Positions 1 to 64,000 of a DNA stretch of 64,000 bases are shown here, in pieces (position 1 is the stretch's first letter; every line of letters begins with the position of its first letter). The notes below the pieces were generated by a model. It ran no database searches and had not been told where the DNA came from. It was given only the letters and a program-made list of their open reading frames with translations. Source of the DNA: Stagnihabitans tardus (lineage in GTDB: Bacteria; Pseudomonadota; Alphaproteobacteria; Rhodobacterales; Rhodobacteraceae); assembly GCF_009925085.1 (NCBI RefSeq), contig NZ_JAABNR010000009.1, positions 1 through 64,000 of the forward strand, read 5' to 3'. Made by a program: the position numbers and the translations under genes.

Positions 1-30
1 GCGCGCCCGGCCCGCATGGGCCGGGCGCGC
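1..30. terminator. GC-rich hairpin cut by the window edge
   Basis: Perfect inverted repeat: arms 1-13 and 18-30 around a GCAT loop. The left arm may continue outside the window. A C-rich run follows instead of a T-tract, so it is a strong hairpin of uncertain polarity. It lies downstream of the minus-strand lldD gene. Confidence 0.5.
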
Positions 31-61
31 CCCCCCGCCTCCGCCCCCCGGCCGTGTCCAA

Positions 62-84
62 AATGCCTTTCTTCGAAAGGCATT
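62..84. repeat. Small palindrome built on AATGCCTTTC / GAAAGGCATT
   Basis: Perfect 10-bp arms (62-71 and 75-84) with a TTC loop. The same core word appears inside the larger hairpin at 6881-6923, so this looks like a recurring intergenic palindrome at gene ends rather than a chance hairpin. Confidence 0.5.
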
Positions 85-209
85 CTGGCAGGCCCTATCT
101 TCTTGAAGGGGGGCGTCCCCCAAGCGTTGCCCGAGACCGGGTCGACCTTCATCTCTGCACCGCAGGTGGCGCGGGGCACAGGCCCTTGGGGTCGCCGCCA
201 GATCGGCGC

Positions 210-1391
210 TCAGGCCTTCCAGTCGCCCTCGAAATCCGCCGGAATCATCAGGTTATGGGCGCCGAAGTTCGCGATATCCCGCTCGCCGCAGAGCGCCATG
301 GTCGTGTCGATCTCCTTGCCGATGACCTCAAGCGCCTTGGTCACACCGCGCTCTCCCATGGCCCCCAGGCCATGGACGAAGGCCCGCCCGATCATCACCC
401 CATGCGCCCCCATGGCCCGCGCTTTCAACACGTCCTGGCCCGAGCGGATCCCGCTGTCCATCCAGACCTCGACCTTGTCGCCCACCGCCCGCGCCACCCC
501 CGGCAAGCGCCGGATCGAGCTCAAGGCCCCGTCCAGCTGCCGCCCGCCATGGTTCGACACGACAATCGCCGCCGCGCCGAAATCGGCGGCCTTGCGGGCG
601 TCTTCCTCGTCCAGGATGCCCTTCAGGATCAGCTTGCCGCCCCACATGTCGCGGATCCGCGCGATCTTGCCCCAGTCGAGCTGCGGGTCGAACTGCTCGG
701 CCGTCCAGGAGGACAGGGACGAGAGGTTCGACACCCCCTTCGCGTGCCCCACGATATTGCCGAAGTGATGCCGCTTGGTCCCGGCCATCCCCAGGGCCCA
801 ACGCCAGCGGAACCCGATGTCGATGATATTGGCGAGCGTCGGCTTCGGCGGCGTCGAAAGCCCGTTCTTCAGATCCTTGTGGCGCTGACCCAGGAGCTGC
901 AGGTCCAAGGTCAGGACCAGGGCCGAGACCCCCGCCTTCTTCGCCCGCTCCAGCGTCGCGCCGACGAAATCCCAATCCTTCATCACGTAAAGCTGGAACC
1001 AGAAGGGCTTGGTCGTATGCGCCGCCACATCCTCGATGGAACAGACCGACATGGTGGAGAGCGTGAAGGGCACGCCGAAGGCCTCTGCCGCCCGTGCCGC
1101 CTTGATCTCGCCATCGGCGCATTGCATCCCCGTCAGGCCCACCGGCGCCAGGGCCACGGGCATCGAGACCTTCTCCCCGGCCATCGTCGAGGCAATCGTC
1201 CGGTTCGACATATCCACCGCGACCTTTTGCCGGAAGCGCAGCCGGGCAAAGTCGCTGACATTGTCGCGGAAGGTCTGCTCGGTATAGCTGCCGCTCTCGC
1301 AATAATCCCAGAACATCTTGGGCACGCGCCGCTTGTGCAGCCGCTTGAGGTCTTCGATGCAGGTGATGACGGGATCTGACAGCAGGGACAT
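210..1391 (-). CDS. lldD: FMN-dependent L-lactate dehydrogenase (alpha-hydroxy-acid dehydrogenase family)
   Basis: 393 aa, full length for the family. It should oxidise L-lactate to pyruvate with FMN and pass electrons to the respiratory chain. The whole protein is one TIM barrel. The family signature [10 protein letters not shown] is at about 279-288, with the catalytic base His281 and substrate-binding Arg284; Lys257 (LILKG) and Tyr135 (FQLY) are in the expected FMN/substrate positions. The ATG is preceded by GGAGG at 4 nt. It is divergent from ureD across about 230 bp. A related 2-hydroxy-acid oxidase specificity such as glycolate or mandelate cannot be excluded from sequence alone. Confidence 0.88.
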
Positions 1392-1625
1392 GGGGCCTCC
1401 GAAGCGCGGGTGACTGGCATGTTAGCTGGCCCCGAAGCCAAGGACCAGAGGCCGCGTGGAACGGTTTCCACCCGGGCGCCGATCTTTTTGCGCCGCTTTT
1501 CCGGGCGACTTGCCGCAATTTTGGGCGGCATCCCCGCACCGCAGGGGCAAGCCCGCCCCCGGCTTTCCCCGGCTCTGGCCCTGTGGCGGGACAGGGCGCA
1601 ATCCTTCCCCCGAACCGGAGGACAG

Positions 1626-2435
1626 ATGCTGGACGCCGCCCCCCTCATCCCGATGCAGCGCGCCAAGGGCCGCGCCCATGCTGCCTTTGCGCTCAAGGGG
1701 GGCACGCGGCTGGCCGACCTCCGCCAGCAGGGCTCGGCCAAGGTGCTTCTGCCCCGCGTCGCGGGCGACCGCCCGGAGTTGGTCTTTCTGAACACCTCCG
1801 GAGGCCTGACGGGCGGCGACCTGCTCGAGCTTTCGCTCGACCTTGCCCCCGGCACGAAGCTTTCCGCCACGACCCAGACGGCCGAGCGCGCCTATCAGTC
1901 GCCGGGCCCCGCCGCCCAGGTCTGCTTCCGCGCCAGGGTTCAGGCGGCAAGCCTCCATTGGCTGCCGCAAGAGACCATCCTTTTCCAGGACAGCCACCTG
2001 ACCCGCTCCACCGAAATCGACCTTTCGGGCGAGGCCGAGGTCCTTCTCTGCGAAAGCCTTGTCCTGGGCCGTCATGCCATGGGCGAGACCCTGACCCGCG
2101 CGCGGCTGACGGACAGCCGCATGATCCGCCGCGATGGCGTGCCGGTCTGGGCCGAGGGGCAGATGCTCTCGCCCGAGACGCTCTCGCGCCCCGTCCTGCT
2201 GGGCGGCGCCACGGCCTTTGGCGTCCTGGCCCTGGTGGCCCGGGGCGCCGAGGATATCCCCCGCCCGCCCCAGACCGAGGGCGCGCGGCTGGAGCTCTCG
2301 GCCTGGGACGGCCGCGCCCTGATCCGGATCGCCGCCTCCAGCGGCTTTGCCCTGCGGCGCCAGATGGCCGCCGTCATCACCCAACTCTCCGGCCGCGCCC
2401 TGCCGCGCGTCTGGGCCAGCGGAGGAACCCCATGA
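1626..2435 (+). CDS. ureD: Urease accessory protein UreD
   Basis: 269 aa. UreD (UreH) binds apo-urease and, with UreF and UreG, forms the platform that delivers nickel and CO2 to the active site. Recognisable UreD features are [11 protein letters not shown] at about 55-65, followed by [11 protein letters not shown]. The start at 1626 is chosen because CGGAGGACAG lies just before it and the protein then begins at the normal UreD position; the open frame extends further upstream without homology. First gene of the urease operon. Its TGA overlaps the ureA ATG (ATGA), indicating translational coupling. Confidence 0.93.
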
Positions 2436-2734
2436 ACCTGACCCCCCGTGAGCGGGAAAAGCTCCTTGTCTCCGTCGCCGCCATGGTCGCCCGGGGCCGC
2501 CTTGCGCGCGGCGTGAAGCTGAACCACCCCGAGGCCGTGGCGCTGATCACCGATTTCGTCGTCGAGGGCGCGCGGGATGGCCGCAGCGTCTCGGACCTGA
2601 TGCAGGCCGGCGCCCATGTCATCACGGCCGAACAATGCATGGAGGGCATCCCGGAGATGATCCACTCCGTCCAGGTCGAAGCCACTTTCCCCGACGGCAC
2701 CAAGCTCGTGACCGTCCATCACCCGATCCGTTGA
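2432..2734 (+). CDS. ureA: Urease gamma subunit
   Basis: 100 aa, the exact size expected for a separate bacterial gamma subunit. It packs with the beta and alpha chains in the (UreABC)3 trimer that hydrolyses urea to ammonia and carbamate. It opens [12 protein letters not shown] and contains [13 protein letters not shown] and [20 protein letters not shown], all hallmark stretches. The start overlaps the ureD stop by 4 bp; GGAGG at 2421-2425 serves as ribosome binding site. Confidence 0.97.
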
Positions 2735-2742
2735 GGCCCGAA

Positions 2743-2910
2743 ATGAAGCGTCTGTCCCTCTTTGCCCTGATCCCCGCGCCCGCCTTCGCTCACCAGGGCG
2801 ACCATTCGCATGCGGGCCTGTTGCATCTCCTGACCGAGCCCGACCACCTGCTGTTGATGGCTCTGGCCGTGGCGGCAGTGGTCTATGTCGCCGTGAAGGT
2901 GCGGCGATGA
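2743..2910 (+). CDS. Mini HupE/UreJ-like membrane protein within the urease operon
   Basis: 55 aa, lying 8 bp after ureA and overlapping ureB by ATGA. It has a signal-like start ([16 protein letters not shown]), a His-rich stretch HQGDHSH, then [26 protein letters not shown]. The EPDHLLLM segment resembles the conserved G-x-DHLL-x-M start of the first membrane segment of HupE/UreJ nickel permease-like proteins, but only that one segment is present instead of about six. It may be a shrunken UreJ or a periplasmic/membrane His-rich nickel-binding helper. The coupled overlaps on the ureB side argue for a real gene. Function is inferred from position only. Confidence 0.75.
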
Positions 2911-3212
2911 TCCCGGGCGAGGTCTTCACGCCGGAGGGCGAGATCGAGCTGAACTCCGACGCCCCGGTCACCGTGCTGATGGTGGCCAATACCGGCGACC
3001 GTCCGATCCAGGTGGGCTCGCATTACCACTTCGCCGAGACCAATCCGGGGCTCTCCTTCGACCGCGAGGCCGCAAGGGGCCAGCGCCTGGATATCCCCGC
3101 AGGCACCGCCGTCCGCTTCGAGCCCGGCCAAAGCCGCGAAGTGCGCCTCGTGCCCTATGGCGGGCTCCGCCGTGTCTACGGCTTCAACGGCAAAGTGATG
3201 GGAGACCTCTGA
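2907..3212 (+). CDS. ureB: Urease beta subunit
   Basis: 101 aa, a typical separate beta subunit. It begins MIPGEV and contains [18 protein letters not shown] and ends with [12 protein letters not shown], which identify UreB. It forms part of the urease trimer and binds accessory proteins. The gene overlaps its upstream neighbour by 4 bp and its TGA overlaps the ureC ATG (TGATG), so ureA through ureC are translationally coupled. Confidence 0.97.
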
Positions 3213-4921
3213 TGGCCAACCGGATTTCCCGCGCCGATTATGCGGCAATGTATGGGCCGACCACGGGCGACAAGGTCCGCCTGGGCGACACCGAGATCAT
3301 CATTCAGGTCGAGCGCGACCTGACGACCTATGGCGAAGAGGTCAAGTTCGGCGGCGGCAAGGTGATCCGCGACGGGATGGGACAGAGCCAGGTCACAAGG
3401 GCAGGGGGGGCGGCCGATACGGTCATCACCAATGCGCTGATCCTCGATCACTCGGGCATCTACAAGGCCGATGTGGGGCTGAGGGACGGGCGCATCTCGG
3501 GCATCGGCAAGGCGGGCAATCCGGACACCCAGCCGGGCGTCACCATCATCATCGGCCCCTCGACCGAGATCATCGCGGGAGAGGGCAAGATCCTGACCGC
3601 CGGGGGCTTTGACGCCCATATCCACTTCATCGCTCCGGGCCAGGTCGAGGATGCGCTGCATTCGGGCATCACGACCATGCTGGGTGGCGGCACGGGGCCT
3701 GCGCATGGGACGCTCGCCACGACTTGCACTCCCGGCCCCTGGCACCTGGCACGCATGCTGCAGGCCCTGGACGGGCTGCCCATGAACTTCGGCCTTTCCG
3801 CCAAGGGCAATGCCTCCCGCCCCGAGGCCCTGGTGGAGATGGTGAAGGCCGGCGCCTGCGCCATGAAGCTGCACGAGGATTGGGGCACGACCCCCGCCGC
3901 CATCGACTGCTGCCTTTCGGTGGCCGATGACATGGATGTGCAGGTGATGATCCACACCGATACGCTGAATGAATCGGGCTTCGTGGAAAACACCATGGCC
4001 GCCATCGCCGGCCGCACGATCCATGCCTTCCACACCGAAGGCGCGGGCGGAGGCCATGCGCCCGACATCATCAAGGTGGTGTCTTCGGAAAACGTCATCC
4101 CCTCGTCGACCAACCCGACCATGCCCTATACGGTCAACACGATCGAAGAGCATCTCGACATGCTGATGGTCTGCCACCACCTGGACCAGTCGATCCCCGA
4201 GGACGTGGCCTTTGCCGAAAGCCGCATCCGCCGTGAGACCATTGCCGCCGAGGATATCCTGCATGACATGGGCGCTTTCTCGGTCATGTCCTCGGACAGC
4301 CAGGCCATGGGCCGCGTGGGCGAGGTCATCACCCGCACCTGGCAAACCGCCCACAAGATGAAGGTCCAGCGCGGGCGCCTCGCGGAAGAGACCGGCGACA
4401 ACGACAATGTCCGCGCCAAGCGTTATATCGCGAAATACACGATCAACCCGGCCATCGCCCAGGGCATGAGCCGCCACATCGGCTCGATCGAGGTCGGCAA
4501 GCGCGCCGACCTGGTCCTCTGGTTCCCCGCCTTCTTCGCCGCCAAGCCCGAGATGGTCCTGATCGGCGGCATGATCGCCTGCGCCCAGATGGGCGACACC
4601 AACGCCTCCATTCCCACCCCGCAGCCCACCTATTCCCGCCCGATGTTCGGCGCCATGGGCCGTGCGGTGGAGCGCAACGCGGTGCTGTTCATCTCCCAGG
4701 CCGCGCAGGCCGATGGACTGGGCGCCGCCTTGGGGCTGGCGAAATCGACGCTTCCGGTGGAAGGCACCCGCAAGATCGGCAAGTCCTCGATGATCCACAA
4801 CTCGGCCAAGCCCCATATCGAGGTGAACCCCGAAACCTACGAGGTCCGCGCCGATGGCGAGCTTCTGACCTGCGAGCCCGCCAAGTCGCTCCCCCTCGCC
4901 CAACGCTATTTCCTGTACTGA
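3212..4921 (+). CDS. ureC: Urease alpha (catalytic) subunit
   Basis: 569 aa, full length. It carries the dinuclear nickel site that hydrolyses urea. All metal and catalytic ligands are visible with a +2 offset from the Klebsiella numbering: His136/His138 (DAHIH), carbamylated Lys219 ([11 protein letters not shown]), His221, His248, His274, Asp362 (SSDSQAMGR), and the flap Cys321-His322-His323 (MVCHHLD). No residue is missing, so an active enzyme is expected provided the accessory proteins load nickel. It sits between ureB (overlapping) and ureE (1-bp gap). Confidence 0.98.
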
Positions 4922-4922
4922 C

Positions 4923-5453
4923 ATGAGCCTTCTGAACACCGCCCGCCAGGTGATCCGCCAGCCCGACCTGGGCGGGCGGATTGCCCATGACGTCGTGACC
5001 CTGACCTATGACGAGCGCTTCCTGCGCCGCAAACGCCTGGTCACCGCCCATGACATCAGCGTCATGGTCAACCTGGCCGAGACCCTTTCGCTGAACCACG
5101 GCGACTGTTTCGAGCTGGACGATGGCCGCCTGATCGAGGTCATCGCCGCCGAAGAGCCGGTCGTCGTCGTCACGGGCGACCTCGCGCGGCTGGCCTGGCA
5201 CATCGGCAACCGCCACACGCCCTGCCAGATCGAGCCCACGCGGCTCCTGATCCGCCAGGACCATGTGATCGAGGCCATGCTGGCCCAACTGGGCGCGGGC
5301 CTTTCGCGCGCCATCGAGCCCTTCACCCCCGAAGGCGGCGCCTATGGCCATGGGCGCACGCTTGGTCACAGTCATGGGGGCCATGACCACGGCCACGCCC
5401 CCGCCTTCGACCCCCATGCCCCCGTGGCGCTCTTCCCCTTCGCCAAGCCATGA
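4923..5453 (+). CDS. ureE: Urease accessory metallochaperone UreE
   Basis: 176 aa. UreE dimers bind nickel and hand it to UreG. The N-terminal peptide-binding domain includes RFLRRKRLVTAHD, and the metal-binding domain includes GDCFELDDGRLIEV and WHIGNRHTPCQIE. The C-terminal tail is strongly His-rich (YGHGRTLGHSHGGHDHGHA), a nickel-buffering tail seen in only some UreE proteins. It starts 1 bp after ureC and overlaps ureF by ATGA. Confidence 0.95.
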   Translation: MSLLNTARQVIRQPDLGGRIAHDVVTLTYDERFLRRKRLVTAHDISVMVNLAETLSLNHGDCFELDDGRLIEVIAAEEPVVVVTGDLARLAWHIGNRHTPCQIEPTRLLIRQDHVIEAMLAQLGAGLSRAIEPFTPEGGAYGHGRTLGHSHGGHDHGHAPAFDPHAPVALFPFAKP

Positions 5454-6160
5454 CCGAAGCATCCCCCCATGGTGCAGAGCCTCCGGACGCAGAGGTTGGC
5501 TCCCTGGCCGAAGTCCTCGATCCCTCCCGGATTCGCCTCTCCGTGTCGGAGGCCCGCCTGCTTCTGACCCAGCTCCTGTCGCCCGCCTTTCCGATTGGCT
5601 CCTATGCCTATTCCCAGGGGCTGGAGGTCGCCATGGCGTCGGGCAGGGTCCATGATGTGGAGACTTTGCAGGACTGGATCGAGGGCGTCATCCTCTTTGG
5701 CTCCGCCCGGATCGACATGGCCCTGATCGCCCAGGCCCGCGCGCCCGGGGCCGACCTTGCGGCCCTGGCGGCTCTGGCCCTGGCCTATGCCCCCGCCCGC
5801 GAACGCGCCGAGGAGCTGCGCGACCAGGGCGCCGCCTTCGCCGCCTGCGCCCGGGCCCTGGGGCTGGACATCCCCGACCTGCCCTATCCCGTGGCCTTGG
5901 GGGCCGCGACCTCCTCCCTGCCTTTGCCGGACACGGAGGTCCTGGCGCTCTACCTCCACTCCCTCGCCGCCCAGCTGACCTCGGCGGCGGTGCGCTTTCT
6001 GCCGCTCTCGGCGACCCTGGGCCAAAGGCTGATGGCCCGCCTCGCGCCCCTGATCGTCACCCAGGCCCAAAGCGCCCCCGAGCTCACCTCGGCCCACCTG
6101 GCGGCCGATCTCGCCGCCATGGCGCATGAAACCCTGCAACCAAGGATATTCCGCTCATGA
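5450..6160 (+). CDS. ureF: Urease accessory protein UreF
   Basis: 236 aa. UreF bridges UreD and UreG in the activation complex. The signature [19 protein letters not shown] at about 41-59 is clear. The protein has an acidic N-terminal extension of about 30 residues before the family core. The reading frame overlaps ureE and ureG by 4 bp each. Confidence 0.93.
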
Positions 6161-6786
6161 CCCTGAATGGCCCTCTGAAAGTCGGCATCGGCGGCCCGGT
6201 CGGCGCGGGCAAGACCTCGCTGACCGAGATGCTCTGCCGCGCCTTGGCCCATCGCTGTTCCATGGCGGTGATCACCAATGACATCTACACGCGCGAGGAT
6301 GCCGATTACCTGACCCGCGCCCAGGTCCTGCCCTCTGACCGGATCCGGGGCGTGGAAACCGGCGGCTGCCCCCATACGGCGATCCGCGAGGATGCCTCGA
6401 TCAACCTCTCCGCCGTGGCCGATCTGCGGCGGGAGTTCCCCGACCTCGACCTGATCCTGATCGAGAGCGGAGGCGACAACCTCTCGGCCACCTTCTCGCC
6501 GGAACTGGCCGACCTCAGCATCTATATCATCGACACGGCCGCCGGTCAGGACATCCCGCGCAAGAAGGGCCCCGGAGTGACCAAGTCCGACCTCCTGGTG
6601 GTGAACAAGACCGATCTCGCCCCCCATGTCGGCGTCGATCCGGTGCTCCTCGAAGAGGATACCAAGCGCGCCCGTGGCACGAAACCCTATGTCATGGCCC
6701 AGGTACGCAAGGGCCTGGGGCTAGACGCCATCGTGGCCTTCCTCGAACAAGAAGGCGGCCTCGAGCTAAAGCCCAAGGCCGCCTGA
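6157..6786 (+). CDS. ureG: Urease accessory GTPase UreG
   Basis: 209 aa SIMIBI-class GTPase that hydrolyses GTP to drive nickel insertion into urease. The P-loop GGPVGAGKT is at 12-20, the CPH nickel motif (Cys71-Pro72-His73) is intact, and the guanine-specificity motif NKTD is present. It is the last gene of the operon, followed by a perfect hairpin at 6819-6840. The operon order D-A-(mini J)-B-C-E-F-G is complete for activation, but no dedicated nickel importer lies in the window. Confidence 0.97.
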
Positions 6787-6818
6787 TTTCACACTGCCCA
6801 AATATCCACGGGGTTTCC

Positions 6819-6840
6819 AAAGGGGCCCGTGGGCCCCTTT
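6819..6840. terminator. Hairpin terminator after ureG
   Basis: Perfect arms AAAGGGGCCC (6819-6828) and GGGCCCCTTT (6831-6840) with a 2-nt GT spacer, between convergent ureG and ilvD. Just upstream (6798-6814) lies CAAATATCCACGGGG, a word also found in reverse orientation near 60587-60604. Confidence 0.65.
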
Positions 6841-6880
6841 GGGCAGGGGGGTGCGGGGGGGCGGCAGCCCCCCGCTTCCT

Positions 6881-6923
6881 CCGGTTGGTTTCAAAGGCAT
6901 GAAATGCCTTCGAAACCAACCGG
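6881..6923. terminator. Long hairpin at the end of ilvD
   Basis: Arms of 20 bp (6881-6900 and 6904-6923) with one mismatch and a GAA loop, ending 6 bp from the ilvD stop. It shares the AAAGGCAT/ATGCCTT core with the palindrome at 62-84. Probably the ilvD terminator or a REP-like gene-end palindrome. Confidence 0.6.
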
Positions 6924-6929
6924 ACCCGC

Positions 6930-8771
6930 TCATTCCTCGCCCGGCAGAATCCGCACAGCCCCACGATCGGCCGAGGCGGCGAACATCGCATAGGCCTTCA
7001 GCGCCTGGCTCACCTTGCGCGGCCGCGTCTTTGCGGGCTTCCACCCGGCCACATCCTGTGCAGCCCGGCGCGTCGCCAGCTCCTCCTCCGAGACCCGCAG
7101 CGAGATCTTGCGGTTCGGAATGTCGATGTCGATGAAATCGCCATCCTTCACCAGGCCGATGGTCCCGCCGCTGGCCGCCTCCGGGCTCACATGGCCGATC
7201 GAAAGACCCGAGGTCCCGCCCGAGAAGCGCCCATCGGTCAGAAGCGCGCAGGCCTTGCCCAGACCCTTCGACTTCAGATAGCTCGTGGGATAAAGCATCT
7301 CCTGCATGCCCGGGCCACCCTTCGGCCCCTCGTAACGGATCACCACGACATCGCCCGCCACGATCTTGTTGGACAAGATCGCCTCGACCGCCGCGTTCTG
7401 GCTCTCGAACACCTTCGCAGGCCCCGAGAAGACCAGGATCGACTCGTCCACCCCCGCCGTCTTCACGATGCAGCCGTCGATGGCGATATTGCCCGACAGG
7501 ACCGCCAGTCCACCATCCTTGGAAAACGGCGTCTTGGCCGAACGGATCACGCCCGTCTCCCGGTTCAGGTCCAGGTCGGCAAAGCGCCCCGTGGCGGTAA
7601 AGGCCGTGGCCGAGCGCACCCCGCCCGGGGCCGCCATGAAGAACTGCCGCACCTCTTCCTTGTTGGTGCGCGAGATATCCCAATTGTCGATGGCCGCCCC
7701 CAAGGACCGCGCATGGACCGTCGGCACTTCACGGTGCAACAGCCCCGCCGCGTCCAGCTGACCCAGGATCGCAAAGATCCCGCCCGCGCGGTGGACGTCC
7801 TCCATATGGACATCCTGCTTGGCGGGCGCGACCTTGCAGAGGCAGGGCACCTTGCGCGACAGGCGGTCGATATCCTCCATGTCGAAATCCACCCCGCCCT
7901 CATGGGCCGCGGCCAGGACGTGCAGGATCGTGTTGGTCGAGCCCCCCATGGCGATATCCAGCGCCATGGCGTTCTCGAAGGCCTCTTTCGTCGCGATGTT
8001 GCGCGGCAGGACCGAAGCATCCTCGCCCTCATACCAGCGCTTGGTGATCTCGACGATCAGGTGACCGGCCTCTTCGAAGAGCCGCTTGCGGTCGGCATGG
8101 GTCGCCAAGGTGGACCCATTGCCCGGCAAGGACAGACCCAGTGCCTCGGTCAGGCAGTTCATCGAATTGGCGGTGAACATGCCGGAACAGGAGCCACAGG
8201 TCGGGCAAGAGGCCTTCTCGATGGCCTCGACCTCTTCATCCGAATAGCTTTCATCCGCCGCCGAGACCATGGCATCGACGAGGTCCAGCGCCACTTCCTT
8301 GCCCTTGATGACGACCTTGCCGGCCTCCATCGGACCGCCCGAGACGAAGACCACGGGGATGTTCAACCGCATGGCGGCCATCAGCATGCCGGGGGTGATC
8401 TTGTCGCAGTTGGAAATACAGACCATGGCATCGGCGCAATGGGCATTGACCATGTATTCGACCGAATCCGCGATCAACTCGCGCGAGGGCAGGGAATAGA
8501 GCATCCCGTCATGGCCCATGGCGATGCCGTCATCCACCGCGATGGTGTTGAACTCCTTGGCCACACCGCCGGCCTTCTCGATCTCGCGGGCGACAAGCTG
8601 GCCCATGTCCTTCAGATGCACATGGCCCGGGACGAACTGGGTAAAGCTGTTCACCACGGCGATGATCGGCTTGCCGAAATCGCCATCCTTCATCCCCGTC
8701 GCGCGCCAAAGGCCACGGGCTCCGGCCATGTTGCGGCCATGGGTCGTCGTGCGGGAACGGTAATGCGGCAT
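6930..8771 (-). CDS. ilvD: Dihydroxy-acid dehydratase
   Basis: 613 aa. It catalyses the dehydration step before the final transamination in isoleucine and valine synthesis. The Fe-S cysteine contexts [12 protein letters not shown] (about residues 118-129) and [17 protein letters not shown] (about 190-206) are intact, as is [21 protein letters not shown] near the C terminus. AGGAGG precedes the ATG by 7 nt. Convergent with the urease operon and probably monocistronic. Confidence 0.97.
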
Positions 8772-8870
8772 GGGAAACCTCCTGATCAGCCGCTTTCACA
8801 TCGCGCTTTACGACCAAGGTTTCAAGGGCCCATCGCGTTTGCCTGCCCCGGCCTTTGCGTCTCCCCGCCC

Positions 8871-9146
8871 TCAGGCGCCGCCATCCGGACCCTCTGCCGG
8901 AGGCCAGGCCCCCTCGAGGTCGCGAGGGGCGATGCGGTCCATCACCTCGATCATCCAGCCAAGGCAGTCGGTCTGCGCCGGGCTCAGCCCCGTGACATGC
9001 AGGGCACCCGAGGCCACGGGGCGAAACTCTGCCCAGCGATTCTGAAAATCCGCGACGTCCCGAACCCTCTTGGGGCCCTTCACTGTCGCCCCCCTTGCAG
9101 CATCACCGACAATACCGGACCCATCGCGCATCTCAAATCCTGTCAT
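8871..9146 (-). CDS. Small conserved-type protein of unknown function
   Basis: 91 aa from the ATG at 9146, preferred over the ATG 18 nt upstream because GAAAGG lies 4 nt before it. No signal peptide or membrane segment. The central part (VADFQNRWAEFRPVASGALHVTGLSPAQTDCLGWMIEVMDRI, described here in pieces) is ordinary soluble protein with two helices at the C-terminal side, and resembles small uncharacterised proteins of Rhodobacterales as I recall them. Divergent from the regulator at 9276. No function can be assigned. Confidence 0.6.
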   Translation of the reverse strand: MTGFEMRDGSGIVGDAARGATVKGPKRVRDVADFQNRWAEFRPVASGALHVTGLSPAQTDCLGWMIEVMDRIAPRDLEGAWPPAEGPDGGA

Positions 9147-9275
9147 TGACCTTTCGCCCCGCAATCAGGGGAAACCGTCGCTTCAGTCTGCGAATCTGCC
9201 TGTTAAAAAAACGTCAAAGGTCTTGCCCGGTGGCCGGGCTGAGGTCACAGTCCCGTCATCGGGATTGGGCGGACG

Positions 9276-10925
9276 ATGACCAGGATTTTGCAGATCAACC
9301 TCTTTGGGGCTTGCAGCGTGCAGGGCAAGGGTCCGGGCGGCGCCTTCGAGATCAAGCCTGCCAAGCATCGCGCGCTCTTTGCCCTTCTCGCCACGGCCAA
9401 TGGCGGCAGGCGGACGCGGGTCTGGCTGTTGAACATGCTCTGGGGCGCCTCGGCCCATGACGGCGGGCGCCAGTCGCTGCGCACCGCGCTTTCAAAGCTC
9501 AGGACCGAGATGGCGGGGACCTTCGACCAGGTGCTGCGCGTCGACAATACCGAGATCACGCTTGACCTGTCGAAGGTCGAATTCACCGGGGCGCCGGGGG
9601 CGGGCGAGTTCCTTGAGGGCATCGACATCAAGGACGACGACTTCAATCACTGGCTGCAAGGCATCCGCCAATCGCCCGACCAGTATTTCGCGCTCTTGCG
9701 CGGCCAGGCGGCGCCCGCGCCCGCCGCCCGTTCCATCCTGCCCGCCATCGCGATCCTGCCCTTTCGCCTGGTGGCCGGAGAGGCGATCCACACCGTCCTC
9801 GGCGACTGGCTGGCCGAAGAGATCTGCCGGGCGCTTTCCCGCAGCCCGCTCCTGAGCGTCATCTCGCATCTTTCCTCGCGCGAGATCAGTGGCCAGCGGC
9901 CCGACACCCAGCGCCTGCGCCGGGCGCTTGGGGTCGATTACGCGGTGACGGGCAGCCTGCGGGTCCTGGGGGATCGCATCGTGCTGGATGCCGATTGCAT
10001 CGACGTGGCCTCGGGGCGGATCCTCTGGACCCGGCAGACGCAAGGCAAGATGGCCGATTTCCTGACGCCCGACGCCGAAGCCGTGGCCGAGATCGTGCGG
10101 TCGGTCGGGCGGACGGTGGCGACCGAGGCGGTCGCCCAGGCGCGCGGGCGCAGCCTGAAGGCCCTGGCCGATCACCATCCGCTGATTGCCGGGATCGGGA
10201 TGATGCACGAGCTGCGGCTCTCCTCCTTCTCGAAATCGCGCGAGCTGATCGAAGAGGCGATCCGCCGCGCCCCCGATGTGCCCGAGGCCCATGCCTGGCT
10301 GGCCGAATGGTATGTCATGTCGATCTTCAACGGCTGGTCGGATGACACCCTGCGCGATGCGGGCCGCGCCATGTCTTGCACCGAGCAGGCCTTGAACATC
10401 GACCCCGACAATACCTTTGCCCTGACCATCGACGGGGTGGTGATGAACAACCTCTTCCAGCGGCTCGACACCGCCGGGGCGCGCTTTCATGCCGCGCTGG
10501 ACCTGAACCCCAACGAAAGCATCGCCTGGCTTCTGTCGGGCGTCCTTGCCGCCTATCGCGACGATGGGGCCGAGGCGGTCGAGCGCACCGAACAGGCGCT
10601 CCGGCTCTCTCCGGTCGATCCCTTCGGCTATTTCTACGACAGCATGGCCTCTACCGCCTACCTGGCCGCCGAGGACTGGGGCAAGGCGCTGAGTTTCGCC
10701 GACCGCTCCTTGCAGCGCAACGACCGTCACTCTTCGTCCTTGCGGGTGAAGATCTGCGCGCTGAACCAACTGGGGCGGGGCGAAGAGGCCCGTTCCGCGG
10801 CGGCCGAGATGAAGCGCCGCCAGCCTGGATTTTCCGTGGCGCAATACCGCCGCACCCATCCCGCTGCCGATGCCAAGATCGGTCAACGGGTGATTTCTTC
10901 GCTTTTGGACGCTGGTTTGACCTGA
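9276..10925 (+). CDS. Winged-helix/TolB-like/TPR transcriptional regulator
   Basis: 549 aa. The N terminus (LQINLFGACSVQG..KHRALFALLATANGGRRTR.LLNMLWG) is a SARP/OmpR-type winged-helix DNA-binding domain, about residues 1-100. Residues about 150-275 (AIAILPFRLV...LGDWLAEEICRALSRS...ALGVDYAVTGSLR) resemble the TolB/FlgO-like domain found in adenylate-cyclase-like regulators, though no cyclase domain is present. From about 285 to 530 there are TPR-like helical repeats, for example SCTEQALNIDPDNTFAL and ERTEQALRLSPVDPFG. No membrane segment. It ends 10 bp before the Met-His-Gly haloperoxidase gene, which has its own GGAGG, so it is probably co-transcribed with and may control that gene. Confidence 0.8.
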   Translation: MTRILQINLFGACSVQGKGPGGAFEIKPAKHRALFALLATANGGRRTRVWLLNMLWGASAHDGGRQSLRTALSKLRTEMAGTFDQVLRVDNTEITLDLSKVEFTGAPGAGEFLEGIDIKDDDFNHWLQGIRQSPDQYFALLRGQAAPAPAARSILPAIAILPFRLVAGEAIHTVLGDWLAEEICRALSRSPLLSVISHLSSREISGQRPDTQRLRRALGVDYAVTGSLRVLGDRIVLDADCIDVASGRILWTRQTQGKMADFLTPDAEAVAEIVRSVGRTVATEAVAQARGRSLKALADHHPLIAGIGMMHELRLSSFSKSRELIEEAIRRAPDVPEAHAWLAEWYVMSIFNGWSDDTLRDAGRAMSCTEQALNIDPDNTFALTIDGVVMNNLFQRLDTAGARFHAALDLNPNESIAWLLSGVLAAYRDDGAEAVERTEQALRLSPVDPFGYFYDSMASTAYLAAEDWGKALSFADRSLQRNDRHSSSLRVKICALNQLGRGEEARSAAAEMKRRQPGFSVAQYRRTHPAADAKIGQRVISSLLDAGLT

Positions 10926-10935
10926 GGAGGATTGA

Positions 10936-12054
10936 ATGACGACATTGGGAACGATGCACGGAATGCATGGCATGCACGGGATGCACGGCATGCATGGAAT
11001 GCACGGTATGCATGGTATGCATGGTATGCATGGGATGCATGGCATGCATGGGATGCACGGAATGCACGGCATGCACGGGATGGGGGCGGCGGGCCCCGGG
11101 GCCGAGGCGGGCCAGCAGTCGGCCGCCGAGGCGATCCTGCATGCGGCGGGGCTTGACCCTCTGCCTGCCGCCGGGATCACGCAGCTGACCCCGAACTCTG
11201 CCGCCAACATGCGGCGCTGGGCGCCCGAGGTGCGGGCCCTCTTGATCCAGCAGGCCGTCGCGCGGCAGCTGGGCCATGCGGTGGACCCCGCTGGCACCCA
11301 TGTCAGCCTGACCTGGAGCGGCAATGCGCTGGTGACGCTTTACCGTCCGACCGATGCGACGCTCGCGCCGCAATGCGACATCGTGCGGTTCTATGCCGAT
11401 CAGCGCGGCGACCGCTCGGCCGAAGTCTTCAGCCAGATGGACGCTTTCGCGGCCTATTTCGGCCATCTCCTGGGCCTGACCTCGGCGCGCAATCCCAGGA
11501 CGCTGGAGCTCTTGGCCCTGGTCCCCACGATCGCAGGGCCTGCGACCATGGTGCCCAAACACGTCTTCGCCGTCCGCCGGCCGGCCGAGATCGATGTCCG
11601 TGTCGCCGCCCTGATCGGCACGCCGGGGCATGGTGCCTTCCCCTCGGGCCATGCGACCCAGGCCATGGCCCTGGCCGTGGTCTGCGAGGCCCTGATCCGC
11701 GCCAACCCGGGCCATTTCCCCGATGCCGATATCCGCGTCGACCTCTGCTACCGCGCGGCGCAGCGCATCGCGGTCAACCGCACCGTGGCGGGGGTGCATT
11801 ACCCGATGGATTCCGCCGCCGGGGCCCGCATGGGCCTTCAGATCGGCCGGGCCCTCGTGGCCATGGGCACGACGGGGGGCACGCTGGCCGACCTCGGGCC
11901 CTTTGACCCGAACCTGGCGCCCGGCAAGGACTATCTCTACGAAGAGACCCATGCGCTCTGGACCGCCACGCCCGCAGGCACGCCCATCGGGGTGGAGCCC
12001 GACCCGCTTCTGGGCTGGCTCTGGTCCCAGGCCGCCGCCGAATTCGGCTTGTGA
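10936..12054 (+). CDS. Vanadium-haloperoxidase/PAP2-fold protein with an N-terminal (Met-His-Gly)14 repeat
   Basis: 372 aa. After MTTLGT come 14 uninterrupted Met-His-Gly triplets (residues 7-48), a Gly/Ala linker, then a vanadium-dependent haloperoxidase/PAP2 phosphatase fold. The anion-site motifs are complete: K208-x6-R215-P216 (KHVFAVRRP), PSGH at 236-239 with His239, and R282-x5-H288 (NRTVAGVHYP). This predicts vanadate or phosphate binding, hence halide peroxidation or phosphate ester hydrolysis. There is no signal peptide and no membrane helix, unlike typical lipid phosphatases. Met/His triplets suggest copper or other soft-metal binding, but that is inference. GGAGG precedes the start; the next gene starts 7 bp after the stop. 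Confidence 0.87.
   Translation: MTTLGTMHGMHGMHGMHGMHGMHGMHGMHGMHGMHGMHGMHGMHGMHGMGAAGPGAEAGQQSAAEAILHAAGLDPLPAAGITQLTPNSAANMRRWAPEVRALLIQQAVARQLGHAVDPAGTHVSLTWSGNALVTLYRPTDATLAPQCDIVRFYADQRGDRSAEVFSQMDAFAAYFGHLLGLTSARNPRTLELLALVPTIAGPATMVPKHVFAVRRPAEIDVRVAALIGTPGHGAFPSGHATQAMALAVVCEALIRANPGHFPDADIRVDLCYRAAQRIAVNRTVAGVHYPMDSAAGARMGLQIGRALVAMGTTGGTLADLGPFDPNLAPGKDYLYEETHALWTATPAGTPIGVEPDPLLGWLWSQAAAEFGL
10954..11079 (+). repeat. Fourteen tandem 9-bp units encoding Met-His-Gly
   Basis: Consensus ATGCAYGGN repeated 14 times in frame. His codons switch between CAC and CAT and the Gly third base takes A, C, G and T, yet the encoded triplet never changes, which suggests selection on the peptide rather than a fresh DNA expansion. 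Because the unit is 9 bp, copy-number change by slippage would keep the frame. Confidence 0.97.
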
Positions 12055-12061
12055 GGCGCAG

Positions 12062-13945
12062 ATGCCCTATCCCCTTGGACCCCATGAGCGCTGGCTCTTC
12101 GGGCCCGGCAAGCATTACGACCTGCCGGGCCTCTGGCTGGACACCCAGCCCAGCCTCTCTTGCCTGGCCGAGTTCCCGAACCCGGTCGGCAATCCCCTGA
12201 CCGCCGTGGCCAATCTGTTGAACCACGACGGCATCACCATGCAGCCGCGCTTCCCGACGCTGTGGAGCGCGGGAGGCTTTCGGCCGCATTTCCTGCCCCT
12301 GCTTCTGACGCCCCAGGGCCAGACCGCGCTGGAAGAGCACAACCCCTCCCGGCTGGCCGAGCTGCTTGGCCGCCTGCCGCGTGAAGGCGCCCGGCATCTG
12401 CGGCTGAACTTCCCGGTCCGGTCCGAGACGCTGAATGCGAAGCCCCAGCCTCCGACGGCGGCGACACCAAGCCAGCCCCCCGGCGCGCCGCTGAGCGTGC
12501 TGGCGGTGATCGACCACGGCATCGCCTTTGCCGACCGTCGCCTGCGGGCGGGTGGCCAGACCCGGATGGATTATTGCTGGTCGCAATCGGCCCTGTCCCG
12601 CGAGGGTGAAACCGTGCTCTTCGGGCGCGAGTTCACCAGGGAGCAGATCGACGCCGGCGATGCAGAGGCGCTCTACCGCGAGGCGGGGCTCCTGGGCGGC
12701 GCCAACCGTCCGCCGATGCCCCTGGCGCGCCGCGTGGCGCATGGGACCCATGTGCTGGGCACGGCGGCACAGGGGCCCGGCAATGTCCGGCTGATCGGCG
12801 TCGACCTGCCTGCCACGGCGTTGTGGGACACTTCGGGCTTCGGCACCGACATGTTCCTTCTGGCGGCGGTGCATTACGTCTTCGACCGCGCCGACCGGAT
12901 CGCGGCGGCGCATGGGCTGACCCATGTGCCCGTCGTCTTGAACATCTCGCTGGGGTGGTCGGGCGGGCCGCATGACGGGACCTCTCCGATCGAGGCCGCG
13001 CTGGCCGAGATCATCGAAGCCCGCCGGACCCTGGCGCCGACGCTGCTGGTCCTGCCCTCGGGCAACATGTTCACCGACCAGCTTGCCGCGCGGATCGAGG
13101 ACCGGCACTTCGTCGATGGCCAGGCGGCGTTGCGCTGGTTTGCCCCGCCCTGCGACATGACCTCGTCTTTCGCCGAGGTCTGGCTGCCGGGCGGACCGCA
13201 AGGATACGAGGTCAGCCTGACCGCTCCGGATGGGACGGTGACGACCCTGGCCGCGCCGGGGTGGCAGGATGTGACCGTGGCGGGGCGGACCGTGGGGCTG
13301 GCCATGCTGGACTGCCCGCGCGGCACAAGGTGGCGGGCCAGCTTCTGCCTTGCCCCCACCGAGGCCAAGGCCCTGCCGCCGATGCCCCATGGCCCGGCGC
13401 CCGCCGGGGAATGGCGGATCGCCGTGCGCAGGCCCGCGACGGCGACAGGGGTGGTGCAAATCCGCATCCAGCGCGACGAGGACCAGCCCCAGGGCCGCAC
13501 CGGCGCGCGGCAGTCGCGGCTGTTGGACCCCTGTTACGAACCCTATGACGCCACCGGAGCACCGGGACAGAAGGACAACGGCTCGATGCTTTGCCGGATG
13601 GACGGGCTGAACGGGCTGGCGACGCAGGCCGTGTCGCTGAACGTCGGGGGCAGCATCGACAGCCTGGCACGGCCTTCGCGCTATTCCTCGGCGGGGGTGG
13701 GCCGCGGGGTCGATGTCTCGGCCACGGCGGATCGGGGCGTGGCGCGGCCCGGGGTCCTGTCCTGGACGGCGCAGGGCGCGGGGGTGGTGGCGCAGTCGGG
13801 GACCTCTTCCGCCGCGCCCAAGGTGGCGGCGGCCCTGGCCCTCGCGCTTCTGACCGAGGTTCCTGCGGGCAATGGCGCCGATCTTCTGACCGGCGCCCCG
13901 GTGCCGCCGGACCTGGTCGACCGCCTGGGCCAGCTTCGGCTTTGA
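12062..13945 (+). CDS. Subtilisin-like (S8) serine protease lacking a signal peptide
   Basis: 627 aa from the ATG at 12062, 7 bp after the haloperoxidase stop; the longer upstream frame is a shadow of that gene. Catalytic triad: Asp151 (VLAVIDHGIAFAD), His227 (VAHGTHVLGTAAQG) and Ser582 (SGTSSAAPKVAAA), with oxyanion Asn335 (LPSGN). Roughly 200 residues (about 340-560) are inserted between Asn335 and Ser582 and may form a beta-rich extra domain. Residues 1-140 are an uncharacterised N-terminal region with a Pro/Thr linker. Absence of a signal peptide suggests cytoplasmic action or non-classical export. The pairing with the haloperoxidase gene suggests processing of that protein, but this is unproven. 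Confidence 0.86.
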   Translation: MPYPLGPHERWLFGPGKHYDLPGLWLDTQPSLSCLAEFPNPVGNPLTAVANLLNHDGITMQPRFPTLWSAGGFRPHFLPLLLTPQGQTALEEHNPSRLAELLGRLPREGARHLRLNFPVRSETLNAKPQPPTAATPSQPPGAPLSVLAVIDHGIAFADRRLRAGGQTRMDYCWSQSALSREGETVLFGREFTREQIDAGDAEALYREAGLLGGANRPPMPLARRVAHGTHVLGTAAQGPGNVRLIGVDLPATALWDTSGFGTDMFLLAAVHYVFDRADRIAAAHGLTHVPVVLNISLGWSGGPHDGTSPIEAALAEIIEARRTLAPTLLVLPSGNMFTDQLAARIEDRHFVDGQAALRWFAPPCDMTSSFAEVWLPGGPQGYEVSLTAPDGTVTTLAAPGWQDVTVAGRTVGLAMLDCPRGTRWRASFCLAPTEAKALPPMPHGPAPAGEWRIAVRRPATATGVVQIRIQRDEDQPQGRTGARQSRLLDPCYEPYDATGAPGQKDNGSMLCRMDGLNGLATQAVSLNVGGSIDSLARPSRYSSAGVGRGVDVSATADRGVARPGVLSWTAQGAGVVAQSGTSSAAPKVAAALALALLTEVPAGNGADLLTGAPVPPDLVDRLGQLRL

Positions 13946-13947
13946 CG

Positions 13948-13979
13948 GAGGGGGCTGCGGCCCCCTCTTTCGCTTTTTG
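13948..13979 (+). terminator. Rho-independent terminator of the regulator/haloperoxidase/subtilase unit
   Basis: GAGGGGGC (13948-13955), loop TGCG, GCCCCCTC (13960-13967), then a T-rich run to 13979. It begins 3 bp after the protease stop and closes the unit. Confidence 0.85.
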
Positions 13980-14041
13980 TTCTAAACCTCATGTTAACCT
14001 TGACGTCGCCATAGTGCCTCTTGAACGATCAGGAGAGCCTC

Positions 14042-15580
14042 ATGCCCATGTCCCCTCGTGCCAAGCTTTTCCTGGCCTTCGTGCTGATGGCCGGGGTGAT
14101 GGGGACAGTGACGGTCCTGTCCTCGATAACGCTGCGCGATCAGGTCCGCCAGGCGGCAGAGGTCGGTCAAAGACAGGAAACCGCCGTCGACGCCATGGCC
14201 GTCCTGCGCGCCATCACGCATGAGGCGCAGGGCCTGGTCCAGGCGCATCTCTCCGCCCGAACCGGGGCGGAAAAGTCGCGCATCGCCGCCGAACTCCTGG
14301 CCGCCGACACGCGGGAGGCGCTGGCGCTGGCCAGGCTGGCAACCCTCGCCCAGGGGGCAGAGGCGGCTTTGGTTGCCGACCTGTCGCACCAGGTCCGCCA
14401 GGCGGCCGACCTGCGCCAGAGGGTGGTGTCGATCTCGGCCCGCAACGCGCTGGGACGGGCCACCGACCTTGCCACGATCGAGATGCCGGGCCTGCGCGCA
14501 GAGCTCATCGCAGGCTTGCGGGTCGTGGCGGCGCAGACCGGCAAGTCGCTCGTCGCCTCCGAGGCCGAGGCGGCGCTGAACGCGCTGGCGGCGGCGCAGA
14601 AGAACGCGCTTTTGCGGCCCGAGCCGGCCAATATCACCGGCCAGCTGACCGCGGCGGCCCTGGCGCATGGCAACCTGGTGGTGGCGCTTCAGGACCTGGC
14701 GCTGGAGCCGAGCCCGGGCCTTGCGCCGCTTCAGGCGATGGTGGCCGAACTCGGCCTCATGGACCAGGAGATCGAGGCCCTGTTGCGCGATGGCGCGGAC
14801 GAGACGGCCTCGGCGATCTTCGCAGATCAGCTGCGTCCGCTGGATCGTCAGCGGCTCGAGACGCTGGACAGCCTGGCCGCGCTGTTCCAGACCGGGCGCC
14901 GTGCGATCGAGGCGGCCGCGCAAGAGACGGCCCTGGGCTCGCAGATGACGCTGGTGGTCCTGGCTGACCTGGCGCTGATCCTGGGGTTTGGCGCGGTGAC
15001 GCTGGCCCTGTCCCGGATCGGGCGCGGGCTTGAGGGGGCGGTGCGCCTGGCCGAGCAGATGGCGGGGGACGAGGTTCTGCCCGCCGCCTGGGTCCATGGC
15101 AATCTCTCCGGACGGCTGACCTCGGCGCTGGTGCGAATCTCGGCCGGCCAGACGGCGGTCCTGGCCTCGCTCGATGCGCTGGGGCAGGGCAGGGCGCCGC
15201 GCTCCGACCTGCCCGAACGGTTGCGGCAGAGGTTTGCCGCCCTTGCGATGATGACGGCCCCGGGGGGCGGCACGGCCCAGGTCGAAGCCGCCGCCCAGTC
15301 GGCGCAGCAGTTGCAAGAGACGCTGCGCCATGCCCTGGCCGATGGCAGGGCGCTTCAGGACGAAACCGGGCGGATCGTGGCGCTTGTGCAAGGGCCGCGA
15401 CCCTTGGAGGCAGGGGCTGGCATGGGGGCGCCCTTGACCCAGACGGCCGAGCACATCGCCCTGTGCGTCGAACGCCAGGTGACCGCGCTGATCCATGCCG
15501 AGACCCAGGCCACGACCCTGTTGCAGGTGCTGGGTCCGCAGCCGAGCGCGTCTCCCGCCCCCCTGCGCCGGATCGCCTGA
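14042..15580 (+). CDS. Two-TM sensor-like protein resembling a chemoreceptor without a signalling tip
   Basis: 512 aa from the ATG at 14042, preferred over a TTG seven codons upstream because AGGAG lies 8 nt before it. TM1 is about 8-30 and TM2 about 301-323 (TLVVLADLALILGFGAVTLAL). Between them is an all-helical, Ala/Gln/Glu-rich domain of about 270 residues like the helical bundle sensor domains of methyl-accepting proteins. After TM2 there is a short HAMP-like region and a helical tail, but the conserved chemoreceptor hairpin tip is not visible, and no kinase or cyclase motif replaces it. The C terminus also lacks a CheR/CheB pentapeptide. It may be a decayed or specialised receptor. Confidence 0.7.
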   Translation: MPMSPRAKLFLAFVLMAGVMGTVTVLSSITLRDQVRQAAEVGQRQETAVDAMAVLRAITHEAQGLVQAHLSARTGAEKSRIAAELLAADTREALALARLATLAQGAEAALVADLSHQVRQAADLRQRVVSISARNALGRATDLATIEMPGLRAELIAGLRVVAAQTGKSLVASEAEAALNALAAAQKNALLRPEPANITGQLTAAALAHGNLVVALQDLALEPSPGLAPLQAMVAELGLMDQEIEALLRDGADETASAIFADQLRPLDRQRLETLDSLAALFQTGRRAIEAAAQETALGSQMTLVVLADLALILGFGAVTLALSRIGRGLEGAVRLAEQMAGDEVLPAAWVHGNLSGRLTSALVRISAGQTAVLASLDALGQGRAPRSDLPERLRQRFAALAMMTAPGGGTAQVEAAAQSAQQLQETLRHALADGRALQDETGRIVALVQGPRPLEAGAGMGAPLTQTAEHIALCVERQVTALIHAETQATTLLQVLGPQPSASPAPLRRIA

Positions 15581-15796
15581 GCGAGACCGCGCAGGGGGGC
15601 GTTGCAGGATGCAATCCGGCAGGAGACAGCAGCGCTGCGCCCGCGCTGCGGCCAAGCCGCCGGGTGTGATCGGGGCCCAGGCTCCCTGCGAGGGGCCTTG
15701 GGAGGGCCCCTTTCCCCGGGAGGGCGCGCGAATTTGGCCCCAAGACGGATCGACCTCCAAGGCACCGAGGATACCCTCGCCGCAGACCAGCTCGAC

Positions 15797-15971
15797 GCGG
15801 GCGCGCCGGGTCTTGACCTCGCCGGACCATCACTGGGGCGGCGTGACGCCAAGGCATGCGAGGCTTCTTCCCTTGCGATGACCGCGACGCGGGGAGCCAT
15901 GTGCGCCGCCCTGTGAGCTTTCCCTTCTCTCGCGATGAACGCGACGCGGGGAGCCATATGCGCCGCCCTGC
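15797..15971. repeat. Copy A of a 175-bp duplication containing 57-bp iterated units
   Basis: Starts GCGGGCGCGCCGGGTCTT and includes GCCGGACCATCAC and GGCGGCGTGACGCCA, then repeats of a unit containing GCGACGCGGGGAGCCAT. The marker GGGAGCCAT occurs at 15892, 15949 and 16007, that is, periods of 57 and 58 bp. It is copied 370 bp further on as copy B. Confidence 0.88.
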
Positions 15972-16166
15972 GAGCTTTCCCTTTTCTCGCGATGACCCGC
16001 GACGCAGGGAGCCATGCGCGCTGCCCTCCGGGGCCTGAAGTGACCGCGTCAGCCCAGCTCTCGCTTTGCTGCGAAAGTCCCCGCCTTCCGCCCCTGTCCG
16101 GAAGCGACAGCAGGGACCGCTCTTGGGCCGATGGCTCACGCGACGCGGGCCCGGGGGGTGGTTCCA

Positions 16167-16341
16167 GCGGGCGCCCCGGGTCTTCACCTCGCCGGACCAT
16201 CACCGGGCGGCGTGACGCCATGGCCTGCGAGGCTTCCCCCCCCTCGCGATGAACCCAACGCGGGGAGCCATGTGCGCCGCCCTGTGAGCTTTCCCTTCTC
16301 TAGCGATGACCGCGACGCGGGGAGCCATGTGCGCCGCCCTG
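16167..16341. repeat. Copy B of the 175-bp duplication
   Basis: Same orientation as copy A and imperfect, with base changes and small indels (for example CACCGGGCGG against CACTGGGGCGG). It contains two 57-bp units, with GGGAGCCAT at 16263 and 16320. The unit between them keeps GTGCGCCGCCCTGTGAGC. Confidence 0.88.
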
Positions 16342-16637
16342 CCAGGCTGCCCTCCTCGCATCGACCGCGACGGGGGCGACCCCGCGTTGCCCGGAAGGAC
16401 CCTGTCGGCATGACCTGGCCGCAGGAGGCGCGGCGCCCCCTTGCCCCGTCCTTGCCCGCAACGGACTGCCAAGGAGGGACCGCAGAACGGGCGCATCCCG
16501 CGTGGGACCTGTCACGGCAAGCTGCCGGCCTCCCTCGCTGCCCATGCCCCTCTGCTGCTCCCCAGCCTGACGCAATCCCTCCTGAAACCATGTCGAGCGC
16601 CGCATCTGGTAGGAGGGCTTCCGTCTGGAAGGCCTCC

Positions 16638-16682
16638 CGCCACGCGGAGGGCGCGCTGGTGCCACTGCCACTCCGCGTGGCG
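16638..16682. repeat. 12-bp inverted repeat
   Basis: CGCCACGCGGAG (16638-16649) pairs with CTCCGCGTGGCG (16671-16682) across a 21-nt loop. No T-tract follows. Confidence 0.6.
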
Positions 16683-16838
16683 CGGCGGTGGCTCTGAACT
16701 GCCGATAGGGCCCGGGCTGCCTCTTGCCCTTTGAGCGGTTCCTCGCCGGGCGCCTTGGCGCTGCGGCCAGGGTTCGTCCACCCGCCAGGCATGAGGTCGC
16801 CCCCGTGACGAAAGTCCTTGCCCTGCCGAAAGCCCCTT

Positions 16839-16871
16839 GCCTCGGGGCGCGGCAGCCTCGCGCCCCGAGGC
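16839..16871. repeat. 13-bp perfect inverted repeat
   Basis: GCCTCGGGGCGCG (16839-16851) and CGCGCCCCGAGGC (16859-16871) with a 7-nt loop. Strong stem in non-coding sequence with no nearby gene end. Confidence 0.65.
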
Positions 16872-17346
16872 GTCGCTTCCAGCCAGTCTGGAGCCGCCCG
16901 AGGGGTGGTTGGTCGATCCGGGGACCAGGAGAGGCTCGCGCCGATGAGCCTTTGCCCAGGCGGAATGCCCCGGGACGAATGGTGCGACCAGGGCCAAAGG
17001 ATTGGGGTGGCACTGCTTCAAGGCGCGCAAGGCCCGGCGCGCGGCGACGGGCAGGGCGCTGGGCGACATTGCGCCAACCCTCTCACCAAGGTCCCAAAGG
17101 ACTGCCGGGAAAGGCCGGAGAGCGGTGCGCCCGCTCCGCTTCCGCTTGGTGGAGCCAGGGACCGCATCACTTGGCAAAGCCGATGCGTGGCCGTTTGCCT
17201 GCGTTCCTTGACACGGGGGCTTTTCGGCCTTGGCCGATCACCAGGAACCACGCCGCCCTGATCCCCCGGCGGCCTCCCTCGGCCCCGGAAGGCCGCCTCG
17301 CCACTTCCCCCTTGCTTAACGCCCCCGCTTCCGCTTCCATCGCCCC

Positions 17347-18087
17347 ATGCAGATCGATCTCAACTCCGACCTGGGCGAGGCCTATGGCCCCTGGACCATG
17401 GGCCCCGATGCCGAGCTTTTGTCGCTCGTGACCTCGGCCAACGTGGCCTGTGGCGGCCATGCGGGCGACCCCGAGACCATGTATCGCACCCTCTGCCTGG
17501 CCCGAGCGCGGGGGGTGACGGTGGGCGCCCATCCCGGTTACGCCGACCCCCTGGGCTTTGGCCGCCGTGTCATCCCCATGGCGCCGGCCGAGATCACCCG
17601 GATGGTCGCGGCGCAGATCGGCGCGCTTCAGGGCATCGCGCGGCTGGCGGGCACCAGGGTCGCCTATGTCAAGGCCCATGGCGCGCTGGCCAACCTCGCC
17701 GCCGAAAGCGCCGAGGTCGCCGAGGCGCTGGTCGCAGCCCTCCCCCCCGATCTGCCGCTCCTGGCCATCTCGGGCACCGAGCAGGAGAAAGCCGCACGCC
17801 GGGCCGGTCACAAGGTCTTTTCCGAGATCTTCGCCGACCGCGCCTATCTGCCCGACGGGCGCCTCGTGCCCCGGTCCCGCAGCGACGCGATGCTCCACGG
17901 CGCCGCTGCCGTCGACCGTCTTCTCGGCTTCCTGAAGACCGGCCTCATGCCCACCACCGAAGCCCCGATCCGCCTGCAAGCCCAGTCCATCTGCATCCAT
18001 GGCGACAGCCCCGAGGCGCTGGACCTGGCCCGGGCGCTGCGGGCCCGCCTGATGGCCGAGGGCGTGACCCTCGCCCCCTTCGCATGA
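17347..18087 (+). CDS. pxpA: 5-oxoprolinase subunit A (LamB/YcsF family)
   Basis: 246 aa. PxpA, with PxpB and PxpC, forms the ATP-dependent prokaryotic 5-oxoprolinase that opens 5-oxoproline to glutamate. Diagnostic stretches are DLNSDLGEAYGPW at the N terminus, SANVACGGHAGDP, VGAHPGYADPLGFGRR and YVKAHGALAN. The gene is the first of three with 4-bp overlaps (ATGA to pxpB, GTGA to pxpC), so the whole complex is translated together. Confidence 0.95.
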   Translation: MQIDLNSDLGEAYGPWTMGPDAELLSLVTSANVACGGHAGDPETMYRTLCLARARGVTVGAHPGYADPLGFGRRVIPMAPAEITRMVAAQIGALQGIARLAGTRVAYVKAHGALANLAAESAEVAEALVAALPPDLPLLAISGTEQEKAARRAGHKVFSEIFADRAYLPDGRLVPRSRSDAMLHGAAAVDRLLGFLKTGLMPTTEAPIRLQAQSICIHGDSPEALDLARALRARLMAEGVTLAPFA

Positions 18088-18704
18088 TCCTGCGCCCCAT
18101 CGCCGGCCATGCCGTGCTGGTCGCGTTCGCCGACACGATCAGCGAGGCAGCCCATGCCGAGGTCCTGGGCCTTGATGCCGCCCTGCAGGCCCGGCCCTTC
18201 GAGGGCCTGGTCGAGACCGTCCCGGCCTTCGTCAACCTGCTGATCACCTTCGACCCGATGCGCACCGACCCCGCCGCCATCGAAACACATCTCCGTGCTC
18301 TCCGGGCCCCGCCGCTGACCAGGACGGGCCAGAGCCATGACATCCAGGTGACCTATGACGGCCCCGACCTGGCCGAGGTGGCGCGCCAGACCGGCCTGAC
18401 CCCGGCAGAGGTCGCCCGGACCCATGCCAGCGGCGACTACAAGGTCTGTCTCTACGGCTTCGCCCCGGGCTATGCCTATCTGGGTGGCCTGCCCGCCGCG
18501 CTGCGGCTGGACCGCAAACCTGCGCCCGTCCGCGACGTGCCTGCGGGTTCGGTGATCATCGCCGGGGGCCAGTGCCTGATCACCACGCTGACCATGCCCA
18601 CCGGCTGGTGGATCATCGGCCATACCGAGACGAAAGTCCTGACCGATGACCCCGCCCGCCCCTTCCGCTTCGCCGTGGGCGACGCCATCAGGTTCGTCCC
18701 GTGA
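18084..18704 (+). CDS. pxpB: 5-oxoprolinase subunit B (KipI-like)
   Basis: 206 aa. It matches the KipI/PxpB family: the ends read VPAFVNLLITFDP and YGFAPGYAYLGGLP, with VPAGSVIIAGGQC and PTGWWIIGHT near the C terminus. In Bacillus the homologue was first described as a KinA inhibitor, but next to pxpA and pxpC the oxoprolinase role is the likely one. It overlaps pxpA and pxpC. Confidence 0.95.
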   Translation: MILRPIAGHAVLVAFADTISEAAHAEVLGLDAALQARPFEGLVETVPAFVNLLITFDPMRTDPAAIETHLRALRAPPLTRTGQSHDIQVTYDGPDLAEVARQTGLTPAEVARTHASGDYKVCLYGFAPGYAYLGGLPAALRLDRKPAPVRDVPAGSVIIAGGQCLITTLTMPTGWWIIGHTETKVLTDDPARPFRFAVGDAIRFVP

Positions 18705-19609
18705 CCCGGCTGAAAGTCCTCTTCGCGGGGCCTCATGTGACCTTGCAGGACCAGGGCCGCCCGGGGCATCTGCGGTTTGGAGTCCCGGCCTCGGGCCCGA
18801 TGGACCGTCTGGCCTTTCGCCTGGCACAGGGGGCGATCGGGGCCGAGGGCGCCGCCATCGAGGTCTCGCTCGGCGGTTTGGCCCTGCAGAACCTGGACGA
18901 GGATGTGACCCTGGCCATCGCGGGGGGCGGGTTCATCGCCGAGCACCGCGGCAAGGGGACCTCCTGGCAGGTCCTGACGCTGCGGCGGGGCGAGACCCTG
19001 CGCCTTCGCCCCGGCTTCTGGGGGGCCTGGACCTATGTCGCCGTGGCGGGACGGATCCAGGCGTCGACCTGGCTTGGCGCGCAGGCCACCCACGGCCCCT
19101 CCGGCCTTGGCGGAGGGCGCCTGACCACGGGCCAGATCCTGACCATCGAGACGCCCCGGACCCTGCCCGAGACCGCGATCCCTTGCCCGGTCACCGCCCG
19201 CCCCCGTTCGATACTGCGGGCCACCCCGGGGCCGCAGGACCGGTTCTTCTCGCGCACTTCGCTGACCGCGATCTTTTCGGAAAGCTTCACCCTGTCGCCC
19301 GCCATCGACCGCATGGGCCTGCGCCTGACGGGCCCGCATCTGCCACCGGAAGGCGCCCTCTCGATCCCCTCCGAGCCCCTGCTGCGCGGGTCGGTGCAGG
19401 TCAATGGCGCCGGCGTGGCCTCGATCCTGATGGCCGATCACCAGACCACCGGGGGTTATCCCAAGATCGCCACCGTGATCGATGCCGACCTTGACGCCGC
19501 CGCCCGTCTGCGCCCCGGCGACCGGCTGCGCTTTGCCCCGGTTACACCTGAACAGGCGCTCGGTATTGAGCGCCTGCAAAGAATTTTGCCCAAGACGGGG
19601 CGGGATTAA
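18701..19609 (+). CDS. pxpC: 5-oxoprolinase subunit C (KipA/biotin-dependent carboxylase-like)
   Basis: 302 aa with a GTG start overlapping the pxpB stop. The N terminus VTLQDQGRPGHLRFGVPASGPMD is the family hallmark, and the C-terminal part has DRMGLRLTGP and MADHQTTGGYPKIATVI. It completes the PxpABC complex; the three share one cistron without gaps. Confidence 0.95.
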   Translation: MTRLKVLFAGPHVTLQDQGRPGHLRFGVPASGPMDRLAFRLAQGAIGAEGAAIEVSLGGLALQNLDEDVTLAIAGGGFIAEHRGKGTSWQVLTLRRGETLRLRPGFWGAWTYVAVAGRIQASTWLGAQATHGPSGLGGGRLTTGQILTIETPRTLPETAIPCPVTARPRSILRATPGPQDRFFSRTSLTAIFSESFTLSPAIDRMGLRLTGPHLPPEGALSIPSEPLLRGSVQVNGAGVASILMADHQTTGGYPKIATVIDADLDAAARLRPGDRLRFAPVTPEQALGIERLQRILPKTGRD

Positions 19610-19688
19610 TCGGTTGGAAAGCTGGGCCTGCGAATCTGTGCCTTGAATCGCGGCATCTCCGCGACTTTTGGTCAATCATGAGGCTTCC

Positions 19689-20261
19689 ATGTTCCGTCGC
19701 GTCTCCGCTCTCCTGCCCTTCGCCCTGATCGCCACCGTGGCCGCCGCCGCCGACTTCAAGGCCGCGGAAGAGGCCTATCTGAACGCCTCGATCCGCCCCT
19801 GGGCCGAGAATGCCGCCCTGGTCGATGCGATCAAGGCCGCCAATGCCGAACGCGCCGCCTTCGACCAGGCCAAGATCGACGAGCTCGACGCCGCCTGGAA
19901 GGCAGAGGTCGGGACCTCCGACACGCCCACGATCACGCCGGTTCTGACCAACGCAGCTTCCGATTTCCTGCGCGCCCAGGTCGAGGCTTCGGGCGGCGCC
20001 GTGACGGAGGCTTTCGTCACCGATGCCAAGGGTCTGAATGTCGCCGTGTCCGAGCCGACCTCCGACATGTGGCAGGGCGACGAGCCCAAGTTCTCCGAGG
20101 TCTTCCCCAAGGGCAAGGACGGGGTTCTGTTCTCGGATGTCGAGCTGGATGAATCGACCCAGATCTATTCCGGCCAGATCTCCATCTCGATCACCGATCC
20201 GGCCACGGGCGAGGTCATCGGCACGCTGACCGTCGGGGTCAATGCCGAGTCCCTGATGTAA
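19689..20261 (+). CDS. Secreted PDC-like sensor-domain protein
   Basis: 190 aa with a signal peptide (MFRRVSALLPFALIATVAAAA, cleavage near ADF). The mature part is periplasmic and includes VTDAKGLNVAVSEPTSDMWQGDEPKF and TGEVIGTLTVGVN, which fits a free-standing PDC/Cache-like ligand-binding fold. The start at 19689 gives a proper signal peptide; the extra seven codons upstream do not. The chemoreceptor gene begins 20 bp downstream, so this is probably its partner or binding protein. The ligand is unknown. Confidence 0.75.
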   Translation: MFRRVSALLPFALIATVAAAADFKAAEEAYLNASIRPWAENAALVDAIKAANAERAAFDQAKIDELDAAWKAEVGTSDTPTITPVLTNAASDFLRAQVEASGGAVTEAFVTDAKGLNVAVSEPTSDMWQGDEPKFSEVFPKGKDGVLFSDVELDESTQIYSGQISISITDPATGEVIGTLTVGVNAESLM

Positions 20262-20281
20262 TCCTGTTCAAGGACGGTGAT

Positions 20282-22003
20282 ATGACCAAGTCGAATGCCC
20301 CGCCCCGCAAGGGCCTGACCATCTATCAGAAGTGCCTGGTGGCTGTGGCCCTCACGACGGCCCTGGTGGCAGGCGTGGTAACCTTCAATGCCGCCAGCCT
20401 GCTGAAGGATGTGGCGCGCAACGGGCTGCAGGACTTGGCCATTGCTGCGACGGAAGGGGTGGCGGCCGATGTGTCGGGCGCCATCAAGTTCGACAAGCCC
20501 GATATCCTGAGTGCTGCGATGTTGGGCATCCAGAAGCAGATGGGCGACCGTCTGGTGGGCGGGCAGACCTTCAACGCCGAGGGCAAGCCCGGGGTCGTCC
20601 TGGGCCAGCCCGATGCCGATACTTCGGCACTGTTCCTTGTTCTGGCCAAGCGTGCCATCGCCTCTGGCCAGATCGAAAAGGACGCGACGGGCATGTTCGT
20701 CGCCTCTCCCGCCCTGTTCGGCGAGAAAGGGGCGCTGGTGGGCGCAGTGGTCTTCCAGTGGTCCTCTGCCGGGCTCGAGGCGGCTTACGGCGCCCAGCAG
20801 AACCGGGCGTTCCTCTTGGCGGCGGTGGTCTTCGTGACCTTGATCGGCCTGGTCGGCTGGTATCTGAACCGCAGCCTGAAGCGGCCCCTGACCGCGCTGG
20901 CCGAGGCGGTGGAACGTGTGGCGAATGCCGATTTCGACACCGAGATCGCGGGCAAGGATCGCCGGGACGAGGCGGGGCAGATCGCCCAGGCGCTGGACAT
21001 CATGCGCCACAACCTGCGCATGGCCGAGGAGGCCCGTCGTCAGCAAGAGCAGGGGCAGGCCGATCAGGCCCTGGTCGTCGAGAGGCTTTCGGCCAGCCTG
21101 CGGCAATTGTCTGCGGGCGACCTGACGGCGCGCCTGCCCGCCGACTTGCCCTTTGGCTATGAAGAGCTGCGCGACAATTACAACACGGCGCTGGAGCGCC
21201 TGGGTTCGGTGCTGAAATCCGTGATCGACACCGCGCGGCGGATCGAAAGCTCCGCGACCGAGATCAGCCAGCAGACCAGTCACCTGTCGCAGCGCACCGA
21301 AAACCAGGCCGCAACGCTGGAAGAGACCGCCGCCGCCATGGATGAGCTGCATTCCAACGTGCGCTCGGCCGCCACATCCACGCAAGAGGTCGAGAGCATC
21401 GTCCACTCCGCCGAGGCTGAGGCGGCGAAAAGCGGGGCCGTGGTCGAGAGTGCCGTGGCAGCGATGCAGGACATCAAGCGCTTCTCGGGCCAGATTTCCA
21501 CGATCATCGGCGTCATCGACGACATCGCCTTCCAGACCAACCTCCTCGCCCTGAACGCCGGGGTCGAGGCGGCGCGGGCCGGTGAGGCGGGGCGCGGCTT
21601 TGCCGTCGTGGCCAGCGAAGTGCGGGCGCTTGCGCAGCGCTCCTCCGATGCCGCGCGCGAGATCAAGTCGCTGATCAACGGTTCGGCCCAGCAGGTCGAG
21701 CGCGGGGTCGAGCTGGTGTCGAACGCGGGTGAGGCGCTCTCCAAGATCGTCGGTCGGGTGCAGAACATCACCCAGCTGATCTCTGGCATCGCCAGGGGCG
21801 CGGGGGCACAGTCCGCCGCCGTGGGCGAGATCAATATCGGGGTGGGCCAGCTGGACCAGGTGACGCAGAAAAATGCCGCCATGGCGCAGGAGACGACTGA
21901 GTCCTGCATGGCGCTTCAGGCCCAGTCGCGCAACCTGGCCGAGATGGTCGCCGTCTTCCGCATCGATGGGACGGGCGCCTCGCGGCTGGTGCGGGCGGCC
22001 TGA
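20282..22003 (+). CDS. Methyl-accepting chemotaxis protein
   Basis: 573 aa. TM1 about 18-38, a periplasmic domain of about 140 residues, TM2 about 179-199 (AFLLAAVVFVTLIGLVGWYL), HAMP, a second HAMP-like stretch, then the signalling hairpin. The receptor tip is perfectly typical (IDDIAFQTNLLALNAGVEAARAGEAGRGFAVVASEVRALAQRS, given in pieces in the family). The C terminus ends GASRLVRAA with no CheR/CheB tether, so methylation probably relies on other receptors. It follows the secreted PDC-like gene and converges with the sugar ABC ATPase. Confidence 0.93.
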   Translation: MTKSNAPPRKGLTIYQKCLVAVALTTALVAGVVTFNAASLLKDVARNGLQDLAIAATEGVAADVSGAIKFDKPDILSAAMLGIQKQMGDRLVGGQTFNAEGKPGVVLGQPDADTSALFLVLAKRAIASGQIEKDATGMFVASPALFGEKGALVGAVVFQWSSAGLEAAYGAQQNRAFLLAAVVFVTLIGLVGWYLNRSLKRPLTALAEAVERVANADFDTEIAGKDRRDEAGQIAQALDIMRHNLRMAEEARRQQEQGQADQALVVERLSASLRQLSAGDLTARLPADLPFGYEELRDNYNTALERLGSVLKSVIDTARRIESSATEISQQTSHLSQRTENQAATLEETAAAMDELHSNVRSAATSTQEVESIVHSAEAEAAKSGAVVESAVAAMQDIKRFSGQISTIIGVIDDIAFQTNLLALNAGVEAARAGEAGRGFAVVASEVRALAQRSSDAAREIKSLINGSAQQVERGVELVSNAGEALSKIVGRVQNITQLISGIARGAGAQSAAVGEINIGVGQLDQVTQKNAAMAQETTESCMALQAQSRNLAEMVAVFRIDGTGASRLVRAA

Positions 22004-22009
22004 GGCCGG

Positions 22010-22999
<990 letters not shown>

Positions 23000-23002
23000 G
23001 GG

Positions 23003-23842
23003 TCAGCCTTTCACCGCGCCGGCTGTCATGCCCGCGACGATTTGCCGGTTGAAGAAGATGAAGACGAGAAGTGGCGGAATGGTCACCAGGAGGATGTTCA
23101 TGAACAGAAGGTTGAACTGGCTCTGGAACTGGCTTTGAAAGTTGAAGAGCGTCAGCTGCACCGTCACGTTGTCTTTGCCCGGCAGGTAGTAGAGCGGGTT
23201 GGTGAAGTCGTTGAAGATGGCGATGGATTGCACGACGATCAGCGTCACGGTCACGGGCTTCAAGAGCGGCAGGATGACCTTGAAGAAGATCGCCAAGGGT
23301 TTCGCGCCGTCGATGATCGCGGCTTCGTCCAGGTCGCGCGGAATGGTCCCGATGAAGCTGCGATACAGCAGGACCGAGAAGGCCAGGCCATAGGCCACCT
23401 GGATCAGGACCATGCCATGGATCGTCTTGAACAGGCCGAGACCTTGCAGGACCCAGATCGTCGGCACCACGGCAGGCGGCACCATCAGCCCCATCAGGAC
23501 CCCGGCATAGATCACCCGGTTCCAGCCCGAGGGGCGCCGCTGCAGGACATAGCCCACCATGGCGCCAAAGACGACAAGCCCCGCGACGGCTGCCACGGTG
23601 ATGACGGTCGAGTTGAAATAGGCCAGCAACAACATGTAGTTGCGCGCCTTTATCACCTCGGTCAGATTGGCCCAGAAGTGCCATTCGCTGGGCCAGCTGA
23701 ACAGGAACAGCGCGGCCTCCTTCTTGGTCTTCACCGCCATCAGGAAGGTGAAGAGGAAGGGCAGGATGAAGACGACGAAGGCCACGGCCGTGGCCGCAAT
23801 GCCCATGTTGCGCCGACGTGCGCGGCTGAAGGACGTGCTCAC
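23003..23842 (-). CDS. Carbohydrate ABC transporter permease (MalG type)
   Basis: 279 aa with a GTG start that overlaps the preceding permease stop (GTGA). Six membrane segments are expected: an N-terminal segment (TAVAFVVFILPFLFTFLMAV) and a typical core ending IPPLLVFIFFNRQIVAGMTAGAVKG. The EAA loop that contacts the ATPase is LDEAAIIDGAKPLAIFFKV. The longer frame upstream reads into the neighbouring permease in another frame and is a shadow. Confidence 0.93.
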   Translation of the reverse strand: MSTSFSRARRRNMGIAATAVAFVVFILPFLFTFLMAVKTKKEAALFLFSWPSEWHFWANLTEVIKARNYMLLLAYFNSTVITVAAVAGLVVFGAMVGYVLQRRPSGWNRVIYAGVLMGLMVPPAVVPTIWVLQGLGLFKTIHGMVLIQVAYGLAFSVLLYRSFIGTIPRDLDEAAIIDGAKPLAIFFKVILPLLKPVTVTLIVVQSIAIFNDFTNPLYYLPGKDNVTVQLTLFNFQSQFQSQFNLLFMNILLVTIPPLLVFIFFNRQIVAGMTAGAVKG

Positions 23843-24702
23843 AGATCCACCTCGCGCTTGTTGAACCACCAGGTCAGCGGCAGGATGATGATGGCGATCA
23901 GGGCAAAGAGGATGACATTGCCCGCCGTGGCCAGGCCATAGAACCCGGCCTGGTATTGCTTGTAGATGACCGAGGCCAGGACATCCGAGGCGAAGCCCGG
24001 TCCGCCCTTGGTCGTGGCCCAGATGATGTCGAAGGACCGCAGTCCTCCGATCAGCGAAAGCGTCACCACGGTCACGGTCGCGGGGCGCACCAGGGGGACG
24101 GTCACGCGCCAGAACTGCTGGACGCGGGTGGCGCCGTCGATCCGCGCGGCCTCGTAATAGTCGGGCGAGATGGCGGCGAGGCCCGCGATATAGATCAAGG
24201 TGGCCAGGCCCACGCCCTTCCACAGGTCGATGAAGGCCACGGAATAGAGCGCCAGCCCCGGGTCCGACAGCCAGGCCGGGCCGTCGATGCCGACGTAAGC
24301 CAGCGCCACGTTGATCGCCCCCTTGGTCGGATGCATCAAGGCCGCAAAGGTGATGCCGACCCCGATGGTCGAGACCAGGACCGGGAAGAAGACCACCGAG
24401 CGCAGGAAGCCCTGCCAAAGGATGCCCGAGGTCAGCAGCACTGCCAACAAGAGCCCCAGCACCGATTTGGTGCCCGAGGTCAGGACCGCATAGATCAGCG
24501 TGTTGACCAGGCCCTGGACCAGGAAGGGCTCCTTGAAGAACTGGCGGTAATTGTCCAGCCCGATGAAATGCGCCTCGAACAGGTCCCAGCGCGTCAGCGA
24601 GAACCAGAGGCTCGCCACGGTCGGCACCAGGAAGAGGGTGACGAAGACCACGGCGGCGGGCAGGACGAACCAATAGGGATAGGGAGATCTTCGGCGGGTC
24701 AT
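23839..24702 (-). CDS. Carbohydrate ABC transporter permease (MalF type)
   Basis: 287 aa from the ATG at 24702, chosen because GGAG sits 5 nt upstream and the 23 extra residues above it are unlike a permease start. It opens MTRRRSPYPYWFVLPAAVVF and has the EAA motif YYEAARIDGATRVQQFWRV. Six membrane segments expected. It heads the permease pair and overlaps its partner by 4 bp. Confidence 0.92.
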   Translation of the reverse strand: MTRRRSPYPYWFVLPAAVVFVTLFLVPTVASLWFSLTRWDLFEAHFIGLDNYRQFFKEPFLVQGLVNTLIYAVLTSGTKSVLGLLLAVLLTSGILWQGFLRSVVFFPVLVSTIGVGITFAALMHPTKGAINVALAYVGIDGPAWLSDPGLALYSVAFIDLWKGVGLATLIYIAGLAAISPDYYEAARIDGATRVQQFWRVTVPLVRPATVTVVTLSLIGGLRSFDIIWATTKGGPGFASDVLASVIYKQYQAGFYGLATAGNVILFALIAIIILPLTWWFNKREVDL

Positions 24703-24774
24703 GGGGGCTCCGGGCTGCCGGGACAGGATCGCGGCGGGGCGGGGTTTTGCAAAGCCCTTGCAGGGGCGCAAAGG

Positions 24775-24796
24775 GGCTCCCGCGCAGGCGGGAGCC
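24775..24796 (-). terminator. Hairpin between binding-protein gene and permease genes
   Basis: Perfect 9-bp arms (24775-24783 and 24788-24796, GGCTCCCGC/GCGGGAGCC) in the 129-bp gap after the binding-protein gene. Such hairpins often let the binding protein be made in excess of the permeases. Confidence 0.6.
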
Positions 24797-24831
24797 TCTC
24801 CGGTTCGGGGGAGGGAGCGTCCCCCGGGGTC

Positions 24832-26097
24832 TTACCAGTTCGGCAGGCCGAGCTGCTTGGCCTGCTTTTCCACGTCCTGGTCGTAAAGCGCCGCGGCCTC
24901 GGCGGTCGGACGGATGCCCGAACCCACTTCGACCGTGATCTGCTCAAGCGCCGGGCCCTTGATCGGCGACAGGAACTCCAGCGCCGGAGCAGTGGCGCCC
25001 GCCTGGAAATAGGGCATCATGTCGGCCACGGCGGCGGGCACATCGGCGGGCAGGGCGCAATCCTTGATCAGATAGGGCCCGGTCGCGCCATTGGTCTTGA
25101 TCATCAGCTCGCACCCCTCGACCGAGGCGACGAAAGCGAGGAACGCCTTGGCCGCCTCGATATTCTCGGAGGCCGCAGGAACGTAAAGCCCCGCCGGCAT
25201 CCAGACCGTCAGGCCGTTCTTGTCCGCCGAAGGCCCGGGCTGGGCAAAGAAGCCCACATCCTCGAGGTTCTCGGGGAAGTTCTGCTTGATGTTGCCCAGG
25301 GCGAAGGTCAGCATCGGGTAATGCGCGGCCTCGCCGGTGGCCACCATGCGCACGCCGTCATCGAACTTGGCGGCGCCGAAGTCCTCGTTCATGTAGCCGC
25401 CCTTGAAGACGTCTTCGAGGTATTGGAAGCCGCGCATCGCCGCCGGGGTCGTGGCATATTTCGCCTTGTTGGCGGTGTAGTCGGCGGCAAAGCTCGGGAC
25501 CTCGGCTTGGACGTTGAAATAGTCGCCCAGAACGAAGAGTTGCGAAGTCCAGGTGTCGCCAAAGGTCGTGGCGACGGCGACCTTGCCCGCCTCCTTGATC
25601 TTGGCGTTGTTGGCCATGAACTCATCCCAGGTCTTGGGCACCGAAAGGCCAAGCTCGGCATAGATATTCTTGTTGTAATAGATGCCGCCGCCCATGGCCG
25701 CGCCGAAGGGCACGCCGCGCACGGTGCCGTCCGAGGCGGTGACGACCGACTTGAAGCTGTCGATCACGTTGCCCTGGATGTCCGAGAGGTCGGCGAGGTT
25801 CTTGGCCGGGTCCAGCGCCTGGAAGAGCGAGCCCGAGTTGTATTGCAGGATATCGCCCGCCTCGCCGGTGGCCAGGCGCGTCTTGACCAGATTGTCCCCC
25901 TCGGCGCCGCCGGGGCGGTTCTCGATTTCGAAGGTCACATCCGGATTGGCCGCGGTATAGGCCGCCGTCAGGGCCTCCATCGCCGCCACGGTCTCGGCAT
26001 TGCCGTCGGTGGTGACTTGCAGGACGGTCTCGGCCTGGGCCAGGCCCGCCAAGAGCGTGAAGGCGGACAGGAAGGCCGCGCTCGGGATCAGTTTCAT
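24832..26097 (-). CDS. Carbohydrate ABC transporter substrate-binding protein
   Basis: 421 aa. Signal peptide MKLIPSAAFLSAFTLLAGLAQA, then a family-1 type sugar-binding fold: VTTDGNAETVAAMEALTAAY, GGAEGDNLVKTRLATGEAGDIL and VPKTWDEFMANNAKIK. The start at 26097 has GGAGGAGAG just upstream. Being next to an alpha-L-rhamnosidase, the ligand is plausibly rhamnose or a rhamnoside, but this is inference. It is 50 bp downstream of the rhamnosidase in the same minus-strand operon. Confidence 0.9.
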   Translation of the reverse strand: MKLIPSAAFLSAFTLLAGLAQAETVLQVTTDGNAETVAAMEALTAAYTAANPDVTFEIENRPGGAEGDNLVKTRLATGEAGDILQYNSGSLFQALDPAKNLADLSDIQGNVIDSFKSVVTASDGTVRGVPFGAAMGGGIYYNKNIYAELGLSVPKTWDEFMANNAKIKEAGKVAVATTFGDTWTSQLFVLGDYFNVQAEVPSFAADYTANKAKYATTPAAMRGFQYLEDVFKGGYMNEDFGAAKFDDGVRMVATGEAAHYPMLTFALGNIKQNFPENLEDVGFFAQPGPSADKNGLTVWMPAGLYVPAASENIEAAKAFLAFVASVEGCELMIKTNGATGPYLIKDCALPADVPAAVADMMPYFQAGATAPALEFLSPIKGPALEQITVEVGSGIRPTAEAAALYDQDVEKQAKQLGLPNW

Positions 26098-26147
26098 GGT
26101 CTCTCCTCCATTGGACCGGGTTTCGGGCGGTTGATCCGCCCGTTTCG

Positions 26148-28424
26148 TCAAATCTGGAACGTGATCACATGGGTGCCGGGGGGCAGGTCGCCCTGCGGCG
26201 CCGCGCCGTTCACCTTGTCGGGGGTGAAGCCCAGGCGACCCTTGGTGCCCGGGGGCAGGGTGACGGTATAGGTGACCTTGTCGCCCTCCAGCACCCAGCC
26301 CGCCTCGATCCGGCCATGGCGGCAGTCATGCCAGGCGGCCACGGGGGAAAGCGCGGGCAGGATCAAGGGGTTGAGCGTCACCAGGTCAAAGCCGGGCTCC
26401 GGCTGGATGCCTGCCACGCCCTCGAAGAGCCACTGGCAGACCGCGCCGTAGGCATAGTGGTTGTAGCTGTTCATGTCCGGGTCATAGATCGTCCCGTCCT
26501 CTCCCAGCGCGTCCCAGCGCTCCCAGATCGAGGTCGCGCCGCGTTCGACCTGGTAGAGCCAGCCGGGGACCTTGCGGTTCAGGAAGATCTTTTCGGCCAG
26601 GTCGGCCATGCCATGCATGGTCAGCGCGGGCAGCAGGGCAGGGGTGCCGATGAAGCCCGTGCCGATCAGCCCATCGGCATCCTCGACCACCTTGCGGAAA
26701 TAGTCCTTGCCCCGTTCGTAGTATTCCGGCGGCACCAGGCCGTAAAGGAAAGCGAGGCTCCAGGAGGTCTGGTCATTATGCGCGATCCGGCCCGAGGGGC
26801 TGAAGTATTCGTGCTTGAAGGCCGCCTTGATGGCCTCGGCGCGGGCCCGCAGGGGGGCGGGGTCGCGGCCGATCAGGCCCGCGATCTTGGCCGCAAGGTC
26901 GGTGGAGATATAGTGATACAAAGTGGCCGCGCAGTCATCGGCCACCGTGGGCCTGGGCTTGCGGTTGTCGCCCACCGGTTGCAGCCAGTCGCCGAAGGTG
27001 AAGCCATGGGCGCCCCATTCGGAGGGCGGCCGGATGATCGGGCCGTCCGAAATCCCCCAAAGGTAGTCCAGCCATTTCTCCATGGCCGGGAAGTTCTCTT
27101 CCAGCACCGCCTTGTCGCCGTAATGAAGGTAAAGTTGCCAGGGGATGATGACGATGGCGTCGCCCCAGCCGGTCGAGCCCGCCCAGTCGCCGCGCTGGTC
27201 GATCGGATGCAGACGGGTCGGATCGGGAGAGAAGTGCGGAACGGCGCCGTTCGGGCGCTGATCATGGCGCACGTCGCGCAGGTATTTCGTCAGGAAGGAC
27301 TGGGAGTCCGCCAGCCAGCAAGCGGTTCCGGCAAAGACCTGGGCGTCGCCGGTCCAGCCGAGGCGCTCGTCGCGCTGCGGGCAGTCGGTCGGGATTTCGA
27401 TGAAGTTCGAACGCTGCGACCAGATCGTGTTCTGCACCAGCCGGTTGACCGCAGGCACGCCGCAGGTGAAGCCCCCGGCCACCGTCGGAACCGAGGTGAC
27501 GGGGACTTGTTCAATCTTCACAAGTTCGCAGCCTTCCAACGTCACGCGGGCATAGCGAAAGCCGAAAAAGGTGAACATCGGCGCCCAGGTGGCCTCGCCT
27601 CCCGCGAGGGTGTAGTGGCTCTCGGCCCGGGCAGAGCGGAAGTTGCGGTTGTCGAAGGCGCGGTTGGGGCCGAGGACTTCCGAGAACTCCACCCGGACCT
27701 TCGACCCCGCCGGGCCCTTCACCGTGATCCGCGCATAGGCGCCGCAATTCTGGCCGAAGTCGTAGATCTCGCCACCATCGGTCCAGTGTTCGACCGGGGC
27801 ATGGGGCGGCAGTTCGACCACGGGATGGGTCTCATGCGGGACGAGCTTCGTGGCAAAGGGCAGGACCTCGACCCCGGCGGAGTCCCTGACCGCGATCCGC
27901 GCGTCATGGTCCTCGCCGTAGTAGATGCCATTGGCCGTCACCGGGGTCAGGCCCGAGACCCAGGTCGCATCGGTGCGCAAAAGGGTGATCCCGGCGACCA
28001 GCTCCGCCATGGCGCCGATGCGGTCGCCCCAGGTGTTCGGGATCGGGTTCAAGGCCCACATCAGCCGCGAGCGATACCAGCCGTCGCCGAGCCAGATCTC
28101 CAGCCGGTTCTTGCCCGGCTTCAGAAGCGCCGCGACCTCGTAGCTCTGATAGGCCAGGCGGTCGTCATAGCAGGTCCAGCCCGGGGTCAGGAGGTCATTG
28201 CCCACCCGCACCCCGTTCAGGAAAGCGCGGTACAGCCCCTGCGCCGTCAGGTGCAGAATGGCCTGGGCGGGCACCTCGGCCAGGTCGAAGTCGCGCGCCA
28301 CGAAACTGCCCGGCCCCCCCGTGCCAGCGTCGCAGGCCGGAGCGATCATCGCGGCGGTAAAATTGAACGCAGGCAAAGCTTTATCCATCGCGGAAACGCC
28401 CCGCGCCTGCCCCTCAAGGCCCAT
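26148..28424 (-). CDS. Alpha-L-rhamnosidase (GH78 family)
   Basis: 758 aa. It would release L-rhamnose from rhamnosides. N-terminal beta-domains (about 1-310) include LNGVRVGNDLLTPGWTCYDDRL; the (alpha/alpha)6 barrel starts about 330 with IPTDCPQRDERLGWTGDAQ (344-362), the GH78 hallmark with the likely acid/base Glu353 and Asp352. A second hallmark is ATSIWERWDALGEDG. No signal peptide, so it acts in the cytoplasm on imported glycosides. First gene of the operon, divergent from the LacI-type regulator. Another start at the ATG 12 codons downstream is possible. Confidence 0.9.
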   Translation of the reverse strand: MGLEGQARGVSAMDKALPAFNFTAAMIAPACDAGTGGPGSFVARDFDLAEVPAQAILHLTAQGLYRAFLNGVRVGNDLLTPGWTCYDDRLAYQSYEVAALLKPGKNRLEIWLGDGWYRSRLMWALNPIPNTWGDRIGAMAELVAGITLLRTDATWVSGLTPVTANGIYYGEDHDARIAVRDSAGVEVLPFATKLVPHETHPVVELPPHAPVEHWTDGGEIYDFGQNCGAYARITVKGPAGSKVRVEFSEVLGPNRAFDNRNFRSARAESHYTLAGGEATWAPMFTFFGFRYARVTLEGCELVKIEQVPVTSVPTVAGGFTCGVPAVNRLVQNTIWSQRSNFIEIPTDCPQRDERLGWTGDAQVFAGTACWLADSQSFLTKYLRDVRHDQRPNGAVPHFSPDPTRLHPIDQRGDWAGSTGWGDAIVIIPWQLYLHYGDKAVLEENFPAMEKWLDYLWGISDGPIIRPPSEWGAHGFTFGDWLQPVGDNRKPRPTVADDCAATLYHYISTDLAAKIAGLIGRDPAPLRARAEAIKAAFKHEYFSPSGRIAHNDQTSWSLAFLYGLVPPEYYERGKDYFRKVVEDADGLIGTGFIGTPALLPALTMHGMADLAEKIFLNRKVPGWLYQVERGATSIWERWDALGEDGTIYDPDMNSYNHYAYGAVCQWLFEGVAGIQPEPGFDLVTLNPLILPALSPVAAWHDCRHGRIEAGWVLEGDKVTYTVTLPPGTKGRLGFTPDKVNGAAPQGDLPPGTHVITFQI

Positions 28425-28468
28425 CCTGTCATCCTCCCTTGGGTATGCGAATCGCCCCTCCGGCGTTT

Positions 28469-28484
28469 CGTATACCGTTATACG
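28469..28484. promoter_or_regulatory. Palindromic operator candidate between rhamnosidase and LacI regulator
   Basis: CGTATA-CCGT-TATACG, a 16-bp dyad, lies 45 bp upstream of the rhamnosidase ATG and 54 bp upstream of the LacI-type ATG at 28538, in a divergent promoter region. LacI-family proteins bind such short inverted repeats. Confidence 0.55.
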
Positions 28485-28537
28485 TCAATCATTCTACGAT
28501 CCGCTTTGCCTTGCAACAGGTTTTTGATAAGGTGGCC

Positions 28538-29563
28538 ATGAAGGGGTGGCAGATGGCTGATGGCAGGGAAGAGGTCCGGGTGACGATCCGCACGGTGGCG
28601 GCGGATGCGGGGGTGTCGGTTGCGGCGGTCTCGAAGGTCTTGCGCAATGCTTACGGCGTGTCGGACAGTCTGCGGGGCAGGGTCGAGGCCTCGATCGAGA
28701 AGCTGGGCTATCGGCCCTCGGTGGCGGCGCGGGGGATGCGGGGGCAGACCTTCACGCTGGGGGTTCTGTTGGTCGAAATCGCCAACCCTTTCCTGCCTTC
28801 TGTCTATCACGGCATCGAAAGCATAACGGATGCGGCCGGTTACAAGATCATGGTGGGCATCGGCGCGGCCCGGGCGGGGCGCGAGGCGCAGCTGATCGAG
28901 CAGATGATCGACAACCGGATGGATGGGCTGATCCTGGTGGCCAGCCAGATCTCGGGCGAGACCCTGGACCGCTATGCCCGGCAGATCCCGACGGTGGTCG
29001 TGGGCCACCACGAGCCGACCGCGCAGAGCTTCGACACGATCAACTCGGATGACTTCGAGGGCGCGCGGATGGTGGTGCGGGCGCTGTGCGAGGCCGGGCA
29101 TCGCGACATTGCCATGCTGGCGATGGACCATGGCCCGGATCACTCGGCCGATGTCTCGCCCCAGCGCGAGAGCGGCTATCGCTCGGCCATGACGGCGGCG
29201 GGGCTGGTCCCGCGGGTGATCCGGGTCCCGCCCTCGAACCTCCCGCGCGAGGCGGAGTTGCGGGCCGTCCTGACCGCGCCGGACCGGCCGAGGGCGGTCT
29301 TCTGCTGGTCGGACCTCGACGCCGTGCCGCTGTTGAACCTGGCGCATCAGCTGGGGATAAGGGTGCCGCATGATCTGGCCATCGTGGGCTATGACAACAG
29401 CCCGGTCGCGGCCTTGCCCCTGATTTCGCTGGCTTCCGTCGATCAGGACGGGGCGCGGATGGGCAAGATGGCGGCCCAGGCCCTTCTCAGCCGCATCGGG
29501 GGGCGCACAGTGCCCGAACACCGGCTGATCACGCCAAGGCTGGTGCCCCGCGCGAGCCTCTAG
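28538..29563 (+). CDS. LacI-family transcriptional regulator
   Basis: 341 aa from 28538; the ATG at 28553 with AAGGGG just before it is an equally good start. N-terminal helix-turn-helix and hinge: VTIRTVAADAGVSVAAVSKVLR, VSDSLRGRVEASIEKLGYRPS, followed by a periplasmic-binding-protein-like effector domain (LGVLLVEIANPF, AIVGYDNSPVAA). It is divergent from the rhamnosidase/ABC operon and is likely its local regulator, responding to a sugar. The effector is not visible. Confidence 0.9.
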   Translation: MKGWQMADGREEVRVTIRTVAADAGVSVAAVSKVLRNAYGVSDSLRGRVEASIEKLGYRPSVAARGMRGQTFTLGVLLVEIANPFLPSVYHGIESITDAAGYKIMVGIGAARAGREAQLIEQMIDNRMDGLILVASQISGETLDRYARQIPTVVVGHHEPTAQSFDTINSDDFEGARMVVRALCEAGHRDIAMLAMDHGPDHSADVSPQRESGYRSAMTAAGLVPRVIRVPPSNLPREAELRAVLTAPDRPRAVFCWSDLDAVPLLNLAHQLGIRVPHDLAIVGYDNSPVAALPLISLASVDQDGARMGKMAAQALLSRIGGRTVPEHRLITPRLVPRASL

Positions 29564-29567
29564 GGGA

Positions 29568-29582
29568 TTAACCGTCCGTTAA
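29568..29582 (+). promoter_or_regulatory. CtrA-type binding site
   Basis: TTAA at 29568-29571 and TTAA at 29579-29582 are separated by exactly 7 nt, with C following, matching the alphaproteobacterial CtrA consensus TTAA-N7-TTAA. It lies 23 bp upstream of the small secreted-protein gene. Confidence 0.5.
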
Positions 29583-29605
29583 CCAAGCTGCGCCATGGTC
29601 AGGTC

Positions 29606-29896
29606 ATGAGATACATCCTGATCCTTGGCCTTCTGGCCGCCTGTGACGCCTCTCCGCATTGGCAAATGGCGGGGGCGGAAAGCACCCGTGTGACCGTGGA
29701 TGGACATGACTATGCCGTCTACCGCAAGGACAAGACCTTCGAGGTCATCCGCTATGGCTGGGCGCCGCGGTCCGAGCAGGATACGATCTATGAAAACATG
29801 CTGCTGGTGGTGCAGCAGGTGACCGGCTGCACGCCCCATGTCCTGTCGGGCGACAGCGGCGAGATGCGGGGGAAGCTTACCTCCTGTTCCAGATAA
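29606..29896 (+). CDS. Small secreted protein or lipoprotein of unknown function
   Basis: 96 aa. A short signal-like segment (MRYILILGLLAACDAS) has a lipobox-like LLAAC, so it may be lipidated at Cys13. The mature part has VDGHDYAVYRKDKTFEVIRYGWAPR and ends in VTGCTPHVLSGD..SCSR with paired cysteines. It resembles small proteins common in Rhodobacterales but has no known role. The CtrA-type site precedes it; it overlaps the end of a convergent small gene by 20 bp. Confidence 0.65.
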   Translation: MRYILILGLLAACDASPHWQMAGAESTRVTVDGHDYAVYRKDKTFEVIRYGWAPRSEQDTIYENMLLVVQQVTGCTPHVLSGDSGEMRGKLTSCSR

Positions 29897-30065
29897 GCAC
29901 CCAAAACGCATAGGCGCCGATGGCGAGGAAGATGATGCCCCACATCGGTTCGGACTGCCAGAATTCCAGCACCGACCAGGCCATGGGACCGATCGAGACC
30001 AGCCAGCGCACCCAGGCACGCGCGAACATCGGGTGATCGGGGTCCAGGAAGGGGCGTTTTTGCAT
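29877..30065 (-). CDS. Small membrane protein
   Basis: 62 aa from the ATG at 30065, the start that gives a compact protein. It opens MQKRPFLDPDHPMFARAWVRW and has two membrane-spanning stretches (WLVSIGPMAWSVLEFW and MWGIIFLAIGAYAFWVLIW). The longer open frame above is unsupported. Conserved-type small inner-membrane protein of unknown function. Confidence 0.7.
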   Translation of the reverse strand: MQKRPFLDPDHPMFARAWVRWLVSIGPMAWSVLEFWQSEPMWGIIFLAIGAYAFWVLIWNRR

Positions 30066-30300
30066 GGGGCTCTCTTTCGCGGCTTTTGTCCGACATGGCG
30101 ATCCGATGGGCTTTTGGCAAGGGGCGCCGAGGTTGCCGCAGAGCCAAGGTGTCCCCGGGGCCTCTCCGAAGCGCGAGCCTTGCGCCAAGCCGATGCCGCA
30201 CCACGCGTTCCAGGACTGATCGCAACGGCAATCCCTCGCCGTCAAGCTTCCCGACTGGCTTGTGCTCCGGTTTGATCCGCCATGGACTGCGGATCTTTCG

Positions 30301-30564
30301 CTACTCTTCTGTCGCCAATCGGCTGCCATCCCGCAGAGCGAAGATATCGACAAAAGGGTTCATGTTGCCTGCTGGATAGACCACGAGGGCGCCATCCTTA
30401 TGGCTGACCTCAAAGAACGGCCCAGTTGCCGCGTCGCTTCTTTCAACAACGACTTCAAGGCTTTGGCCGGTCCGTAGACTGTGCAGCTCAGGCCAGGGTT
30501 CGAGATGAACCTTCAAGACATCGGGGCCTTGATGTGAAATCAGCAACATCGACTTCTTCATCAT
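30301..30564 (-). CDS. Small soluble protein of unknown function
   Basis: 87 aa: MMKKSMLLISHQGPDV then LKVHLEPWPELHSLRTGQSLEV and GALVVYPAGNMNPFVDIFALRDGS. The sequence has normal soluble-protein composition, unlike the Arg/Pro-rich shadows nearby. No motif recognised. It lies upstream of uvrB's end, same strand as uvrB. Confidence 0.5.
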   Translation of the reverse strand: MMKKSMLLISHQGPDVLKVHLEPWPELHSLRTGQSLEVVVERSDAATGPFFEVSHKDGALVVYPAGNMNPFVDIFALRDGSRLATEE

Positions 30565-30606
30565 TCATTCCCGGGGATCACGGCGCTTCGTCTTTCGTAG
30601 GCCCCG

Positions 30607-32784
<2,178 letters not shown>

Positions 32785-32811
32785 GGGTGATTCCCTTCAA
32801 GCCCCCAATCT

Positions 32812-32826
32812 ATTCCGTTTTTGTTC
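32812..32826 (-). promoter_or_regulatory. LexA (SOS) box candidate upstream of uvrB
   Basis: On the minus strand the site reads GAAC-AAAAACG-GAAT, one base away from the alphaproteobacterial SOS consensus GAAC-N7-GAAC, and sits 28 bp upstream of the uvrB ATG. uvrB is a classic SOS gene. Confidence 0.45.
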
Positions 32827-32977
32827 CCGGGGAAGGGGCGCGTTAACCAGAAGGCAACCGAAGTTGCGGCAGGGTTGAAAGAGTCGATGCAATTTTAGCG
32901 AAAACACAAGTCAAACAATACATCTTTTGGTTGCGCGACAAAAAGTCCCGATGCATATTGGGTTTGCAAGCAGCAGA

Positions 32978-33031
32978 CTGTCGGCTGGGATGCACACACA
33001 CCCCAACCCACTCCCAGCTACCAGCCGACAG
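32978..33031. repeat. Competing inverted repeats upstream of the complex I accessory gene
   Basis: CTGTCGGCTGG (32978-32988) pairs with CCAGCCGACAG (33021-33031). Inside, GCTGGGA (32984-32990) can instead pair with TCCCAGC (33012-33018). The two pairings share bases and so cannot coexist, which looks like a switch or overlapping binding sites. Confidence 0.5.
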
Positions 33032-33093
33032 CACCTTGCATTTTCCCCCCTCATGGATCAAAAAGCTTGCGTGTTCCGAACGTGAGAATCCCC

Positions 33094-33405
33094 ATGCGCG
33101 CCCGCATCTATCAACCTGCCAAGACCGCGATGCAGTCCGGCACCGCCAAGACCCATGGCTGGGTCCTGGAATTCGCCCCCGCCTCGGCGCGGGAGGTCGA
33201 TCCGCTGATGGGCTGGACCTCTTCCGGCGACATGGAGGCGCAGGTCAAGCTGCGCTTCGAGACGCGCGAGGCGGCCGAGGCCTATGCCACCGCGCGCGGG
33301 ATCGCCTTTGACGTGACCCTGCCGCATGACCGCCGTCCCAACATCCGCGCCCGTGGCTATGGCGAGAATTTCGCCACCGACCGCAAGGGCGCCTGGACCC
33401 ATTGA
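33094..33405 (+). CDS. Complex I accessory subunit (NDUFS4-like)
   Basis: 103 aa. The ETC complex I subunit region (18 kDa, NDUFS4) is recognised from [52 protein letters not shown] and [15 protein letters not shown]. This small peripheral-arm protein, typical of alphaproteobacteria and mitochondria, helps assemble NADH:ubiquinone oxidoreductase. The start at 33094 matches the family N terminus. A terminator follows at 33423. Confidence 0.9.
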
Positions 33406-33422
33406 CCACGCGATGATCCTCG

Positions 33423-33444
33423 GGGCCCCGCATGGGGCCCTTTT
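33423..33444 (+). terminator. Rho-independent terminator
   Basis: GGGCCCC (33423-33429), GCAT loop, GGGGCCC (33434-33440), then TTTT. It follows the complex I gene by 18 bp. Confidence 0.75.
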
Positions 33445-33471
33445 GCTTTGACCCCCTTTCGGGAGATTATC

Positions 33472-34914
33472 ATGACCAAATATAGCCTTGCCCTGATCCC
33501 CCTGCTGATGGCCTCGACCGCGATTGCGGGCCCCGCCACCGAAGAGGGCGCCGCCCATCTGACCGAAGTCTTCCAGACCTATCTCGGCTCGACCGAGGGC
33601 GTGGTCTCGGTCGAGATCGACGGCGAAGACTATGCCGTGACGCTGGATGGCTCGATCCTGATGGCGGGCCTCGCGATGAATGGCGCCGAGTTCACGACGT
33701 CGCCCATCGAGATGACGCTGACCGACAATGGCGACGGCACCTGGGGCGTGAGCCAGGACCAGGCCTTCTCGATCATCACCAAGGACGGCATGGGCGGTGA
33801 AGGCAAGCAGGACATCGCCAAGTTGACGATGGAAGGCGTCTTCGACGAGAGCCTGATGATCATGACCTCCTCGACCGGCACTTTGGAGGGGTTGAAGCAG
33901 GTCCAGACGCAGACCATGCCCGATGGCAGCACGCTGACTTCCGAGATGATCGTCGAGATGACCACCGCGAGCTCGACCGCCGTGGCGGGGGCTTCGGGCG
34001 GGGCGGATGGCGAAGTCAAATATGACTCGACCGGCATCAGCATGACCATGTCGATGCCCCAGGGCGAGGGGATGCCCGCCATGCCCATCGCCATCAAGGC
34101 GGCCTCGGCCAACTATGCAGGCAAGCTGACCGGCCTGCGCAGCGAAGGCATCCTCGGCATCCTGGCCTTCTTCGTGGCCCATCCCGACGAGGCCGCGATC
34201 AAGGGCGCCAAGGACGAGGCCAAGGCGGCGATCACCGCTGCTTTGCCGCTGTGGAACAACATCCTTGTCGACGGCAAGGTTTCGGGCGTCACGGCCGAGA
34301 CCCCGGTCGGCCCGGTCGCGCTGGACGAGGTGACTTTCACGGTCGATCTCAACGGCGCCGTCACCGAAGGCAAGTTCCGCGAGGCCTTCTCGGTCTCGGG
34401 CCTGACCCTGCCGCCGGGCCTGGTGCCCGATTGGGCCGCACCGATCCTGCCGCAGAAAGTCTCGATCGACTTCCAGGCCACGGGCTTCGATGCCGCCGCC
34501 GGGGTCACCGCCTTGCTTGGCGCCTTCGATCTGCCCGAAGACGGGATGGCCGACACGACCGCGTTCGACGCCGCTGTCGAGAAGGGCTTCTTGCCCAATG
34601 GCACGGTTCAGGTCTCGATCAACCCCTCCGCCATCACGGGCGACGGCTATGAGCTGACCTACCAGGGCGACATGACGGTGGATATCGCCAGCGAGATGCC
34701 CTCGGGCAAGGCGCTTGTGACGCTGACCGGCGCCGACAAACTGCAAGCCGCGATCAATGGCGCGCCGGAAGACATGAAGATGCAGGCGATGATGGGCTTC
34801 GGCATGGCGCAGGGCATGGCCAAGCAAGAGGGCGACAAGCTGATCTGGGAGATCGACGCGACCAACCCGATGAACCCGCTGATCAACGGCGTCTCGATGA
34901 TGGGCGGCCAGTGA
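33472..34914 (+). CDS. DUF2125-like secreted protein
   Basis: 480 aa from the ATG at 33472, preceded by GGGAGA. Signal peptide MTKYSLALIPLLMASTAIAG, then a long beta-rich exported domain with many alternating hydrophobic/acidic stretches. The layout fits the DUF2125 proteins of Rhodobacterales, of unknown function; this family call is from recall of overall appearance rather than a decisive motif. It is Met-rich near both the middle and the C-terminal end. The GNAT gene overlaps its stop by 4 bp. Confidence 0.75.
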   Translation: MTKYSLALIPLLMASTAIAGPATEEGAAHLTEVFQTYLGSTEGVVSVEIDGEDYAVTLDGSILMAGLAMNGAEFTTSPIEMTLTDNGDGTWGVSQDQAFSIITKDGMGGEGKQDIAKLTMEGVFDESLMIMTSSTGTLEGLKQVQTQTMPDGSTLTSEMIVEMTTASSTAVAGASGGADGEVKYDSTGISMTMSMPQGEGMPAMPIAIKAASANYAGKLTGLRSEGILGILAFFVAHPDEAAIKGAKDEAKAAITAALPLWNNILVDGKVSGVTAETPVGPVALDEVTFTVDLNGAVTEGKFREAFSVSGLTLPPGLVPDWAAPILPQKVSIDFQATGFDAAAGVTALLGAFDLPEDGMADTTAFDAAVEKGFLPNGTVQVSINPSAITGDGYELTYQGDMTVDIASEMPSGKALVTLTGADKLQAAINGAPEDMKMQAMMGFGMAQGMAKQEGDKLIWEIDATNPMNPLINGVSMMGGQ

Positions 34915-35375
34915 GCCTGACGGTCTCTCGCATAAACCCGCAGTCGGCGGAGCTGGCGCTTCTGTTCGAACGCCACACCGCCGACATGCATGCCGACACC
35001 CCGCCCGAGAGCATCCACATGATGGATGCCTCGGAGCTGGATGTTCCAGAGGTCGCCTTCTTTGTCATGCGCGACGGGGCGCGCCCGGTCGCCATGGGCG
35101 CCTTCAAGGTGATCGAAGCGGGTCATGCCGAGATCAAGTCGATGCATGTGCTGATCGAAGAGCGCGGCCGGGGTCTCTCGCGCCTGATGCTGGATCACCT
35201 TCTGGCCGAGGCGAAGGCTGCGGGCGTGGCCCGCCTCAGCCTCGAGACCGGCAGCCAGGCGATGTTCCTTCCGGCGCGCAGGCTCTACGAGAAGGCCGGT
35301 TTCACCGAATGCCCGCCCTTCGCCGATTACCGGCTGGACCCGATGTCGGTCTATATGACCAAGGTCTTGGCCTGA
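34911..35375 (+). CDS. GNAT-family N-acetyltransferase
   Basis: 154 aa with a GTG start overlapping the DUF2125-like stop. The acetyl-CoA binding signature is SMHVLIEERGRGLSRLMLDHLLAEAKAAG, followed by RLSLETGSQAMFLPARRLYEKAGF, the standard end of the GNAT fold. The substrate is unknown. The overlap indicates co-translation with the upstream gene. Confidence 0.87.
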   Translation: MSLTVSRINPQSAELALLFERHTADMHADTPPESIHMMDASELDVPEVAFFVMRDGARPVAMGAFKVIEAGHAEIKSMHVLIEERGRGLSRLMLDHLLAEAKAAGVARLSLETGSQAMFLPARRLYEKAGFTECPPFADYRLDPMSVYMTKVLA

Positions 35376-35428
35376 CCCCTTGCAAGCCCCGGGCCCTTTG
35401 GGCAAGAAGACCCCGTGGCAGACCACCT

Positions 35429-35505
35429 GGCCCCGTAGCTCAACTGGATAGAGCAAGGACCTTCTAAGTCCGAGGTTGAGGGTTCGATTCCTTCCGGGGT
35501 CGCCA
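35429..35505 (+). tRNA. tRNA-Arg (anticodon UCU)
   Basis: Cloverleaf can be drawn: acceptor GGCCCCG with CGGGGTC (one G-U), anticodon loop CTTCTAA with anticodon TCT, T-loop TTCGATT, discriminator G, and CCA encoded at 35503-35505. Reads AGA (and possibly AGG) Arg codons, rare in this high-GC DNA. Some shadow frames run through it antisense. Confidence 0.95.
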
Positions 35506-36357
35506 CATTTCCGCACCTGCCCGCCACAGCATGGCTTTTCCGGATACCACAGCATCCGATCCATTGCCCTTGGCGGTCTTGAGACAGTTCTTTTATTGGT
35601 AACGAATTTCCAGCCCAGCGGGTGGCGGCCTGCCCTTCGTCCCGGAGGAAGATGGCGCCACAGGCGACTCCGCCCGGCGAAAGGGGCCGCAAACCTGACT
35701 TCCGCAGGGCCGGGACATGACCCTTCGCAAGACTGCTGACGAAGCGATCTTGCCCCGCAATCCGATGGATCGTGCAAGAGCCGCCGGGTCAAGGAACCGC
35801 TTGCCCCAGGTATCGACGCCGCCCCCAAAGTGGTTGATCTGCGTCGTGCAGACCAAGAGGCCGAGACGGCTAGACCACGGCGACGAAGCCCGACCCGCCG
35901 TTCTTGCAGGCTCGGCGAGAAAGGGCCCTCGAACCTTGACGCGCCGCAGCTTTTCCCAAGGCCCCGCGACAGCGTCCGCCGGAACGGCAAGGGCTGGGAA
36001 CTCGACCCAGCGCAGTTGCCTCGTCCTATCTCATGGGCCCTTTGCTCCCGGAACGAAGAGCCCAACATCGCGCCCGACGATCTCAGCCTCCGCGGCCCCT
36101 CGGAGACGCGGGCCGGACACCGCGCCAAGAAATGCCATGTGTGCGTCATGAAATGTCAGGTGATGTCAATGACTTGATCCATAACCTGCAAATGCCGGCC
36201 GCTGTCGCGTCGAGCCCTGGCCCGGGAGGGCAGGCGGCTCCGGGGCATGTCGTGTCGCAGATCCCTGGCGGAGGCCCATGCAAGCCGCCATGGGCAACTT
36301 GCGAACCACATCTCTTCTTCACCCGCCCTTAACCACGCCACGGCCAAAATGCGCGGC

Positions 36358-36597
36358 ATGACAATCTTTCGCTATATCATCACCCCGCCTCGCCCGACCG
36401 GGAGATCTTCCGGACTTCTATGGGCGCGAGATATCTGCGAGGCGCAGCGTCGCCTTGATCACCCCGGTGCGAGGATCATCCAGGTCCATCCGGATACTGA
36501 CCTGGCCTCGGCGGATGAACGGTTTCCTGGCGGAAGGCGAAGGTTGTCCCTTTGCGATCCGCAGCGGCTCGTGACCCTGCACGATCCCTCGATTTAG
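36358..36597 (+). CDS. Possible small protein of unknown function
   Basis: 79 aa from the ATG at 36358 (a second ATG is 9 nt upstream). MTIFRYIITPPRPTGRSSG then LWARDICEAQRRLDHPGARIIQVHPD is vaguely like the small beta-alpha start of type II secretion F-type or related small proteins; the rest is Arg-rich. This is the least desert-like frame in the region, but it may be chance. Confidence 0.3.
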   Translation: MTIFRYIITPPRPTGRSSGLLWARDICEAQRRLDHPGARIIQVHPDTDLASADERFPGGRRRLSLCDPQRLVTLHDPSI

Positions 36598-37285
36598 GGG
36601 GCCAGGTCCCAGGTGGCGGCCATTTCACCACGCGGGCCATGGAGGGCGCCGTCTCCGCCGCCTCTCGATGGCCAAGGTCAATTCCCGAGGCATCCCCATG
36701 GGATATGGCGGCTGGGCGAGGATGCCGCAGCCAGGTCTGACTGCGCCCGACACGAGCCTCCCTTGACCGGAGGCAGGTTTTCCCTTGGTCGAGGATGCTC
36801 GCATTGGCCCGAGGATCGCAGCGATGGGCCGGATGCGGAGGTTCGGCGTCGCGCACAGCTTTCTTCGGGCAAGCCGCGCCCCACTTTACTCCCCTTTGGT
36901 CGTGACCATGGGGGCTGCTCTGAACATGGGTCTGTCCCTGGAGGAAATTCGCCCTTTCGCCAAGACCTGAAGCTCTCGTTCCAAGTCTGTCAACGCGGCG
37001 CGCAGGTGACCCCCATCCAAGCGCCCAAGGGCTTTCCGCGCCCCAAATCACGCTCCTGACAAACACGTGCTTTTCAATCGCGGCCGCAGGCTCCCACTCG
37101 GCGCCCCCAATGGGCTCACTCCGCCGCTTGCAAATGAGGCATCCGGCCGCGGCCTGAACGACGCTTGTCCGCGTCACCCATGCCTGATCAGGGATGATTT
37201 CACCGTCGTTCCTGGCAGTCTCGAAGAACCCGCAAGTGCCGTGAGAGTGGCAAAGGAGCTGACGGCCGCGACCTTCGCCGCATCG

Positions 37286-37330
37286 CCGGCTCCGTGACCT
37301 CGGTGATCCGCGCCGAGGTCACGGAGCCGG
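37286..37330. repeat. 18-bp perfect palindrome
   Basis: Arms 37286-37303 and 37313-37330 are exact reverse complements around a 9-nt loop. Core CTCCGTGACCTCGG / CCGAGGTCACGGAG. No T-run follows and no gene ends nearby. Confidence 0.75.
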
Positions 37331-37680
37331 TTCGGGGATAAGGGGAAAGAACCCCGCGAAGCGGCCAGGCCGCGCAGCGGGGTGATGGAAGGAACACGGG
37401 TCGGCGCCCCCTGGATATTGGACACGATCTCGGCCGGGGCCGACTGGTTCGGCGGGAAGGTCGCGCTTCCGCCGACCCAGCCTGGCCAGGCGCTCTGCGA
37501 CGGTGGCAGCGGTCGGGAGCCCGTCTTGGGCGACGTGCAGGCGGCTGCCCGCCACCACGGGGCGCGTGATCGCATCGCCCAAGGCTGAGCCGCCTGACCG
37601 GGCGCACAAGCCGGATGCCCTGCCGTCCACGGGCCGCATACGCCCGGGCCCGTCATCCCCGGCGCCGTCCCTCCGGCCGA

Positions 37681-38901
37681 TCAGGGCAATCGGGCAAGGG
37701 CCGCTTGCAGGAACAGCGCATCCGAGGGGCTTTGCGCCAGCGCGATGGCGCGAAGATAAGCCTTGCGGGCCTCGTCTGACGCCCCGGTCGCGGCCAGAAG
37801 GGAGGCTCTTGCGGCGTGATAGGGCTGAAAATCGCTCAGCGCCTCGGACAGGCCCTCGGTCAGGGCGAGGGCGCGCGCGGGGTCTCCGGCCTCGGCCACC
37901 GCCACGGCGGCATTCAACGTCACGACCGGGGTTGGCTCATGCTGCCAAAGTGCCGCGTAAAGCGCCGCGATCTGCGGCCAGTCGGGGCCCGGCTCGGCCA
38001 TCTGGCAATCGGCAATCGCGGCCTTGATCTGGAAGGGGCCAGGGCGGCGGCGGGCCAGGGCCCGGGCCAGCACCGCGCGGCCCTCTTCGATCTGCGCCCG
38101 GTCCCAGAGGCTGCGGTCCTGCGCCATGGGCGGCAGCGTCGCGCCATCCGCCCCGATCCGGGCGCGCCTGCGGGCCGAGGTCAAGAGCATCATGGCCATG
38201 GCCCCTTCGATCTCGGGGTCTTCGGGGCGCAGCCGGTCGACCAGCCGGATCAGGTAGAGCGCCTCGTGGCACAGGTCGCGGGCCTCTGCGGGCGGGGAGA
38301 GGTAGCCCGTGGTGAAGATCAGGTAGATCGCGGTCAGCACGCCATCCAGCCGCTCGGGCCAATGTTCGGCATCGGGCACGGCAAAGGGGATGCCCGCCGC
38401 CGCGATCTTGGCCTTGGCGCGCGAGAGGCGCTGGCCCATCGTGGGCTCGGCATCCAGAAAGGCGCGGGCGATTTCGGCCGTGGTCAGGCCGCAGACGCTG
38501 CGCAGGGTCAGGGCCACGCGGGACTTCGGATCCAGCGCGGGGTGGCAGCAGGCGAAGATCAGCCGCAGCCGCTCGTCAGGGATGGCCTGGTGGTCGGGGG
38601 CGGCCTCTTCCTCGGCCAGGATGGCCAGGGCGCGGCCCCGGGCGCTGTCGCGGCTGGCGCTGCGCAGCCGGTCGATCGCGCGGCGCCGTGCCACCTGCAA
38701 GAGCCAGCCCGCAGGGGCGGCCGGAAGTCCCGACCGCCCCCAATGCACAAGGGCCGAGATGGCGGCCTCTTGCAGGACCTCTTCGGCCAGGGCCAGGTCG
38801 CGCAGCCCCGCCGCGAGGATGGCCAGAAGCCGCCCCCGATCCGCCCTCATCACGCGGTCAAGTGCCTTGGTCACGAAAATGGCGGAGGCGGGAGCGGTCA
38901 T
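37681..38901 (-). CDS. ECF42-type RNA polymerase sigma factor with C-terminal TPR-like extension
   Basis: 406 aa. The sigma2 and sigma4 regions are at the N terminus (LLAILAAGLRDLALAEEVLQEA and AGWLLQVARRRAIDRLR; the -35 reader is at LTTAEIARAFLDAEPTMGQRLSRAKAKI). A long C-terminal domain (from about 180) of helical repeats, as in the ECF42/DUF6596 group, replaces a separate anti-sigma factor. Such sigma factors are usually encoded beside DGPF/YCII-domain proteins, as here (3-bp gap). The promoters it reads are not visible. Confidence 0.9.
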   Translation of the reverse strand: MTAPASAIFVTKALDRVMRADRGRLLAILAAGLRDLALAEEVLQEAAISALVHWGRSGLPAAPAGWLLQVARRRAIDRLRSASRDSARGRALAILAEEEAAPDHQAIPDERLRLIFACCHPALDPKSRVALTLRSVCGLTTAEIARAFLDAEPTMGQRLSRAKAKIAAAGIPFAVPDAEHWPERLDGVLTAIYLIFTTGYLSPPAEARDLCHEALYLIRLVDRLRPEDPEIEGAMAMMLLTSARRRARIGADGATLPPMAQDRSLWDRAQIEEGRAVLARALARRRPGPFQIKAAIADCQMAEPGPDWPQIAALYAALWQHEPTPVVTLNAAVAVAEAGDPARALALTEGLSEALSDFQPYHAARASLLAATGASDEARKAYLRAIALAQSPSDALFLQAALARLP

Positions 38902-38904
38902 GGG

Positions 38905-39264
38905 TCAGCCTGCCGGGTTGTAGTCCATCAGCGGCCGCACCTCGATCGTGCCGAAATGCGCGGCGGGGATCAGGGCGGCATAGGTCAGGGCGGCATCGAG
39001 GTCGGGGACATCGATGACGTAATAGCCGCCCAGGTGCTCGCGGGTTTCGGCGAAGGGGCCGTCCATCGTCTCAACCTTGCCCGCCTTGATGCGCAGGCTG
39101 GTGGCGGTATGGGTGCCTTGCAGCCCCTCCCCGCCGCGCAGGACGCCATCGGCCTTCATCCGCTCGTTGGCGGCGAAGAAGCCAGCCATCATGGCCTGGA
39201 AATCGGGGGTGCCATAGGCGGGTTCAAGGGCGGGGTCGTTATAGATCAAGAGCATGTATTGCAT
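38905..39264 (-). CDS. DGPF/YCII-domain protein, partner of ECF42 sigma factor
   Basis: 119 aa. MQYMLLIYNDPALEP, the DGPFAETREHLGGYYVID motif and the C-terminal GTIEVRPL identify the YCII-related DGPF family. These proteins are typically encoded with ECF42 sigma factors; their biochemical role is not established. Same strand and 3 bp upstream of the sigma gene. Confidence 0.9.
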   Translation of the reverse strand: MQYMLLIYNDPALEPAYGTPDFQAMMAGFFAANERMKADGVLRGGEGLQGTHTATSLRIKAGKVETMDGPFAETREHLGGYYVIDVPDLDAALTYAALIPAAHFGTIEVRPLMDYNPAG

Positions 39265-39277
39265 GGCAAGGGTCCTT

Positions 39278-39670
39278 TCACAGCCCGAGGAGATGGATGG
39301 CGATGCAGATCATGGCGTTCAGCGCGGCCAGGATATTGGTGCCGTTGCCGACATAGCGCAGCGGATGGCCCGCGTTGTCCGGGAGCAGGCCGAAGGGATG
39401 GGCGATGCGCCCCACCAGCAAGAGCGCCCCCGACACATGGAGCCAGGGGGCAGGGGTGCCCATGCCTTCGGCCAGGATCATCAGGATCAGGACGAAACTG
39501 GACCATTCGGCGCAGTTGCCGTGCTGGCGCATGCGCTGCAAAAGCACCCGGTCGCCGCCATCGCCGATCGAAATGCCCCGGGCCGACCGCATCGAGGTCA
39601 CGCGGAACCAGAGGGCAAGGTAGATCATGGCAACAGGCAGGGCGTAGAGCGGCGTGATGGAAAAAAGCAT
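39278..39670 (-). CDS. MAPEG-family membrane protein
   Basis: 130 aa with about four membrane segments. RVTSMRSARGISIGDGGDRVLLQRMRQHGNCAEWSSFVLILM contains the R-x-x-x-N/H-E/A-W-type MAPEG core, and GRIAHPFGL and RYVGN fit the family. MAPEG proteins include microsomal-type glutathione transferases; bacterial members are mostly uncharacterised. It starts the operon with the DGPF and ECF42 genes (13-bp gap). Confidence 0.82.
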   Translation of the reverse strand: MLFSITPLYALPVAMIYLALWFRVTSMRSARGISIGDGGDRVLLQRMRQHGNCAEWSSFVLILMILAEGMGTPAPWLHVSGALLLVGRIAHPFGLLPDNAGHPLRYVGNGTNILAALNAMICIAIHLLGL

Positions 39671-39868
39671 GAGAACTCCATGGCTTCAGGGTTTCGATAC
39701 CCCAAGGACGTCACAGGCTTGCAGATTTCGACAGGGCTGCGGAAAAAATCTTGGTGGGCGGCGATTTTTCTGAAAGCAGCGCCAGGGCGCGCAGGGCGAA
39801 AGCCGGTTTCCAAAAGCGCGGCAAGCGGTTAAACCGCTGGCGGCGCTTCTCATCGCGATCTTGTCACC

Positions 39869-41140
39869 GTGACCCCTTCTTCCCGGCTCGCTGCCATCCT
39901 GGACCTTCTGACCGAAGTCGAAAGCGCCCCGCGCCCGGCCGATGCCGTCACATCCGCCTTCTTCCGCGCCCGGCGGCATATCGACGACCAGGACCGCGGC
40001 GCCATGCTCGAGACGCTTTATGCCATCCTGCGCCATCGGGCGCGGCTGGGTTGGTGGCTGAGCCGCCAGGGCCGGGCCGAAACAGCCCGTGGGCGCCTTT
40101 TGGCCTGGCTTGCCCTGGGCGAGCGCAAGGGCCCCGATCAGGTCGCGCGCCTGTTTCCCACCCCGCTTTCGGCCGCGGATTCAGCCCTTGTGACCGCGCT
40201 GCACGGCTCTGCGCTGGATCATGCCGAGATGCCCGAACCCGTCCGGCTGGAGTGTCCGGACTGGGCGCTGGAGCCCCTGCGCCGCCGTTTCGGCGCGGAT
40301 TTTGCGGCAGAGATGGCCGCGACCCTGGTCGCGCCGCCCCTGGACCTGCGGGTCAACCCGGTCAAGACCTCGCGCGATCAGGCCCTGCGCGGGCTGTCGC
40401 GCCTTGGCCTGCGCGCCGAGCCCATGGCCCTGTCGCCCCTTGGCATCCGCCTGCCTGACCGCATCTCGCTGGCGCTTTTGCCGGGGCTGAAGAGTGGAGA
40501 GATCGAGATCCAGGACGAGGGGTCCCAGCTCGTGGCGCATCTCGTCGAGGCCAAGCCCGGAGAGCGGGTGGTCGATTTCTGCGCCGGGGCGGGGGGCAAG
40601 ACCCTGGCCCTGGCGGCGCAGATGCAGAACCGGGGGCACCTGGTGGCCTGCGACGTGAACGAGGCGCGGCTCAAGCGCTGCGCCGAGAGGCTGCGCAAGG
40701 CGGGGCTGCACAATGTGGAGACCCGGGTCCTGGCCTCCGAGACCGACAAATGGGTCAAGCGTCACAAGGGCGGCTATGACCGGGTGCTGATCGACGCGCC
40801 TTGCAGCGGGACGGGCACCTGGCGGCGCAATCCCGATGCCCGCTGGCGCGCCCCCGACCTCGGGCTTTCGGCCCTTATGGCGCTGCAAGCCCGCATCCTG
40901 GCCAGCGCCGCGCGCCTGGTGCGGCCCGGTGGGCGGCTGGTCTATGCCACCTGCTCGGTCCTGGTCGAAGAGAACGAGGCCCAGGTGGCGGCCTTCCTCG
41001 CCGCCCATCCGGGTTTTGCGCTCTTGCCCCTGGGCGAGGCCTTCCCGCCGTTGCAGGCCCTGGGCGATCACCTCTCGCTGACGCCCAAGGCCCATGGGAC
41101 GGATGGCTTCTTCGCCGCGATTCTCACCCGTCAGGCGTGA
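39869..41140 (+). CDS. rsmB: 16S rRNA (cytosine-5)-methyltransferase, RsmB/Sun type
   Basis: 423 aa with a GTG start. N-terminal NusB-like helical domain (about 1-140), then a Rossmann methyltransferase: SAM-binding VVDFCAGAGGKTLALA, the catalytic DAPCSGTGTWRRNPDARW and YATCSVLVEENEAQV with the second cysteine. Methylates C967 in Escherichia coli 16S rRNA; the position here is inferred. GTG is taken because no better upstream start exists. Confidence 0.9.
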   Translation: MTPSSRLAAILDLLTEVESAPRPADAVTSAFFRARRHIDDQDRGAMLETLYAILRHRARLGWWLSRQGRAETARGRLLAWLALGERKGPDQVARLFPTPLSAADSALVTALHGSALDHAEMPEPVRLECPDWALEPLRRRFGADFAAEMAATLVAPPLDLRVNPVKTSRDQALRGLSRLGLRAEPMALSPLGIRLPDRISLALLPGLKSGEIEIQDEGSQLVAHLVEAKPGERVVDFCAGAGGKTLALAAQMQNRGHLVACDVNEARLKRCAERLRKAGLHNVETRVLASETDKWVKRHKGGYDRVLIDAPCSGTGTWRRNPDARWRAPDLGLSALMALQARILASAARLVRPGGRLVYATCSVLVEENEAQVAAFLAAHPGFALLPLGEAFPPLQALGDHLSLTPKAHGTDGFFAAILTRQA

Positions 41141-41143
41141 ACC

Positions 41144-42166
41144 TCAGTCGCCCCGGCCCGTCATCTCCAGGTAGCCGCGGCCCTGGTGGCTGCCGGTGAT
41201 CGTCACCGGCCCCTCCCAATAGGGCACCGAGGTCGTCATCCAGGCCCCGGGGTTCAGCGCGGTGACCGTGACGTCAAGGCCCTGCTCGGCCAGGGTCACG
41301 CGCCAGGTCGTGGGAAGGCCGGTCTGCTCCACCGGCTCGGCCTGGAAGGCGCCATTGGGCAGGGGCGTCGCCGTCCCATCCGCCGCGATCCAGGTGGCGG
41401 AGGTGTAGTCGCTCTCCCCGCGCAGGACAAAGCCCATCAGCTTGTCGCCCGTGTCAAAGCTCAGCGAGAACCAGTCCCAGCCGGTCTGATCCTCCGCCAG
41501 GGGCTGCGAGGACCATTCGTGGTCGAACCAGGCCTGCCCCGTGACCGCCACCTCGCCCTCGGGCAGGGTCAAGGTGCCCGTCAGGTCGAAGAAGGGCTGC
41601 GAGTAGTAATGGCTCGCCTGGCCCGAGGCGGATTTGAACGAATAGCCCCTGTCGCCTTGCAGGACCAAGGGCCCCTTGGCCGTCAAGGCGACATCATAGC
41701 CGAAGTCGCTGCCCTGGGCCCGCATCGTCAGATGGTCGAAATCGGGCCCCATCAGCGCCCATTCGTCGATCCAGGCGGCAAAGGGCGAAGCCGTGACCCC
41801 GGCCTGTCCGATGCCGCCGCGCGCCAGGCGCTCGGCCACGAAATGGGCCTCCGGCGTGGTGACGGCGGCATGGCCCATATAGACCTGCGGGGTCTCCCAG
41901 CCCTGGCCATCGACGGGCGCCAGGGCCGAGCGGAAGAGCGTCCATTGCAAGCCGTAATCCCGGCCATCCGCGCCCTTGAGGTTGGCGGTCATATACCACC
42001 ATTCGATGCGAAAGGCCGGATGGGCGCCGTGATCTTCGGGAAAGGTCAGGACATGGCCGCGCTCGGGCTGGGCGAAGTCGCCGGCCTCTGACCCCAGGCC
42101 CGCGAAGCCCTGGGCCAGGGCCTGGAAGGGCAGAAGGACAAGCAGGATCAGAAGCTTAACGTTCAT
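41144..42166 (-). CDS. Carotenoid 1,2-hydratase/AttH-like (CrtC-like) exported protein
   Basis: 340 aa from the ATG at 42166. A signal peptide (MNVKLLILLVLLPFQALA) is followed by the lipocalin-like CrtC/AttH fold: FPEDHGAHPAFRIEWWYMTANLKG, MGHAAVT, GYSFKSASGQASHYYSQPF, GQAWFDHEWSSQPL and WFSLSF. Although CrtC hydrates carotenoids, this protein is encoded with an ABC transporter (no carotenoid genes nearby), as with the AttEFGH-type operons, so the true substrate is open. It overlaps the FtsX-like gene by 11 bp. Confidence 0.84.
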   Translation of the reverse strand: MNVKLLILLVLLPFQALAQGFAGLGSEAGDFAQPERGHVLTFPEDHGAHPAFRIEWWYMTANLKGADGRDYGLQWTLFRSALAPVDGQGWETPQVYMGHAAVTTPEAHFVAERLARGGIGQAGVTASPFAAWIDEWALMGPDFDHLTMRAQGSDFGYDVALTAKGPLVLQGDRGYSFKSASGQASHYYSQPFFDLTGTLTLPEGEVAVTGQAWFDHEWSSQPLAEDQTGWDWFSLSFDTGDKLMGFVLRGESDYTSATWIAADGTATPLPNGAFQAEPVEQTGLPTTWRVTLAEQGLDVTVTALNPGAWMTTSVPYWEGPVTITGSHQGRGYLEMTGRGD

Positions 42167-44513
42167 GGCGGAAGACCCCCAAAAGCGCCGTGGGCGGCAT
42201 CCGCGACAGCCGGAACGCCGGCCAAAGCGCGGCCAACCCCGCCGCCAGAAGCGCCCAGAGCCCAAGCCGCAGGTAATCCAGCGGGAAGAGGTAAAGCGGC
42301 AGGCGCCAGCCAAAGGCCTCGACATTGACCACGGCCAGAAGCGCCCAGGCCAAGGCGAGCCCCAGGGGCAGCGCCAGGACCCCGGTCAGCGCGGCCAGGA
42401 CCATGGCCCGCGCCATCTCCAGCCGGGCGAGCTGCGCGCGGGTCAGGCCAAGCGCCCAGACCGGGGCCAGTTGCGGCAGGCGCATGGCGGCCAGCGTCAG
42501 AAGGCTCATCAGGATGGCAAAGCCCGCCACGGCCAGGGTCAGGACATTCAGCGCGGCGGTCACGGTGAAGGTGCGTTCAAAGACGGCGAGCGACATGGCC
42601 TTCAGCCCGGCCTGGTCGATCATGGCGCTGTCATCGAGGCCAAGCCCCTCGCGCAGGGATTGGCGCAGCGCGGGGACGCCCTTGGGGTCCAGCCGCAGGC
42701 CAAAGCGTTGCGCCGTCACTTGCGGGAAGTGCTGGCGGAAGGTCGTCTCGGTGATGACCACTTGCCCCACCGGGTTGCCGTAATCGCCATAGATGCCCAG
42801 GACCGGCAGGCTCAGGGTCTCGTCCACAGGCACCATGGCGCCAAGCCTGAGCCCCGCGCGGCGGAAGAGCTGTTCGTTAACCAGGAGGCCCTCGCCCCGG
42901 GCCAAGCTCTCCCAGACCCCCGGCGCGGCCTCGAGGAAGCGCCAGTTGTCGCGATAGGTCCGGTGGTTGCGGGCGCCGTAGATCGTGGCGGGCAGGCCCT
43001 TGATGCGGGTCTCGGTCATCAGGATAGGCAGGACGGCATCGGTTCTTGGCGCGGCAAAGGCCTCGATGGCGCTTGCCTGGGTGGCGTCGGTGGCGGTGAC
43101 GTAAAGCTCGGAGGCGAGGCGCTGGTCGAGGAAGGCCACGAAGGTCGTGCGGAAGGACGAGACCATGGTCGAAACCCCGACATTGGCCGCCATGGCCAGA
43201 AGCAGCGCCATCAAGGCCAGGGAGAGGCCCGGCAGTTGCTGCTCGGTATCGGCCCAGAACCACTGCGCGACGGGGCCCTTGGCGCGGGCTCCGCCCAGCC
43301 CGAGCGCCCCTGCCAGAAGTGTCGGCAGGGCCAAAGCGCCGCCGATGAAAAGCGCCCCCAGCATGACGAAGCCCAAGATCAGCCCCTGGCCCCAAAGCGC
43401 CAGCCCCCCCGCCAGGGCCAGAAGCGCCAGGGAGAGCGCCAATTGCCACCTCCCCCGCCGCGCCAGGACCCAGGCGCGGGGCTGCGCGCTGGCCAAAAGC
43501 GGCGTCCGTGCCAGCGACCAGAGCGCGCCTCCCGCCGCCACCGCCGTCCCCCCCAGCGCCATGGCCATCCCCGAAAGCCACCAGGAGGGCCGCAAGGAAA
43601 GCGCCCCCGACACCTCGGCCCCGTAAAGCCCGCGCAGGGTCGCCGCCACATCGGGCAAAAGCGTCGCGGCGACGAGGTAACCCAAAACCACCCCCAGCGC
43701 CCCCGCGACCAGGGCCAGAAGCGCCAGCTCGGCGGCGATCAGCACGACGAGGCCCCTCAGAGGAGCCCCAAGCGCCCGCAGCGTGCGGACCATGGGACGG
43801 CGTTGTTCAAAGGCGAGGCCAATGGCGCCATGGACGATGAAGAGGCCGACGGCAAAGGACAAAAGGCCAAAGGCCGTCAGGTTCAGGTGGAAGCTGTCGG
43901 TCAGCCGCGCAACATCCTGGCCCGAAGAAGGCGCGCGCAGGGTCAGGCCCGGGGCGACCTCTGTCAGCGGCGGGCGGGAGAGCGGTTGGTCGGCCGCGAC
44001 GATCAGCCGGTCGATCTGGCCTTCGCGACCGAGGAGCCTCTGCGCCAGCCCGATATCGGCCAGGGCGGTGTCGGGCGGCGTCTCGGCCACCACGCCCTTG
44101 GCCCCGGTCTCGGGCAGGCGGGCCAGGACCTCCTCCCGGGCGAAGATCTGGTCCCCGCCGGTGATCAGGGAAGCGATATCGGCGCCCTGGGTCACGGGGC
44201 CCCTTGGCGCGGTCAGGGGCTCGATGCCCAGGAGGCGGACGCCCCCCAGCCGCCCCTCGATCACCGGAGAGACATTCCACCCCGCCCGGCGGAGCGCGAC
44301 ATAGGTCTCCAGCGTGATCGGCCCGCGGAGTTCCGACAGGCCCGCACCGAGCGCGCTGGCCGCCTCGTCATAGCTCGCCCGCGCCTCGGCATTGATCGCC
44401 TGGACGCCGGACCAAAGCGCGGTGCCCAGGGCCAGCCCCGCCAGAAGAGTCAAAAGCTGCAAGGGGTTGCGGCGCCAATGGCCCAGAAGCGCGGAGAGGA
44501 TCGCCCAAATCAC
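42156..44513 (-). CDS. FtsX-like ABC transporter permease
   Basis: 785 aa. Two FtsX-type units are visible, each with large periplasmic portions; membrane stretches include LLTLLAGLALGTALWSGVQA near the N terminus, several in 250-400 and the last cluster about 640-785. The MacB/LolCE-like architecture suggests substrate extraction or export driven by the downstream LolD-like ATPase. Overlaps the CrtC-like gene (11 bp) and the ATPase (4 bp). Confidence 0.87.
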   Translation of the reverse strand: MIWAILSALLGHWRRNPLQLLTLLAGLALGTALWSGVQAINAEARASYDEAASALGAGLSELRGPITLETYVALRRAGWNVSPVIEGRLGGVRLLGIEPLTAPRGPVTQGADIASLITGGDQIFAREEVLARLPETGAKGVVAETPPDTALADIGLAQRLLGREGQIDRLIVAADQPLSRPPLTEVAPGLTLRAPSSGQDVARLTDSFHLNLTAFGLLSFAVGLFIVHGAIGLAFEQRRPMVRTLRALGAPLRGLVVLIAAELALLALVAGALGVVLGYLVAATLLPDVAATLRGLYGAEVSGALSLRPSWWLSGMAMALGGTAVAAGGALWSLARTPLLASAQPRAWVLARRGRWQLALSLALLALAGGLALWGQGLILGFVMLGALFIGGALALPTLLAGALGLGGARAKGPVAQWFWADTEQQLPGLSLALMALLLAMAANVGVSTMVSSFRTTFVAFLDQRLASELYVTATDATQASAIEAFAAPRTDAVLPILMTETRIKGLPATIYGARNHRTYRDNWRFLEAAPGVWESLARGEGLLVNEQLFRRAGLRLGAMVPVDETLSLPVLGIYGDYGNPVGQVVITETTFRQHFPQVTAQRFGLRLDPKGVPALRQSLREGLGLDDSAMIDQAGLKAMSLAVFERTFTVTAALNVLTLAVAGFAILMSLLTLAAMRLPQLAPVWALGLTRAQLARLEMARAMVLAALTGVLALPLGLALAWALLAVVNVEAFGWRLPLYLFPLDYLRLGLWALLAAGLAALWPAFRLSRMPPTALLGVFRHER

Positions 44514-45160
44514 GAAACGACCCCGGCCCGCAGGTGCAGCCGCCGCCCCATCCGCCCCGCGATGCGCTCGGAATGGGTGCAGAGGATCAGCCCCGCCCCG
44601 GTCTCGGCCACCAGCTCGCAGAGAAGGTCCATGACCCGGTCGGCGGTGGCCTCATCCAGGTTGCCCGTGGGCTCGTCTGCCAAGACCAGCCGGGGGAGTG
44701 CGGCGAGCGTCCGCGCAATGGCCACCCTCTGCTGCTGGCCGCCCGAAAGCTGCTCGGGGTATTTCGCCAGGTGATCCGTCAGGCCCAGACGCTCCGCGAG
44801 GCCCCGGTCGCGCTTGGGCTCGTGCCGCCCCGCGAGCCGGGCCTGAAAGGCGATATTGGCCGCCACGGTCAAAGAGGGGATCAGGTTGAACTGCTGGAAG
44901 ATCACCCCCACCGTCCCCCGCCGCAGCGCCGCGCGTTCGGCATCGCCAAGCGCCGTCAGGTCGGTGCCCTCAACCGCCACGATCCCGGCATCGGCCCGGT
45001 CAAGCCCGCCGATCAGGTGCAAAAGCGTGCTCTTGCCCGAGCCGGATTCGCCGGTCAGCGCCAGGGTCTCACCCGCGGCCAGGGTCAAGGAGACGCCGCG
45101 CAGGACTTCCGTCTCGCTGCCCGGATAGGTCTTGCGCAGGTCTTGAACGTGCAGAAGCAT
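44510..45160 (-). CDS. ABC transporter ATP-binding protein (LolD/MacB type)
   Basis: 216 aa from the ATG at 45160 with GGAGG 7 nt upstream. Walker A GESGSGKST, LSGGQQQRVAIART, Walker B LVLADEPTGNLDE. It pairs with the FtsX-like permease and the CrtC/AttH-like protein in one operon. Order ATPase-permease-AttH matches known Att-like systems. Confidence 0.92.
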   Translation of the reverse strand: MLLHVQDLRKTYPGSETEVLRGVSLTLAAGETLALTGESGSGKSTLLHLIGGLDRADAGIVAVEGTDLTALGDAERAALRRGTVGVIFQQFNLIPSLTVAANIAFQARLAGRHEPKRDRGLAERLGLTDHLAKYPEQLSGGQQQRVAIARTLAALPRLVLADEPTGNLDEATADRVMDLLCELVAETGAGLILCTHSERIAGRMGRRLHLRAGVVS

Positions 45161-45221
45161 CGGCGGTCCTCCCGCGGGGGAAGATAAACCTTTGCGGGGG
45201 AAAGGAAAGCTGTCGACATGA

Positions 45222-45247
45222 AAAGGCCGCCCCCAAGGGCGGCCTTT
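45222..45247 (-). terminator. Hairpin terminator at the end of gabT
   Basis: Perfect 11-bp arms AAAGGCCGCCC (45222-45232) and GGGCGGCCTTT (45237-45247) with a 4-nt loop, 20 bp past the gabT stop on the minus strand. Confidence 0.75.
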
Positions 45248-45266
45248 GCGGTGATATGCCTTGGGA

Positions 45267-46544
45267 TCAGACCGCGCGGGCGGCGGCGACGGATTCCTCA
45301 AGAATGCCCATGGCCTCGTTGAAGATCGCGTCCGGGATGGTGATCGGCGCCAGGAAGCGCACCACATTGCCATAGACGCCGCAGGTCAGAAGGATCAGCC
45401 CGCGCTTTTGCGCCTCGTTCTTCACGCGGTTGGTGAAGTCGGCATCGGGGGCATGGTTGGCCGGATTGGCAAATTCCACGGCGACCATGAAGCCCGGGCC
45501 GCGGATGTCGGAAATCTCCGGCGTGACGGCGCGCAGACCCTCCAGGCGCTGCTTCAGGCGGCTCCCGAGCTCATTGGCGCGGGCGCAGAGCTGTTCCTCT
45601 TCGATCACGTCCAGCACGGCATGGGCCGCCGCAATCCCGATCGGATTGCCGCCATAGGTGCCGCCCAGACCGCCCGGATGGGCCGCATCCATGATCGAAG
45701 CCTTGCCGGTCACTGCAGCGATCGGGAAGCCTCCGCCCAGGCCCTTGGCCATGGTGGTCAGGTCCGCCGAGACGCCGTAGGCCTCCATGGCGAACAAAGT
45801 CCCGGTGCGGGCGAAGCCGGTCTGGACCTCGTCGGCGATCAGCACGATGCCATTGTCGTCGCAGAGCTTGCGCAAAGCCACGACAAGCGACTTCGGCGCC
45901 GGATAGAAGCCGCCCTCGCCCTGGACGGGTTCGAAGATGATGGCGGCGACGCGGGCCGGGTCGAGGTCGGCCTTGAAGAGCTTGGTGATGCCCGCCAGCG
46001 CGTCCTCGGTCGAGATATTGTGGACCTCTTGCGGGAAGGGGACGTGGTAGACGTCCGGCATCATCGCGCCGAAGCCCTTCTTGTAGGGCTCGACCTTGCC
46101 GGTCAGGGTCATGCCCATGAAGGTCCTTCCATGGAAGGCACCGCCAAAGGCGATGACGGCGGGGCGCTGGGTGGCGATGCGGGCGACCTTGATGGCGTTC
46201 TCGACGGCCTCGGCGCCGGTGGTCACGAAGATCGTCTTCTTCGGGCCTTCGCCGGGGACGGCGGCGTTCAGGCGCTCGGCCAGGTGGATGTAGTTCTCGT
46301 AAGGAAGGACCTGGTGGCAGGTATGGGTGAAACGCTCAAGCTGGGCCTGCACCGCCGCCATGATCTTGGGGTGACGGTGGCCGGTGTTGACCACCGCGAT
46401 GCCCGCCGCGAAGTCGATATAGCGGTTGCCCTCGATGTCCCAAACCTCGGAGTTCAGGGCTTTGTCGACATAGATCTGGGTCTGCATGCCCACACCGCGC
46501 GAAATCGCCTCGACACGGCGGGTCGCCACCTCTGCGTTCTTCAT
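45267..46544 (-). CDS. gabT: 4-aminobutyrate aminotransferase
   Basis: 425 aa from the ATG at 46544, chosen because GGAG lies just ahead of it and the length then matches the family. A class-III PLP aminotransferase: GGAFHGRTFMGMTLTGK, ADEVQTGFARTG (Asp238) and the PLP lysine Lys267 (MAKGLGGGFP). It transfers the amino group of GABA (or another omega-amino acid) to 2-oxoglutarate. No succinate-semialdehyde dehydrogenase gene is in the window. Direct repeats occur upstream (46601-46641). Confidence 0.92.
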   Translation of the reverse strand: MKNAEVATRRVEAISRGVGMQTQIYVDKALNSEVWDIEGNRYIDFAAGIAVVNTGHRHPKIMAAVQAQLERFTHTCHQVLPYENYIHLAERLNAAVPGEGPKKTIFVTTGAEAVENAIKVARIATQRPAVIAFGGAFHGRTFMGMTLTGKVEPYKKGFGAMMPDVYHVPFPQEVHNISTEDALAGITKLFKADLDPARVAAIIFEPVQGEGGFYPAPKSLVVALRKLCDDNGIVLIADEVQTGFARTGTLFAMEAYGVSADLTTMAKGLGGGFPIAAVTGKASIMDAAHPGGLGGTYGGNPIGIAAAHAVLDVIEEEQLCARANELGSRLKQRLEGLRAVTPEISDIRGPGFMVAVEFANPANHAPDADFTNRVKNEAQKRGLILLTCGVYGNVVRFLAPITIPDAIFNEAMGILEESVAAARAV

Positions 46545-46600
46545 TTGGGTCTCCATCAATGGTTGGCGCCATATGATCAAATTTCACGGTTTTGCACAAT

Positions 46601-46641
46601 GCCAGAGATGCCGCAGGCTTAGGGCCAGAGACGCCGCAGGC
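46601..46641. repeat. Direct repeat pair upstream of gabT
   Basis: GCCAGAGATGCCGCAGGC (46601-46618) and GCCAGAGACGCCGCAGGC (46624-46641), one mismatch, 23-bp period, about two helical turns apart, in the gabT/dprA intergenic region. Could be a binding site, or simple duplication. Confidence 0.5.
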
Positions 46642-46707
46642 ATCAGTCCAGAGCGATTCACCGGTTGTTAACCTTAAGGCGGGAGGGTCTGGGCAGGAGG
46701 TGCCGCC

Positions 46708-47889
46708 TTGGACCCGATTCTTTGCCTGCAATTGATCCGTTCGCGCCGCGTGGGGCCGGTGACCTGGCATCGGCTGGTGGCCGAGCATGGGGTCGAGGGG
46801 GCCTTGGCCGAATTGCCGAAGATCGCCGCCGCCGCCGGGGTCGAGGGCTATGAGCCTTGCCCCCTGGGCGTCGTGCGGGCCGAGATGGCGGCGGGCAAGA
46901 AGGCGGGGGCGCGGCTTCTGATCCATGGCCAGGGGGATTACCCGGCCGGGCTGATGGATTTGCCCGACGCGCCGCCGGTGCTTTGGGTTCAGGGCGATAT
47001 CGGCTTGCTGTCGCGGCCCATGGTGGCCGTGGTCGGGGCGCGAAATGCCTCGTCCCTGGGCCTGCGCATGGCGCGCAAACTGGCCGAGGGGCTGGGGCAG
47101 GGGGGACAGGTCGTGGTCTCGGGCCTGGCGCGCGGGATCGATGCCGAGGCGCATCGCGCGGCCCTGGCCACGGGGACCGTGGCGGTGCAGGCGGGCGGGG
47201 TGGATCACATCTATCCGGCTGAGAATACGGCCCTGGCACAGCAAATCCTGGAGCAGGGGTGCCGGGTGTCAGAAATGCCCCCGGGGATGGAGCCGCAGAC
47301 CCGCCATTTCCCCCTGCGCAACCGAATCATCTCCGGCCTGTCCCGGGCGGTGGTGGTGGTCGAGGCTGCGGCGCGGTCGGGGTCCTTGCTGACCGCCGAA
47401 GCCGCGCTGGAACAGGGGCGTGAGGTCCTGGCCGTGCCGGGTCACCCTTTCGACGCCCGCGCCGCCGGCTGCAACCGCCTGATCAAGGACGGCGCGGCCC
47501 TGGTGCGCGGGGTGAGCGACATCTTCGCGGCGCTGGGCGAGGAGATGCCCCGGCCCGGGCCGACCGCAGAGGATGGGAGCGCAGAGTTGCGCTCCCAGGC
47601 CGGGAAAGCTTCCCCCTCCCCGGCCGAAGAGGCGCGGAACACCTCCACCAAACCCGCCCTGCACGAGCCCGCGCCGCTGCCCGGCCCCGTGCCGCCGCGC
47701 AAACCGCTCCTGGATATCTCGCGGCTGCACAACATGATCCTGTCGCGGCTTGGGCCTTCTCCGCTGCCCGAGGATCAGTTGATCCGCGATCTCGCCATGC
47801 CGCCCTCGGCCCTGAACCCCGAACTCATCGCGCTGGAGCTGGAAGGCAAGATCGAGCGTCGCGCCGGGGGGATGCTGTCGCGGGTGTGA
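46708..47889 (+). CDS. dprA: DNA processing protein DprA
   Basis: 393 aa starting at TTG, with AGGAGG 7 nt upstream. DprA binds incoming single-stranded DNA and loads RecA during transformation. The Rossmann-like core has VAVVGARNASSLGLRMARKLAEGL, VVSGLARGIDAEAHRAAL, AVQAGGVDHIYPAEN and RNRIISGLS; the C-terminal part has a winged-helix-like end (ILSRLGPSPLPEDQLIRDL) after a long Pro-rich linker. A TTAACC half-site near 46668 could bind CtrA, known to control dprA in Rhodobacter. Confidence 0.93.
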   Translation: MDPILCLQLIRSRRVGPVTWHRLVAEHGVEGALAELPKIAAAAGVEGYEPCPLGVVRAEMAAGKKAGARLLIHGQGDYPAGLMDLPDAPPVLWVQGDIGLLSRPMVAVVGARNASSLGLRMARKLAEGLGQGGQVVVSGLARGIDAEAHRAALATGTVAVQAGGVDHIYPAENTALAQQILEQGCRVSEMPPGMEPQTRHFPLRNRIISGLSRAVVVVEAAARSGSLLTAEAALEQGREVLAVPGHPFDARAAGCNRLIKDGAALVRGVSDIFAALGEEMPRPGPTAEDGSAELRSQAGKASPSPAEEARNTSTKPALHEPAPLPGPVPPRKPLLDISRLHNMILSRLGPSPLPEDQLIRDLAMPPSALNPELIALELEGKIERRAGGMLSRV

Positions 47890-47901
47890 TCCCCACCATC
47901 C

Positions 47902-48011
47902 CACCGGAAACGGTGTCACCGGAGACCAGGGTGGCGCGGGGGAATAGCGCCGCGGGATCGCGGCGCTATTCCCCCGCGCCACGCCGGTCCCTTTCGGACC
48001 AAGGTTTCCGG
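47902..48011. repeat. Three-hairpin element between dprA and topA, with a 24-bp perfect stem
   Basis: The main hairpin (47931-47982) has 24-bp arms that match perfectly around a 4-nt GGAT loop. It is flanked by small hairpins CACCG-GAAA-CGGTG (47902-47915) and GGTCC-CTTTC-GGACC (47986-48000). Outer words CCGGAAAC (47904-47911) and GTTTCCGG (48004-48011) can pair around the whole. No T-run, so not a classical terminator. Confidence 0.75.
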
Positions 48012-48118
48012 GGGCCGGACCCGCGCGAAATCCCCCCGGTTGACTTTCCCCCCCAAAGCCTACCATCTAGCCCCGCCTGAGGCCCTTGGGTCGCAAGGCT
48101 TGTGGTGAAAGGAATTCC

Positions 48119-50713
48119 ATGCCCGTCGTCGTTGTCGAATCCCCGGCCAAGGCCAAGACGATCAACAAATACCTGGGCAGCAACTACACGGTCCTGGCCT
48201 CCTACGGCCATGTCCGCGACCTGCCGCCCAAGGACGGGTCCGTGAACCCCGACGACAATTTCGCCATGACCTGGGAGGTTGCGGCGGAAAGCCGCAAGCA
48301 TGTCAAGGCCATCGCCGATGCGCTGAAGACCGATGACGAACTGATCCTCGCCACCGACCCCGATCGCGAGGGCGAGGCGATCTCCTGGCACCTGCAAGAG
48401 GCCCTGGCCTCGACGATCAAGAAGGGCAAGAAGGTCTCCCGCGTCACCTTCAACGCCATCACCAAGGCCGCCGTGACCGAGGCCATGGCCAAGCCCCGCC
48501 AGGTCGATGTCCCCCTGGTCGAGGCCTATCTGGCCCGCCGCGCGCTGGACTACCTCGTGGGCTTCACGCTCTCGCCGGTCCTGTGGCGCAAGCTTCCGGG
48601 CGCCAAGTCCGCGGGGCGCGTGCAGTCGGTCTGCCTGCGCCTGATCGTCGAACGCGAGATGGAGATCGAGGCCTTCCGCCCGCAGGAATTCTGGTCGGTC
48701 GATGTCGTCCTGGCCACGCCGCGTGGCACGGAATATGCGGCGCGCTTGGTGACGCTTGGCGGCAAGAAATTGGACAAATTCGATATTCCGACCGCGACGG
48801 CGGCGGAATTGGCGGTCTCGGCCATTGATCATCGAACATTTTCGGTGAAGGCGGTCGAGAAGAAGCCCGCCACCCGCAACCCCTATCCGCCCTTCATGAC
48901 CTCGACGCTTCAGCAAGAGGCCTCGCGCAAATACGGCATGGGCGCCAAGATGTGCATGTCGGCGGCGCAGCGGCTTTATGAGGCGGGTTACATCACCTAT
49001 ATGCGCACCGATGGCATCGACATGGCGCCCGAAGCCGTGATGCAGGCCCGCGACGCGATCAAGTCCGAATTCGGCGCGGCCTATGTGCCGGACAGCCCCC
49101 GCATGTACAAGAACAAGGCCAAGAATGCGCAAGAGGCGCATGAATGCATCCGTCCGACCGACATGCATGCGACGCCCGAGAAACTGCGCCTGGCCGATCC
49201 CGATCAGCGCAAGCTTTACGACCTGATCTGGAAGCGCACGATTGCCTCCCAGATGGCGGCCGCCCGGATGGAGCGGACGGTGGTCGATGTCCTCTCTCCC
49301 GATGGCCAGGTGGGTTTGCGCGCCAATGGCCAGGTCGTGCTCTTCGACGGCTTCCTGAAGGTCTATGACGAGGGCCGCGACGACGACGGCGACGACGAGG
49401 GCCGCCTGCCGCAGATCATGGAGGGCGAGGCGGCGGAGAAGCGAAAAGTCACGCCGGAACAACACTTTACCCAGGCTCCGCCGCGTTACACCGAGGCGAC
49501 GCTGGTCAAGCGGATGGAAGAGCTCGGCATCGGCCGGCCCTCGACCTATGCCTCGGTCATCACCACGATCCAGGACCGGGAATATGTGCGGAAAGACAAG
49601 AACCGCCTGATCCCCGAGGACAAGGGGCGGATGGTCACGGCCTTTCTGACCAACTTCTTCCGCCGCTATGTCGAATATGACTTCACGGCGGACCTGGAGA
49701 CCGAGCTCGACGACGTCTCGGACGGCAGCCGGACCTATACGGAAGTCCTTTCGCGCTTCTGGCGCGACTTCTCGGCGGCGATTGCCGAGACGGCAGAGCT
49801 GCGGATCACCGAAGTCCTTGACAAGATTGACGAGTTCCTTGCGCCCCATCTCTATCCGCCCCGCGAGGATGGCTCTGACCCCCGCATCTGCCCAACCTGC
49901 GGCCAGGGCCGCCTGCATCTGAAGACCGCCCGCTCGGGTGGGGCCTTCATCGGCTGCGGCAACTACCCCGAATGCCGCTATACCCGGCCCATCAATGGCG
50001 CCGATGAGGCCTCGGGCGACCGGGTCCTGGGTCAGGACGAAGGTCTTGATATCAGCCTGAAAACCGGCCGCTTCGGTCCCTATGTGCAAAAGGGAGAGGC
50101 GACGACCGAGCAGCCGAAACCCCCGCGCTCCTCCCTGCCCAAGGGGTGGTCGCCCGAGTCGATCACCCTCGAACGCGCGATCATGCTGTTGAACCTGCCC
50201 CGCGCCATCGGGCCTCACCCCGACGACGGTGCCTTGGTCGAGGCGGGCCTTGGTCGCTTTGGCCCCTATATCAAGCACAACAGCACCTATGCGAACCTGA
50301 CCGACCCCGAAGAGGTCTTCACCATCGGCATGAACCGCGCGATGGAGGTCCTGGCGCAAAAGGCCCTGCGTCCGGGTCGGGCGCCTGCTGCGGGGCCGCT
50401 GAAAGAACTGGGCGCGCATCCCGATGGCGGCGCGATCCAGGTCATGCCGGGGCGCTATGGGCCTTACGTCAAGTGGGAGAAGGTCAATGCGACCATCCCC
50501 AAGACCGCTGACCCCATGACGCTGACCATCGAGGAAGCCCTTGTTCTGATTGCGGAAAAGGCGGGGAAGAGCCCGGCGAAGAAACCGGCACGCAAGGCCG
50601 CCCCCAAGGCCGAGGGCGCGCCCAAGGCGGCGAAGAAACCCGCTGCCAAGAAGCCCGCAACCGCCAAGAAACCCGCCGCGAAGAAACCGGCTGTCAAGAC
50701 ATCGGCCTCATGA
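48119..50713 (+). CDS. topA: DNA topoisomerase I (type IA)
   Basis: 864 aa. It relaxes negative supercoils through a covalent link to a tyrosine. Starts MPVVVVESPAKAKTINKYLG (Toprim), with DPDREGEAISWH as the metal-binding acidic cluster, and the active-site Tyr294 in YITYMRTDG. One Cys4 zinc-ribbon (CPTCGQGRL...CGNYPEC) follows, and the tail is Lys/Ala/Pro-rich (AKKPAARK-type) as in many alphaproteobacterial enzymes. The start at 48119 follows AAAGGA. Confidence 0.97.
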   Translation: MPVVVVESPAKAKTINKYLGSNYTVLASYGHVRDLPPKDGSVNPDDNFAMTWEVAAESRKHVKAIADALKTDDELILATDPDREGEAISWHLQEALASTIKKGKKVSRVTFNAITKAAVTEAMAKPRQVDVPLVEAYLARRALDYLVGFTLSPVLWRKLPGAKSAGRVQSVCLRLIVEREMEIEAFRPQEFWSVDVVLATPRGTEYAARLVTLGGKKLDKFDIPTATAAELAVSAIDHRTFSVKAVEKKPATRNPYPPFMTSTLQQEASRKYGMGAKMCMSAAQRLYEAGYITYMRTDGIDMAPEAVMQARDAIKSEFGAAYVPDSPRMYKNKAKNAQEAHECIRPTDMHATPEKLRLADPDQRKLYDLIWKRTIASQMAAARMERTVVDVLSPDGQVGLRANGQVVLFDGFLKVYDEGRDDDGDDEGRLPQIMEGEAAEKRKVTPEQHFTQAPPRYTEATLVKRMEELGIGRPSTYASVITTIQDREYVRKDKNRLIPEDKGRMVTAFLTNFFRRYVEYDFTADLETELDDVSDGSRTYTEVLSRFWRDFSAAIAETAELRITEVLDKIDEFLAPHLYPPREDGSDPRICPTCGQGRLHLKTARSGGAFIGCGNYPECRYTRPINGADEASGDRVLGQDEGLDISLKTGRFGPYVQKGEATTEQPKPPRSSLPKGWSPESITLERAIMLLNLPRAIGPHPDDGALVEAGLGRFGPYIKHNSTYANLTDPEEVFTIGMNRAMEVLAQKALRPGRAPAAGPLKELGAHPDGGAIQVMPGRYGPYVKWEKVNATIPKTADPMTLTIEEALVLIAEKAGKSPAKKPARKAAPKAEGAPKAAKKPAAKKPATAKKPAAKKPAVKTSAS

Positions 50714-50738
50714 TCGCCTGACCCAAGGGGAGAGACCG

Positions 50739-51335
50739 ATGCGCCTGATTCTGCTTGCCGCCCTCGCGGGTTCACCCGCTTTGGCCGACCCGATTTCCGA
50801 CCGGGGCTATGCCTTGGGTTGCGACCAGGCCGCTTGCACCATCGTGGCCTCGGGCTTCATCCTGACGGCTGCAGTCGAGGCGACCGCCCCCGAGGTCTGG
50901 GACTTCATGGCCGGGCTCGACCCGATCACGGCGGTTTCCTTCGACGGAGAGTTGGGGGAGTTGGGCGATATCTCCGCCCCCATCCAGGTCACCTATATCA
51001 AGACGGAACCGGAGGACCTCTACCAGGACACGCTCCGCTATATCCAGGGCGCCTGGAAGCCCATGGGCGAAGAGACGCCTTTCTTTATCCAGATCAACGG
51101 CTTGCAATGGGATGAGGTCGTGAACGGAGAGGTTGCGGCCAGCTTCCTGATCCAGGCCTCGGACGGTTGCGCCGATGGGGTGACGCCGGGCGGCATCGCC
51201 CTGTCGCTGATCCCGATGGGCGGCGACCCGGGCTCGGCGGTCTGCTGGCAGCTGGAATATGCCACCGACACCGAGATGGACCTGCGCGATTTCACCGGCA
51301 CGCAAGGCCAGGTCACCTTCATCCGCCAGAACTGA
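50739..51335 (+). CDS. Secreted protein of unknown function
   Basis: 198 aa from the ATG at 50739 with GGGGAGAG upstream. Signal peptide MRLILLAALAGSPALA, then a mature part of about 180 residues: GCDQAACTIVASGFILTAAVEA and a Cys pair (ASDGCADG, GSAVCWQLEY). Acidic, with no known domain. A terminator follows at 51341. Confidence 0.7.
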   Translation: MRLILLAALAGSPALADPISDRGYALGCDQAACTIVASGFILTAAVEATAPEVWDFMAGLDPITAVSFDGELGELGDISAPIQVTYIKTEPEDLYQDTLRYIQGAWKPMGEETPFFIQINGLQWDEVVNGEVAASFLIQASDGCADGVTPGGIALSLIPMGGDPGSAVCWQLEYATDTEMDLRDFTGTQGQVTFIRQN

Positions 51336-51340
51336 GGTGC

Positions 51341-51377
51341 CAGGCCCCGGATCAAGTCCGGGGTGATCCGGGGCCTG
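51341..51377. terminator. Bidirectional hairpin with CCCCGGATCAAGTCCGGGG core
   Basis: Perfect 14-bp arms (51341-51354 and 51364-51377) between two convergent genes. The core word is also the typical intergenic palindrome of alphaproteobacterial genomes. Confidence 0.75.
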
Positions 51378-51381
51378 CAGT

Positions 51382-52410
51382 TTACCCGCGTGGATTCAAG
51401 AGCTTGGCCATCAGGTCGGCGTTTCTGATCCGCCCGATCCGCGCCGCGCCCTCGGTCACCGCAAGCTCCTCGACACCCTTGGAGAGGAGCTCCATCACCG
51501 CCTTGACCGGCGTCTCGCAATCGACCGAGGCCGTGGCCTCCGACCCTCCCGCCACCATGACATCCCGCGCGGTCAACACGCCCAGCGGGTTCATATGGGC
51601 GACGAAATCGGCGACATAGTCACTGACCGGGTTCGCGATGATCTCGCGCGCCGTGCCGATCTGGACGATGCGCCCGCCCTCCATCAGGGCGATCCGGTCG
51701 CCCAGCTTGAAGGCCTCGTCGAGGTCGTGACTGACGAAGATGATCGTCCGCTTGAGCCTTGCTTGAAGGTCCAGAAGCTCGTCCTGAAGCTTGGCGCGGA
51801 TCAGCGGGTCCAAGGCGCTGAAGGGCTCGTCCATCAAGAGAATCGGCGCCTGGGTCGCGAAAGCCCGCGCGAGGCCGACACGCTGCTGCATCCCGCCCGA
51901 GAGCTCTCCGACCTTGCGCTCGGCCCATTGCGTCAGGTTCACCAAGGCCAGTTGCTCATCGACCTTGGGGGCGCGCTTGGCGGGCTCCATCCCCGCAAGC
52001 TCCAGCCCGAGGCCGACATTCTCCCGCACCGTCCGCCAAGGCAGCAGGCCGAACTGCTGGAAAACCATGGCGATTTTCGAAAGGCGGAGCTTGCGCAAAG
52101 CCTCGGGCTCGGCCTTGGTGACCGAGACCATGCGGCCCTGATCCGCCACCCGCACCTCGCCCCGAACGACCGGGTTCAAGGCGTTCACCCCGCGCAGCAG
52201 GGTCGATTTGCCAGAACCCGAGAGGCCCATCAGCACGAGGATCTCGCCCTCGGCGACCGAGAGCGAGCAGTCATGCACGCCCAGGACCTGGCCGGTCTGG
52301 GCCTGGATCTCTCCCCGCGAAAGGCCCTGGTCCATCAAGGGCAGGGCGCGGTCGGCGTGGTCGCCAAAGACGATGGAGACCTTGTCGAATTCAACAGCGG
52401 GCAGGGTCAT
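51382..52410 (-). CDS. choV: Choline ABC transporter ATP-binding protein
   Basis: 342 aa. Walker A GLSGSGKST, LSGGMQQRVGLARA, Walker B ILLMDEPFSALD; after it a CBS-like region (about 265-342) where the OpuA/ProV family senses ionic strength. N-terminal VSIVFGDHADRALPLMDQG is typical of the choline/proline-betaine ATPases. Operon with choW (4-bp overlap) and choX. Regulated probably with betI/betA. Confidence 0.9.
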   Translation of the reverse strand: MTLPAVEFDKVSIVFGDHADRALPLMDQGLSRGEIQAQTGQVLGVHDCSLSVAEGEILVLMGLSGSGKSTLLRGVNALNPVVRGEVRVADQGRMVSVTKAEPEALRKLRLSKIAMVFQQFGLLPWRTVRENVGLGLELAGMEPAKRAPKVDEQLALVNLTQWAERKVGELSGGMQQRVGLARAFATQAPILLMDEPFSALDPLIRAKLQDELLDLQARLKRTIIFVSHDLDEAFKLGDRIALMEGGRIVQIGTAREIIANPVSDYVADFVAHMNPLGVLTARDVMVAGGSEATASVDCETPVKAVMELLSKGVEELAVTEGAARIGRIRNADLMAKLLNPRG

Positions 52411-53237
52411 TTCGGCGTCCTCAGCATGCGGTCCAGAAGGATGGCGAGCGCCACGATGACGGTGCCGGATTCAAACCCCAGGTCCGGACGCACCTGGTTC
52501 AGCGCCTTGACGACCGGGACGCCGAGGCCCGCCGCGCCCACCCAGGCCGAGATCACGACCATGGACAGCGAGAGCATGATGGTCTGGTTCAACCCGGCCA
52601 TGATCTGCGGCCGCGCCCAGGGGAGTTCGACCTTCCACAAGACCTGGCGCGGGGTGGCGCCGAAGGAGGTTGCGGCCTCGAGCAGTGCGGTGGGCGTGGA
52701 GGACACGCCCAGATGCGTCAGGCGGATCGAGGTCGGCACCACGAAGATGATCGAGGCGAAGAGCGCGGGCACGAGGCCGATGCCGAAGAGGATGACGAAG
52801 GGGATGAGGTAGACCGGCGCGGGCAGGGTCTGCATCAGGTCAAGCACGGGCTGCATGGCCTGGTAAAGCCGGGGCCGATGCGCGGCCAGCACCCCCATGG
52901 GCACGCCGATCGCCATGCAGATGATGCAGACGAAGGCCACGAGGCCCAGGGTCTCGGTGGTTTCCTTCCAGTAGCCCTGGTTCAGGATGAAGAGAAACCC
53001 AAGCGCCACGATGACGCAGGGCTGCCAGCGGCGCTGGATCACCCATGTCAGCGCCACGAAGAGCGCCACGACGACCAGGGCATGGGGCCATTGCAACAGG
53101 TCGGTCAGCCCCTCGATGGCGTTTTCGGTGGCATCGCCAAAGGCCTTGAAAGCCGGTTTGAAATTGGCCTTGAGCCCGTCGAAAACCCATTTCGCCGTGG
53201 CTCCGACCGGGATGACCCAAGAGCTGAGAAAGTCCAT
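52407..53237 (-). CDS. choW: Choline ABC transporter permease
   Basis: 276 aa. N-terminal helical region (FKAFGDATENAIEGL), then ProW-like membrane core with LDLMQTLPAPVYLIPFVILFGIGLVPALFASIIF and the EAA-like ATPase contact ALLEAATSFGATPRQVLWKVELP. Overlaps choV, separated from choX by a hairpin. Confidence 0.92.
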   Translation of the reverse strand: MDFLSSWVIPVGATAKWVFDGLKANFKPAFKAFGDATENAIEGLTDLLQWPHALVVVALFVALTWVIQRRWQPCVIVALGFLFILNQGYWKETTETLGLVAFVCIICMAIGVPMGVLAAHRPRLYQAMQPVLDLMQTLPAPVYLIPFVILFGIGLVPALFASIIFVVPTSIRLTHLGVSSTPTALLEAATSFGATPRQVLWKVELPWARPQIMAGLNQTIMLSLSMVVISAWVGAAGLGVPVVKALNQVRPDLGFESGTVIVALAILLDRMLRTPK

Positions 53238-53261
53238 CTATCCCCCGCGCGGAAAGGAAAA

Positions 53262-53282
53262 CCCCGGGAGTTCTTCCCGGGG
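53262..53282 (-). terminator. Attenuator-type hairpin between choX and choW
   Basis: CCCCGGGA (53262-53269) and TCCCGGGG (53275-53282) with a 5-nt loop; on the minus strand it is followed by TTTTCCTTT. It lies in the 53-bp gap downstream of choX and would let the binding protein exceed the permease genes. Confidence 0.65.
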
Positions 53283-53290
53283 CTCAGGGC

Positions 53291-54220
53291 TTATTGCAGG
53301 GCGGCCGCGACGGCTGCCTTGGCGTCGCCGCCGTCCTTGGTGGTCACGCCCTCGAGCCAGGGCTCCCAGGCGGCGGGATTGGACGCGAGCCAGGCCTTGG
53401 CCGCATCGCGCGGGTCCTTGCCGTCGTTCAGGATGGCGCCCATGATCTCGTTCTCCATCTGCAGGGAGAAAGCGAGGTTCTGCAACAGCTTGCCCTGGTT
53501 CGGGCATTCGGTGACATAGCCCGCGCGGGTGTTGGTCGCGACGGTCGCGCCGCCGAAATTCGGGCCGAAATAGTCGTCCCCGCCGGTCAGGTAGGTCATC
53601 TTGAAGTTGGCGTTCATCGGATGGGGCTCCCAGCCGAGGAAGACGATGGGCTTGGATTCGCCGTCCTTGTTGGCGACCTCGGCCAGCATGCCCTGTTCAG
53701 AGCTCTCGACGACTTCGAAACCATCGAGGCCGAAGGGGCCCGAGGCGATCATGTCCGAGATCAGGCGGTTGCCGTCATTGCCCGGCTCGATGCCATAGAT
53801 CTTGCCTTCCAGCGCCTCTTTCTGGGCGGCGATGTCCTTGAAATCCTTGATCCCAAGCGCGGCACCGGCCTCGTTGGTGGCGAGCGTGTACTTGGCGCCT
53901 TCCAGGTTCACGCGCACGGTGTCGACGGTCTTGGCATCGCGATAGGGCGCGATGTCGGCCTCCATCGTGGGCATCCAGTTGCCGAGGAAGACGTCGATGT
54001 CGCCTTCGGCCAGGCCGGTGTAAGTCACCGGAACCGCGAGGATTTTCGTCTCGGTCTCATAGCCGAGCGCCTCGAGCACCAAGGTGGTTGCGGCGGTGGT
54101 GGCGGTGATATCCGTCCAGCCCACATCCGAGAAGGTCACCTTGTCGCAGCCTTCGGCAAAGGCCGAACCGGCAAGGGCGAAGGTGACGGCCGAAGCCATC
54201 AGCGCCGTTTTCAGTTTCAT
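53291..54220 (-). CDS. choX: Choline-binding periplasmic protein
   Basis: 309 aa from the ATG at 54220 (GGGGAGC upstream). Signal peptide MKLKTALMASAVTFALAGSAFA. Quaternary-amine-binding motifs: VGWTDITATTAATTLVLEALGYE, DVFLGNWMPTM and FLGWEPHPMN with the aromatic residues that cage choline. First gene of the cho operon, divergent from betI. Confidence 0.93.
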   Translation of the reverse strand: MKLKTALMASAVTFALAGSAFAEGCDKVTFSDVGWTDITATTAATTLVLEALGYETETKILAVPVTYTGLAEGDIDVFLGNWMPTMEADIAPYRDAKTVDTVRVNLEGAKYTLATNEAGAALGIKDFKDIAAQKEALEGKIYGIEPGNDGNRLISDMIASGPFGLDGFEVVESSEQGMLAEVANKDGESKPIVFLGWEPHPMNANFKMTYLTGGDDYFGPNFGGATVATNTRAGYVTECPNQGKLLQNLAFSLQMENEIMGAILNDGKDPRDAAKAWLASNPAAWEPWLEGVTTKDGGDAKAAVAAALQ

Positions 54221-54242
54221 TCCAAGCTCCCCGTTTTTGTTG

Positions 54243-54256
54243 ATTGACGAGTCAAT
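54243..54256. promoter_or_regulatory. BetI operator candidate
   Basis: ATTGAC-GA-GTCAAT, a perfect dyad, lies in the choX/betI divergent promoter region (choX starts at 54220, betI at 54303). It resembles the ATTGAACGTTCAAT-type BetI operator. Confidence 0.65.
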
Positions 54257-54302
54257 AAACTTCAAGCAAGCATCCCAAATCAAGCTTTTTTTGAGGACTG
54301 CC

Positions 54303-54962
54303 GTGCCGAAGGTTGGAATGCAGCCTATCCGTAAAGAGGCTCTCGTCAAAGCCACGATCGCCGAGATCGGGCGGACGGGGTCTTTGGACGTGACCGTCAG
54401 CCAGATCGCCAAGCGGGCGGGCATGTCTTCGGCCCTGGCGCATCACTATTTCGGGTCCAAGGAAGAGTTGTTCCTGGCCGCGATGCGCCATGTCCTGACG
54501 ATCTACGGCGCTGAGGTGCGCGGTGCGCTGCACCTGGCCAAGACGCCCCTGACGCGGGTCGAGGCGGTGCTGCGGGCCTCGTTCAGTGCGGCGAATTTCC
54601 GGCGCGAGGCGATCGGGGCCTGGCTGAACTTCTGGGTCCTGGCGCAGTCGGTTCCCGAGGCGCGGCGGCTCTTGGCTGTCTATCAGCGGCGGCTGCGGTC
54701 GAATCTCCTGGCGGGGCTGAGGCCCCTCTGCGGCGAGCGGGCCGAGGCGGTGGCGGATGGCCTTGGGGCGCTGATCGACGGGCTTTACCTGCGGGAAGTG
54801 TTGAAATCGGGCGCTCCGGATGGGGCGGCGGCCGTGGCGATGGCCTTGGAATACCTGGCGGCAGAGCTCGGGAAGGAGGGGGCCCCGGCGCCCTCCCACC
54901 CGCCCACCCCCCAAGAGTCTGTGGCGGGCGCCGGGGCCCCCTCGCCCAAGCGGATGATCTAG
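54303..54962 (+). CDS. betI: Choline-responsive transcriptional repressor (BetI)
   Basis: 219 aa with a GTG start at 54303 (GAGGA 5 nt upstream), giving the family start VPKVGMQPIRKEALVKAT. N-terminal TetR helix-turn-helix: VSQIAKRAGMSSALAHHYFGSKEELFLAA. The ligand-binding domain follows. BetI releases DNA on choline binding and normally represses bet/cho genes; the operator candidate fits. betA follows 9 bp downstream. Confidence 0.95.
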   Translation: MPKVGMQPIRKEALVKATIAEIGRTGSLDVTVSQIAKRAGMSSALAHHYFGSKEELFLAAMRHVLTIYGAEVRGALHLAKTPLTRVEAVLRASFSAANFRREAIGAWLNFWVLAQSVPEARRLLAVYQRRLRSNLLAGLRPLCGERAEAVADGLGALIDGLYLREVLKSGAPDGAAAVAMALEYLAAELGKEGAPAPSHPPTPQESVAGAGAPSPKRMI

Positions 54963-54971
54963 GAGACGGAT

Positions 54972-56633
54972 ATGCAGGCGGATTATGTGATCATCGGGTC
55001 GGGGTCCTCGGGATCGGCGGTGGCTTACCGCCTGGGCGAGGCGGGCCATTCGGTCATCGTGATCGAAGAGGGCGGCACGGATGCCGGCCCCTTCATCCAG
55101 ATGCCGGCGGCGCTCTCTTATCCGATGAACATGAAGCGCTATGACTGGGGGTTTCAGTCGGAGCCGGAGCCCTATCTGGGGGGGCGCCGCCTGGCGACGC
55201 CCCGGGGGCGGGTGATCGGCGGGTCGTCTTCGATCAACGGCATGGTCTATGTGCGCGGCCATGCGCGGGACTATGACACCTGGGAGGAGATGGGCGCCCA
55301 GGGCTGGGCCTATGCCGATGTCCTGCCCTATTTCAAGCGCATGGAGAACTGGCACGGCGAGGCGGATGGGACCTCGGAAGTGTCCGCGTATCGCGGCACC
55401 GATGGGCCTTTGCACATCACGCGCGGCCCTCGGAACAACGTGCTCTTCAACGCTTTCGTCGAGGCCGGGCGGCAGGCGGGTTACAACGTGACGGGCGACT
55501 ACAACGGCGAGGCCCAGGAGGGTTTCGGCGCGATGGAGGCCACGATCTGGAAGGGCAAAAGGTGGTCGGCGGCGACGGCTTACCTCAAGCCCGCGATGAA
55601 ATCGGGGCGGGTGCAGCTTTACCGGGCCTATGCGCGCAAGGTCGTCATCGAGAACGGCCGCGCGGTCGGCGTCGAGGTCAATCGCGGCGACCGAATCGAG
55701 GTGATCCGGGCGAGCCGCGAGGTGATCGTCTCGGCCTCGACCATCAACACGCCGAAAATCCTGATGCTGTCCGGCATCGGTCCCGCCGCGCATCTGCGCG
55801 AGATGGGGATCGAGGTCGTGGCCGACCGTCCCGGCGTGGGCGGCAATCTGCAGGACCACCTGGAGCTTTACCTGCAATTCGCGGCCGCAAAGCCCATCAC
55901 GCTCTACAAATACTGGAACCTCTGGGGCAAGGCGCTGGTGGGGGCCGAGTGGCTCTTGACCGGCAAGGGGCTGGGGGCCTCAAACCAGTTCGAAAGCTGC
56001 GGCTTCATCCGCTCGCGTGCGGGGCTGGAATATCCCGATATCCAGTATCACTTCCTGCCCATCGCCGTGCGCTATGACGGCAAGGCCAGCGCGCATGGCC
56101 ATGGCTTCCAGGTCCATACCGGGCCGATGCGGTCGAAGTCGCGGGGGCGCATCAGCCTGCGCTCGGCCGATCCGAAGGATTCGCCGAAAATCCTGTTCAA
56201 CTACATGTCCGAGCCCTCGGACTGGGAGGATTTCCGCAAGGCCATCCGCCTGACGCGCGAGATCTTTGCTCAACCGGCCATGGCGGGCCATGTGAAATCG
56301 GAAATCCAGCCCGGTGAGGCCCTGCAATCGGATGCCGAGCTCGATGGCTTCATCCGTGAACATGTGGAAAGCGCCTATCACCCCTGCGGCACCAGCCGGA
56401 TGGGGCGGGCGGATGACCCCTTGGCCGTGGTCGATCCCGAAGCGCGGGTCATCGGGGTCGAGGGGCTGAGGGTGGCGGACAGTTCGATTTTCCCGCAGGT
56501 GACCAATGGCAACCTGAACGGGCCCTCGATCATGACCGGCGAGAAGATCGCCGATCATATCCTTGGTCGCAAACTTCCGCGCTCGAACCTTCAGCCCTGG
56601 ATCAACCCGAACTGGCGGACGGCGCAGCGTTAG
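54972..56633 (+). CDS. betA: Choline dehydrogenase
   Basis: 553 aa GMC oxidoreductase. FAD-binding [21 protein letters not shown] at the N terminus, then [24 protein letters not shown] and the C-terminal [12 protein letters not shown] and [29 protein letters not shown]. Oxidises choline to betaine aldehyde (and possibly further). A betB gene is not next to it, so the second step is encoded elsewhere. Confidence 0.96.
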
Positions 56634-57076
56634 GCGGCTGCGCCCTCGACATGGTCGCGCAGCCGGATGAAGAGGTTGCCCAGGATCTCGTTGGCGCGGT
56701 CGGACCTTTCGGACAAGAGCCGGCCGGCCATGCCCTGGGCGGTCAACTCGCCCTTCCACGAGAGGATGCCCTGGCCCTCGGCCTCGCCGCAGGTGGCATC
56801 CAGGGCGACCAGGACCCTGCCGCCGATCAGATGGGCGGCCTTGATCTCCAGCTTGTAGCCCGCGTCGGCCTTTTCCACGCTCATCTTGCCTTGCAGCGTC
56901 AGGGTGATCGGACCAAAGCCCCGCCGGATCACAAATTCGGCCACACCGCCCTCGACAGTGCGGAACTCGAACCCGGCGGGCGAGATCGCGGTCAGGGTCT
57001 CGACCCGGGTCAGGCCAAGCAGCACGGTCTCGGCCGGGCCGGAAGTGCGGATACTCCCTTCAAGCAGCATGGGCAT
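56630..57076 (-). CDS. CoxG-like SRPBCC-fold protein
   Basis: 148 aa. [22 protein letters not shown] at the N terminus and [44 protein letters not shown] near the end fit the CoxG/SRPBCC fold, known from carbon monoxide dehydrogenase clusters, but no cox genes lie here. It probably binds a lipid-like or hydrophobic ligand. Its stop overlaps the end of betA by 4 bp, convergently. Confidence 0.75.
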
Positions 57077-57116
57077 CGTCCTTACATGAAATGCGGCCCT
57101 GCTTAGCCAAGGCGGG

Positions 57117-58310
57117 TCAGGCTTGCAAGGCCAGGCTGCGGCGCGGCAGGATCAAGAGCGAGAGGGTGGAAAGGGCCGAGGACACCGCCATCAGCACGAT
57201 CAGCGGCAGGTCGCCCGCGCCCGGCGGCAAGAGCCAGATGGCCAGCGCCGAGACCCCGGCGCCCGAGCCGATGGAGATCGCTCCGCCAAGGCCCGAGGCC
57301 GAACCGGCAAGCTCGGGCACCGCTTGCAGCATGCCGCCATTGGCATTGGGCAGGCTCATCCCGTTGCCTAGCCCCAAAAAGACCATGGCGCCGAAGAAGA
57401 CCCAAGGCCCCGACAGGCCAAGCGCGGTGATCAGCGCCAGCCCCGTCATGGCGCAGGTGGTGACCGACGTCCCCATGACGATCATCCGCACCATGCCCAC
57501 CCTTACCGAATGGCGCCCCGCAAGGTAGTTCCCCGCCATATAGCCCACCGAAGGCAGGGCAAAGGCCGCCCCGATCTGCGAGGACGACAGGTGATAGACC
57601 TCTGCGCCGACGTAGGGCGCGCCACCCAGGAAGGCGTAGAAGACCCCCGAGGCCAGGCTTGCCACGCCGCAATGGGCCCAGAAGATCCGGCTTTTCAACA
57701 GGCGCGGGTAAAGCCGCATCTGGGCGAAAGTGCCGCCCTCGCGGCGGGTAAAGGTCTCGCCCAGGTCGGCAAAGGCCAGGGCCGTGGTCGCGACGCCAAG
57801 GCCAAAAAGCAGCCAGAAGGTCGATTGCCAGCCGAAACGCTCCTCCAGCGCGCCGCCGATCAGCGGGCCGATCATGGGGACAAGGCTCATCCCCATGGTG
57901 ACGTAACCGATCATCGAGGCGGCGGCGGGGCCCTCGACCATATCGCGCACCACGGCACGCGAGAGGACGAGGCCCGTCGAAACCACGGCCTGGGCCATGC
58001 GGAAGGCCAGGAAGGTCCCGGCATCGGGGGCATAGATCGTGCCGATGGTCGCCAGAAGGAAGACCACCAGCGCCCCCAGGATCACCGGGCGGCGGCCGAA
58101 GCGGTCCGAGATCGGCCCGATGATCAGCTGCACCACCGCCGAGAGCGCGAGGTAAAGCGAGACGGCCAGTTGCATCGTCGAAACCGAGGTCCCGAACCAG
58201 GAAGCCATGGCGGGCAGGGCGGGCAGCATCAGCGACAGGGTAAAGGAAGAGAGCCCCGCCAGCAGGGTCAGGGTCACGATCTTGGGCGGGGTCTTGCGGT
58301 TGAGGAACAT
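57117..58310 (-). CDS. Bcr/CflA-type MFS drug exporter
   Basis: 397 aa with 12 predicted membrane segments. N-terminal TLTLLAGLSSFTLSLMLPALPAMA and the MFS motif GPISDRFGRRPVILGAL are the Bcr/CflA signature. It exports small drug-like molecules by proton antiport; the substrate is not predictable. Overlaps the downstream EamA-like gene's end at 58310. Confidence 0.92.
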   Translation of the reverse strand: MFLNRKTPPKIVTLTLLAGLSSFTLSLMLPALPAMASWFGTSVSTMQLAVSLYLALSAVVQLIIGPISDRFGRRPVILGALVVFLLATIGTIYAPDAGTFLAFRMAQAVVSTGLVLSRAVVRDMVEGPAAASMIGYVTMGMSLVPMIGPLIGGALEERFGWQSTFWLLFGLGVATTALAFADLGETFTRREGGTFAQMRLYPRLLKSRIFWAHCGVASLASGVFYAFLGGAPYVGAEVYHLSSSQIGAAFALPSVGYMAGNYLAGRHSVRVGMVRMIVMGTSVTTCAMTGLALITALGLSGPWVFFGAMVFLGLGNGMSLPNANGGMLQAVPELAGSASGLGGAISIGSGAGVSALAIWLLPPGAGDLPLIVLMAVSSALSTLSLLILPRRSLALQA

Positions 58311-58657
58311 CAGAACTTGTGGAAGATGAAAAAGGCGCCAAGCGCGATAAAGCCAAATCCGATGCCCTGGGACCAGGAAATCGGCTCCTTCAGGTAGAAA
58401 TAGGAAAAGGCCACGAAGACGGTCAGGGTCAGAACCTCCTGGATCGTCTTGAGCTGGGCGGCGTTATAGACCCCGTGGCCGATGCGGTTGGCGGGGACCT
58501 GCAGCATGTATTCGAAGAGCGCGATGCCCCAGGAGACCAGGATGACCACGACCAGCGGCGCGGTCTTGAACTTCAGATGGCCATACCAGGCGAAGGTCAT
58601 GAAGATGTTCGAGGCGGCCAAGAGGAGAATCGTCAGGATCGGCGCGGGAATGGACAT
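58310..58657 (-). CDS. DMT-like DUF486 membrane protein
   Basis: 115 aa from the ATG at 58657, with GGAGG 4 nt upstream. Four membrane segments: ILTILLLAASNIFMTFAWYGHL, PLVVVILVSWGIALFEYMLQVP, QEVLTLTVFVAFSYFYL and IGFGFIALGAFFIFHKF. The DUF486 family, related to small drug/metabolite transporters; function unknown. One base overlaps the MFS gene. Confidence 0.85.
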   Translation of the reverse strand: MSIPAPILTILLLAASNIFMTFAWYGHLKFKTAPLVVVILVSWGIALFEYMLQVPANRIGHGVYNAAQLKTIQEVLTLTVFVAFSYFYLKEPISWSQGIGFGFIALGAFFIFHKF

Positions 58658-58769
58658 GGGACCTCCGGGAATGGCGCCCAGATAGCGCAAGGGGGGCGCC
58701 GGGGGAAGGGCGGGGCTTTTCGGGGCGGAAATCCGCGCCTATGTTGGGGCCGGTCGAAAGGGGGGCAGG

Positions 58770-59171
58770 ATGCGCAAAGCGGTATGGCTGGGCCTTGTGG
58801 CTTTGGCTCTGCCCGTGCAGGCAGAGACCGGGGGCAAGGTCGTGCTGCCCTCGGGGCAGGAGGTCACGCTCCTGGAGGTCATCTCGAATGTCCCCGGCGC
58901 CTATGGCCTGGCCCTGCGCTACCGCTTCCTGGCGCCAGAGGTCGCGCGTGAGGGCGGCACGGTCGATGCCGAAACGGCGGGGGCCGATATGGACTGGCTC
59001 TGCCAGACCTATGCCCTGCCAAAGCTGCCGGTGAACGGGCCCATGCCCGCCGAAATCATCATCTCGATGTCGGACCGCGATGTGCCCTTCGGCGAAAGCG
59101 ACCCCGAGGCCACGCAATTCTTCAACGCCTATTCCATCGAGGCCGGAAACTGCCTATGGGAACCCTTCTGA
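58770..59171 (+). CDS. Small exported protein of a Rhodobacterales type
   Basis: 133 aa. Signal peptide MRKAVWLGLVALALPVQA, then VVLPSGQEVTLLEVISNVPGAYGLALRYRFLAPE and DWLCQTYALPKLP, ISMSDRDVPFGES, NCLWEPF. Possibly the DUF6497 family, as I recall it; function unknown. The two cysteines may pair. Confidence 0.7.
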   Translation: MRKAVWLGLVALALPVQAETGGKVVLPSGQEVTLLEVISNVPGAYGLALRYRFLAPEVAREGGTVDAETAGADMDWLCQTYALPKLPVNGPMPAEIIISMSDRDVPFGESDPEATQFFNAYSIEAGNCLWEPF

Positions 59172-59183
59172 GAGGGACGCGCC

Positions 59184-59579
59184 ATGCAAAAACACCGGGG
59201 ATTCCCAAGCCGCCTGCCGGGCACCGACATGCAATTCACCATTCGCCGGGCGAATGTGAAGGAGGGCGCCTCCAAGATCGTCCGTCGCGAGAGGTTCCGC
59301 GACCGCAAGGTCCTGGACCGCAAGGCCGACACGGCCTTCATGGCGGCCTTGTGGGCGCAGTTCGGCGAGGAGGAGTTCGAGCGCGGCAACCTGGATGCCG
59401 GACGGCTTTCCTGGCTCATCGGGCGCGAGGTCGTTCCGGTCGCCGACAATTGGGACCCGGCCTCTTACGAGACGCTGTTCCGCATCGACCTGGCCAAGGC
59501 CAAGGTCGCCTTTCCCGAGGTCTTTGCCGAAGACGCCGAGGACTTCTTCGAGGGCGAGGACGACGAGGACTGGGACTGA
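59184..59579 (+). CDS. Small acidic protein of unknown function
   Basis: 131 aa from the ATG at 59184 with GAGAGGGA upstream; an ATG 15 codons later is possible. Contains FTIRRANVKEGASKIVRRERF, AALWAQFGEEEFERGN and a very acidic tail (EDAEDFFEGEDDEDWD). No membrane segment or known domain. Starts 12 bp after the exported protein. Confidence 0.6.
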   Translation: MQKHRGFPSRLPGTDMQFTIRRANVKEGASKIVRRERFRDRKVLDRKADTAFMAALWAQFGEEEFERGNLDAGRLSWLIGREVVPVADNWDPASYETLFRIDLAKAKVAFPEVFAEDAEDFFEGEDDEDWD

Positions 59580-59897
59580 TCGGCAGGCTTTTGCCGAAAC
59601 CTCCCAGGCTCCCGGGCGGGAAGCAGCCACAACACATCTGCGTTATTTGCCAAGCGGCCTGGGCCGGAACATGGTGAATGCGGGTTCGAAAGCGATCCCT
59701 TTGAGCCTGACCCTTCCTTCCCCTTCGGCCCGGCCACCAGGTCGGGCCGTTTTTTCCCCCTTCGGCCCTGCCTCCTGGTCGGTTCGTTTCTTGGGCGGAG
59801 CTTTGCCGGTCGGGGGGATACCACTTTGCCTATTGTCCTCGAATGAGGGACAATGGCGAAGCATCTTTAGTGTGCATAACGAGGAATGAGGCAGAAC
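59580..59897. other. Intergenic region with a terminator and its decayed copy
   Basis: No gene of note in about 318 bp. It contains a Rho-independent terminator (59726-59755) and, about 38 bp downstream, a similar segment (CCCTTCGGCCCTGCCTCC..GGTCGG) that has lost its stem. Confidence 0.6.
59726..59755 (+). terminator. Rho-independent terminator
   Basis: CGGCCCG (59726-59732), a 10-nt loop, CGGGCCG (59743-59749), then TTTTTT to 59755. The upstream gene ends 146 bp earlier, so either it has a long 3' tail or a small transcript ends here. Confidence 0.75.
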
Positions 59898-60098
59898 ATG
59901 TATAAATCTCTCGCAGCCATGGCCCTGTTGACCGCGGTTCTCGCGGGCTGCAATGGTCCGGTCAATTCGAACTGCGCCGCCTTGGGCGCGGTCGCGGGCA
60001 CGGCCTTCGGTGCGGCCACCAGCAACAACCTCGCGCAATCGGCCATTGCCGGTGGCGTTCTGGGCGCGGTGGCCGGCGACCAGGGCTATTGCCGCTAA
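59898..60098 (+). CDS. Small lipoprotein with a glycine-zipper-like core
   Basis: 66 aa from the ATG at 59898, with GAGG 6 nt upstream. Signal peptide MYKSLAAMALLTAVLAGC with a lipobox LAGC. The mature part alternates Gly/Ala (ALGAVAGTAFGAATSNNLAQSAIAGGVLGAVAGDQGYC), a glycine-zipper stretch that could insert in the outer membrane, ending in a cysteine near the C terminus. A bidirectional terminator follows. Confidence 0.8.
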   Translation: MYKSLAAMALLTAVLAGCNGPVNSNCAALGAVAGTAFGAATSNNLAQSAIAGGVLGAVAGDQGYCR

Positions 60099-60119
60099 GC
60101 TTCGCGCAGTGCGGAAGGA

Positions 60120-60153
60120 AACGCCCGGGGCCCTTGGTGCCCCGGGCGTTTTC
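60120..60153. terminator. Bidirectional terminator
   Basis: Perfect 12-bp arms AACGCCCGGGGC (60120-60131) and GCCCCGGGCGTT (60139-60150) with a 7-nt loop, then TTTC. It lies between the convergent lipoprotein and mutT genes. Confidence 0.8.
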
Positions 60154-60156
60154 ATT

Positions 60157-60555
60157 TCAGAGCCAGTCGCGCAGGATCGGGATCAGCGGGATATCGGCGG
60201 GCGGCATCGGGTAGTCGCGCAGCCTCTGCGGCGCGACCCAGGCCAGGGTCTGACCCTCGCGCGGGGTGGGGATGCCCTGCCACCGCCTGCAGGCGAAAAG
60301 CGGCATAAGCAGGTGGAACTTCTCATAGGCATGGCTGGCGAAGGTCAGGGGGGCGAGGCAGGAGCTATGGGTCTCGATGCCCAGTTCCTCTTGCAGCTCG
60401 CGGATGAGCGCGGCCTCGGGGGTCTCATTCTCTTCGACCTTGCCGCCGGGGAATTCCCAGAGGCCCGCCATGGACTTGCCCGGCGGGCGCTGGGCGAGGA
60501 GGACGCGGCCATCTTGGTCGATGAGCGCTACGGCAGAGACGAGGAGCAGTTTCAT
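60157..60555 (-). CDS. mutT: 8-oxo-dGTP diphosphatase (Nudix, MutT)
   Basis: 132 aa. The Nudix box is intact: GGKVEENETPEAALIRELQEELGI. Hydrolyses oxidised nucleotides (8-oxo-dGTP) to prevent A:T to C:G transversions; other substrates are possible. Upstream of argJ on the same strand, as in related genomes. Confidence 0.9.
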   Translation of the reverse strand: MKLLLVSAVALIDQDGRVLLAQRPPGKSMAGLWEFPGGKVEENETPEAALIRELQEELGIETHSSCLAPLTFASHAYEKFHLLMPLFACRRWQGIPTPREGQTLAWVAPQRLRDYPMPPADIPLIPILRDWL

Positions 60556-60559
60556 GTGG

Positions 60560-60600
60560 ATATCCCGGGGGTTTCACACCCCCGGACCCCCGTGGGATAT
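60560..60600. repeat. Nested palindrome in the mutT/argJ gap
   Basis: ATATCCC (60560-60566) and GGGATAT (60594-60600) enclose a G/C-rich core (GGGGG..CCCCC). On the minus strand, the word CAAATATCCCACGGGGG near 60587-60604 resembles 6798-6814, so this is a recurring intergenic element. Confidence 0.5.
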
Positions 60601-60620
60601 TTGAGCCAATGTGAAAGGGG

Positions 60621-60651
60621 AAGGGGCGCGCGCGGCGAGGGCGCGCCCCTT
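60621..60651 (-). terminator. Hairpin at the end of argJ
   Basis: AAGGGGCGCGC (60621-60631) and GCGCGCCCCTT (60641-60651) with a 9-nt loop, 13 bp beyond the argJ stop on the minus strand. Confidence 0.6.
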
Positions 60652-60663
60652 TTCGGGGGCCGG

Positions 60664-61992
60664 TTACGAGCGATAATCCGCGTTGATCTCGATGTAGCGG
60701 TTGGTCAGGTCGCAGGTCCAGACCTTGCGGTTGGCACGACCAAGGCCGATGTCGACCGAGATTTGCAGCTCGGGCTGCTGCATATAGGCCGCGCCGTCTT
60801 CCTCGCGGTATTTCGGGTTCCGCCAGCCCTTTTCGGCCACGAGGATATCGCCGAACTTGATCGTCAGGCGGTCGCGGTCGGCCATGGCGCCGGATTTGCC
60901 GATGGCGGCGACGATGCGGCCCCAGTTCGGGTCCTGGCCTGCGATGGCGGTCTTCACCAGGGGCGAGTTTGCGATGGCGAAGGCGATTTTCGCCGCGTCA
61001 CCCGGGGAGGCCGCGCGGGTCACGTTGATCTCGACGAATTTGGTCGCGCCCTCGCCGTCGCGGATCACCTGGTGGGCGAGGTCCAGCATGACCTGGGACA
61101 GGGCCGCCTCGAAGGCCTTGAGGACGGCGCCCTTGGGCTCGGCGGCCTCGGACTGGCCCGTGGCGGCCAGGAGCAGCGTGTCCGAGGTCGAGGTGTCGCT
61201 GTCCACGGTGATCGAGTTGAAACTCGCATCGACATTGCGCGACAGGAGCTTTTGCAGGGTCGCCTGGGGGATTTTCGCGTCGGTGAAGATATAGACCAGC
61301 ATCGTCGCCATATCCGGCGCGATCATGCCCGAACCCTTGGCGATGCCCGCGATATGGATGTCGCCACCCTCGCCCGCGATGGTCGCAGCCGCGCCTTTCG
61401 GGAAAGTGTCGGTCGTCATCATGGCCTGGGCGGCCATGGAGATCGCGTCCTCCTTCAGACCCTCGACGAGGGAGGGCAGCACCGCCACGATCTTCTCATG
61501 GGGCAGGGGCTCGCCGATCACGCCGGTCGAGGAGGAGAAGACGCGGGCAGCGGGCAGGCCGAGCGCCTTGGCCACGCCCTCGGTGATGGCCTTGACCGAG
61601 GCTTCGCCGCGCTTGCCGGTGAAGGCATTGGAATTGCCCGAGTTCACGATGATGGCCGCGCCCTCTTTCGAGGGCAAGGCGATCTTCTGCTGGCAATCGC
61701 GCACGCAGGCCGACCGGGTCGTGGACCGCGTGAAGGTCCCGGCCATGGCGGTGCCGGGGTCCAGCTTGATCAGCATGACGTCCTTGCGGTTTTGATACTT
61801 CACCCCCGCTTCGGCCGCGGCGAAAGAGGCGCCGCGCACCAGGGGCAGGTCGGGGAAGGCGGCGGGCGCGAGGGGCGAGACCGGCTTGGCCGCCTTGGTC
61901 TTGGCCTTGGGCTCCGGTGCGGCCTTTGCCGCTTTCAGTTCCTTCTTCAGCGACTTCGCCTCGGCCTTCCAGTCGGTCTTGCCCATGGTCAT
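60664..61992 (-). CDS. argJ: Bifunctional glutamate N-acetyltransferase/ornithine acetyltransferase
   Basis: 442 aa. It transfers acetyl groups from acetylornithine to glutamate in arginine synthesis and can also use acetyl-CoA. The self-cleavage site is in KGSGMIAPDMATML, between Ala229 and Thr230; Thr230 becomes the N-terminal nucleophile of the beta chain. A Lys/Ala-rich N-terminal extension of about 40 residues precedes the family core (SPLAPAAFPDLP). Start at 61992 or at 61986. Followed upstream by the parvulin gene and secA. Confidence 0.95.
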   Translation of the reverse strand: MTMGKTDWKAEAKSLKKELKAAKAAPEPKAKTKAAKPVSPLAPAAFPDLPLVRGASFAAAEAGVKYQNRKDVMLIKLDPGTAMAGTFTRSTTRSACVRDCQQKIALPSKEGAAIIVNSGNSNAFTGKRGEASVKAITEGVAKALGLPAARVFSSSTGVIGEPLPHEKIVAVLPSLVEGLKEDAISMAAQAMMTTDTFPKGAAATIAGEGGDIHIAGIAKGSGMIAPDMATMLVYIFTDAKIPQATLQKLLSRNVDASFNSITVDSDTSTSDTLLLAATGQSEAAEPKGAVLKAFEAALSQVMLDLAHQVIRDGEGATKFVEINVTRAASPGDAAKIAFAIANSPLVKTAIAGQDPNWGRIVAAIGKSGAMADRDRLTIKFGDILVAEKGWRNPKYREEDGAAYMQQPELQISVDIGLGRANRKVWTCDLTNRYIEINADYRS

Positions 61993-61996
61993 CCCC

Positions 61997-62869
61997 TTAT
62001 TGGTCCAGCAAAGCAGTATCCCTGATCACGGCCGGGTCAATGGCCGAGATGTCGGGGCGTTCGACTTTCGCCGCATCCATCTTGCCCTTGATGAAGGCGT
62101 CGATGGCGGCCTGCTGCAATTCGGCCGCGATCTGCGGCTTGACCTCTTCGAGCGGAGGCGCCGCCTTGTCGCGGGTCTCGGTCACCAGGATCAGGTGCCA
62201 GCCGAAATCCGACTTGATCGGGCCTGCGACCTCGCCCGTCTTGGCGGAGACGACGGCCTCTTCGAAGGGCTTGACCATGACGCCCAGGCCGAACCAGCCA
62301 AGGTCGCCGCCCTGCGCCGCCGAGCCATCCAGCGAATTGGTCTTGGCCACTTCGGCAAAGGGCTTGCCGCCCTGGATCTCGATCAGGAGCTGCTTGGCCT
62401 TCTCTTCGCTGTCCACCAGAATATGGGAGGCGTGATATTCCAGCGTCGGCACCTGTCCGGCATATTTCGCGTCATAGGCCGCCTGGATCGCCGCATCCGA
62501 GGTCGCGTCCTTGATGCCGTTCAACAGGGCCTCGTTGGCCAGGAAGTTGCGCTCCAGCGCGGCCAGGGCGCGGGTCTGCTTCGGCGTCAGGCTCTGCCCG
62601 GCCGATTGGCGCAGGGTCTCTTGCTGGATCAGCTGGTCCAGAAGCCCGGTGAAGAGCTGCTCGTCGGGCAGGGCCTGGTACTGCGCGGGCAGGCCCTCGC
62701 GGGTGACGATCACATCGCCCAGGGTGATGTTCACGCCGTTCACGGTGGCCAGCACCGTCTCGGCGGTCGGCGCGGCTGCTGCCGGCGTGGCCGCGGTTTC
62801 GGCCATCAGCGGCTGACCAAGGCCCGCCGCCAGCGCCAGAACCGCGCAGAATCCCGAAAGTTTCATCAT
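61997..62869 (-). CDS. Periplasmic parvulin-type peptidyl-prolyl isomerase
   Basis: 290 aa. Signal peptide (MMKLSGFCAVLALAAGLGQPLMA), an N-terminal SurA-like helical region and the parvulin core YHASHILVDSEEKAKQLLIEIQGGKPFAEVAKTNSLDGSA, GGDLGWFGLGVMVKPFEEA. Assists folding of exported proteins. 4 bp from argJ on the same strand; secA is divergent upstream. Confidence 0.93.
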   Translation of the reverse strand: MMKLSGFCAVLALAAGLGQPLMAETAATPAAAAPTAETVLATVNGVNITLGDVIVTREGLPAQYQALPDEQLFTGLLDQLIQQETLRQSAGQSLTPKQTRALAALERNFLANEALLNGIKDATSDAAIQAAYDAKYAGQVPTLEYHASHILVDSEEKAKQLLIEIQGGKPFAEVAKTNSLDGSAAQGGDLGWFGLGVMVKPFEEAVVSAKTGEVAGPIKSDFGWHLILVTETRDKAAPPLEEVKPQIAAELQQAAIDAFIKGKMDAAKVERPDISAIDPAVIRDTALLDQ

Positions 62870-63070
62870 CTCACACGCTCCTGAAGCGGCTGCGGATCAC
62901 GCAGCGTTGACTATGGCAGGGCCAACCCTTAAATCCCGGGCGTCCTCTGGACAGGATGAAGGCCCTGCTCCCGGCCCTTCTAGGGGGTGACAGTTGTGCG
63001 GGCAAGGCCAAGCCTCACACGATGCTGTCAGCCGCCGATTGGCGGTGATGACCTTGGCCGGAGAGACGTG

Positions 63071-64000
<930 letters not shown>

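Follow-up and report, generated by a model that had tools for sequence, protein, structure and literature searches.

Peptide signalling systems of the RRNPP (RRNPPA) family rely on a TPR protein that senses peptides released by proteolysis from the product of a short dedicated propeptide gene. In Bacillota, tandemly duplicated pheromones are described to undergo proteolysis (PMC11343458). Designed repeat proteins bind four to six tandem tripeptides one-to-one (PMC10115654). Here, we describe a locus in a 64,000-nucleotide stretch of DNA from Stagnihabitans tardus (the window) that belongs to a conserved module, composed of a TPR signal protein, a PAP2-fold enzyme carrying an array of short peptide units that is predicted to be disordered and, usually, an endopeptidase.

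In CC-licensed PubMed Central papers we found no description of this array or of its cassette and, as far as we found, about ninety near-perfect, differing short-peptide arrays on related phosphatase-like proteins are a pattern that has not been described previously. The MHG unit that an earlier reading made from the sequence only had singled out is one of 92 motifs.

Results

The array protein and its fold

Table 1. Features of the cassette in the window.
Feature	Position	Strand	Basis
TPR signal protein, 549 aa, cassette gene 1	9276..10925	+	Pfam TPR_16, 35.0 bits vs cut-off 32.7
PAP2-fold enzyme that carries the array, 372 aa, cassette gene 2	10936..12054	+	ORF translation, Pfam, alignment, structure model
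(MHG)14 array, residues 7-48	10954..11079	+	Translation; predicted disordered, pLDDT under 50
PAP2/acid-phosphatase-like part: K208, R215, PSGH 236-239, R282, H288	11083..12051	+	Pfam, alignment, structure
S8 subtilase, 627 aa, VIDHG/HGTH/GTSSAAP motifs, cassette gene 3	12062..13945	+	PF00082, 31.5 bits vs cut-off 21.8

Translation confirms the fourteen MHG units that the sequence-only reading had placed near the start of the second gene (Table 1). They are encoded by ATG (14), CAC and CAT (7 each), and GGC (4), GGG (4), GGA (3) and GGT (3), giving eight distinct DNA units among the 14, and within the window's genome a three-unit MHG DNA pattern occurs solely at this array (12 overlapping matches). 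In the predicted structure residues 1-50 have pLDDT values under 50. The profiles of the His-Xaa-Ser repeat protein HxsA4 (NF038313; 31.2 vs 55) and the collagen repeat (PF01391; 24.0 vs 27.2) resemble the array as low-complexity matches, but both scores lie below the curated cut-offs. Elsewhere in the window, positions 15867-16027 hold a tandem repeat of period 57 (2.8 copies, 88% matches), in a region where a number of ORFs overlap on the two strands.

The remainder of the protein exceeds the cut-off of the PAP2 profile PF01569 (34.4 vs 27.2 bits). The vanadate/phosphate motif set recognized earlier holds up across the family with one exception: K208, R215, P216, P236, H239, R282 and H288 do not vary among the 69 members aligned, S237 is conserved in 90% of them or more, whereas G238 of the PSGH motif, although present in the window protein, lies outside the columns kept in 90%. 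Comparison of the predicted core with solved structures points to the class A acid phosphatase fold as the closest one. The best structural matches are class A non-specific acid phosphatases (PhoN/PhoC; 1eoi, 2akc, 7f17), members of the PAP2 superfamily (PF01569), with an alignment beginning at about model residue 98, which leaves out the array as well as the residues that follow it. Vanadium-dependent haloperoxidases (1qi9, 4cit, 3w36) score lower, and the window protein is set apart from them by its array and cassette.

Arrays in relatives of the protein

Among 295 genomes sampled evenly from the window's taxonomic family, 103 contain matches to the array protein (E<=0.001), the weak ones including divergent PAP2 proteins. 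Flanks were taken for 80 places, i.e. the one in the window plus 79 taken from the list's upper part, with a few near the lower end skipped. Close to the N-terminus, 79 of the 81 family ORFs at these places carry a perfect array of units of 2-5 residues in tandem. With same-genus, class-level and named GTDB loci added (for GTDB, the best 80), a short tandem array is present in all 161 distinct close-family proteins examined. It is perfect in 158 and imperfect in one (an NTRSG-like tract in L074), and in two genes it lies in a different frame from the core (GAQ in L085, GGF in L213). Homologues with the same neighbours but no repeat, which the sequence-only reading had named as a potential sign of neutral slippage, are absent from this set. 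The TPR gene next to the L085 array is in two pieces; L085 and L213 may be decaying genes or assembly errors. In 87 of the 158 perfect cases the array begins four residues after the nearest upstream ATG.

When divergent members are included, 166 distinct arrays represent 92 motifs up to rotation, e.g. MHG, GGF, NAE, WEG, HAG and GQ, none of the 92 containing cysteine. Most arrays have a period of 3 (138), followed by 4 (23), 2 (4) and 5 (1), and the copy number ranges from 3 to 21 with a median of 9. The arrays exceed chance, because of 1785 ORFs at 156 related loci 120 contain a perfect array of at least five copies, and 116 of these fall in the array-protein cluster, the others being two ORFs antisense to its arrays, one cassette S8 protein and one other ORF. 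At L227 (6918-9344) the cassette S8 protein bears its own TPA repeat (7.7 copies). Phage records gave no match.

The unit itself turns over between lineages. It is MHG, LHG or IHG across seven orthologous loci of the window's genus, GGF in eight and GGL in three of 11 loci from Marivita and near relatives, and GGI in one further Marivita. At a core identity of 90-100%, the motifs are identical in 76% of 45 pairs and no more than one residue apart in 98%; at 30-35%, the exact motif is common to 0.7% of 4164 pairs. Between strains, a comparison the sequence-only reading had proposed, the motif is stable: 15 of 21 Phaeobacter plasmid records were examined and contain NSF six times (13 records) or seven times (2 records), all differences within the array other than copy number being synonymous. 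GGH is common to three Rhizobium records, which differ from each other at synonymous sites.

Selection on the repeat

Comparing the units within one array yields pS = 0.756 and pN = 0.036 (pN/pS 0.047), with 64 mismatches in 4917 array residues, where pN is a lower bound, as the detection of arrays is biased towards perfect runs and their extension tolerated a single mismatch in each unit. Free of this bias is a shuffle test of adjacent codons: neighbouring units share a synonymous codon with a frequency of 0.279 as compared to 0.364+-0.0067 in within-array shuffles, i.e. below all 1000 shuffles, and of 0.311 vs 0.400 if one array per motif is used (92 arrays). Moreover, codon homozygosity in the arrays is 0.374 vs 0.423 expected from the usage of the same gene, codons thus being used more evenly than elsewhere in the gene. 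Low adjacent codon sharing is contrary to what simple slippage predicts, and slippage thus fails as the whole story. These observations fit a uniform peptide that is selected, while identical adjacent DNA units are lost or selected against, and they bear out the earlier argument from codon variation. In L225 and L231 the DNA units are near-identical and the arrays look freshly expanded; thus, new motifs probably arise by local duplication, slippage or recombination and then diversify silently.

The TPR protein and the S8 protease of the cassette

Clustering of ORFs at 156 loci finds the TPR protein at 138, the S8 protease at 136 and the array protein at 123, some members of the latter being masked by longer ORFs on the opposite strand. 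The family that ranks next reaches 15 loci, and no fourth gene, e.g. an exporter, is widely shared. A profile search of six-frame ORFs within 4 kb of 154 arrays identifies the TPR protein at 151, the S8 gene at 148 and both at 145; at least four of the nine loci missing a partner (L100, L124, L170, L196) are contig ends. The catalytic residues of the protease are kept in the aligned relatives (Asp 110/110, His 110/110, Ser 107/110).

The TPR protein consists of a weakly SARP-like N-terminal region, a middle region and C-terminal TPRs. In the window's protein Trans_reg_C scores 13.3 against a cut-off of 26.2, and among 42 TPR partners scanned at E<=0.01 Trans_reg_C is found in 10 and Guanylate_cyc in three. 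A TPR partner from Hydrogenophaga has a cyclase-like domain just under the cut-off (20.4 vs 21.9). A loose string search returned a cyclase-like GDG motif in 15 of 145 TPR partners, including L218, L220, L221, L225, L228, L231 and L234, and for L225 Pfam support for a cyclase is just under the cut-off.

The cassette is carried on plasmids of Phaeobacter inhibens, where its genes are annotated as winged helix-turn-helix protein, phosphatase PAP2 family protein and S8 family serine peptidase. For each of the three window proteins, PADLOC defence-system profiles return no family at E<=0.1. Nineteen genomes were noted with two cassettes, and in all of them the two motifs differ. As distant pairs seldom have a motif in common in any case, this speaks weakly for insulation. 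L051 has two nearby cassettes with different arrays (GS and SAY) on one contig (6085-7341 and 12197-13468).

Divergent relatives and their peptidases

Twenty divergent loci were chosen among the weaker matches. In 18 of them an array lies within the first 160 residues (TGN, AGN, DAR, LDA, SNA, SR, NRG, HGGT and others), L274 has an NR array deeper in the protein, and L270 is without an array and its TPR gene is distant. The other 19 of the 20 have an adjacent or overlapping TPR gene; at E<=1e-8 the main S8 profile finds no match at any of them. A Pfam scan of ten downstream neighbours, eight from the divergent set as well as L108 and L110 from the main set, revealed Peptidase_A4 in four and another S8 type in two; Peptidase_C1 is above the cut-off at L108 and slightly below it at L110, a C39-like match at L272 is weak and below the cut-off, and the neighbour at L262 has no Pfam match. 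Hence, six of the eight divergent loci scanned (of 20) have a peptidase neighbour by Pfam. The second S8 type falls within a BLAST cluster of six loci, which, judged by their sequences, look like L269 and L273-L277. L269, L273 and L277 have an internal array, a dipeptide SR repeat, after about 80-90 residues.

Across close and divergent loci, it is thus the TPR protein that stays constant as a partner, whereas a peptidase is frequently there but belongs to several unrelated kinds.

Motif change and the TPR C-terminus

We scanned 75 windows in the three proteins over 23 disjoint close pairs (core identity >=0.7; 14 with the same motif, 9 with different ones). It is the TPR protein that shows the largest motif-linked drop, in its C-terminal ~45 residues (-0.224 vs -0.032; p = 0.008 by max-statistic), a drop already spotted by eye before the scan. 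It recurs at a core identity of 0.8 (p = 0.008), is negative in all nine differing pairs and persists with any one of four clades left out. At the looser threshold of 0.6 it is not significant (p = 0.19), and neither is the top window there, the S8 C-terminus (p = 0.12). Some N-terminal and middle TPR windows move the opposite way (z to -3.4). The nonsynonymous difference is 0.246 in the TPR C-terminal region vs 0.111 in the rest, the synonymous one 0.683 vs 0.578.

Operonic pairs alone give p = 0.0002 at a core identity of 0.7 and 0.031 at 0.5, whereas divergently oriented loci show no such effect (p = 0.56; 5 same-motif and 6 different-motif pairs, which are more distant). In all nine differing pairs the TPR gene is directly upstream with its 3' end beside the array, and the coupling is confounded, because recombination could carry both. 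Thus, the alignments suggest, at most, that motif change is coupled to the TPR C-terminus. Two genera searched for further close species, one with a match in four of seven genomes and the other represented by a single genome, stayed outside this test.

Residuals at matched PAP2 identity differ slightly for the TPR protein (0.019 in same-motif, -0.006 in different-motif pairs). For the S8 protease they are 0.003 and -0.001, lending no support to the idea that the protease reads the motif. Matrix correlations of motif similarity with the three proteins single out no partner, and for distant pairs all are near zero (0.035-0.089).

Discussion

The repeat is kept by every close relative examined, its unit is variable and its synonymous codons alternate, so that selection on repetition and selection on sequence can be told apart, a rare opportunity. 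We tentatively favour, as plausible if still short of probable, a model in which the array is a polyvalent tail that the TPR partner recognizes and the peptidase cleaves. The disordered array of identical 2-5-residue units would then act as polyvalent linear ligand and as substrate inside the module, the TPR solenoid docking along the repeated units and the peptidase cutting the tail, thereby ending or triggering the TPR contact. Docking and cutting could couple the enzyme to the output of the TPR protein, the front part of which may be DNA-binding or cyclase-like. The unit could have nearly any sequence, provided that the partner reads it and the copies agree, and exchangeable units might create insulated versions in different lineages and paralogues. 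The presence of the array in all close-family proteins examined, the constraint on its uniformity, the low codon sharing of adjacent units, the cassette context, the peptidases of other kinds at some loci, the predicted disorder and the motif-linked drop at the TPR C-terminus speak for this model. Against it, that drop is confounded by adjacency and absent in divergently oriented loci, the occurrence of periods 2, 3, 4 and 5 is a misfit with one rigid TPR geometry, S8 identity does not fall on motif change, and among the divergent loci a peptidase neighbour is established for six of the eight scanned. With clearly less confidence, we speculate that the modules might constitute a natural evolvable recognition code, in which a TPR solenoid reads tandem tri- or tetrapeptide arrays on a partner enzyme, each lineage has its own orthogonal unit, selection keeps the units uniform, codon alternation guards against slippage and a replaceable peptidase serves as reset.

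The strongest rival of the polyvalent-tail model is self-assembly of the tail, a doubtful but serious contender. Here, the identical units would be regularly spaced stickers that gather the enzyme in homotypic clusters or condensates irrespective of the sequence, with only uniformity and length being important. This agrees with the modelled disorder and tolerates periods 2-5, and units such as GAGS, GGV, GGY and GGF resemble silk, elastin or glycine-rich repeats. However, GGA, GS and SGT have no obvious sticker, and neither the near-constant TPR protein nor the frequent peptidase neighbours would be explained.

Alternatively, the tail could be a proteolytic fuse that inhibits or times the enzyme and is trimmed unit by unit by the neighbouring peptidase. 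The S8 gene near 148 of 154 arrays with its conserved Asp/His/Ser, other peptidases at some divergent loci and the near-N-terminal position of the array are in line with this, but a fuse alone does not require identical units and S8 identity remains steady on motif change, which makes this explanation unlikely.

We also regard as improbable, to a similar degree, an RRNPP-like signalling system in which the peptidase frees array peptides, the TPR protein senses them and the PAP2 domain is a carrier or peptide-modifying enzyme. A TPR protein, a source of tandem peptides and a protease, the kind of which can change, do adjoin each other, and proteolysis of tandemly duplicated pheromones has a precedent in Bacillota (PMC11343458). 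Nevertheless, instead of being encoded by a short dedicated propeptide gene, the array is fused to an enzyme of ~320 residues with invariant catalytic columns, its motif is constant in the 15 Phaeobacter records, and the loci share no exporter-like fourth gene.

A metal tail supplying copper or another soft metal to a vanadium-type active site, as the sequence-only reading had suggested from the Met-His content of MHG, is very improbable and was rejected, since the units of many relatives lack both Met and His while the catalytic columns are the same; the haloperoxidase part of that suggestion is not supported either. Equally hard to believe is an array that is a by-product of replication slippage: copy number changes by whole units and some arrays (L225, L231) look young, but the low pN/pS, the dissimilarity of adjacent units, the even codons and the near-confinement of arrays to the array-protein family at related loci rule it out as the whole story.

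The cassette is directly testable, as Phaeobacter inhibens, a marine bacterium that can be cultivated, carries it on plasmids. With RRNPP/RRNPPA systems (PMC11343458) the cassette has in common a TPR signal protein, a tandem-peptide source and proteolysis; it differs in occurring in Proteobacteria, in the fusion of the array to an enzyme, in the peptidase gene being part of the cassette and in the cyclase-like front part of some TPR partners. The designed tripeptide-repeat binders (PMC10115654) show that a repeat protein can read tandem tripeptides, although they are designed and not natural. If the TPR partner reads the array, the cassette would be their natural counterpart and would offer ready-made candidates for orthogonal pairs of peptide and receptor.
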